A stretch of DNA of 36,511 nucleotides. It comes from Candidatus Pelagibacterales bacterium. Lineage in GTDB: Bacteria; Pseudomonadota; Alphaproteobacteria; TMED109. The position numbers and the translations under genes are program-made. The DNA lies in NCBI GenBank assembly GCA_002715505.1, contig PAZF01000024.1, positions 1-36,511 on the forward strand. The letters are read 5' to 3'. The notes under the pieces were generated by a model. That model saw only the letters and a program-made list of their open reading frames with translations, was not told where the DNA came from and made no database searches. This document shows positions 1 to 36,511 of the stretch, one piece after another; within the stretch, counting starts at the first letter, position 1, and every line of letters starts with the position of its first letter.

Positions 1-1522
1 AAACAAAATCTTTAGCATATTTTGCTTCACATCCTAGTCCAATCGATAACATACTTTTTTTTTGTCCATATCTTCCAATACCTTTTTCAACAGTTCTAGC
101 AATACAGACATATTTTTCCCCATTTGTCATTTTGCTTACAGCAGCTTGAATTACACCTGGTCTGGAAAATGCTGAATAAACGTTCCATCTTGGACAAGCA
201 CCACCGTATCTTGGAATTTCTATGCCTGATAATGAAAATCTTTTTGAAATATTTCCTGCAACATCTACTCTTAAAAAATGGAAAGGGACGCCAGGTAAAC
301 TTGGATCATTTAAACAAGTGACTCTATGAGTAACTTGCTCGAATGATGTGGCGAATGTATTTTGTAATAATTCTAAATCATATTTTAATTTTTTACATTC
401 AGAATGAAAAAGTTTATAAGGCATTAAAATTGCTGCTCCACAATAATTTAATAAAGCAACTTTAGTTAATTTTTTAGATTCTTCTGATGGAAAATTGAAA
501 GTTTCAAGAAGTCTGTTAATTTCATCTATAGCCCCTTCCTGCACAATTTGTGCTGCAGCATGTAGTTTTTTTGTTTCCAAAGAAAGATAATCAGACAATA
601 TAAGTTCTTTATTTTTATTATCAAAAATTTTTGAAAATGGTTTTCCATCTTCAGGAATTATATCTTTAACTGTAATTCCATACTCTGAATTTAAAAATTT
701 ACAAAGAGATATATATCTAGTTCTATTATTTTGTTTTACTCTATCAAATATTTTATTTGCAAAATCTTCTAATTTCGGGAAATAATTTTTATTTTCTTGT
801 AAAAAATCAGATATAACCTCTCCAGGAAAAGAATTTTTTCTGTTATCTACTATTTTTCCTGAAAGCTTTTCAATTTTATTTACAAGCTCATGATCTTTTT
901 TTTTATAGTTATCTCCTAATTTGATTAAAGCTTTAGCAATTTTTGGATTTGTGCTTACTAAATCTTTAACTTCTGGACCAAGTATATCCAGATCCTCAAA
1001 AAGCTGATCATCTAAAAGTTCTGAAATATCATTTTCGAGATTGATATCACTTTTGCTTGTTAAATCAGAAAGATCAACCCTCAATTCATTGCTAATTTTA
1101 ATTAATAGATTTCCATCGATTTTTCTTTTGCTACTCTCAATTAAATTTAAGTAACTTGGAGATATATTAACTTTTTCTGCAAACTTGTTTGCCTGCAGCC
1201 CTAACTGTCTTCTAAAAGCTTTTATTTTTGGGCCAATTTTTAAATCTAATTTATTAAGATTTTTTCCCCTAGAAAAATTTGCAATTGCAAGTTTTGAGTT
1301 ATTTAGATCAATTTCTTTTTCACTTTTTAAGTCAGATAATTCTATTCTAAGTTCCTGGCAAATTTTTAATAGTAAATCAGCATCTATACCTCTTTTTCCA
1401 TTTTCAATTAAATTTAGATAACTCGGTGAAATAGAGAGTTGCTCAGCTAATTTCTTAGCCTGAAGACCTAATTTTTCTCTAAAACTTTTAATTTTAAAGC
1501 CAATTTCCCTATTAATTTGCAT
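1..1522 (-). CDS. ScfR/RamB-type XRE-family transcriptional regulator with duplicated HTH (3' end cut by window edge)
   Basis: Reading the minus strand from the ATG at 1522 gives 507 uninterrupted codons to the window edge. Two XRE-type helix-turn-helix domains lie in tandem, about residues 7-65 and 96-154; both contain SPSYLNLIE and end in LSDL. The middle part carries KLHAAAQI and a region like the IrrE/M78-linked segment of this family. The C-terminal part (LPGVPFHFLRVD, GNISKRFS, GGACPRWN, CIARTV) is typical of the DUF2083 short-chain-fatty-acid regulators (RamB, PccR, ScfR). Members sense short acyl-CoAs and control propionyl-CoA, glyoxylate-shunt or methylcitrate genes. The last ~45 residues, usually Cys-rich, are outside the window. 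It is divergent from aceA, so aceA is the likely target. No Shine-Dalgarno precedes the ATG; a TTTGTAAA box ends 2 nt before it. Family members normally have one HTH. Confidence 0.93.
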   Translation of the reverse strand, partial: MQINREIGFKIKSFREKLGLQAKKLAEQLSISPSYLNLIENGKRGIDADLLLKICQELRIELSDLKSEKEIDLNNSKLAIANFSRGKNLNKLDLKIGPKIKAFRRQLGLQANKFAEKVNISPSYLNLIESSKRKIDGNLLIKISNELRVDLSDLTSKSDINLENDISELLDDQLFEDLDILGPEVKDLVSTNPKIAKALIKLGDNYKKKDHELVNKIEKLSGKIVDNRKNSFPGEVISDFLQENKNYFPKLEDFANKIFDRVKQNNRTRYISLCKFLNSEYGITVKDIIPEDGKPFSKIFDNKNKELILSDYLSLETKKLHAAAQIVQEGAIDEINRLLETFNFPSEESKKLTKVALLNYCGAAILMPYKLFHSECKKLKYDLELLQNTFATSFEQVTHRVTCLNDPSLPGVPFHFLRVDVAGNISKRFSLSGIEIPRYGGACPRWNVYSAFSRPGVIQAAVSKMTNGEKYVCIARTVEKGIGRYGQKKSMLSIGLGCEAKYAKDFV

Positions 1523-1524
1523 AT

Positions 1525-1615
1525 TTTGTAAATTTTGTAAATTTTAATTTACAAAAAATAAACCAAATTTACAAGTAAAATGTAGCTTTTTTGTAGATTT
1601 TGTAAATGTTGTAAA
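1525..1615. promoter_or_regulatory. Array of TTTGTAAA-like operator boxes between the regulator and the aceA unit
   Basis: The divergent gap holds seven boxes matching TTTGTAAA or its complement. On the plus strand TTTGTAAA occurs at 1525-1532, 1534-1541 and 1599-1606, with variants TTTGTAGA at 1590-1597 and GTTGTAAA at 1608-1615. The complement TTTACAAA is at 1548-1555 and TTTACAAG at 1568-1575. Starts 1525/1534 and 1590/1599/1608 are spaced exactly 9 bp. From memory, PccR of Rhodobacter binds paired TTTGCAAA boxes, so these are plausible operators for the adjacent ScfR-type regulator. One cluster abuts the regulator start (autoregulation) and the other lies just upstream of the aceA-side genes. 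Binding itself is inferred. Confidence 0.6.
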
Positions 1616-1628
1616 TTATAAGATATCT

Positions 1629-1790
1629 ATGGATAAAAACAAAATTAACACTGAAAGCCACTCTAATACTACTAATATTCAAGAGCATAATGAGCATAAA
1701 TCTAGGGGAATTTACCTAAGAGATGATCACTGCGACTGGGGATCTAGCGGTATGAATGAATTCACTCAAGAGTTTAGTGATAAAGAATAA
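1629..1790 (+). CDS. Small hydrophilic protein (53 aa) between the operator array and aceA
   Basis: An ATG at 1629 opens a 53-codon frame ending TAA at 1790, 29 nt before aceA and in the same direction. I do not recognise it. The N-terminal half is Asn/His/Lys/Glu-rich and looks disordered. The C-terminal half (RGIYLRDDHCDWGSSGMNEF) looks more constrained, with acidic residues around a His-Cys pair and single Trp, Tyr and Gly residues. No signal peptide or membrane segment is present. The position makes co-transcription with aceA likely. It is the only sizeable use of the 200 bp between the operators and aceA, so it is either a real small protein or the translated leader of aceA. No strong Shine-Dalgarno is visible. 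Confidence 0.6.
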   Translation: MDKNKINTESHSNTTNIQEHNEHKSRGIYLRDDHCDWGSSGMNEFTQEFSDKE

Positions 1791-1819
1791 TTTATCCAAA
1801 ATTATCTAAATATTTTAAT

Positions 1820-3103
1820 ATGAGCTCAGAAACCAAGATAAATTACGACCTAAAAAGATTTGCAGACATTAGAAGAGACTATAAACCCGAAGAGGTTGAA
1901 AGATTAAGAGGATCATTAAAAATTGAATATTCAATCAGCAAACAACAGTCAAAAAAATTATGGAATTTGTTAAATACAGAGCCGTACATCAATACTCTAG
2001 GATCCTTATCTGGCAATCAAGCTGTTCAACATGCTAAGGCTGGTTTAAAAGCAATATATTTAAGTGGGTGGCAAGTCGCGGCCGATGCTAATAGTGCAGG
2101 AGAGATGTATCCAGACCAATCATTATATCCCTATGATAGTGCTCCAAAATTAGTTGAAGCAATGAATAATTCACTTATCAGAGCAGATCAAATTCAACAT
2201 ATGGAGTTGATTGATGGTGATATGAAAAAAGAAAACCAAACTGACTATATGTTGCCCATAATAGCAGATGGCGAGGCAGGATTTGGTGGACCTTTAAATG
2301 TTTTTGAATTAACAAAAAAATTCATTAAAGCTGGAGCAGCAGGAGTTCACTTCGAGGATCAGTTAGCAAGTGAAAAAAAATGTGGTCATATGGGTGGCAA
2401 AGTCTTAGTTCCAACTAGCACTATGGTCAGAAACCTTAAAGCAGCAAGATTAGCGTCAGATATAGCAGATGTACCTCTCATCATATTAGCAAGAACTGAT
2501 GCTAACGCTGCTAAATTAATTACAAATGATTTTGATGAAAATGATAAACCTTTTTTAACTGGTGAAAGATCTCCAGAGGGTTTCTTTTATGTAAAAGATG
2601 GAATAGAGCAAGCAATCTCTAGAGGTCTAGCTTATGCTCCATACGCAGATTTAATATGGTGTGAAACAGCAACACCGAATTTAGATGAAGCAAAGAAATT
2701 TGCTGATGCTATCCATGAAAAATATCCTGGTAAGATGTTAGCTTATAATTGTTCGCCATCATTTAATTGGAAAAAAAATTTGGACGACGCACAAATTAAT
2801 ACATTTCAAAAAGAACTTGGAGCGATGGATTATAAATTTCAATTTATAACCTTAGCAGGTTTTCATAATCTTAATTTATCAACTTTTAATTTAGCAAAAG
2901 CATATTCTGAAAATGGAATGAGTGCGTATGCAACTTTGCAAGAAGAAGAGTTTTCTAAAGAAACTGAAGGTTATACTGCTACCAAACACCAAAGGGAAGT
3001 TGGAGTAAGCTATTTTGACAAAGTAGCTGAAGTTCTGTCTTCAGGAAAGAGCTCTACTTCAGCTATGAAAGATTCTACAGAAACGGAACAATTTAATGAA
3101 TAG
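1820..3103 (+). CDS. aceA: Isocitrate lyase
   Basis: Cleaves isocitrate to succinate and glyoxylate, the first step of the glyoxylate shunt, needed when acetyl-CoA is the main carbon source. The 427-residue length is normal for the bacterial enzyme. The SGWQVAAD segment (82-89), the metal-binding IADGEAGFGG region (148-157) and the catalytic KKCGH signature (186-190, Cys188) are intact, as is the later SPSFNW motif. The start is an ATG without an obvious Shine-Dalgarno. Malate synthase, the usual partner, is not in the window. The divergent ScfR-type regulator and the boxes upstream suggest acyl-CoA-dependent control, as RamB does for aceA in Corynebacterium. The last 8 nt overlap the next small ORF. 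Confidence 0.98.
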   Translation: MSSETKINYDLKRFADIRRDYKPEEVERLRGSLKIEYSISKQQSKKLWNLLNTEPYINTLGSLSGNQAVQHAKAGLKAIYLSGWQVAADANSAGEMYPDQSLYPYDSAPKLVEAMNNSLIRADQIQHMELIDGDMKKENQTDYMLPIIADGEAGFGGPLNVFELTKKFIKAGAAGVHFEDQLASEKKCGHMGGKVLVPTSTMVRNLKAARLASDIADVPLIILARTDANAAKLITNDFDENDKPFLTGERSPEGFFYVKDGIEQAISRGLAYAPYADLIWCETATPNLDEAKKFADAIHEKYPGKMLAYNCSPSFNWKKNLDDAQINTFQKELGAMDYKFQFITLAGFHNLNLSTFNLAKAYSENGMSAYATLQEEEFSKETEGYTATKHQREVGVSYFDKVAEVLSSGKSSTSAMKDSTETEQFNE

Positions 3104-3281
3104 TGATAATTCTGATAATAATTCACAGAGAATAAAAGGAGGAATATTTGCGAAAGCAGATATAGACTTACTAAAAAAAACTTTAGACTTTTACATTAAA
3201 AATAATAAAAATTTAAACACTAAAGAACAATCTAAAATAAGTCTTTTATTTCATAGATTAGGCCGGATGTCTTCCAAATAA
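3096..3281 (+). CDS. Small conserved-looking protein (61 aa) overlapping the end of aceA
   Basis: The ATG lies 8 nt inside the aceA stop, in another frame, which suggests translational coupling. The 61-residue product has a disordered Ser/Asn-rich start and then a likely helical pair: residues ~18-36 (KADIDLLKKTLDFYIKNN) and ~42-57 (TKEQSKISLLFHRLGRMS). The ending LLFHRLGR resembles short helical proteins of unknown function in alphaproteobacteria, but I cannot name a family. It lies in an aceA operon and is followed by a minus-strand tRNA, so it is the last gene of this transcript. A role linked to isocitrate lyase is possible only by position. Confidence 0.65.
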   Translation: MNSDNSDNNSQRIKGGIFAKADIDLLKKTLDFYIKNNKNLNTKEQSKISLLFHRLGRMSSK

Positions 3282-3287
3282 AGTTAA

Positions 3288-3411
3288 TTTAAATGACTAA
3301 AAAAGAGCTCTAGTAGAGATTCGAACTCTATCCACTGGTTTCGAAGACCTGTATGCTATCCATTACACCACTAGAGCTAATCAGTAAAGATTACCAGTTA
3401 GTCATATTTAA
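3288..3411. repeat. Imperfect inverted repeat flanking the tRNA
   Basis: TTTAAATGACTAA at 3288-3300 is matched by TTAGTCATATTTAA at 3398-3411, its reverse complement with one inserted A. The arms enclose the tRNA exactly, with 5 nt on one side and 20 nt on the other. In a long precursor they would form an outer stem below the acceptor stem. The right arm also lies between the -35 and -10 elements of the putative alcohol dehydrogenase promoter. Confidence 0.5.
3306..3377 (-). tRNA. tRNA-Arg (anticodon UCG)
   Basis: The minus strand folds into a full cloverleaf of 72 nt: acceptor stem GCTCTAG/CTAGAGC (7 perfect pairs), D arm GTGT-AATGGATA-GCAT, anticodon loop CTTCGAA, variable loop TGGA, T arm TAGAG-TTCGAAT-CTCTA. 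The anticodon is TCG, reading CGA/CGG arginine codons. A20 in the D loop and C35 agree with arginine identity. Oddities: an A-A mismatch in the second pair of the anticodon stem (CAGGT/ACCAG), and a U discriminator that could pair with the A at position -1 to give an eighth acceptor pair. CCA is not encoded. A run of six T follows the 3' end (3299 side) and could help termination. Being a tRNA is near certain; the isoacceptor call is less so. Confidence 0.88.
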
Positions 3412-3418
3412 GTATAAT
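3391..3418 (+). promoter_or_regulatory. Candidate sigma70-type promoter for the alcohol dehydrogenase
   Basis: TTACCA (3391-3396), a 16-nt spacer and TATAAT (3413-3418) precede the GTG start at 3464 by about 45 nt. The opposite strand of the same bases reads TATACT (3416-3411), a possible -10 for the tRNA, so two divergent promoters may overlap here. This is from consensus matching in A+T-rich DNA only. Confidence 0.4.
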
Positions 3419-3463
3419 TTTATCTAATATTGAGTGTTTCCGTTTTTATGATATTATTTAAAA

Positions 3464-4594
3464 GTGTCTATAAAATGTAAAGCCGCCGTTCTACATGAGA
3501 TAGGACTGAAAAAACCATATAAGGTTAGTGTGCCTCTAAAAATTGAAGAAGTAGAAATAGAGGCTCCTGGACCTGAAGAGGTTCTAGTAAAAATTCAAGC
3601 AGCAGGAATCTGTCATTCTGATTTATCTGTTATTAATGGTGATAGACCGAGACCAGTACCCATGGCACTTGGACACGAAGGTTCTGGTATAATCAAAGAG
3701 GTCGGAAATAAAGTTAAAAACTTTGAGGTGGGGGATCATGTAGTTTTTATTTTTGTTCCACCTTGTGGATCTTGTTTAGATTGTAAAGAAGGTAAACCAG
3801 CTCTCTGTGCATCTGGACTTGTATCTAATACAGCTGGAACACTTTTATCTGGAAATAGAAAAATTAAATTAAATGGCGACTATATAAATCATCACGTTGG
3901 TGTATCTTGCTTTTCTGAATACGCAGTAGTATCTAAGAGATCCATTGTAAAAATAGACAAAAATATTAGTTTTGAAGAAGCTGCCTTATTTGGATGCGCA
4001 ATTATTACAGGAGCAGGAGCAGTTTTTAATACTGCTAAAATAAGACCAGGGTCAACAGTAGCAGTGATCGGCCTAGGAGGAACTGGAATGGCAGCGCTGC
4101 TTGGAGCAAAAGCTGCAGGAGCATCTCAGATTATTGGAGTTGATTTAGTAGATGAAAAACTTAAATTAGCAAAAAAATTAGGTGCTGATCTGGTAATAAA
4201 CCCTAATACTGAAGAAAAGATTAATGACATAATTGCAATTTGTAATGGAGGAGTAGATTATAGTTTTGAATGTGTAGGGTCTGTTAATACAATGGAATTA
4301 GGGTATAAACTAATAAAAAGAGGAGGAATGTTAATATCTTCAGGACTATCACATCCAAGCAAGAGTTTTTCTATTCAACATGTAGACTTAGTAACGGGAG
4401 AAAAAACTATCAAAGGGTCATTTTTAGGAAGCTGTATACCAGATAGAGATATACCTTCTTACATTCAAATGTATAAAAAAGGAATTTTTCCTATAAATAA
4501 CATTATGAGTAATTTTATAAAGCTAGAAAGTATTAATGAAAGTTTAGACCTTTTAGAGGAAGGAAAAACAGTTAGACAAATAATTAAATTTTAA
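3464..4594 (+). CDS. Zinc-dependent alcohol dehydrogenase, class III-like (MDR family)
   Basis: Medium-chain NAD(P)-dependent dehydrogenase of 376 residues. Catalytic zinc ligands are C50 (GICHSD) and H71 with E72 (GHEGSG). A structural-zinc lobe with C101, C104, C107 and C115 is complete. The Rossmann motif GLGGTG lies near residue 204, followed by an acidic residue (GVDL), which favours NAD. The overall pattern resembles class III alcohol / S-(hydroxymethyl)glutathione dehydrogenases and the aryl-alcohol dehydrogenase group, but the substrate cannot be fixed from sequence. The start is GTG at 3464; the nearby ATG at 3448 is out of frame. It stands alone, 17 nt before a DUF218 gene with which it may be co-transcribed. 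Oxidation of short alcohols or formaldehyde adducts would fit a marine heterotroph. Confidence 0.92.
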   Translation: MSIKCKAAVLHEIGLKKPYKVSVPLKIEEVEIEAPGPEEVLVKIQAAGICHSDLSVINGDRPRPVPMALGHEGSGIIKEVGNKVKNFEVGDHVVFIFVPPCGSCLDCKEGKPALCASGLVSNTAGTLLSGNRKIKLNGDYINHHVGVSCFSEYAVVSKRSIVKIDKNISFEEAALFGCAIITGAGAVFNTAKIRPGSTVAVIGLGGTGMAALLGAKAAGASQIIGVDLVDEKLKLAKKLGADLVINPNTEEKINDIIAICNGGVDYSFECVGSVNTMELGYKLIKRGGMLISSGLSHPSKSFSIQHVDLVTGEKTIKGSFLGSCIPDRDIPSYIQMYKKGIFPINNIMSNFIKLESINESLDLLEEGKTVRQIIKF

Positions 4595-4611
4595 AAAATA
4601 TTAATTTAAAT

Positions 4612-5343
4612 ATGAAACAAATTATTCTTATACTTATAAATCCTTTTACTGTAATTACATTCTTGTTTTTTTGTGGTTTAGTTTCATCGAGAGTAAAAAG
4701 AAAGATAAAGTTTTATTTTTATGGCTTACTTTTTTTTATTATTTCTAGTTCCCCTATTACCTCAACTATACTTAGTTATCCTCTGATTAATGCTGTTGAA
4801 ACCCTCAATGACGAAAATAGTAATGATATTCATTCTATTATTGTATTAACTGCTGGCATCCAAAAAAATATAGTTGGTGAATGGATGCCCAGTATTAATT
4901 CGATAAATAGAACTTTGCTTGGAAAAAGCTATTCAGAAAAGCTCTATGTTCCTTTAGTTATATCTGGTGGCCCCACTAGCTCTGAAGCTTCATCTGAGGC
5001 TTTAATCATTAAAAATTATTTCTCCTTAGAAGACAGTATTTTAGATCAAAATAGCAAAAATACTTACGAAAGTGCTAAAGGTTTATCTAATTATTGTAAG
5101 ACAGAAAAGGGTCCTCTACTTCTTATTACAGGAGAGTATCATAGGTTGAGGAGTTATTTATCCTTCAAATCTCAAAATTGTGAAGTATTGCTTTTGAAAA
5201 AAGAAACAAAATTAAATTTAAAATTATTTTTTCCTTCTAACAAAGGAATGACTCTTTTTAAAAATGTAATTTATGAATATATAGGTTTAGTATATTATTT
5301 TTTAACAAATAAAATAAAAGTTTTAGTTCTTCTTGATATCTAA
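4612..5343 (+). CDS. DUF218 / YdcF-ElyC-like membrane-anchored protein
   Basis: A 243-residue protein with two N-terminal membrane segments (about residues 4-24 and 33-52). A periplasmic-type domain follows with the DUF218 pattern: HSIIVLTAGIQ, LVISGGPTSSEASSEA, an acidic cluster, NTYESA and LLLITGEYHRLRS. ElyC, SanA and YdcF of Escherichia coli share this fold. ElyC affects envelope and peptidoglycan precursor metabolism and YdcF binds S-adenosylmethionine, so the exact role is open; an envelope function is likely from the topology. It lies 17 nt after the alcohol dehydrogenase. Its last 21 nt overlap the 3' end of the convergent gene. Confidence 0.8.
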   Translation: MKQIILILINPFTVITFLFFCGLVSSRVKRKIKFYFYGLLFFIISSSPITSTILSYPLINAVETLNDENSNDIHSIIVLTAGIQKNIVGEWMPSINSINRTLLGKSYSEKLYVPLVISGGPTSSEASSEALIIKNYFSLEDSILDQNSKNTYESAKGLSNYCKTEKGPLLLITGEYHRLRSYLSFKSQNCEVLLLKKETKLNLKLFFPSNKGMTLFKNVIYEYIGLVYYFLTNKIKVLVLLDI

Positions 5344-5880
5344 AGGGTACTTAATTTTCATTTTTAGTTTCATAGGGTAACTTTGCTTATTGGAAATTAA
5401 ATTTTTAGCTAATGGCATCTCTATCTCACCAAAACCTAAAACACCAGCAAATTCTCCAGACCCTTGTATGATGCTTAACTTTCCTTTACAAAAAGCATCT
5501 CCATCAAGACCTGCAGTTGTGCTACACTTCCAAGAAGTTATTAAAGAATCTTGGCTATTAGATTTTTTTAAATAGCAATAACCATTTAAATCCTCTACTA
5601 CGGCAAATCCACAACTAAAACCTCTGCCCTTGTAAGATCTACCTAATAGATCACACTCTAAATGTGCTCCAGTGAATTCTTTATAAGATGTGTTGGCTAT
5701 TTTTCCATACAAAGTTCCTTTTATAATATCGTCTTGCGAAATACTTTTTAAGGATATTTTATTATCTGTATTTACTATTATTTCTAGTTTATAGTCTGAA
5801 AAATCCTCTGATGCTAAAGATGCTTTGGCAAAAAGACAATTAAACGTAAGCATTACTAAAAAAAAACTTTTTAAATTCAT
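5323..5880 (-). CDS. Secreted protein of unknown function (185 aa)
   Basis: The first ~23 residues form a standard signal peptide: Lys, a hydrophobic stretch, then ASLA before SEDF, a good signal-peptidase I site. The rest is rich in beta-type segments and has seven cysteines after the signal peptide (for example HLECDLLG, FSCGFAV, GYCYLKK, WKCSTTAG, AFCKGKLS), suited to disulfides in the periplasm. The part KGKLSIIQGSGEFAGVLGFGEIE has the glycine pattern seen in allene-oxide-cyclase-like barrels (gain of a G-x-G-x-[FY]-x-G-x-x-G repeat). That link is tentative. It is divergent from sodN (157-nt gap) and convergent with the DUF218 gene. I know no function. Confidence 0.75.
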   Translation of the reverse strand: MNLKSFFLVMLTFNCLFAKASLASEDFSDYKLEIIVNTDNKISLKSISQDDIIKGTLYGKIANTSYKEFTGAHLECDLLGRSYKGRGFSCGFAVVEDLNGYCYLKKSNSQDSLITSWKCSTTAGLDGDAFCKGKLSIIQGSGEFAGVLGFGEIEMPLAKNLISNKQSYPMKLKMKIKYPLDIKKN

Positions 5881-5971
5881 AATATCTAAAAATTAGTAAA
5901 AAAATCATTCAAAGTAAAGCTTGTTTAAGTTCTTAATAACAAATACTCTCTTAACTTATTATACTTTATTT

Positions 5972-5991
5972 AGTATATAATTTTATATACT
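5972..5991. promoter_or_regulatory. Perfect inverted repeat over the putative sodN -10
   Basis: AGTATATA-ATTT-TATATACT is a perfect 8-4-8 dyad. The sequence TATAAT at 5976-5981 lies inside it and would serve as a -10 for sodN. A third half-site, TATACT, stands upstream at 5960-5965 facing AGTATA. This is the geometry of a repressor operator overlapping a promoter. The regulator (for example a Fur/Nur-like metal sensor) is a guess. Confidence 0.5.
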
Positions 5992-6037
5992 TGTATTTTA
6001 TAAAATTTATATTATTTAAATTAGAAAGGAATAAATT

Positions 6038-6511
6038 ATGTTTAAAATAAATAAAGTTCAAGCTCACTGTGATATACCATGTAAAGTATATGATCCTGGG
6101 GTCATACAATATTCTGCACTAAGCATAGTGAGATTTATTGACTTAATTAATGAAGAAATAAAAGACTCAGAAATGAATCCTAATAATATAGCTCAACTTT
6201 CTAGGTTAGTTGCTGTTAAAGAGGAACATGCTAAAGAAGTAAAATCTGAAGTTTCTACTATATGGGGTGATTATTTTAAAGAGCCTCAAATAAATAAGTA
6301 TCCTGAAATACATGAATTAGTTCACTCGATTATGCAATTAGCATCTAAATGCAAACAAGAAATGAAAAGAGAAAATGGAGTAGAGCTTTTAAAAAAGATA
6401 AACAAATTTACAGAAATCTTCTGGGCTACTAAGAATATTGAAACTGAAAAAAAGTATGCACCTTATCCTCCAGAGCTAGTTATAGTTTGTCCTAAATTAA
6501 AAAGTGTTTAA
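6038..6511 (+). CDS. sodN: Nickel superoxide dismutase
   Basis: Converts superoxide to oxygen and hydrogen peroxide using a nickel ion held by the N-terminal hook. The hook HCDIPCKVYDPG starts at residue 10, giving H10, C11 and C15 as nickel ligands after removal of the nine-residue leader ending in Ala. Tyr18 (KVY), which gates the active site, is kept. The usual Gly after the second Cys is Lys16 here. The remaining four-helix part, 157 residues in all, is of normal size. The leader is shorter than in Streptomyces. A good Shine-Dalgarno (AAGGA, 6026-6030) precedes the ATG. It overlaps the processing protease gene by 8 nt. No other superoxide dismutase is in the window. Confidence 0.96.
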   Translation: MFKINKVQAHCDIPCKVYDPGVIQYSALSIVRFIDLINEEIKDSEMNPNNIAQLSRLVAVKEEHAKEVKSEVSTIWGDYFKEPQINKYPEIHELVHSIMQLASKCKQEMKRENGVELLKKINKFTEIFWATKNIETEKKYAPYPPELVIVCPKLKSV

Positions 6512-6809
6512 GCTATTTAAAGTTTCTGGGACAAGCATGAAACCAACTGCTTTTCCTGGAGACTATATAGTTGCAACTACTTTGCTTAAAAGTTTTTTTT
6601 TAAAAAAAAGGCTAATAATTTTTTTTGATGAGACTCATTCCTACGTCATTAAAAGAATTGCTAATAAAAACAAATCATTATTAACTCTTAAAAGTGATAA
6701 TACCTCAACATCATCTGTGTTTTGTGATAAAAAAATTCAACAGAATAAAGTTTTATTTATTGTTTTGTTAATAATAAAAAAAAAATATATAAGTATGTTC
6801 TTTGCATAG
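6504..6809 (+). CDS. sodX: Nickel superoxide dismutase maturation protease (S24/S26 signal-peptidase-like)
   Basis: A 101-residue serine protease of the S24/S26 type that removes the SodN leader so that His1 and Cys2 of the hook can bind nickel. The Ser11 motif (VSGTSMKPT) is followed by PGD (18-20), and the general-base Lys is probably Lys50 (YVIKRI). The conserved SDN segment follows near residue 64. It starts at GTG inside the last codons of sodN, so the two are translationally coupled. It has no long N-terminal membrane anchor; the C-terminus is hydrophobic. A run of nine T then eight A (6593-6609) lies in the gene and could be slippage-prone, but the frame is intact across it. Confidence 0.9.
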   Translation: MFKLFKVSGTSMKPTAFPGDYIVATTLLKSFFLKKRLIIFFDETHSYVIKRIANKNKSLLTLKSDNTSTSSVFCDKKIQQNKVLFIVLLIIKKKYISMFFA

Positions 6810-6853
6810 AAAAATTATTAAATAATATTAATATATTTTTAGTTTTTTTTAAG

Positions 6854-6872
6854 TATAATCATAATAGGGGGG
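6854..6872 (+). promoter_or_regulatory. -10 element and strong ribosome binding site of the PuuD-like gene
   Basis: TATAAT at 6854-6859 is followed by AGGGGGG at 6866-6872, 4 nt before the ATG at 6877. If the -10 is used, transcription would begin within or next to the ribosome binding site, which would leave a very short leader. No convincing -35 is seen. Confidence 0.35.
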
Positions 6873-6876
6873 AATT

Positions 6877-7473
6877 ATGATATATGTACTTACGTCTTTG
6901 AATAAAACTCTAGTTGTTGGTTTAATATTAACACTATGTTTTTTTGGATATTACTTTTCATTAGGTAATGATTTTGATGTTTATTTTTTGCAGGTTATCT
7001 TTAGATATATACACGTTTTTGCAGGAATTGTATGGATAGGGCTACTGTATTATTTTAATTTTGTTCAAATTCCTAATATGCCTAAAATTCCAGATGAACA
7101 AAAACCAGCTATAGGAAAAGTAATTGCGCCAGCAGCTTTATGGTACTTCAGATGGGGAGCTATGATTACTCTTATCTCAGGTATAATTTTAGCTCATTTG
7201 AATGGATATTTGCTTTCTGCTCTTCAACTAGGAATTAATGAAAGTAATCCTAAAAACACAGCAATTGGAATAGGAATGTGGCTAGCAATTATTATGTGGT
7301 TTAATGTGTGGTTTGTTATATGGCCTAACCAAAAAAAAGCACTTGGTATAATTGAGGTTTCAGCAGATCAAAAAGCAACTTCTGCTAAAACTGCAATGCT
7401 TTTCTCTAGAACAAATACACTTTTATCAATTCCGATGCTTTTTGCAATGGTTTCTGCACAAAATATTTGGTAA
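6877..7473 (+). CDS. PuuD-type membrane protein (urate hydroxylase membrane domain), without cytochrome c domain
   Basis: A 198-residue integral membrane protein with about five helices (roughly 9-28, 38-62, 88-108, 128-150, 178-197). It matches the N-terminal membrane part of PuuD urate hydroxylases: HVFAGIVWIGLLYYFNFVQIP (starting at His46, a possible heme ligand), KVIAPAALWYFRWGA, WFVIWPNQKKALG and SRTNTLLSIPMLFAM. Full PuuD proteins carry a C-terminal cytochrome c domain; here the protein ends after the last helix. Short homologues are common in marine alphaproteobacteria and are often mislabelled as NusG. No purine-degradation genes lie nearby, so urate as substrate is not supported by context. 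It stands alone and is convergent, 9 nt away, with the deacylase gene. Confidence 0.82.
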   Translation: MIYVLTSLNKTLVVGLILTLCFFGYYFSLGNDFDVYFLQVIFRYIHVFAGIVWIGLLYYFNFVQIPNMPKIPDEQKPAIGKVIAPAALWYFRWGAMITLISGIILAHLNGYLLSALQLGINESNPKNTAIGIGMWLAIIMWFNVWFVIWPNQKKALGIIEVSADQKATSAKTAMLFSRTNTLLSIPMLFAMVSAQNIW

Positions 7474-7482
7474 GTTTATAGT

Positions 7483-9150
7483 TTAGGGTAAATAGGATCT
7501 TATTAATTTTCCATTAAAATAATTATTATGAAAATAATCAGCTCCGTTTACCCAAATACCTTTTATTCCTAAGGGGCTTACTTTTAATCTGGTAGATCCT
7601 CCTGGTAAATCTTTAATTCTTGAGGTTTTAGAAACTCCTACTTTTTTAGGATCAAATAATAGCATATCTGCATAATATCCTGGTAACAGTTTTCCTCTTT
7701 TTGGAATTCTATAAATATCTGCTTGCTTTCCTGTTAAATTATAAACTGCCTCTTCTAAATTCATAACTCCTAGATCTCTGCTCCATTTACCCAGTAAATC
7801 AAGCCCATAACCTGCATCGCAGAGTAATGAAAGATGTGCTCCTGCATCTGACAAAGAGATGGTTGCATTATCATGTAAAATTAATTTTTTTACCTCATCC
7901 TCGTCCGTATTGAGTAACTCAGCAATAAATAAATCGTCTTTTCCTAATACTGATAAAGTATTATCAATTATCCAATCGAATGGATCTTTATTTTCTTTAG
8001 AAGAAATTTCTCGAACACTTAGACCTTCGTACTTTTTATTATTTTCACGCTTTGCTTCAATAAGTTTTATTTTATTCCAATCGCCAACAAATAATTTATT
8101 CTTACTAGAGTCATAAATTTCTTCTTTGACCCTTTTCCTAAAGTTATCATCTCTTAATATATTCATTTTTTTTTTATTGTCTTTTTCCATCATATAAGAT
8201 TTCCATGATGATAGGCCTTCTAGCATATAAGGTTCATTCATAGTGAATTCCATTGTAAGAGGTCTGCAGGAAACCTGTCCCCAAAATTCAAAGCCTTTTT
8301 TAGAAGAAGTTGATATGTCATTAAGAGTATTGATTGCCCAATCTTTTTTAGTAGGATTATAAAAAATAGCCGCAATCATGGCAGGTCTTTTTATTCCCTT
8401 CATCATAATTTCTACATCTTCTATTGTAGTATTATTAGACTTAGTAAGCATAAAAACACCTCTACTTTGATAAGACATTGCTTTAATTAATCTGCTAATT
8501 TCATTGTTTGATGCTAATCTTGAGGGCATAGGACGTCCTCCAGCTCCATTGTGACCTTCAAAAGTAGAAGTTGCAAAACCAATAGCTCCACATTTCATAG
8601 CATCTTTTACTATTTCTTCCATTTCTTTTATCTCACTCTCACTAGCCTCTCTCTCCATTGCTGCTTCTCCCATACTCCATATTCTTACAGCTGAATGTCC
8701 TACATAAGAGCAAATATTTAGTGCAAGATTTTTTTTTTCTAGTAAATTAAGATAATCGCCGTAGGTTTCATAACTCCAATCCATGCCATTTTTTAGTGCA
8801 TTGAAAGGCATCCCTTCAACTTTGATAAGGTTTTGCATATTGAGATCTCTATGTGCTAATTTACAAGGTGCTAGTGTAAAACCACAATTTCCTATTATTG
8901 CTGTAGTCACTCCTAGGTCAAGTGAAGGTGAAGCTAAATTATCCCAAGTAAGTTGCGCATCATAATGAGTGTGAGTATCTATTATACCAGGACATAAAAT
9001 ATTTCCTTCAGCATTAAAAGTATTTTTACTGGCACCTATTTTTTTTCCTCTTTCTACAATAATATTTTGTTTAATTCCAATTTCGCCTTCAAAAAAAGAA
9101 GTGCCTGTGCCATCTATTATCTTAGCGTTTATTATTTTTGTATCATACAT
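7483..9150 (-). CDS. N-acyl-D-amino-acid deacylase (D-aminoacylase), amidohydrolase superfamily
   Basis: A 555-residue zinc amidohydrolase. The N-terminal beta domain is followed by the metal site DTHTHYDAQ (H60, H62), the zinc-bridging cysteine in GNCGF (C89), further His motifs YVGHSAVR and FEGHNGAGG, and the late aspartate in SLSDAGAHLS. This pattern is that of D-aminoacylases, which release D-amino acids from N-acyl-D-amino acids; the related D-hydantoinase and N-acyl-D-glutamate enzymes cannot be excluded. It follows the HMG-CoA lyase stop by 6 nt and so is the last gene of the leucine operon. A link to D-amino acids derived from cell walls or aged proteins is an inference from position. 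Confidence 0.88.
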   Translation of the reverse strand: MYDTKIINAKIIDGTGTSFFEGEIGIKQNIIVERGKKIGASKNTFNAEGNILCPGIIDTHTHYDAQLTWDNLASPSLDLGVTTAIIGNCGFTLAPCKLAHRDLNMQNLIKVEGMPFNALKNGMDWSYETYGDYLNLLEKKNLALNICSYVGHSAVRIWSMGEAAMEREASESEIKEMEEIVKDAMKCGAIGFATSTFEGHNGAGGRPMPSRLASNNEISRLIKAMSYQSRGVFMLTKSNNTTIEDVEIMMKGIKRPAMIAAIFYNPTKKDWAINTLNDISTSSKKGFEFWGQVSCRPLTMEFTMNEPYMLEGLSSWKSYMMEKDNKKKMNILRDDNFRKRVKEEIYDSSKNKLFVGDWNKIKLIEAKRENNKKYEGLSVREISSKENKDPFDWIIDNTLSVLGKDDLFIAELLNTDEDEVKKLILHDNATISLSDAGAHLSLLCDAGYGLDLLGKWSRDLGVMNLEEAVYNLTGKQADIYRIPKRGKLLPGYYADMLLFDPKKVGVSKTSRIKDLPGGSTRLKVSPLGIKGIWVNGADYFHNNYFNGKLIRSYLP

Positions 9151-9156
9151 ATTGTT

Positions 9157-10053
9157 TTAGTTAGCAGTCAATGCCAACGCTACTTTGCTTGAAATATTTC
9201 TTTTCAATATTTTATAAATAAACCTTGATGCTTTTAAAACTTTTTTTAAATCAACTTCACAATAAACACCCATTCCTTTAAGCATATACAATACATCCTC
9301 AGTAGCTACATTTCCTGTTGCTCCTTTTGCATAGGGACATCCTCCTAAACCGCCTACAGAAGTATCATAAGTAGAAACGCCCATTTGAAGGCTAGCATAA
9401 ATATTTGCTAAAGCTTGTCCATAAGTATCATGCAAATGCATAGCTATTTTTGAAACTTTTATCTTTTTTGCAACAGCACTGATTAATTTCTTGGTTTCAT
9501 TAGGCGTTCCATAACCAACAGTGTCTCCTAATGATACTTCATAGCATCCTTCCTCTATTAAAAAATTTGCTAGATCAGAGGTTTTTTTATAACTAATTTT
9601 TCCTTCATAAGGACACCCTAAAACACAGCTAATATATGCCCTTATCTTAATATTGTGTTTTATTGCAATTTTAATTATTTCTTTTATATTTTTTTTTGTT
9701 TCCTTTACTCCACAATTTGTATTTTTTTTAGAAAAAGTTTCGGAGGCAGTGGTAAATACACAAATATTCTTTACTTTGTTTTTTACTGCATTATTCAGAC
9801 CTTCCATGTTTGGAACTAGCAAAGGATAATTAATTTTTTTACTTTTTGTAATATTTTTATAAATTAAATCACTATTTTGCATTTGCGGAACCCATCTTGG
9901 AGAAACAAAAGATCCAACCTCAATATCAGAATAGTTACATAATGATAAAAGATTAATAAACTTTATTTTATTCTCTAAAGAAATATTTATTTTTTCATTT
10001 TGAAGACCGTCTCTAGGTCCTACTTCATAAATTTTAATATTTTTTGGGGTCAT
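9157..10053 (-). CDS. Hydroxymethylglutaryl-CoA lyase
   Basis: Splits HMG-CoA into acetyl-CoA and acetoacetate, the last step of leucine degradation. The 298-residue TIM barrel is of normal length. Catalytic R14-D15 (EVGPRDGLQNE), the metal ligands H206 and H208 (HLHDTYG) and the active-site loop Cys239 (GGLGGCP) are all present. The start overlaps the hydratase stop by 4 nt (ATGA type), showing tight coupling. The acetoacetate produced would need an acetoacetyl-CoA synthetase or a CoA-transferase, not seen in this window, before the thiolase encoded upstream could cleave it. The gene corresponds to liuE / mvaB of other bacteria. Confidence 0.96.
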   Translation of the reverse strand: MTPKNIKIYEVGPRDGLQNEKINISLENKIKFINLLSLCNYSDIEVGSFVSPRWVPQMQNSDLIYKNITKSKKINYPLLVPNMEGLNNAVKNKVKNICVFTTASETFSKKNTNCGVKETKKNIKEIIKIAIKHNIKIRAYISCVLGCPYEGKISYKKTSDLANFLIEEGCYEVSLGDTVGYGTPNETKKLISAVAKKIKVSKIAMHLHDTYGQALANIYASLQMGVSTYDTSVGGLGGCPYAKGATGNVATEDVLYMLKGMGVYCEVDLKKVLKASRFIYKILKRNISSKVALALTAN

Positions 10054-10841
10054 TTTTTACTCCAACTAGGCTTTCTTTTTTCTAGAAACGCGCTCAGTCC
10101 CTCTTGAGCTTCTCTAGTTATCCTAATTTTTGATATAGTATCAGTAGTTTGATTTATTACTATATTGTCAATTTCCTTATAGTAAATTTTTTTTAAAAAT
10201 GATTTAATTTTATTTTGCGCAATGGGTGCCGAATTAATTAAATTTTTAAGTAATTGTGATGAATTTAAATTGAAATCCTTCAAATTTACAATATCATCTA
10301 TTAATCCTATATTTAAGGCTTTCTCTGAATTAAATACTTCTCCTGTTAAAAAAAGTTTTTTTGAAGCCTTATAGCCAATTGTTCTAATAACGTAAGGAGC
10401 TATCATTGCAGGCACTAGTCCTAATTTAACTTCTGAAAAACAAAAGTTGCTTTCTTTTACACTTAAAGCGAAATCACTGGCAGCTATTATACCTAGTGCA
10501 CCACCAAAAGCATTGCCATTTACTATAGAAACTATAGGCTTGGGGAAAAAATCAATAGCTTTTAACATTTCCGTAAAAGCTTTAGATTCCTTTTTATTTT
10601 GATTGTAGCTGAGATTTTTTGATTTTTTCATCCATATTAAATCAGCTCCAGAAGAAAAAGTATCTCCTTCTCCACTCAGAATTAGAACCCTGCATTGATT
10701 AGATTTTTCAAAAAATTTAAGTGCTTTTTTTATTTCCAATATCATATTTGGATTAAATGCATTTTTAGTTTTTGGATTTGAGAATAAAACGCTTACAATG
10801 CCCTGGTTAGAAATATCTAATTTTAAATTTTTAAAATTCAT
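10050..10841 (-). CDS. Enoyl-CoA hydratase, probable methylglutaconyl-CoA hydratase
   Basis: Crotonase-fold protein of 263 residues. The oxyanion-hole segments FSSGADLIWM (62-71) and GNAFGGALG (109-117) and the catalytic glutamate E137 (SEVKLGLVP) are in place; the second usual glutamate region around GGALG has Gly/Ala, as in AUH/LiuC. The place between methylcrotonyl-CoA carboxylase beta and HMG-CoA lyase marks it as the step turning 3-methylglutaconyl-CoA into HMG-CoA (LiuC role). It begins 9 nt after the carboxylase stop and overlaps the lyase by 4 nt. A plain enoyl-CoA hydratase with wider substrates is the alternative. Confidence 0.9.
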   Translation of the reverse strand: MNFKNLKLDISNQGIVSVLFSNPKTKNAFNPNMILEIKKALKFFEKSNQCRVLILSGEGDTFSSGADLIWMKKSKNLSYNQNKKESKAFTEMLKAIDFFPKPIVSIVNGNAFGGALGIIAASDFALSVKESNFCFSEVKLGLVPAMIAPYVIRTIGYKASKKLFLTGEVFNSEKALNIGLIDDIVNLKDFNLNSSQLLKNLINSAPIAQNKIKSFLKKIYYKEIDNIVINQTTDTISKIRITREAQEGLSAFLEKRKPSWSKK

Positions 10842-10850
10842 AATAGAGGC

Positions 10851-12458
10851 TTACATTCGAAAAACACCAAAGTTTTCTCTTTGTTTCAATATGTTTTGTG
10901 TAAATGATAGACTGTTTCCTAGTATAATCCTAGTATCTAGAGGATCTATGATACCATCATCCCATAATCTAGCTGAAGCATAATAAGGAGATCCTTCCTT
11001 TTCAAACTTTTGGCTTATACTATTCATAAAGCTGTTTTTTTCAGTTTCATTCCATTTTTTACCAGAAGAACTAATTTGTGATTCTTTAACTGAAGCCAAA
11101 ACTTTAGCAGCAATTTCTCCACCCATCACTGAAATTTTTGAATTTGGCCAAGAAAATAAAAATCTTGGGCTATAAGCTCTACCACACATTGCATAATTTC
11201 CTGCTCCGAAAGAGCCTCCTATAATAATAGTTATTTTAGGAACAGTAACAGTAGACACAGCATTAACCAACTTTGCTCCGTCTTTAGCAATTCCTTTTTC
11301 CTCAAACTTTTTTCCAATTATAAACCCAGAAATATTCTGCAGAAAAATTATTGGTATTCTTCTTTGTTCACAAAGCTGAATAAAGTGTGCCCCTTTAAGT
11401 GAAGACTCTGAAAATAATACTCCATTATTTGCTAAAATACCTACTGGAAATCCCATTATATAAGCAAACCCAGTAACCAAAGTAGTGCCATAGTCTTTTT
11501 TAAATTCTTCTAACTCTGAATTATCAACAATTCTTGAAATAATTTCTCTTACATCATATTGTTCCCTTAAATCAGTTGGAACTATTCCATAGATATCTTT
11601 TGCATCATATTTAGGGTTAATAGATTTTTTTTCTGCTAAATTTTTAGGCTTAGTATAATTTACAAACTCTAAAATAGATTTAATTTTATCTAAGGCTTGA
11701 TAATCATTTTCAGCAAAATAATCTGCCACACCTGATAAAGTACTATGTAATTTTGCTCCTCCTAATTCTTGAGAATTGCTTACCTCACCTGTAGCAGCTT
11801 TAACTAAGTGGGGGCCTCCTAAAAATATTGTTCCATTATCCTTGACTATAATTGTTTGGTCTGACATTGCAGGGATATAAGCTCCTCCTGCAGTACATGA
11901 TCCTAAAACTGCAGAAATTTGTGGTATTCCTCTTGATGACATCACAGCCATTTCATAAAAAATTCTACCAAAACCATCTTTGTCTGCAAATATTCCTGTT
12001 TGTTCTTGTAAGTTTGCACCACCTGAGTCAACTAAATGTATGCATGCAAGATTATTTTCTCTTGCTATTTCTAAACTTCTTAGATGTTTTTTAACTGTAA
12101 TAGGAAAATAAGTACCTCCTTTGACAGTTGCATCATTAGCAATTATAATGCTATCTCTTCCAGAAACTTTTCCTATTATTGAAATTAAGCCTGCACTTGG
12201 AATATCACTTTTATCTAAATCAAGGCCTGCTAAGCATCCTATTTCAACACAATTCTTTTCATCATCTAGTAAATATTTTACTCTTTCCCTTACTAGAAGT
12301 TTTCCTCTTTTTATGTGTTTTTTCCTAGCATCAAGTGAACCTCCTATTTTTACTAATCTTTTCTTTTTGTTAAGTTCTGAAACTAGTTCTTTCATAGCCT
12401 CGTAATTTTTTTTAAAACCTGAAGATTTTCTATTTAAATTTGATTTAATGGTTCTCAA
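10851..12458 (-). CDS. Methylcrotonyl-CoA carboxylase, beta (carboxyltransferase) subunit
   Basis: Transfers carboxyl from biotin to 3-methylcrotonyl-CoA in leucine breakdown. The 535-residue length and the segments VDSGGANLQEQTGIF, DGFGRIFYEMAVMSS and LGSCTAGGAYIPAMSDQ are those of MCC beta rather than PCC beta. The second crotonase-like half has GFIIGKKFEEKGIAKDGAK and GSFGAGNYAMCGRAY. It overlaps the thiolase stop by 4 nt. The biotin-carrying alpha subunit (liuD), which normally neighbours it, is absent from this operon; the only alpha subunit in the window is the one beside pccB. Corresponds to liuB. Confidence 0.95.
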   Translation of the reverse strand: MRTIKSNLNRKSSGFKKNYEAMKELVSELNKKKRLVKIGGSLDARKKHIKRGKLLVRERVKYLLDDEKNCVEIGCLAGLDLDKSDIPSAGLISIIGKVSGRDSIIIANDATVKGGTYFPITVKKHLRSLEIARENNLACIHLVDSGGANLQEQTGIFADKDGFGRIFYEMAVMSSRGIPQISAVLGSCTAGGAYIPAMSDQTIIVKDNGTIFLGGPHLVKAATGEVSNSQELGGAKLHSTLSGVADYFAENDYQALDKIKSILEFVNYTKPKNLAEKKSINPKYDAKDIYGIVPTDLREQYDVREIISRIVDNSELEEFKKDYGTTLVTGFAYIMGFPVGILANNGVLFSESSLKGAHFIQLCEQRRIPIIFLQNISGFIIGKKFEEKGIAKDGAKLVNAVSTVTVPKITIIIGGSFGAGNYAMCGRAYSPRFLFSWPNSKISVMGGEIAAKVLASVKESQISSSGKKWNETEKNSFMNSISQKFEKEGSPYYASARLWDDGIIDPLDTRIILGNSLSFTQNILKQRENFGVFRM

Positions 12459-13642
12459 TCTAATAACTCCAAAGAGATAGCAGTCGCCTCACCGCCTCCA
12501 ATACACAAAGAGGCTATACCTTTTTTCAGATTTTGGTTTTTAAGATTGTTTATTAAAGTAGCAACAATTCTTGCCCCAGACGCTCCTACAGGATGTCCTA
12601 ATGCACAAGCTCCTCCACTAATATTTAAAATTTCTTTAGGAATACTTAACTCTTTAATTACAGCCATAGGAACTACTGCAAAAGCTTCGTTTACCTCAAA
12701 CAAATCAACATCAGTTTTATTCCAACCTGATTTTTCTAAAACATCGTTTATTGCTCCTATCGGAGCAGTAGTAAACCAATTTGGCTCGTGACTATTAGTT
12801 GCATGTGATACTATCTTAGCTATAGGCTTAATTCCATTTTTTTCAGCAACACTTTTTTTCATTAAGATTACAGCTGCTGCTCCATCGGATATAGAAGATG
12901 AATTGGCAGCAGTAACTGTGCCATTTTTTCTGAAAGCTGGCTTTAATTCAGGTATCTTATCTATATTTGCTTTAAACGGCTGTTCATCTTTATCTATAAT
13001 TTTTTCTAGATTTTTATTAATTATAGTTATGGGAACAATTTCATTCTTAAAATAACCCTCGTCATTAGCTTTTTTTGCTTTTTGCAAAGATTCAATAGAA
13101 AAATTATCCTGTTCTGCCCTTGTAAATTGATAATGCTCTGCTGTATCTTCAGCAAAACTTCCCATAAGCTTGCCTTCTTCATAAGCATCCTCTAGCCCAT
13201 CTAAAAACATGTGATCCTGGACTTGGTTATGTCCCATTCTTAACCCTTTTCTTACCTTAGGAAGAATATATGGAGAGTTGCTCATGCTCTCAATCCCTCC
13301 AGAAACCACAATATTATTATTTCCTGATAATATACTATCAAATCCTATCATTATTGCTTTCATTCCTGATCCGCACATTTTATTTATAGTTGTAGCTCCA
13401 ACAGTGACTGGAATTTTAGCTCCTATACTAACCTGTCTAGCAGGAGCTTGACCTAAACCTGCAGGCAATACACATCCCATTATAACCTCGTCTATTTCAT
13501 CTGTTTTGATTTTTGTGTCTTCTAAGTTTTTTTTTAGTACTAAGCTGCCAAGTTTTGTTGCCTTCAAAGATGCCAAGTCACCTTGGAAACTACCAATAGG
13601 TGTTCTTCTTGCACTTACTATAACTATATCTTCATCTTTCAT
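12455..13642 (-). CDS. Acetyl-CoA C-acetyltransferase (thiolase)
   Basis: Thiolase II family, 395 residues. Nucleophile C90 (INKMCGSGMKA), H350 (CALGHPVGASG) and the second cysteine C380 (LCIGGGEA) are present, with the NEAFAV motif. It can cleave acetoacetyl-CoA to two acetyl-CoA or run in reverse. Placed in the leucine operon, breakdown of the acetoacetate product is the likely job. A strong Shine-Dalgarno AGGAGG (complement of 13648-13653) stands 5 nt before the ATG, the clearest in this operon. The stop overlaps the carboxylase start by 4 nt. Confidence 0.95.
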   Translation of the reverse strand: MKDEDIVIVSARRTPIGSFQGDLASLKATKLGSLVLKKNLEDTKIKTDEIDEVIMGCVLPAGLGQAPARQVSIGAKIPVTVGATTINKMCGSGMKAIMIGFDSILSGNNNIVVSGGIESMSNSPYILPKVRKGLRMGHNQVQDHMFLDGLEDAYEEGKLMGSFAEDTAEHYQFTRAEQDNFSIESLQKAKKANDEGYFKNEIVPITIINKNLEKIIDKDEQPFKANIDKIPELKPAFRKNGTVTAANSSSISDGAAAVILMKKSVAEKNGIKPIAKIVSHATNSHEPNWFTTAPIGAINDVLEKSGWNKTDVDLFEVNEAFAVVPMAVIKELSIPKEILNISGGACALGHPVGASGARIVATLINNLKNQNLKKGIASLCIGGGEATAISLELLD

Positions 13643-13658
13643 TAATACCTCCTATAAC

Positions 13659-14837
13659 CTAATTATATTTTTTAAAAACTTCTCTTCCAATCAACATTCT
13701 TCTTATTTCATTAGTGCCTGCACCTATATCATATAATTTTGCATCCCTAAGCAACCTTCCAGTTGGATAATCATTTATGTATCCATTTCCACCCAAACAT
13801 TGAATAGCTTCCAAAGCCATCCATACAGCTTTCTCAGAAGAATATAAAAGAACGCCCGCCGCATCTTCCCTGGTAATTTTTCCACTATCGCAAGCTTTTG
13901 CCACCATATAACTGTAAGACTTACAAGCATTCATTGTAGTGTACATATCTGCAATTTTTCCTTGCATTAATTGAAAAGTTCCTACTGGTCTGCCAAATTG
14001 TTTTCTTTCTGAAATATAAGGAATAATAATATCCCAGCATGACGACATTATTCCTAAAGGACCTCCACTTAGTACTGCTCTTTCATAATCTAATCCGCTC
14101 ATTAGTACTTTAGTTCCTTGATTAGTTTGGCCAAGTATATTTTCTAATGGAACTTCACAATCATTAAAAACTAGCTCAGCTGTATTAGATCCTCTCATAC
14201 CTAACTTATCTAATTTTGGGGAAACCGAAAATCCTTTTGAATTCCTTTCAATAATAAAAGCAGTAATATTATTGTTTTTTTCGTCGTTTTTAGATTCAGT
14301 TTTAGCATAAACAACAAAAATATTTGCATTAGGAGCATTGGTAATCCACATCTTTGAGCCATTTAATATAAACTTGTCTCCAGACTTACTTGCCTTTAGC
14401 TTCATACTAACTACATCTGATCCCGAGCTTGCTTCGCTCATAGCTAGTGCCCCCACATGATCACCGCTAATTAATTTGGGTAAAAATTTTTCTTTTTGTT
14501 TCTTTGTGCCATTCAATCTAATCTGATTAACACATAGGTTGGAATGTGCTCCATAAGATAATCCTACTGAGGCAGATGCTCTACTTATTTCCTGCATAGC
14601 AATAATGTGTTCTAAGTAGCCTAAACCACTCCCTCCAAAGTTTTCTTCTACTGTTATTCCTAAAAGTCCCATGTCTCCCAATTTTTTCCATAGGTGCGAT
14701 GGAAAGTCATTATTTTTATCAATACTTTCGGCAAGTGGAGATATCTCCTTATCACAAAAAACTCTTATGCTTTCTTGTAAGGCATCTGTTTCATCTCCAA
14801 GATTAAAATTAAAATTTTCAGGCAAATTTGGTATCAT
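13659..14837 (-). CDS. Isovaleryl-CoA dehydrogenase
   Basis: FAD-linked acyl-CoA dehydrogenase of 392 residues converting isovaleryl-CoA to 3-methylcrotonyl-CoA, with electrons passed to ETF. The signature [13 protein letters not shown] (131-143) and the catalytic glutamate E252 ([12 protein letters not shown]) sit where isovaleryl-CoA dehydrogenases have them, in place of the C-terminal glutamate of short-chain enzymes. The C-terminal run [12 protein letters not shown]...[16 protein letters not shown] is that of the isovaleryl group. First gene of the leucine set (liuA). No Shine-Dalgarno is present; a promoter-like TTGTTA-16-TATAAT places the likely transcript start at the ATG itself. Confidence 0.95.
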
Positions 14838-14843
14838 AAAGAA

Positions 14844-14871
14844 ATTATAATAATATTAATTACATTAACAA
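14844..14871 (-). promoter_or_regulatory. Candidate promoter giving a leaderless leucine-operon transcript
   Basis: On the minus strand TTGTTA (14871-14866), a 16-nt spacer and a perfect TATAAT (14849-14844) precede the ATG at 14837. The expected start, 7 nt after the -10, is the A of the ATG. The -35 lies over the last codons of mgtE. No ribosome binding site exists between, which fits leaderless translation. Confidence 0.5.
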
Positions 14872-16248
14872 GTATTTTGCTAAACCTAAGAAAATAACAA
14901 ACCCCAATATATCAGTAATTGTTGTTAATATTACAGTAGCTGCTACTGCAGGGTCTACCTTAAAATAGGACAGAATTATTGGAATTGCTGCACCAAAGGT
15001 ACCAGCTAAAATCAAATTAAATAACATTGCAAAAGCAATAATAAGCCCTAGTAAATAGTCACCAAACCATAAACCAGTAATTATACCTATCAAAAGTGCA
15101 AAAAATAATCCATTATATAGGCCTACTAAGATTTCTTTTCCGAAAATGCGAAAAGAATTAGAAGATGTAAGTTCCCTCGTAGCCATAGCTCTTACTGCAA
15201 CTGTTAATGTTTGTGTTCCTGCATTTCCTCCCATGGATGCAACTATAGGCATTAAAATTGCTAAAGACACTAATTTTTCTAGGGTTGTTTCAAAAAAAGC
15301 TATAGCAATTGAAGCCATAATAGCTGTTAAAAGATTTATACCTAGCCATCCAAATCTACTTCTAGCAGTCTTAAAAGCGGCTAAATAGAGATCTCCTTCT
15401 CCACTGACTCCACCTAATTTAAGAATATCTTCGTCTGCCTTCTCTCTAATCAAATCAACTACATCATCAATAGTTATCATCCCAACAAGTCTACCTCTTT
15501 GATCTACTACAGGAGCTGAAGTTAATTCATATTGATCAAATAGAAAAGCAATATCTTGTCTTGTATCTCCAACCCTTATAATTTTAGGATTTGTAGTCAT
15601 GATATTAAAAATTTTTTCTTCTCTATTTTTTCTCATAGCAGTATATAATGGAACAGTACCAACTGGTACATGTCTAGAGTCAACTGCAAATAAAGCATAA
15701 AATTCATCTGGAACAGCCTTTGACCTTCTTAAATAGTCGATTACTTGTCCTATTGTCCAATTAAAAGGTACAGAAACATAGTCTGTTTGCATAATTCTTC
15801 CAGCAGAGTCTTCTGCATAATTTAAGGATTTTTTTATTAATTTCTTTAAATTATTAGGCATTCCTAATAATATTTTTTTCCTTAGATTTTCATCACAGAT
15901 TTCTAGAACATATATAATATCATCAGTATCTAAGATAGATAACATTTTAATAAGATGTGCCAGTTTAAAATATTCAATAATACTTACAAGAATGGGAACA
16001 TTCATAGAAGGTAAAATTTCTTCAGGAAATTTTTCTGCTAATATATATATCACTTTTTTTCTATAATCTTCAGATAGCATTTCTAAAAGGTCAGCTGCAT
16101 CTGCTGGATGATTTTTTGTTAAAAATGAAATAATTTTTTCTTTTTTATTGTTGTCTACATAAGCTATAATATCGTTTACTATTTCAGATGTAATTCCTAG
16201 TGAATTAATTTTATTAACTGTATTTATTTTGGTATTTAAATTAGACAT
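14860..16248 (-). CDS. mgtE: Magnesium transporter MgtE
   Basis: A 462-residue channel for Mg2+ (possibly Co2+). The N-terminal helical domain covers about residues 1-140 and includes LTKNHPADAADLLEML. A pair of CBS domains follows (about 140-265; ...MTTNPKIIRVGDTRQD..., LVGMITIDDVVDLI), which gate the pore in response to Mg2+. About five membrane helices make up residues 285-460, with the pore signature GGNAGTQTLTVAVRA. It starts only 20 nt from the divergent lipB. No Mg2+ riboswitch could fit upstream. It is followed after 22 nt by the leucine genes, which may partly read through from it. Confidence 0.95.
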   Translation of the reverse strand: MSNLNTKINTVNKINSLGITSEIVNDIIAYVDNNKKEKIISFLTKNHPADAADLLEMLSEDYRKKVIYILAEKFPEEILPSMNVPILVSIIEYFKLAHLIKMLSILDTDDIIYVLEICDENLRKKILLGMPNNLKKLIKKSLNYAEDSAGRIMQTDYVSVPFNWTIGQVIDYLRRSKAVPDEFYALFAVDSRHVPVGTVPLYTAMRKNREEKIFNIMTTNPKIIRVGDTRQDIAFLFDQYELTSAPVVDQRGRLVGMITIDDVVDLIREKADEDILKLGGVSGEGDLYLAAFKTARSRFGWLGINLLTAIMASIAIAFFETTLEKLVSLAILMPIVASMGGNAGTQTLTVAVRAMATRELTSSNSFRIFGKEILVGLYNGLFFALLIGIITGLWFGDYLLGLIIAFAMLFNLILAGTFGAAIPIILSYFKVDPAVAATVILTTITDILGFVIFLGLAKYLLM

Positions 16249-16268
16249 ATTTTTAAAATATATTTTTT

Positions 16269-16916
16269 ATGAAAATAATAAATAAAAAAAATTTATCTAT
16301 TGATCTTATGATATCAGATTATTTAGTCGATTATAAGATAGCTATGCAATTTATGGAAGAAAGAGTCAACTCAATAGTTAAAGAAGAAAAAAATGAAGCT
16401 ATATGGTTTTTAGAGCATCCTTCGCTTTATACAGCAGGAAGGGCGCATCAAATTGAAAAGAGTCATATAAAAAATACTCCTATTTATAATACAGGAAGGG
16501 GAGGAAAAACTACATGGCATGGACCTGGTCAAAGAATAATTTATTTTATGATAAATATAAGAAAAAGAAAATATGATATAAGAGAATTTGTATACAAATT
16601 AGAAGACTTTATAATTAAAAGTTTGAAAGATTTAAATATCAAAGCATTTAAAAGAAAAAAACTGATAGGAATTTGGACAAAAGATCAAAAAAATAATGAT
16701 GCAAAGATAGCATCCTTAGGATTGAGAGTATCAAAAGGTATTATTTACCATGGTATATCTATTAATATTAATTGTGATTTATCCTACTTCAAAAAAATTG
16801 ATGTTTGTGGAATTAAAAACTCACACGTAACATCTATTTCATCTATTAAAAGTAATATTACAATAAATCAAATAGATGAAATATTAGTAAAAAATATCTC
16901 TCAAATTTTTACTTAA
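16269..16916 (+). CDS. lipB: Lipoyl(octanoyl) transferase
   Basis: Moves octanoyl from acyl carrier protein to lipoyl domains of 2-oxoacid dehydrogenases and the glycine cleavage system. In 215 residues it has the family motifs in order: RGG (77-79), HGPGQ (84-88), the catalytic Lys146 in AKIASLG and the acyl-carrying Cys180 (DVCGI). It faces away from mgtE with a 20-nt A/T-only gap and no clear Shine-Dalgarno. Its 3' end overlaps the convergent pccA by 8 nt. LipA is not in the window. Confidence 0.95.
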   Translation: MKIINKKNLSIDLMISDYLVDYKIAMQFMEERVNSIVKEEKNEAIWFLEHPSLYTAGRAHQIEKSHIKNTPIYNTGRGGKTTWHGPGQRIIYFMINIRKRKYDIREFVYKLEDFIIKSLKDLNIKAFKRKKLIGIWTKDQKNNDAKIASLGLRVSKGIIYHGISININCDLSYFKKIDVCGIKNSHVTSISSIKSNITINQIDEILVKNISQIFT

Positions 16917-18885
16917 TTACTTTAAGTTTTATTAAGTTCTGTTCTGCTGAAACAGCCTCCCCTTTATCCACAAAAATTTCTAATACTTTTACCTTGCTGT
17001 CAGACTTAAGTATATTTTCCATTTTCATTGCATCTAAAATAATTAATGTTTCTCCAGAATTTACAATGGAATTTTTCTTTACTAGTACATCTACAACTTT
17101 TCCCGGCATAGGGGAAACTAAATAATTATTTTCTCTTACAAGTTTATTTTTTGGAAGATTTGTGTAACTTTTATATTCTATATTTCTAAAAATATTTATT
17201 TTTGAAATATATCCATTATAAAAAACCTTAAATAAATTTTCATTTTGAGTTATCCTTAAATTATAAAAATTATCATTAATTTTTATTTTGTTAATTAAAC
17301 TAGAAGGATCCACAAATAATTCTATATAAAATTTTTTATTATCTTTTATTAAAACTAACGCTGAGTCATTAATAGTACTTAATTTAAAATTAAATAATTT
17401 GTCCTCTAATACTAGAGTCCAATTTTTACTAATTTTAGATAAATCATTATTAATTTCTTTCAAATACTTTAATTTATTAGATAAAGCCGTAATTGCCATA
17501 ATTTCTAATATATTGACATCACCAGTTTTTCCTTTAAACCCCGATTTATAATTTTTTTCTATAAAATTGGTATCTATTTTAGATAAAGAAAACTCTTTAG
17601 TAAGAAGAATATTAATTAAAAAATCTTGGTTAGTTTTAATACCATCAATATTCATAACCTGCAGCGCTTCAATCATTTTATTTATAGCCTCTTTTCTATT
17701 TCTTCCTTTGGTTATAATTTTAGCTATTAATGAGTCATAATATATAGAAACTGTTCCTCCCTCAATATACCCTTTGTCTACTCTAACTTTTTCGGGAAAG
17801 ACTAATTTTTTTATTTTTCCTGCTGATGGTAGAAAATCTTTTTTAGGATCCTCAGAACACAATCTGGCTTCAATTGACCAGCCTTGTATTTTTAGATTTT
17901 CTTGAGTCAATGAAAGCTTATTACCTTCTGATATTTTAATCATTTCTTTTACTAAGTCCACGCCTGTTACTTCTTCTGTTACAGGATGCTCAACTTGAAG
18001 TCTGGTATTCATTTCTAAAAAATAAAAATTTTTATTCTTGTCTACTACAAACTCAACTGTTCCCGCAGAATAGTATTTTACTTGCTTTGCAAGACTTACA
18101 GCTTGGTCTCCCATTTTTTTTCTTGTAACTTCATCTAAAAATGCGCTAGGAGCCTCCTCAATAATTTTTTGATGTCTCCTTTGTATAGAACATTCTCTTT
18201 CTCCTAAAGAGATAATATTACCAAACTTGTCACCAAGTACTTGAATTTCAATATGTCTGGGGTTTTCTATGTATTTTTCAATAAAAACTCTATCATCCCC
18301 AAATGCATTTTTAGCTTCATTTTTGGCAGATTTTAATAGCTCGCTTAGATCTTTTTTCTTGCGCACTATACGCATTCCTTTTCCACCACCTCCTGCGGAT
18401 GCTTTTATCATTACAGGAAAGCCTATATTATTTGATACTTTAGAAGCTTCCTCTAAGCTCCTAATTTCTTTATTTATACCCGGTATACAATTAACTTTAG
18501 CTTTTAATGCTATTTTTTTTGAAGATATTTTATCACCCATTTCTTTTACTGCATTAGCTGGCGGTCCTATAAATATTATATTGTTTTTAGACAATTCCTT
18601 AGAAAATAAATAGTTTTCAGATAGAAATCCATATCCTGGATGTACTGCATCTACATTCATTTTTTTACATATTTGAATTATTTTTTTAATATTTAAATAG
18701 CTTTCATTTAAAGGATCATTGCTCAAAAATACTTTTTCATCCATACCATCTAAATGATAGGAACTTTCATCTTCTTTTGAGAAAATTCCGACAGTTTTTA
18801 TATTAAGTTTTTTACAGGTTTTAGCTATTCTTACTGCTATTTCTCCTCTGTTTCCAATTAGTATTTTTTTAATTTTTTTCTTCAT
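16909..18885 (-). CDS. pccA: Propionyl-CoA carboxylase alpha (biotin carboxylase / biotin carrier) subunit
   Basis: A 658-residue acyl-CoA carboxylase alpha chain. Biotin carboxylase domain (about 1-450): NRGEIAVRIAKT, the ATP-grasp glycine loop KASAGGGGKGMR, FGDDRVFIEKYI and ECSIQRRHQK. A linker (BT-like) region precedes the biotinyl domain, with the biotin lysine K621 in DAMKMEN. The sequence around the ATP-grasp resembles PccA more than MccA, and it directly follows pccB with a 5-nt gap. Together they carboxylate propionyl-CoA to methylmalonyl-CoA. As no other alpha chain is near, it may also serve the methylcrotonyl-CoA beta subunit. Confidence 0.93.
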   Translation of the reverse strand: MKKKIKKILIGNRGEIAVRIAKTCKKLNIKTVGIFSKEDESSYHLDGMDEKVFLSNDPLNESYLNIKKIIQICKKMNVDAVHPGYGFLSENYLFSKELSKNNIIFIGPPANAVKEMGDKISSKKIALKAKVNCIPGINKEIRSLEEASKVSNNIGFPVMIKASAGGGGKGMRIVRKKKDLSELLKSAKNEAKNAFGDDRVFIEKYIENPRHIEIQVLGDKFGNIISLGERECSIQRRHQKIIEEAPSAFLDEVTRKKMGDQAVSLAKQVKYYSAGTVEFVVDKNKNFYFLEMNTRLQVEHPVTEEVTGVDLVKEMIKISEGNKLSLTQENLKIQGWSIEARLCSEDPKKDFLPSAGKIKKLVFPEKVRVDKGYIEGGTVSIYYDSLIAKIITKGRNRKEAINKMIEALQVMNIDGIKTNQDFLINILLTKEFSLSKIDTNFIEKNYKSGFKGKTGDVNILEIMAITALSNKLKYLKEINNDLSKISKNWTLVLEDKLFNFKLSTINDSALVLIKDNKKFYIELFVDPSSLINKIKINDNFYNLRITQNENLFKVFYNGYISKINIFRNIEYKSYTNLPKNKLVRENNYLVSPMPGKVVDVLVKKNSIVNSGETLIILDAMKMENILKSDSKVKVLEIFVDKGEAVSAEQNLIKLKVIK

Positions 18886-18890
18886 AATTT

Positions 18891-20417
18891 TTATAACGGT
18901 ATGTTATCGTGTTTCTTCCAAGGGTTTTTAAGCTTTTTTTCCCTTAAAACTCTAAAAGCATTTGAAACTTTTAATCTAGTTTTACTGGGCAATATTACCT
19001 CGTCGATATATCCTCTTGAAGCAGCAACATATGGATTAGAAAAGTTTTTTTCATAGTTATCTATTTTATCTTTTAAATGATTTTCTTTAACTTTTTTGAA
19101 AATTATTTTTGCAGCTCCCTCAGCTCCCATTACAGCAATTTCAGCAGTAGGCCAAGCATAGTTAATATCTCCTCTAAGATGTTTTGAGGACATTACATCA
19201 TAAGCACCTCCATAAGCTTTTCTTGTAATTACTGTTACTTTAGGAACAGTAGCTTCTGCATACGCAAATAGGAGTTTAGCTCCGTGTTTAATAATTCCGT
19301 TAAATTCTTGATCTGTGCCAGGCAAAAATCCTGGAACATCAACTAGTGTTAAAATAGGGATATTAAAACAATCACAAAATCTTACAAATCTTGCTGCTTT
19401 TCTGGAAGAATTAATATCTAAACATCCGGCTAAATTAATAGGTTGATTTCCTACTAAGCCTACAGTGTAACCATCTATCCTCAAAAATCCAATTATAATA
19501 TTCGAGGCATAATCTTTTTGTACTTCAAAAAAATCTTCGCTATCTGCTAATTTTAAAACTAAATCTCTCATGTCATATGGTTTGCTTTTATCCCTAGGAA
19601 CTAAGCTATTTAAAGAGGGGATAGTTTTATTAAAGACTACATCGCTTTTTTTTATTTTAAATTTTGACTGATTAGAATTAGGTAAAAAATCTATTAATCT
19701 TCTAATTTGTTGTAATACTATAATTTCATTATCAAAAACAAAATCAGCAACTCCTGATTTTTTTGCATGAGTACTAGCTCCTCCCAAATATTCAGAATTA
19801 ACTTCTTCATGAGTGACCGTTTTAACCACCTCAGGACCTGTCACAAACATATAAGAAGATCTATCTGACATGAATATAAAGTCTGTGATTGCTGGAGAAT
19901 ATACTGCTCCACCGGCACACGGACCTAAAATAGCAGAAATTTGGGGTATTACTCCAGAAGCTAAAACATTTCTTTGAAAAACTTCTGCATATCCTCCTAG
20001 AGAAGACACTCCTTCTTGTATTCTTGCCCCTCCAGAGTCATTTAATCCTATTATAGGCATACCATTTTTAATCGCCATATCCATAATTCTGCATATCTTA
20101 TTAGCATGCTCTTCCCCTAACGATCCACCATATACTGTAAAATCTTGGCTATAGACCATTACATTATTTCCATTTATAGTTCCGTATCCAGTTACAACTC
20201 CATCTCCATAAATATTTTTATCGATATTTCCTACTTCCACTCTCTTACTTTTTACTAACATTCCTATTTCTTCAAAGGAGTTGTCATCTAATAATATATT
20301 TATTCTTTCTCGAGCAGTTAGTTTGCCTTTTTTGTATTGAGCAATTACTCGCTGATTGCCCCCTCCTTTTTGTGCTTTAGATAACAAATTTGTTAACTTT
20401 TTATTTATCTCTGTCAT
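18891..20417 (-). CDS. pccB: Propionyl-CoA carboxylase beta (carboxyltransferase) subunit
   Basis: A 508-residue carboxyltransferase. The first half has DFTVYGGSLGEEHANKI, LNDSGGARIQEGVSSL and GPCAGGAVYSPAITDF; the second has LVDVPGFLPGTDQE and TRKAYGGAYDVMSSKH, all typical of PCC beta. It accepts carboxyl from the biotin on PccA. The start lies 17 nt inside the end of the ATP12 gene, so the two are translationally linked although their functions differ. Propionyl-CoA would arise from odd-chain fats, Ile, Val, Met or DMSP. Confidence 0.96.
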   Translation of the reverse strand: MTEINKKLTNLLSKAQKGGGNQRVIAQYKKGKLTARERINILLDDNSFEEIGMLVKSKRVEVGNIDKNIYGDGVVTGYGTINGNNVMVYSQDFTVYGGSLGEEHANKICRIMDMAIKNGMPIIGLNDSGGARIQEGVSSLGGYAEVFQRNVLASGVIPQISAILGPCAGGAVYSPAITDFIFMSDRSSYMFVTGPEVVKTVTHEEVNSEYLGGASTHAKKSGVADFVFDNEIIVLQQIRRLIDFLPNSNQSKFKIKKSDVVFNKTIPSLNSLVPRDKSKPYDMRDLVLKLADSEDFFEVQKDYASNIIIGFLRIDGYTVGLVGNQPINLAGCLDINSSRKAARFVRFCDCFNIPILTLVDVPGFLPGTDQEFNGIIKHGAKLLFAYAEATVPKVTVITRKAYGGAYDVMSSKHLRGDINYAWPTAEIAVMGAEGAAKIIFKKVKENHLKDKIDNYEKNFSNPYVAASRGYIDEVILPSKTRLKVSNAFRVLREKKLKNPWKKHDNIPL

Positions 20418-21108
20418 TATTGTTCTCTTGGTTATTGAATAGTAAATAAAACCTTGCTATCTCATCAAAGTATTTTCTCTTTTCCTGTAATTTTTTTCTT
20501 GCCTCTTCATCATCACCCCATTTTTTAAGACTGTAAGTATCTTCTATACTTATACACTCCCAAGCAAGATTTGATTTTATATTGTTTGTAATAAAATTTA
20601 AAGCAATTATATTGGAATTTGAAAAGTTAGTAATAAAATAGTATGTGGAAAACTGGGAATTATCTAATTCTTCTAAAATTTTTAGTAGTTTCAAAAAATT
20701 TTCACTTTTTTGGTAAATTGGCATTATAGTATTTGTAACTTTAAAAAATAACTTATATTTATCCTCCAAAAAAAATAATAAAGGATCCCATTTTTTTTTT
20801 TGAATTTTTTCTAACTCAGTATTTTTATCAGCCCTGTAGAATAATAAATCCGTATTTAAATAATTTATAGTCTTTTTAATAAAATTTTTTTTATTTTCTT
20901 TATTTAAGTCATAGTTAAAATATAAAATTTCTAAAAAAAAACTTCTTTCTTTATTATTTTTATTAAGGCAAAGATCTAAATATTTTAATAGTTTTATTGC
21001 TACTTTGTATGACTCAATATAGATTTCGTTCCCTATGGGAGTTTTAAAAATTTTGTTATTTAAAAAAAAATAGTAATTTGTTTTTTTCTTTTCTAGCTCA
21101 ATTATCAT
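20401..21108 (-). CDS. ATP12-family F1-ATPase assembly chaperone
   Basis: A divergent 235-residue member of the ATP12 family. The N-terminal part has the family's FLNNKIFKTPIGNEI segment (near residue 16), and the C-terminal part has the conserved KKWGDDEEARKKLQEKR. In mitochondria ATP12 binds the F1 alpha subunit during assembly; alphaproteobacterial homologues are commonly present, with a less tested role. The rest is very Asn/Lys/Phe-rich, reflecting base composition. It overlaps the pseudouridine synthase start region by 11 nt and pccB by 17 nt. This gene is one reason to assign the window to Alphaproteobacteria. Confidence 0.82.
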   Translation of the reverse strand: MIIELEKKKTNYYFFLNNKIFKTPIGNEIYIESYKVAIKLLKYLDLCLNKNNKERSFFLEILYFNYDLNKENKKNFIKKTINYLNTDLLFYRADKNTELEKIQKKKWDPLLFFLEDKYKLFFKVTNTIMPIYQKSENFLKLLKILEELDNSQFSTYYFITNFSNSNIIALNFITNNIKSNLAWECISIEDTYSLKKWGDDEEARKKLQEKRKYFDEIARFYLLFNNQENNNDRDK

Positions 21109-22054
21109 TTTTTTTAATAAATTTTAGTTTGTTTTCTCTTAATGTTTTTTGAAAATGCTGGGGAAGAGCAGCATTAATGGAATAAATCTTATTATTTAAT
21201 TTAAATTTGATATTTTTAGCATGTAAATGCATTCTATAATCATGTCTCTCAAATTTATCTTGTTTTATTTTTTGAAGTCTATATTTATTATCTCCTAAAA
21301 CAGAAATTCCTTTTGACAAAAGGTGAACCCTGATTTGATGAGTCCTTCCAGTTTTTGGTGTTACCTCAATTAATGATAAATCTTTACTAGTATCTAGTAT
21401 TTTATAATATGTTATTGCCTCCTTCTCTAGAGTTTCATCTACTTTCATTTTTTCAATTCCATTGATACGAGTTTTAGATATTGGTGCTTTTATAACTCCT
21501 TCTTTATTTTTAGGTATACCAATTGTTATTGTCCAATAAATTTTTTCAATTTTATCTTCTTTAAATAATTTTGTAATGCTTTTTGCTGCTTCTTTTGACT
21601 TAGCGATAATTAATATGCCAGTAGTATTTTTGTCTATTCTATGGGTCAGTCTAGGTGTAATTTTTTTAGAAACTAAAAAAGGAAGTATATCATCAATACT
21701 TAAATTAACTTTACTTCCTCCTTGAACTGGAATTCCGTAAGGCTTATTTAATATTAAAATATAGTTGTCTTCATATATTATTGATTTTTTTATTAAAGTT
21801 TTTATTTTTTCTGAAACGTATGATTTATTTTTTTTATTTTCAACTAAAACTATATTATCCACATAGTAAATCTTATCTAGATAGATGACTTTATAACTAG
21901 GACTTTTTTTCTTACTATTTACCTTAAATTTTCCTAACCTAATTTTCTTTTGGATTATTGAATAAGGAATATCAGAAAAGTATTTTTTTATAAATTTATC
22001 TAATCTTAAATCTTGATCATCAGTACTTGCGACTATGAATTTAAAGTTAATCAT
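21098..22054 (-). CDS. RluC/RluD-type 23S rRNA pseudouridine synthase
   Basis: A 318-residue RluA-family enzyme that isomerises uridines in large-subunit rRNA. An N-terminal S4-like RNA-binding domain covers about residues 14-70 (RLDKFIKKYF, IRLGKFKVNSK). The catalytic aspartate is D141 in LTHRIDKNTTGIL. The later TGRTHQIRVHLLSKGISVLGD is a standard family motif. Whether it acts as RluC (955/2504/2580) or RluD (1911/1915/1917) cannot be settled, though the RluC type is usual next to ATP12. It follows the ribosomal operon by 64 nt and begins a four-gene overlapping chain. Confidence 0.92.
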   Translation of the reverse strand: MINFKFIVASTDDQDLRLDKFIKKYFSDIPYSIIQKKIRLGKFKVNSKKKSPSYKVIYLDKIYYVDNIVLVENKKNKSYVSEKIKTLIKKSIIYEDNYILILNKPYGIPVQGGSKVNLSIDDILPFLVSKKITPRLTHRIDKNTTGILIIAKSKEAAKSITKLFKEDKIEKIYWTITIGIPKNKEGVIKAPISKTRINGIEKMKVDETLEKEAITYYKILDTSKDLSLIEVTPKTGRTHQIRVHLLSKGISVLGDNKYRLQKIKQDKFERHDYRMHLHAKNIKFKLNNKIYSINAALPQHFQKTLRENKLKFIKKNDN

Positions 22055-22076
22055 ATTATATTAAAAGCCTTTAAGA

Positions 22077-22095
22077 AAAGCTTATAAGCAGCTTT
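22077..22095 (-). terminator. Weak hairpin after the ribosomal operon
   Basis: The minus strand downstream of rplQ has AAAGCT (22095-22090) and AGCTTT (22082-22077) as a 6-bp stem with a 7-nt loop, followed by T-rich but interrupted sequence. It could be a weak terminator between rplQ and the pseudouridine synthase gene. The T-tract is poor, so read-through is likely. Confidence 0.3.
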
Positions 22096-22118
22096 AAAAT
22101 AAAATATAAAAACAGCAA

Positions 22119-22547
22119 TTATTTATTTTGCTGTATTACCTCTTTAGTCTTTTCTTCGCCAACTACGGGATTTCCCGATTTAGCCTGTTCATTTCTGTCT
22201 ATAAATTCAATTATAGCCATAGGAGCTGAGTCCCCGTATCTATAACCCTTTTTGATTATTCTAGTATAACCTCCATTTCTTTCTTTATATCTTTCAGGAA
22301 GTTCAGTCATAATTTTATTAAGGTCCGCGGATTTAGGTAATTTTGAAATAAGCTGTCTTCTAGCATGAAGAGTTCCTTTTTTTCCTATTGTTATCATTTT
22401 TTCTATTACAGGCCTCAAGTCTTTTGCTTTTGGAAGCGTAGTTGTGATTTGTTCATATTTTATTAAGGCCGCTGCTAAATTCTTAAATAATGCCTTTCTA
22501 TGAGCACTACTTCTGTTTAATTTTCTTCCACTAATTTTATGTCTCAT
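22119..22547 (-). CDS. rplQ: 50S ribosomal protein L17
   Basis: The N-terminus [20 protein letters not shown] is diagnostic of L17. At 142 residues it has a short Lys/Glu/Gln-rich tail past the core, as in other alphaproteobacteria. L17 sits near the exit tunnel of the large subunit. It is the last gene of the ribosomal superoperon, 13 nt after rpoA, with a normal ATG preceded by GGAG. Confidence 0.98.
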
Positions 22548-22560
22548 AATAACTCCTAGT

Positions 22561-23577
22561 TTAGTAAGGTTCTTCTATTTGTTTAGCTAAACTTTCAATG
22601 TTTTCCGGAGGCCAGTTTTCTATATGCATACCTAAACCTAATCCCATTTCAGAAAGAACCTCCCTTATTTCGTTTAAGGATTTTCTTCCAAAATTTGGAG
22701 TTCTTAACATTTCATTTTCTGTTTTTAAAACTAAATCTCCAATATAAAGAATATTATCATTCTTTAAACAGTTAGCTGATCTAACAGACAGCTCTAGTTC
22801 ATCAACCTTTCTAAGAAGGTTTGGATTTAGCTTTGGTTCAGATTCTGTTTCAACTTCTTTTACTTCCTCTTCTTCTTCAAAGTTTACAAAATAAGAAGCT
22901 TGATCGGAAATAATTCTACCTGCCAAGGCTACAGCATCTTCAGGAATGATTGTTCCATTTGTTTTAATTTCCATTGTAAGTTTATCATAATCAGTAGCTT
23001 GTCCTACTCTTGTATTTTCTACCTTATAAGCAACATTTCTAATAGGGCTAAAAATTGCGTCAACAGGAATAAGGCCTATAGGATTATCTTTTGTGGTGGT
23101 TAGTGATGATGGAACATACCCTTTACCCTCTTCTACAGTAAGAGTCATTTTAAATTCAACATTTTTATTTATATTACAAATGATTAAATCAGGATTTAAT
23201 ATTTCAACATTAGCTAAAGGTTCTATCATTGAGGCTGTAACTTGACAAGGTCCCTTTACAGATAAATTAAGTTTTTTTGTTCCTCCTTCATGTATTTTTA
23301 CAGCTAGCTGTTTTACATTTAGAGTAATTTCTACCACATCCTCAGCTACGCCAGGTATAGAAGAAAACTCATGAAGCACCTGATCAAACTTTACTGCTGT
23401 AACTGCAGCTCCTCTAATTGAGGATAATAATACTCTTCTAAGTGCATTTCCTAGGGTTTGCCCAAAACCTCTTTCAAGTGGTTCTACTACCAGAGTAGCG
23501 TCTCTTAACTTATCATTGCCGGGGGTAAATTCAATTTTTGATGGTTTAATCAGTTCTTGCCAGTTTTTTTGTAGCAC
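22561..23577 (-). CDS. rpoA: RNA polymerase alpha subunit
   Basis: A 338-residue subunit. The N-terminal dimerisation domain (to about 232) contains [12 protein letters not shown], the site contacting beta/beta'. A short acidic linker rich in Glu follows (about 233-252). The C-terminal domain contains VRSANCLK with R266, the residue that contacts UP-element DNA, and a helix-hairpin-helix ([10 protein letters not shown]). The start is GTG, giving the canonical [12 protein letters not shown], with AAGGAAAA upstream. The spot between rpsK and rplQ is the classical alpha operon. Confidence 0.98.
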
Positions 23578-23622
23578 TTTATTTTCCTTATAATATTAGT
23601 TAGTTAATGATATTTTTAATTC

Positions 23623-24003
23623 TTATACTCTTCTCCTTTTAGGAGGCCTGCATCCATTATGTGGGATAGGAGTAACATCTTTAATAGATGTAATTATAAA
23701 ACCTGTCGCTTGAAGTGCTCTTAGAGCTGACTCTCTCCCAGCTCCAGGACCTCTAACTTGAATTTCAATTGTTTTAACTCCATTTTCCTGTGCTTTCTTT
23801 CCTGCATTTTCAGCAGCTAACTGAGCTGCAAAAGGAGTAGATTTTCTTGATCCTTTAAAACCCTCTGATCCAGCGGATGACCAAGAAATAGTATTACCCT
23901 TTGGATCCGTAATTGTTATAATAGTGTTATTAAAAGTCGCATTTACATGCGCTACTCCTACAGGAATATTTTTTTTTGCTTTTTTCTTTTTTGTTTCCGC
24001 CAT
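23623..24003 (-). CDS. rpsK: 30S ribosomal protein S11
   Basis: Platform protein of the small subunit, 126 residues. A Lys-rich N-terminal tail leads to [17 protein letters not shown], and the protein ends in [11 protein letters not shown], the invariant C-terminus that contacts 16S rRNA. It starts 4 nt after rpsM and is followed by a 45-nt gap to rpoA, which holds only the rpoA ribosome binding site. Confidence 0.98.
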
Positions 24004-24007
24004 TTTA

Positions 24008-24379
24008 TTAAGCTTTCTTTTTTCCTGCTACGGGAGCTGATTTGCCTTTTCTAGTTCTAGCATTAGTATTTGTTCTTTGCCCCCTAACAGGTAAACCTTT
24101 TCTATGCCTTAATCCCCTGTAGCATCCTAGATCTATAAGTCTTTTTAAATTAACAGTAATCTCTCTTCTCAAATCACCTTCTACGGTGTAATTTTTATCA
24201 ACTACGTCTCTTATTCTAGTTAGTTCTTCTTCAGTGAGACTATTTACTCTTTTATTAGGTTCAAGTGATGCATCCTTGCATATTTTTTTTGCTCTTGTTG
24301 CACCAATACCGTATACATACGTTAAAGCAACTTCAATTCTTTTCCCACTAGGTATATTTACGCCAGATATCCTCGCCAA
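24008..24379 (-). CDS. rpsM: 30S ribosomal protein S13
   Basis: Head protein contacting tRNA and the 50S bridge, 123 residues. It has [18 protein letters not shown] near the N-terminus and the C-terminal [19 protein letters not shown]. The start is TTG (24379), decided by the canonical ARISGVN beginning and an AGGAG box (complement of 24386-24390) 6 nt upstream. It is the first gene downstream of an internal promoter. Confidence 0.97.
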
Positions 24380-24417
24380 CTTATTCTCCTAAATGAAATT
24401 TTCTTTTAAAAAGCTCT

Positions 24418-24445
24418 ATTATAGTAAAGGTTTTAATCAAGTCAA
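24418..24445 (-). promoter_or_regulatory. Strong internal sigma70 promoter before rpsM
   Basis: In the 72-nt adk-rpsM gap the minus strand has TTGACT (24445-24440), a 16-nt spacer and a perfect TATAAT (24423-24418). The expected start near 24411 leaves a 32-nt leader with the AGGAG box. It should drive rpsM-rpsK-rpoA-rplQ separately from the spc genes. This is the best consensus promoter in the window. Confidence 0.75.
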
Positions 24446-24451
24446 CTAACA

Positions 24452-25000
24452 TTATATACCTATTACTTTTTTAATATCTTCAAATACTTTTTCTATCTCT
24501 TGCATACCATTTATATTAAATAGTATTTCTCTTTCTTCATAGAACGGAATTAATGGTTGGGTCTGAGAATTGTAAGATTTAAATCTATTTTTTATTATTT
24601 CTGGCTTATCGTCAGATCTCCCTCTATCAATTAATCTTTTTATAATATCCTCTTCATCAACTTTAATTCTTAAAACGTATTCAATTTTCTGACTTTCTTC
24701 TAACAATGAGTCTAATCCTTTTGCTTGATTGATAGTTCTAGGAAACCCGTCTAGTATAAAACCACTTTCGCAGTCTTTTGAGGCTAACCTTTGCTTCACA
24801 ATAGATAAAACAATTTCATCAGATACTAATCCGCCATTTTCCATAATTTCTTTAGCTTTTTTTCCAATATCAGATCCAGATGCAACTGCCTCCCTTAGCA
24901 TATCTCCTGTTGATAAATGAGGAACCCTTAAATTTTCGCAAATATTTACGGCCTGTGTTCCTTTTCCACTTCCTGGCGGTCCAAATAATATAATATTCAC
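24452..25000 (-). CDS. adk: Adenylate kinase (short, zinc-free LID type)
   Basis: Interconverts AMP + ATP and 2 ADP. P-loop GPPGSGKGT (7-15), the AMP-binding STGDMLREA (31-39) and the LDGFPRT segment are present. At 182 residues it has the short LID (RLIDRGRSDDKPE) without the ~27-residue insertion and zinc cysteines of longer bacterial forms. The ATG overlaps the secY stop by a base, the usual secY-adk pairing in bacteria. Confidence 0.97.
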   Translation of the reverse strand: MNIILFGPPGSGKGTQAVNICENLRVPHLSTGDMLREAVASGSDIGKKAKEIMENGGLVSDEIVLSIVKQRLASKDCESGFILDGFPRTINQAKGLDSLLEESQKIEYVLRIKVDEEDIIKRLIDRGRSDDKPEIIKNRFKSYNSQTQPLIPFYEEREILFNINGMQEIEKVFEDIKKVIGI

Positions 25001-26340
25001 TAAATTCTACCTCTTAGTTTCGCCTTTTTAATTAAGCCTTCGTACTGGTGAGCTATCAAATGTGAATGAACCTGTGCAACAGTGTCCATAGTAACAGTTA
25101 CTACAATGAGCAAGCTAGTTCCTCCTAAATAAAATGGGACAGCGTATCTTGAAATTAGTAGTTCTGGTAACAGACAAACTGCACTTAAATAAATTGAGCC
25201 AATTACTGTTAATCTTGTAAGTATAAAATCAATATATTCAGCGGTAGCATCTCCTGGTCTTATTCCTGGGACAAAACCACCATTATTTTTAATATTGTCA
25301 GCAGTATCTTTAGCATTGAATACTACGCTAGTATAAAAGAATGCGAAAAATACAATTGCCGATACATATAATAACATATAAAGAGGCTGCCCTCTACCCA
25401 ACATAGACGTTATTCCTAAAAGCCAATCTGGACCATTACCAGCATTAATACTAAGTGCTGTTACAGGTAGCAATAATATTGAAGAAGCAAAAATAGGAGG
25501 GATTACTCCAGCAGTATTTATTTTTAAAGGTAAATGACTTGATTGGCCTTGCATGACTTTCATGCCCACTTGTCTTTTTGGATACTGAATAATAATTCTT
25601 CTTTGTCCTCTCTCCATAAAAACAATAAAACCTATTACCAATACTGCTAACATTAAGAAAAATATTATGAGCAAACCTGATAAAGCACCTGTTTTACCCA
25701 ACTCTAATGTTGAAATTAGTGCCGCTGGTAATTCTGCAACAATTCCTGCCATAATTATCAACGAAATACCATTTCCTATTCCTCTAGCAGTAATTTGTTC
25801 TCCTAACCACATTAAAAATACCGTTGCTCCTGTGAGAGTTATTACAGTAGTAATTTTAAAAAATAGACCTGGATTATCTATAGCCGGTCCTTGAGAGTTT
25901 GTCATTCCCTCTAATCCAGATGCTATCCCTAATGCTTGAATACTGGCTAAGAAAACTGTTCCATACCTAGTATATTGAGTTATTTTTTGCCTTCCACTTT
26001 CACCGTCTTTTTTTAATTGCGCTAAATGAGTAGAAGTAGATGACATCAATTGTATAATTATAGAAGCCGAGATATAAGGCATAATGTTTAAAGCAAATAT
26101 TGACATCCTACTTAAAGCGCCCCCTGCAAACATGTCAAACATACCAAATATTCCACCTGTATTTTGATTAAATATGTCATCTAATGCTCCAGGGTTTACA
26201 CCTGGTAAAGGAATATATGTTCCCAGTCTATAAACGACTAAAGCTAACAAGGTAAAAATTATTCTATTTTTTAATTCTGTAGCTTTTGCAAGGGCACCAA
26301 AGTTTACAGAAGATGCGAGTTGTTCTGCAGCTGAAGGCAT
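25000..26340 (-). CDS. secY: Preprotein translocase channel subunit SecY
   Basis: The 446-residue protein-conducting channel of the inner membrane, with ten predicted helices. Recognisable parts are YRLGTYIPLPGVN after the first cytosolic helix, the ALNIMPYISASIIIQL plug/helix region, and the YPKRQVG loop. The C-terminus EGLIKKAKLRG is typical. It follows rplO by 2 nt and precedes adk, the normal spc-operon order. Confidence 0.98.
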   Translation of the reverse strand: MPSAAEQLASSVNFGALAKATELKNRIIFTLLALVVYRLGTYIPLPGVNPGALDDIFNQNTGGIFGMFDMFAGGALSRMSIFALNIMPYISASIIIQLMSSTSTHLAQLKKDGESGRQKITQYTRYGTVFLASIQALGIASGLEGMTNSQGPAIDNPGLFFKITTVITLTGATVFLMWLGEQITARGIGNGISLIIMAGIVAELPAALISTLELGKTGALSGLLIIFFLMLAVLVIGFIVFMERGQRRIIIQYPKRQVGMKVMQGQSSHLPLKINTAGVIPPIFASSILLLPVTALSINAGNGPDWLLGITSMLGRGQPLYMLLYVSAIVFFAFFYTSVVFNAKDTADNIKNNGGFVPGIRPGDATAEYIDFILTRLTVIGSIYLSAVCLLPELLISRYAVPFYLGGTSLLIVVTVTMDTVAQVHSHLIAHQYEGLIKKAKLRGRI

Positions 26341-26342
26341 GT

Positions 26343-26852
26343 TTATTTCTCTTTCTTTTTAGGCTCTTGTTTTATAGCAGAGTCTTTTTCTTTTTTATCT
26401 TCCAATATTAAAATACCATTAATTTTAGAGAGTTGTTCTTTTGCCTGTTTGCTAGCCTTGTTTACTTTAATAGTTATTTTTTGTGTTAATTTCCCATTAG
26501 CTAACAACTTCACTCCTAAGTTTTTTTTTCTAATTAGTCCGGCTTTTATTAATTCATTTTGAGAAATTTCTTTGGTTGGATTAATTTTTTTATTAACAAT
26601 AGCTTTATCAATGTCTGCAAAATTTACTATAGAAAATTCTCGTCTAAATGGATTCTTAAAACCTCTTTTTGGCAATCTTCTGTGTAAAGGCATTTGACCG
26701 CCTTCAAAACCCTTTATTGAAACTCCAGACCTAGATTTTTGACCTTTGTGGCCAGCACCTGATGTTTTTCCTTTACCAGATCCTATTCCTCTACCTACTC
26801 TTTTTGGCTTTTTTATAGACCCTTTATCAACTATATTATTTAACTTTAACAT
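26343..26852 (-). CDS. rplO: 50S ribosomal protein L15
   Basis: A 169-residue large-subunit protein. The Gly/Lys-rich N-terminal arm (GRGIGSGKGKTSGAGHKGQ and GFEGGQMPLHRRLPKRGF) is intact. The globular part is followed by a short charged tail (KEKDSAIKQEPKKKEK) about 15-20 residues longer than most L15 proteins. It lies 3 nt after rpmD. Confidence 0.97.
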   Translation of the reverse strand: MLKLNNIVDKGSIKKPKRVGRGIGSGKGKTSGAGHKGQKSRSGVSIKGFEGGQMPLHRRLPKRGFKNPFRREFSIVNFADIDKAIVNKKINPTKEISQNELIKAGLIRKKNLGVKLLANGKLTQKITIKVNKASKQAKEQLSKINGILILEDKKEKDSAIKQEPKKKEK

Positions 26853-26855
26853 AAG

Positions 26856-27047
26856 TTATTTTATTTCATATTTTACTAAATGTTTAACTTTTTTTACCAT
26901 ACCAAAAATGCTCTCACTATAAGAAAGTACTTTTGTGCGATTTATTTTATTTAGCCCTAAACCTACTAAACACCTTTTTTGGTAACTTTGTCTTCCGATA
27001 GGGCTGGCAATCTGAGTAACTATTATAGTTTTTTTATCTTTATTCAC
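26856..27047 (-). CDS. rpmD: 50S ribosomal protein L30
   Basis: A 63-residue protein with the L30 pattern: [11 protein letters not shown] near the N-terminus, then [15 protein letters not shown] and a C-terminal [14 protein letters not shown]30 is lost in some reduced genomes but is kept here. It overlaps the end of rpsE by 8 nt, which suggests coupled translation. Confidence 0.97.
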
Positions 27048-27624
27048 TAACTACTTCCTTAACTTTCTTTTTATCCTTAGTCAAATTAATATCTTCTTTA
27101 TCTGTTTTACTTTTTTTTCCAAAAATACTGCTAACCTTTAATCCTCTTCTAGAAGCAATATTTCTAGGAGATTGAATATTTTTTAGACCTTCAAAAGTTG
27201 CTCTTACCATATTGTATGGACTAGAGCTACCTACAGATTTAGAAACTACATCTTGAACACCCAGGGTTTCAAATACAGCTCTCATTGGTCCTCCTGCAAT
27301 AATTCCAGTACCTGGAGGAGCTGTTCTTAATATAACTTTTGATGCGCCATGTCTTCCTTTTATATCATGATGGATTGTGCGCCCTTCCTTGAGAGGAATT
27401 CTTAACATTTTAATTTTTGCCTTCTCCGTGGCTTTTTTAATAGCCTCTGGAACTTCCTTAGCTTTGCCAGTTCCAAATCCTACTCTTCCCTTAGTATCTC
27501 CTACTACAACTAATGCAGCAAAACCAAACCTTCTTCCTCCTTTGACAACTTTAGCTACCCTATTAATGCTCACTAATTTTTCAGTTAATTCATTACCATC
27601 AATATTTTTTGCTTCTTTTTCCAT
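27040..27624 (-). CDS. rpsE: 30S ribosomal protein S5
   Basis: A 194-residue fidelity protein of the small subunit. The dsRNA-binding N-terminal domain has [20 protein letters not shown], including the residues where ram and spectinomycin mutations fall. [13 protein letters not shown] and the C-terminal domain follow. A Lys/Asp-rich tail of about 25 residues is present at the end. It begins 11 nt after rplR and overlaps rpmD by 8 nt. Confidence 0.98.
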
Positions 27625-27635
27625 TTATTTTATAC

Positions 27636-28004
27636 CTAAAATTTTAAACCTTCTTTTCTAGCAGCATCTGCAAATGCTTTTACTCTTCCGTGATAAAGAT
27701 AACCTCCTCTATCAAAAAAAACTTTTTTAATCCCCTCCTTGCTAGCTCTTTTAGCTACTTCTAGCCCTACTATTTCTGCAGCAATCTTATTGCCCGCATT
27801 TTTTTTAATCTCTTTCTTGAGGTTTTTATCTAAACTAGAGACTGACAATAACGTAACTCCTTTTTGATCATTAATAATTTGACAATAAAAATTGGTATTA
27901 CTCCTAAATACTGTAAGCCTCAAATCACTAGTTGCTTTGGCTCTAATACTAAACCTATTTCTAGCCTTTCTTTTATTAAATAATACTCTACTTTTAGCGC
28001 TCAT
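27636..28004 (-). CDS. rplR: 50S ribosomal protein L18
   Basis: Binds 5S rRNA with L5 and L25. The 122 residues have the basic N-terminal arm ([13 protein letters not shown]), [16 protein letters not shown] and the C-terminal [20 protein letters not shown]. It starts directly at the rplF stop (no gap). Confidence 0.98.
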
Positions 28005-28538
28005 TTACTTTTTCTTACCTTCTTTTCTTCTTATAAACTCTTCTCGATATTTAATTCCTTTTCCCTTGTATGGTTCAGGCTTTCTAAGCTTACGTATTTC
28101 AGATGCAAATTGCCCAACCTTTTGTTTACTAATTCCATTAACCGATATTTCAGTTGGTTTTACACATTTTACATCCAAATCTTCAGGAATAGCCAATTTT
28201 ATATCATGGCTGTATCCTAATTGTAAAGTTAATATATTTCCTTCTATTGAAGCTCTGTATCCTACTCCATTAATTTCTAAGTTTCTGGTATAGCCCTCCG
28301 TTACACCCATAACCATATTATTTATCAAGGTTCTTGCCATACCCCAAGTAGATTTTGCACCTTTTGTTTCGTTTAATGGAACAACAATAATCTTCCCTTG
28401 GTCTTTCTGTAGCTTTACAGATTCTGGAAAACTTGCATTTAGTTCTCCTTTTTTTCCTTTTATAGTGATTTCATTGGCAACAATATTTGCCTCAATACCA
28501 TCAGGTAATTCTACTGGCTTTTTTCCTACTCTAGACAT
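28005..28538 (-). CDS. rplF: 50S ribosomal protein L6
   Basis: A 177-residue protein near the factor-binding centre. Two repeated alpha/beta domains are seen: MSRVGKKPVELPDGI at the start, LINNMVMGVTEGYTRNLEINGVGYRA in the first half and KLRKPEPYKGKGIKY in the second. It follows rpsH by 3 nt. Confidence 0.98.
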   Translation of the reverse strand: MSRVGKKPVELPDGIEANIVANEITIKGKKGELNASFPESVKLQKDQGKIIVVPLNETKGAKSTWGMARTLINNMVMGVTEGYTRNLEINGVGYRASIEGNILTLQLGYSHDIKLAIPEDLDVKCVKPTEISVNGISKQKVGQFASEIRKLRKPEPYKGKGIKYREEFIRRKEGKKK

Positions 28539-28541
28539 TTT

Positions 28542-28937
28542 TTAATAAACCCTGCATAAAACTTCTCCTCCAATATTGATTTCCTTTGCTTTAATATTTG
28601 TCATTACACCCTTGGATGTAGATATTATGGAAACCCCCATATTATTTTTGTAAACTGGCATATTTTTTACAGACGAATAAACTCTTAATCCTGGCTTAGA
28701 AATCCTTACTATTTCTTTAATTACAGGCTCTCCGTGAAAATATTTTAAAGATATCTCAATTTTTTTTCCTTTTATATCTTCAGTTAAAGAATAATCTCTA
28801 ATATAGCCTTCATCTTTCATGACTTTTAATATAGCTAATTTGATCTTTGAAGATGGACATTCGATAGAAGATTTTTTTACCTGCTGTCCATTTCTTATTC
28901 TACTTAGTAAATCACTTATTGGGTCTGTCATTGTCAT
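28542..28937 (-). CDS. rpsH: 30S ribosomal protein S8
   Basis: A 131-residue primary 16S rRNA binder; in Escherichia coli it also represses the spc operon. Motifs: MTDPISDLLSRIRNGQ, RISKPGLRVY and the C-terminal STSKGVMTNIKAKEINIGGEVLC. ATG ATG-like start with two Met codons (MTMTD); the second might also be used. 10 nt after rpsN. Confidence 0.98.
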   Translation of the reverse strand: MTMTDPISDLLSRIRNGQQVKKSSIECPSSKIKLAILKVMKDEGYIRDYSLTEDIKGKKIEISLKYFHGEPVIKEIVRISKPGLRVYSSVKNMPVYKNNMGVSIISTSKGVMTNIKAKEINIGGEVLCRVY

Positions 28938-28947
28938 TTTTTATTCC

Positions 28948-29253
28948 TTACCAACTTGCTTTGATCATACCTGGTATCTGTCCAGAAGCAGCCAATTCTC
29001 TTAAAGCTATTCTAGACAATTTTACTCTTCTATAAAAACCTCTTGGTCTTCCAGAAAGCTCGCACCTATTTCTAATTCTTACTGAACATCCATTTTTAGG
29101 AAGAGCTGCTAATTTTATAACAGCTTGAAATCTGTCCTCTGAACTTGTTTTTTTGTTCATTATAATAGCTTTAAGCTGCTTTCTTTTCTCAACAAATTTC
29201 TCTACTTTTTTAATTCTAGATTTATTTTTTTCAATAGCACTTTTTTTTGCCAA
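28948..29253 (-). CDS. rpsN: 30S ribosomal protein S14 (long, zinc-free form)
   Basis: The 101-residue C-minus form of S14: it lacks the CxxC-x12-CxxC zinc ribbon and has [18 protein letters not shown] and the end [12 protein letters not shown]. The start codon is TTG (29253), decided by the usual AKKSAIEKN beginning and an AAAGGAG box just upstream. It follows rplE by 11 nt. Confidence 0.97.
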
Positions 29254-29264
29254 AATACTCTCCT

Positions 29265-29804
29265 TTAATTGTTAATTGGTAAATTAAATTTTTTTAATAA
29301 CTCTAAACCCTGTTTATCATTTTTTGCTGAAGTAACAATTGTAATATCCATCCCTCTTAGCTCATCTAAATTGTCATAATCAATTTCTGGAAATACAATT
29401 TGCTCTTTCAAACCTAGAGAAAAGTTTCCATTACCGTCAAAGCTATTTTTTGATAGCCCTCTAAAATCTCTTACTCTAGGCAAGGCAATATTAACTAATC
29501 TATCTAGAAATTCATACATTCTATTTCTTCTAAGAGTAACTTTTACTCCTACATTAGAGCCTTCTCTTAACTTGAAACCTGCTACTGACTTTCTAGCTTT
29601 AGTTACAATTGGTAACTGCCCAGAAATTAATTTCATGTCACTTAATGCGCCATCAATTTTACCCTTTTCTTGAGAGGCTTTTCCTACTCCCATATTGATG
29701 GTGATCTTCTCAAGTTTTGGAACAGCCATATCATTTTTAATTTGCAAGGTTTCCTTTAAAGAAGCCTTTATCTCTTTTTCATATAATTCTTTCAATCTAG
29801 CCAT
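29265..29804 (-). CDS. rplE: 50S ribosomal protein L5
   Basis: A 179-residue 5S-rRNA binder forming part of the central protuberance. Motifs: [38 protein letters not shown] and the glycine-rich [18 protein letters not shown]. Its ATG overlaps the rplX stop by one base. Confidence 0.98.
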
Positions 29805-30121
29805 TACTTATCTATAACCTCTCCAGTTAGCTTGCTGTAACGAACTTTTCTTCCATCTTCCAGGAATTTAAATCCAATTCTAGTTGGTTTATTCTTTTCT
29901 TCATTTAAGAATCCTATATTAGAAATATTTATGAGGCTTTCTTTCTCTTTTATTCCTCCTGGATCATTTTGTGTAGGCTTTGTATGTCTTTTAACCATAT
30001 TAACTCCTCTTACCATCGCTTTATTTTTTTCTGGAAAAACCTTAAGTACTTCTCCTATAGCACCTTTATTTTTCCCTGCAATTACAATTACTTTATCTCC
30101 TTTTTTAATCTTTAACCCCAT
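29804..30121 (-). CDS. rplX: 50S ribosomal protein L24
   Basis: A 105-residue KOW-domain assembly initiator. The KOW motif [19 protein letters not shown] is at residues 7-25, and [18 protein letters not shown] follows. ATG overlaps the rplN stop by one base, giving a tight rplN-rplX-rplE chain. Confidence 0.98.
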
Positions 30122-30489
30122 TATAAAACCTCCGGGGCCAAAGATATTATTTTCATAAACTTTTTAGCTCTTAATTCTCTGGTAACAGGGCCAAAGATTC
30201 TTGTTCCTATAGGCTCTTGTTGTTTATTTATTAGAACAGCAGCATTTTTATCAAATCTTATTGCACTACCATCATTTCTTCTTATCTCTTTCGCAGTTCT
30301 TACTATTACTGCGTGATGAACATCTCCCTTATTTACTTTACCTTTTGGAATTGCTTCTTTTATAGATACTATTATTACATCACCCACACTTGCAAATCTT
30401 CTTTTAGATCCTCCTATAACTTTTATACACTGTACTCTTCTTGCTCCTGAATTATCTGCTACTTCTAAATTTGTCTCGTTGATTATCAT
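30121..30489 (-). CDS. rplN: 50S ribosomal protein L14
   Basis: A 122-residue protein at the subunit interface. Signature [20 protein letters not shown] at residues 8-27, and the C-terminal [24 protein letters not shown] is standard. It lies 15 nt after rpsQ. Confidence 0.98.
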
Positions 30490-30504
30490 ATTATTTTCCT
30501 AATA

Positions 30505-30729
30505 TTAAATTACTACCCATGTTTTCAATTTAGATATTGGCTTGGTTTCTTGAATAGAAACTTTATCGCCAACTTTTAAAGTATTTCCTTCATCATGCGC
30601 ATGATATTTTTTATATTTCTTTACATACTTTTTATAAATAGGATGTTTAAGTAATCTTTCTACTTTTACAACAATAGTTTTATTATTACTAGAACTACAA
30701 ACTATTCCGTTTAAAACTCTTTTAGGCAT
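30505..30729 (-). CDS. rpsQ: 30S ribosomal protein S17
   Basis: A 74-residue OB-fold 16S rRNA binder. Recognised by [39 protein letters not shown] and the [18 protein letters not shown] stretch. It is at the short end for S17. The start overlaps the rpmC end by 8 nt. Confidence 0.97.
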
Positions 30730-30922
30730 TTGTTTTTTTCTCCTGTATATTTAATAAGGTTTTAATCCTTGCAATTTCTTTTCTAACAAATTTTATTCTG
30801 GAAGGCTTTTCTAATTGCCCCATAGACTTTTGGAATCTTAAGTTCATACCCTCTTTTTTGTAATTTGAAAGAAGCGTTTCTAGTTCATCAGGAGTCTTAG
30901 ACTTTAAATCAGTTTTAGGCAT
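30722..30922 (-). CDS. rpmC: 50S ribosomal protein L29
   Basis: A 66-residue two-helix protein at the tunnel exit. Motifs: [23 protein letters not shown] and the C-terminal helix [16 protein letters not shown]. It is adjacent to rplP (1-nt gap) and overlaps rpsQ by 8 nt. Confidence 0.97.
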
Positions 30923-30923
30923 A

Positions 30924-31340
30924 CTATAATCTTATACCTCTTGTAATAAATTTAGTTTGTATAGGTAGCTTTGCAGCACCTAGCTCGAAAGCTCTTTTAG
31001 CTAAATCCTCACTAACTCCATCCAATTCAAATAAAATTCTTCCTGGCTTAACCCTACATGCCCAATATTCAGGAGTTCCTTTTCCTTTTCCCATTCTAAC
31101 TTCTGCTGGCTTCTGGGAGACAGGTAAATCAGGAAAAATTCTTATCCAAACCCTTCCTTGTCGTTTTATATGTCTAGTTATTGCTCTTCTTGCAGCTTCT
31201 ATTTGTCTAGCTGTTAATCTTTCAGGCTGTAAGGCTTTTAAGCCAAATGCTCCAAAGTTGAGCGCAAAACCTCCTTTGGCCTTTCCATGTATTCTGCCTT
31301 TATGCGCTTTTCTATATTTTGTTCTTTTAGGAAACAGCAT
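30924..31340 (-). CDS. rplP: 50S ribosomal protein L16
   Basis: A 138-residue protein contacting the A-site tRNA elbow. Recognised by [29 protein letters not shown] and [20 protein letters not shown]. It starts with [11 protein letters not shown], the usual beginning, 5 nt after rpsC. Confidence 0.98.
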
Positions 31341-31345
31341 ATCTA

Positions 31346-32032
31346 TTAATCACCTTTTACTTTATTGACTGTAGAATTAATATTATCAGATTCTTTTTTA
31401 TCATCGTTTGATTTCTCACCTTTATAAACCCAAACTTTTACACCTATAGTGCCATATGCAGTATGTGAAGTTGAAACTCCATAATCAATATCGGCTCTTA
31501 AAGAATGTAACGGAACTCTTCCCTCTCTATACCATTCTATTCTTGCAATTTCAGCACCTCCCAATCTTCCTCCTGATACTATTTTTATACCTTCGGCACC
31601 TAGCCTCAATGCTGATTGAATAGCTCTTTTCATTGTTCTTCTAAATGATGCTCTTCTTTCTAATTGCTCCGCTATATTGTCTGCAATTAGTTGCGCATCC
31701 AATTCAGGCTTTCTAACCTCTACAATATTAAGCTGAACTTCACCACTGGTAATTTTTGCCATTTGCTGCTTAATTCTTTCTATGTCGCTACCTTTTTTCC
31801 CAATAACTACACCTGGTCTCGCGGTATGTATAGTAATAATTGCTTTTTTAGCAGGTCGTTCTACTATAACTTTACTTACAGCAGCTTGTTTTAATGTTTT
31901 ACGTATATAGCCTTTTATTTTTAAATCTTCATGTAATAAGTTAGCATACTCTTTTCCTTTGGCATACCACTTAGAACTCCAATCCTTATTAACACTCAGC
32001 CTTAAAACTATAGGATTAACTTTCTGACCCAT
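31346..32032 (-). CDS. rpsC: 30S ribosomal protein S3
   Basis: A 228-residue mRNA-entry protein with helicase-like role. It begins [12 protein letters not shown]; the KH domain carries [19 protein letters not shown] with the GxxG loop GKKG. The C-terminal domain has [30 protein letters not shown] short acidic-basic tail follows. 2 nt after rplV. Confidence 0.98.
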
Positions 32033-32034
32033 AA

Positions 32035-32388
32035 CTATTTCTCCCCAACTTGTTTTAGAGTTATTGTTAACTTACTAAAGGGTTTTAAGATTCTTGCTGC
32101 TCTTCCTCTGGCTCTAGCCCTTAATCTCTTCATAACCACAGCTTTTCCAACAAACGCTTCATCAACTATCAGCCTGTCAATGTCTAATGAGTAGTTATTT
32201 TCAGCATTTGCAATTGCAGAATTTAGTACTTTTAACACATCCTTAGCTATTCTTTTTCTAGAAAAAGTAAGGTTATCAATTGCTTTTTTTATTTCCTTAC
32301 CTCTTATAGATTTTGCAACTAAATTCAATTTTTGTGGACTTATTCTTAAATTTGTTGCTTTTGCTGTAGCTTTTGTAATTTCCATCAC
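32035..32388 (-). CDS. rplV: 50S ribosomal protein L22
   Basis: A 117-residue protein whose hairpin lines the exit tunnel (macrolide site). Motifs: [18 protein letters not shown] near the N-terminus, and the hairpin to C-terminal [16 protein letters not shown]. Two adjacent Met codons at the start (MM). 10 nt after rpsS. Confidence 0.98.
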
Positions 32389-32398
32389 TAATTCCTAA

Positions 32399-32674
32399 TT
32401 ATTTTTTTACCTTTTTATCAGCAGTATGACCGTAATATGTTCTGGTTGGAGAATATTCTCCTAATTTTTGTCCAACCATTTCCTCTGAAACTAATACAGG
32501 TATAAATTTTTTTCCATTGTAAACATTAAATGTTATTCCCACAAATTGAGGAAGTATCGTAGATCTCCTTGACCATGTTTTGATTGGCCTGGTTTTATTT
32601 TCTTTAAGATGCTCTTGTACTTTTTTTATCAAGTGACCATCTACAAAAGGACCTTTCCAAACTGATCTCGCCAT
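32399..32674 (-). CDS. rpsS: 30S ribosomal protein S19
   Basis: A 91-residue head protein. Starts [19 protein letters not shown], contains [15 protein letters not shown] and the [12 protein letters not shown] motif that contacts 16S rRNA and the 50S bridge. It follows rplB by 2 nt. Confidence 0.98.
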
Positions 32675-32676
32675 AC

Positions 32677-33504
32677 TTACCTGCTATTCCTTCTCTTTAA
32701 AATAAACTTGTCCGTTCTTTTATTGTTTCTAGTTCTCTTTCCTTTAGTTGGTACGCCCCAAGGTGTAACAGGGTTTCTTCCTCCTGATGTTTTTCCTTCT
32801 CCGCCTCCATGTGGGTGGTCTACTGGATTCATTACTACGCCTCGTACATGAGGTCTCTTTCCTAACCATCTACTTCTGCCAGCTTTTCCTGATTTAGAGT
32901 TTTGGTGATCAGGATTAGAGACAACTCCTATTGTAGCTCTACAATTTAAAGGAACCAGTCTTTGTTCTCCAGATACCATTTTTAACATAGCATTATTTCG
33001 ATCTTTTCCTACTAATTGAACTGAAGATCCTGCTGATCTAGCAATCTGCCCTCCTTTTCCTGGTTTCAACTCCACATTGTGCAAAAGAGTTCCAGGAGGA
33101 ATATTTCTCATTGGTAGACAATTTCCAGGTTTAATATCCACTTCATTACCAGAAATAACTGTATCAGATATTTTTAGTTTTTGAGGTGCTATAATATAAC
33201 TTAGTTGACCATCCTCATATTTTATTAATGCAATATGGCATGTTCTGTTAGGGTCATATTCAAGCCTGATTACTTCAGCTTTTTTGTCATCATATTTTCT
33301 TTTAAAGTCTACAATTCTATAGCTTCTTTTATGACCTCCGCCCTTCCACCACATAGTTGTTCTGCCTTTATTATTTCTGCCACCAGTTTTACTTAAGCCC
33401 TTTGTAAGCTTTTTTACTGGACTACCTTTATGGAGATCCGATCTATCAACTAGCACTAGGGATCTCCTAGAAGGAGTGGTAGGGTTAAAATTTTTTAAAG
33501 CCAT
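32677..33504 (-). CDS. rplB: 50S ribosomal protein L2
   Basis: A 275-residue protein needed for subunit joining and peptidyl transfer. The N-terminal [20 protein letters not shown] and the C-terminal [20 protein letters not shown], including the histidine near the peptidyl-transferase centre, are intact. It abuts rplW with no gap. Confidence 0.98.
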
Positions 33505-33795
33505 TTAATTTACTCCTCCGCTGTAATCTAAAGTTTCTCCTTTTAAGAGGGTTATAACAGCCTTTTTATAATCTATTCTCTTACCTTTAGTTCCTTTAAA
33601 TATTTTTCTTTTCCCTTTCACTTTAATAGTATTTACAGCCTTAACTTTTACCTTAAATACTTTTTCTATTGCATTCTTAATTTCATCCTTAGATGAATTT
33701 ATTTCTACTTTAAATACAAATTGATTATTTTCTGAAGCCTTAGTTGATTTTTCTGTAACAACTGGAAACTTAATTATTTCATATATATTTTTCAT
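33505..33795 (-). CDS. rplW: 50S ribosomal protein L23
   Basis: A 96-residue protein at the tunnel exit that docks SRP and trigger factor. Motifs: IIKFPVVTEKSTKASE near the N-terminus, NQFVFKV, and GKRKIFKGTKGKRIDYKKAVITL. It lies 1 nt after rplD. Confidence 0.97.
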   Translation of the reverse strand: MKNIYEIIKFPVVTEKSTKASENNQFVFKVEINSSKDEIKNAIEKVFKVKVKAVNTIKVKGKRKIFKGTKGKRIDYKKAVITLLKGETLDYSGGVN

Positions 33796-33796
33796 T

Positions 33797-34429
33797 TTAT
33801 TTATAAGTTTCCTCTACATGAGTTAAAGCTTCTTTAGAAAGAACTAAGGTTTTCCGTTTTAAAATTAATGGCGCATTAATTCCTTTGGAAGAAATAAGAT
33901 CAATATTTTTAATATTTCTCAAAGATAAGGCAAAATTTTTATTAATCTTATCTGCCTCTAAGAATATTGCAGATTCGATTCCCAGCTTTTTTATTTTAGA
34001 ATTTAAGTCTTTTGTTTTAATACTTTTTAATTCTAATTTATCTACAACTTTTAAATTACCCTCTTTTAACTTAGCAGACAACAGAGATCTAATAGCACTT
34101 TTTTTAAGTTTTGTGTTTAATTTATAATCGTGACTTCTAGGATTAGGTCCGTGAACTACACCTCCACCTTTAAACTGTACAACTTTTTTTGATCCATGCC
34201 TTGCTCGTCCCATTCCTTTTTGTTTGTAAATTTTAGCTGTAGAACCGACTATTTCTCCACGCTCTTTAACTTTATGAGTTCCTTGGCGCCTATTAGCTAG
34301 TTGCCAATTTACTAGTTTAGCTATAATAGCTTTGTTTTCTTTGCAGTTAAAAACTTTTTCTGATAACGCTATATCTTCAATTACTTTGTTATCTAAATTT
34401 ATAACTTTTATTTTTGTTTTACTTGTCAT
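33797..34429 (-). CDS. rplD: 50S ribosomal protein L4
   Basis: A 210-residue protein whose long loop (WQLANRRQGTHKVKERGEI ... KQKGMGRARHGSKK) reaches the exit tunnel. In Escherichia coli L4 represses the S10 operon; nothing here shows that leader, since the operon start is outside the window. It overlaps the end of rplC by 11 nt. Confidence 0.98.
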   Translation of the reverse strand: MTSKTKIKVINLDNKVIEDIALSEKVFNCKENKAIIAKLVNWQLANRRQGTHKVKERGEIVGSTAKIYKQKGMGRARHGSKKVVQFKGGGVVHGPNPRSHDYKLNTKLKKSAIRSLLSAKLKEGNLKVVDKLELKSIKTKDLNSKIKKLGIESAIFLEADKINKNFALSLRNIKNIDLISSKGINAPLILKRKTLVLSKEALTHVEETYK

Positions 34430-35273
34430 TTTGATCTAATTTATTTTTTTCTTGATCATCTTCTTTGGAACTTTCATCTTTTGATGGTTCTGTTGAAGCA
34501 GCTTTAACATTGGCATTAGTTTTTGGATTTGTTTCTTTATCTACGTCATCCTGATTTTTTGTCTCTTTATTTTTTTCACTTATTTCAATATCAATTTTGT
34601 TTTCTTTATATCCTGCAGGGAAAGGGGCATTGGGAGGTAATATTTTTTTCTTAGCATCTGTGATTGAAACCCATCCTCCTATAGAGCCTGGAACTCCCCC
34701 TTTTACTAAAAGTAATCCTCTTTCTTCATCTATAGATACAACTTCCAAGTTTTGTATAGAAACGGTCTTATTACCTAATTGACCAGCCATTTTTTTTCCC
34801 TTCCAAACTTTTCCAGGATCTTGACTGTTACCTGTTGATCCATGACTTCTATGCGATATTGATACTCCATGACTAGCTCTCAATCCAGAAAAATTATGCC
34901 TTTTCATTCCTCCAGCAAATCCTTTTCCGATTGAAGTTGCTTTTACATCAACAAATTGTCCTACAACAAAATGTGATACATCTATTTTAGTACCGCTCTC
35001 AACTAAACTATCTTCTGTAACTCTAAACTCTTTTATTTTTCTAGCAGGTTCAGTTTTTAGTTTTGCAAAAAAGCTCTTTTCAGGCTTATTTAATTTGGAA
35101 GAGGATATCTTATCAAACCCAATAACTAAAGCGTTGTACCCATCTTTTTCAACTTTTCTAAGTTTTAAGACTTTAGCACTTGGAATTTCTAGAACTGTAA
35201 CACTATTATGCTTTCTATTATTATCAAAGACACGGGTCATGCCCACTTTTTTTGCAATTAATCCCGTTCTCAT
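34419..35273 (-). CDS. rplC: 50S ribosomal protein L3 with a long charged C-terminal extension
   Basis: L3 reaches the peptidyl-transferase centre and starts 50S assembly. The core has [16 protein letters not shown] at the start and [20 protein letters not shown], where Q151 is the usual PrmB methylation target. The core ends near residue 221 (PNAPFPAG). About 63 further residues (222-284) are rich in Lys, Glu, Asp, Asn and Ser, with no aromatic core, and look disordered. Typical L3 proteins have about 210 residues; moderate tails occur in some alphaproteobacteria. It overlaps rpsJ by 4 nt and rplD by 11 nt. Confidence 0.98.
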
Positions 35274-35581
35274 AACTTAATCTCCACATCTACTCCGGCA
35301 GCCAAATCTAACTTCATCAAAGCATCAACTGTTTGAGGTGTAGGAGAAACTATGTCTAAAACTCTTTTATAAGTTCTAATTTCAAATTGCTCCCTAGATT
35401 TTTTATCAACATGAGGTGATCTATTAACAGTGAATCTCTCAATCTTAGTAGGAAGAGGGATCGGTCCTTTAACATCAGCACCAGTCCTCTTAGCAGTGTT
35501 CACTATTTCGTGAGTTGAATTATCTAAAACTCTATGATCAAAAGCTTTTAGTCTTATCCTTATATTTTGATGCTCTGCCAC
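35270..35581 (-). CDS. rpsJ: 30S ribosomal protein S10
   Basis: A 103-residue head protein, also the NusE partner of NusB in antitermination. Motifs: [45 protein letters not shown] and the final [12 protein letters not shown]. It follows tuf by 16 nt and opens the S10 series. Confidence 0.98.
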
Positions 35582-35597
35582 TTAAATATTCCTGCTT

Positions 35598-36511
35598 CTA
35601 TTCAATAATCTCTGATACAACGCCGGCGCCCACTGTTTTTCCTCCTTCTCTAATTGCAAACTTAAGACCTTTTGTCATTGCAATAGGAGAAATTAGATTA
35701 ACAGTAAGTCCAATATTATCACCTGGCATTACCATTTCTGTTCCACTAGGAAGTTCTACTGTTCCTGTAACATCTGTTGTTCTAAAATAAAACTGTGGTC
35801 TATAATTTCCAAAGAAAGGGGTGTGTCTTCCACCTTCTTCTTTTGTAAGAACATAAGTTTCTGCTTTAAACTTAGTATGAGGTTTTATAGATCCAGGCTT
35901 AGCTAGAACTTGCCCTCTCTCAACATCTTCTCTATTGATACCTCTTAATAAAGCTCCTATGTTATCACCGGCTTCTCCCCTGTCTAAAAGCTTTCTAAAC
36001 ATTTCTACTCCAGTACAAACTGTTTTTGTGGTATCTTTAATTCCTATTATTTCAATTTCATCGTTTACATTTATTACTCCTGACTCCACTCTACCTGTAA
36101 CAACTGTTCCCCTTCCAGAAATAGAAAATACGTCTTCAATAGGCATCAAAAAAGGTTGGTCTACAGGTCTTTCTGGTTGAGGAACATACTTGTCTACCTC
36201 TTCCATAAGCTTCATAATTGCAGGAGCTCCAATATCTGAGCTATCTCCTTCTAAAGCTTTAAGAGCTGAACCCTTAATAATGGGGATATCATCTCCAGGA
36301 AATTCATACTTAGACAAGAGTTCTCTAACTTCCATTTCTACTAGCTCTAAAAGCTCGGGGTCATCTACCTGATCTACTTTGTTTAAAAAAACAACTAGTG
36401 CTGGAACACCAACTTGTCTAGCTAACAAAATGTGCTCTCTTGTTTGAGGCATTGGACCGTCAGCTGCATTAACAACTAAAATGGCCCCATCCATCTGCGC
36501 GGCTCCAGTGA
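35598..36511 (-). CDS. tuf: Elongation factor Tu (5' end cut by window edge)
   Basis: The GTPase that delivers aminoacyl-tRNA to the ribosome. The reading frame is open to the window edge, with TGAAQ before MDGAILVV, so this internal Met is not the start; about 93 N-terminal residues, including the P-loop and switch regions, lie outside. The NKVD guanine-specificity motif is visible ([11 protein letters not shown]), followed by domains 2 and 3 ([28 protein letters not shown]). The end [16 protein letters not shown] is standard. The order tuf-rpsJ is typical of the str-S10 junction. Confidence 0.98.

Follow-up and report, generated by a model that had tools for sequence, protein, structure and literature searches.

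The window, which is the whole stretch of 36,511 nucleotides analysed here and corresponds to contig C24 of genome G000, begins with a gene for an ScfR-type regulator bearing two HTHs at its N-terminus, followed by the divergently encoded isocitrate lyase gene (icl), with a putative operator and a small ORF in the gap between the two (Table 1). Within the regulator, Pfam recognises HTH_3 (PF01381, E 1.4e-25) in two stretches, with Peptidase_M78/IrrE-like (PF06114) behind them and the ScfR domain PF09856 at the C-terminus (E 1.3e-36, 126 bits against a cut-off of 24), the match to the latter stopping at position 105 of 157 in the profile, where the contig ends. HTH1 and HTH2 are identical at 40 of 59 positions (68%) without any gap and with a period of 89 residues (BLASTP E 3e-28). 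The first-pass annotation had described an ScfR-type regulator with two tandem HTHs, and BLASTP of the two halves, together with Pfam, reproduced its coordinates and its period exactly. AlphaFold2 places helical HTH units at residues 1-66 and ~96-150, with block pLDDT values mostly between 70 and 86; the linker separating them (67-94) is modelled at low confidence, as is the core of the regulator. The recognition helix SPSYLNLIE is common to HTH1, HTH2 and the single HTHs of relatives, with small variations, and that of HTH1 is nearly invariant across the double-HTH proteins.

Table 1. Features at the start of the window (positions in the window; residues refer to the ScfR-type protein).
Feature	Position	Strand	Remarks
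ScfR-type regulator gene, two N-terminal HTHs	2..1522	minus	507 codons, open at contig end
HTH1 (residues 7-65)	1328..1504	minus	Pfam HTH_3; BLASTP; AlphaFold2 helices, pLDDT ~74-86
HTH2 (residues 96-154)	1061..1237	minus	counterpart of the single HTH of relatives
Probable second switch point within the ScfR gene	780..818		double-HTH type on N-terminal side, single-HTH L071 type on C-terminal side
Putative operator, six TTGTAAA-type boxes	1525..1616		read from sequence; common to single- and double-HTH loci
Direct boxes	1525-1533, 1534-1542		within the putative operator
Inverted boxes	1548-1554, 1568-1574		within the putative operator
Direct boxes	1599-1607, 1609-1616		within the putative operator
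Palindrome TTTACAAGTAAA	1568..1579		formed by inverted box 4 and one additional half-site; mostly at double-HTH loci
Small ORF, 53 aa, conserved GIYLRDDHCDWGSSG	1629..1790	plus	between boxes and icl
Isocitrate lyase gene (icl), hybrid	1820..3103	plus	5' part SAR11-like, 3' part native
39-nt exact match to contig C26, misjoin point	2738..2776		C26 17393-17431

The double-HTH protein is a variant, with a duplicated head, of the already known ScfR regulator family. It has the ScfR/IsaR domain order, the IrrE-like PF06114 preceding PF09856, and the N-terminal HTH of this family is present twice over. The four cysteines of the [4Fe4S] cluster are accounted for by C443 in the window protein, which aligns with C363 of MtPrpR, and by the CX2CX4C motif of the full-length SAR11 relatives, a point before which the window protein ends; the gene also adjoins icl with boxes in the intergenic gap, as is typical of RamB. 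Among proteins of known structure, the nearest relative is MtPrpR of Mycobacterium tuberculosis (PDB 6CYY, 6CYJ, 6CZ6, 6D2S; PMC6765138), the prototype of the IsaR group, whose family is likewise tied to acyl-CoA metabolism; the alignment of the core to it spans residues 155-504 (E 1e-46), with the Fe-S ligand cysteines kept. MtPrpR binds CoA, is tetrameric and contains a [4Fe4S] cluster, for which a role in iron sensing has been proposed (PMC6765138). It was originally supposed that two HTHs per chain would give four per dimer; since MtPrpR is tetrameric, eight HTHs per particle would be the better expectation. MtPrpR differs from the present protein in having one HTH, in its main target, which is the methylcitrate cycle, and in F155, the aligned residue here being a glycine (G234), a substitution suggesting that the ligand preference may be unlike that of MtPrpR. 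The class 2 RamB of Paracoccus denitrificans (PMC10370305), with which the comparison was made by description, also belongs to the ScfR family, lies divergent from glyoxylate-cycle genes, and binds paired intergenic boxes and CoA esters; it has two boxes ahead of malate synthase with 18 bp between them, whereas here there are six, the direct pairs being spaced by 9 nt, upstream of the small ORF and icl. In two other alphaproteobacterial ScfR proteins (L030, L031), an insert between HTH and core resembles, by eye only, a histidine-kinase dimerisation segment (SIRSFSEIL). Among open-access papers, none was found on ScfR or RamB of SAR11 or on a double-HTH ScfR.

The origin of this end of the contig has to be considered before its biology. 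Positions 1 to ~2757 are SAR11 (Pelagibacteraceae) DNA: the ScfR protein shares 75-87% identity with double-HTH proteins of SAR11 and at most ~42% with proteins from the order to which the host belongs, one short fragment excepted, while SecY, encoded on the same contig, shows 96-97% identity to three congeners and ~60% to SAR11 genomes. The transition falls inside icl, which is SAR11-like to ~2738 and native from ~2776. The icl of contig C26 in the same assembly is the mirror image, its native part coming first and its SAR11-like part second, and C24 and C26 both end shortly past the switch, in SAR11-like sequence. A reciprocal swap at a common stretch, with both contig ends SAR11-like, is the signature of a misassembly. 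Moreover, the C26-type upstream region, icl and the C24-type downstream region are colinear on a single contig in a congener (G002) and in two more distant genomes (G010, G005), whose ScfR matches lie on contigs other than that of icl. On the basis of the fetched regions, which were compared in place of the whole genome, the window is very probably a chimeric contig, in which a SAR11 fragment and the contig of a different alphaproteobacterium have been misjoined within icl. The gap between the identities of SecY and ScfR had suggested a horizontal transfer of the ScfR-icl module, an idea demoted once the reciprocal hybrid on C26 and the colinearity in relatives were found. In its most explicit form, namely a true acquisition of the SAR11 segment by homologous recombination within icl by a host that also keeps its own ScfR on contig C5, it would agree with the open reading frame of the hybrid icl, with a contig composition that is even as far as the test could resolve, and with the C5 copy as a sign that such genes are native to the lineage. 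It is nevertheless improbable in view of the mirror-image hybrid at the same 39-mer on a contig that, like this one, soon ends SAR11-like, of the unbroken native order in the three relatives with ScfR matches elsewhere, and of a second switch in the ScfR gene, again at a common stretch. Base composition was uninformative for the foreign segment, both lineages having ~28-31% GC and the test windows being 12 kb long.

Several observations concern the remainder of the assembly. The short ORF (GGIFAKADIDLLKKTLDFYIKNNKNL) that follows icl, in the region 3104-3377, is native to the genus of the window, as is a tRNA-Arg (tcg) on the minus strand at 3305-3377; G002 has both in the same order, with 79% DNA identity. 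Between 7483 and 20417, on the minus strand, genes resemble by eye those of leucine/isovalerate and acyl-CoA breakdown (lyase, hydratase, carboxylase subunits, thiolase, acyl-CoA dehydrogenase). Four other contigs of G000, C1 (L113), C28 (L130), C25 (L128) and C31 (L132), have GC contents of 51.5%, 45.3%, 38.9% and 39.1% and tetranucleotide correlations of 0.09, 0.20, 0.78 and 0.61 against the remaining contigs, and from this odd composition they may be further foreign contigs in the bin. The chimera described above is also a caution that a regulator found where a metagenome-assembled contig ends may be that of another organism.

The SAR11 segment is itself composite. Residues ~1-230 of the ScfR protein are like those of double-HTH SAR11 proteins, and the DNA of residues ~250-507 is ~91-100% identical to its best match within the single-HTH L071 group; around residues 236-248, 29-38 nt are common to the window and both lineages. 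The small ORF before icl most resembles, by eye, a further SAR11 type (L083). The ScfR gene of the window is therefore best described, from these comparisons, as probably a patchwork, arising either from misassembly or from recombination between SAR11 strains. The double HTH is independent of this patchwork, since HTH1 and HTH2 are on the same side of the break and the other double-HTH loci carry both in one reading frame. Of the first-pass assertion that no assembly error was involved, the part concerning the duplication stands; for the locus it fails, given a chimeric contig end and a mosaic gene.

The duplication is established by 37 further full-length double-HTH loci in separate SAR11 assemblies. 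These came from a contig scan of genomes in which the 80 nearest SAR11 loci were compared, and which gave 37 full double forms (L033-L069), one form truncated at its beginning (L070) and 42 single forms (L071-L112); icl is divergent from ScfR in the double-HTH loci as well. Of 297 genomes sampled across the order, 168 had an ScfR match, and among the matches listed 19 of these genomes cover both HTHs, the others starting at the second. The single form includes G085 and G087, represented by near-complete contigs of 1,308,759 and 1,456,888 bases. The window alone matched across both HTHs in a class-wide sample of 385 alphaproteobacterial genomes, and MtPrpR has one HTH, so that the single HTH is the norm, as the first-pass annotation had stated; the double HTH, occurring in a minority of SAR11 genomes, is no universal trait of the family. 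The single-HTH ScfR of most other Pelagibacterales (e.g. L071-L112, L208-L227) occupies the same locus, with divergent icl, small ORF and six boxes, and is ~77-90% identical over the part in common, but lacks residues 1-88.

At the evolutionary level, a tree of the C-terminal part, from which the mosaic window was left out, shows double and single forms interleaved, with about five state changes (five to six); a count of only two, obtained in a first C-terminal tree of the 80 nearest loci, was superseded by this broader sample. In a tree of the HTHs, built on an alignment of 60 columns, the HTH1 copies cluster (support 95/88), except for L045, which is placed among the HTH2 copies, and the HTH2 copies are scattered. 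From the grouping of the HTH1 copies and the approximately five state changes, we infer one HTH duplication within the Pelagibacterales, followed by repeated loss or exchange by recombination, the direction of change being an indirect deduction because counts of state changes are blind to gain versus loss and the HTH alignment is so short. The single HTH is not a simple hybrid of HTH1 and HTH2: when its halves are compared separately, the first is nearer to HTH2 and the second gives a mixed picture.

The tandem boxes that had been reported between ScfR and icl (window 1523-1819) are indeed present. It had also been suggested that two HTHs per chain could read such boxes. A dependence of the boxes on the double HTH was ruled out, as the same six boxes, with the same 9-nt spacing of the direct pairs, occur at single-HTH SAR11 loci, and similar boxes are also present in single-HTH relatives outside SAR11. 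The sole operator difference found between double and single loci is the palindrome TTTACwwGYAAA, present in 36 of 42 double loci against 1 of 66 single loci (65 of which are without it). When independent contrasts are considered, of which there are four, a mean of 2.7 agree and none oppose (p=0.25), and the link between palindrome and double form is to be regarded, at the level of sequence, as a lead and not as a result. These data also bear on the view that the duplication is neutral, so that HTH1 could be gained or lost with regulation unaffected: some five state changes in closely related strains and the same six boxes in both forms are what it would predict, yet the near invariance of the recognition helix, and the bias of the palindrome toward double-HTH loci, though on few independent contrasts, make it rather unlikely. 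The small ORF, with its almost invariant GIYLRDDHCDWGSSG core, was found in 107 of 107 SAR11 ScfR-icl gaps examined; its variation falls mainly at third codon positions, which indicates that it is probably a real protein. It had no Pfam match and was absent from the non-SAR11 loci fetched.

We propose that the regulator is a SAR11 (Pelagibacteraceae) protein of the ScfR/IsaR family, encoded divergently from the glyoxylate-shunt gene icl, which would occupy the ScfR-icl gap as a tetramer dependent on CoA-thioester and [4Fe4S], and would control icl. As the recognition helix is common to both HTHs, both copies in one chain should read the same TTGTAAA-type half-sites. The double form would then contact more half-sites per tetramer, perhaps including the TTTACwwGYAAA palindrome, and would bind more tightly or cooperatively without a new specificity. 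Taken as a whole, the reading of a SAR11 icl regulator whose HTH was duplicated once, which contacts more half-sites and which was misassembled into the window, is the one we favour, albeit by a modest degree of confidence. XRE-type domains can mediate protein contacts, and HTH1 could accordingly be a non-binding or protein-contact domain, for instance one providing cooperativity between tetramers, with no direct role on DNA. Its evolutionary dispensability, HTH1 being absent from most SAR11 genomes with the gene, would suit such a role, but a recognition helix that is the same as that of HTH2 and conserved across double-HTH proteins argues for retained DNA reading, and we regard the protein-contact role as unlikely. 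It is very improbable that the two HTHs read different sequences and confer a second specificity: the copies do differ at ~30% of positions, but not in the recognition helix, which is the same in both.

It can be tentatively hypothesised that SAR11 populations switch the icl regulator between one and two heads by deletion or exchange of HTH1, the palindrome being gained or lost alongside. If this were true, such switching would tune the strength of the glyoxylate-shunt response to acyl-CoA and iron status. SAR11 bacteria have few transcription factors. No open-access paper naming a regulator of SAR11 icl was found. Expression of icl in SAR11 is reportedly higher in iron-limited water, as mentioned in a paper citing Beier et al. 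2015 (PMC6618146). Combining this report with the conserved Fe-S ligands and the adjacency of icl, we consider the regulator a reasonable candidate, on sequence grounds, for the link between iron and icl. An Fe-S/CoA-type regulator beside icl, with a labile second HTH, provides a concrete candidate for the icl regulator of SAR11, and its natural one-head and two-head variants allow the co-evolution of HTH dosage and operator architecture to be studied.
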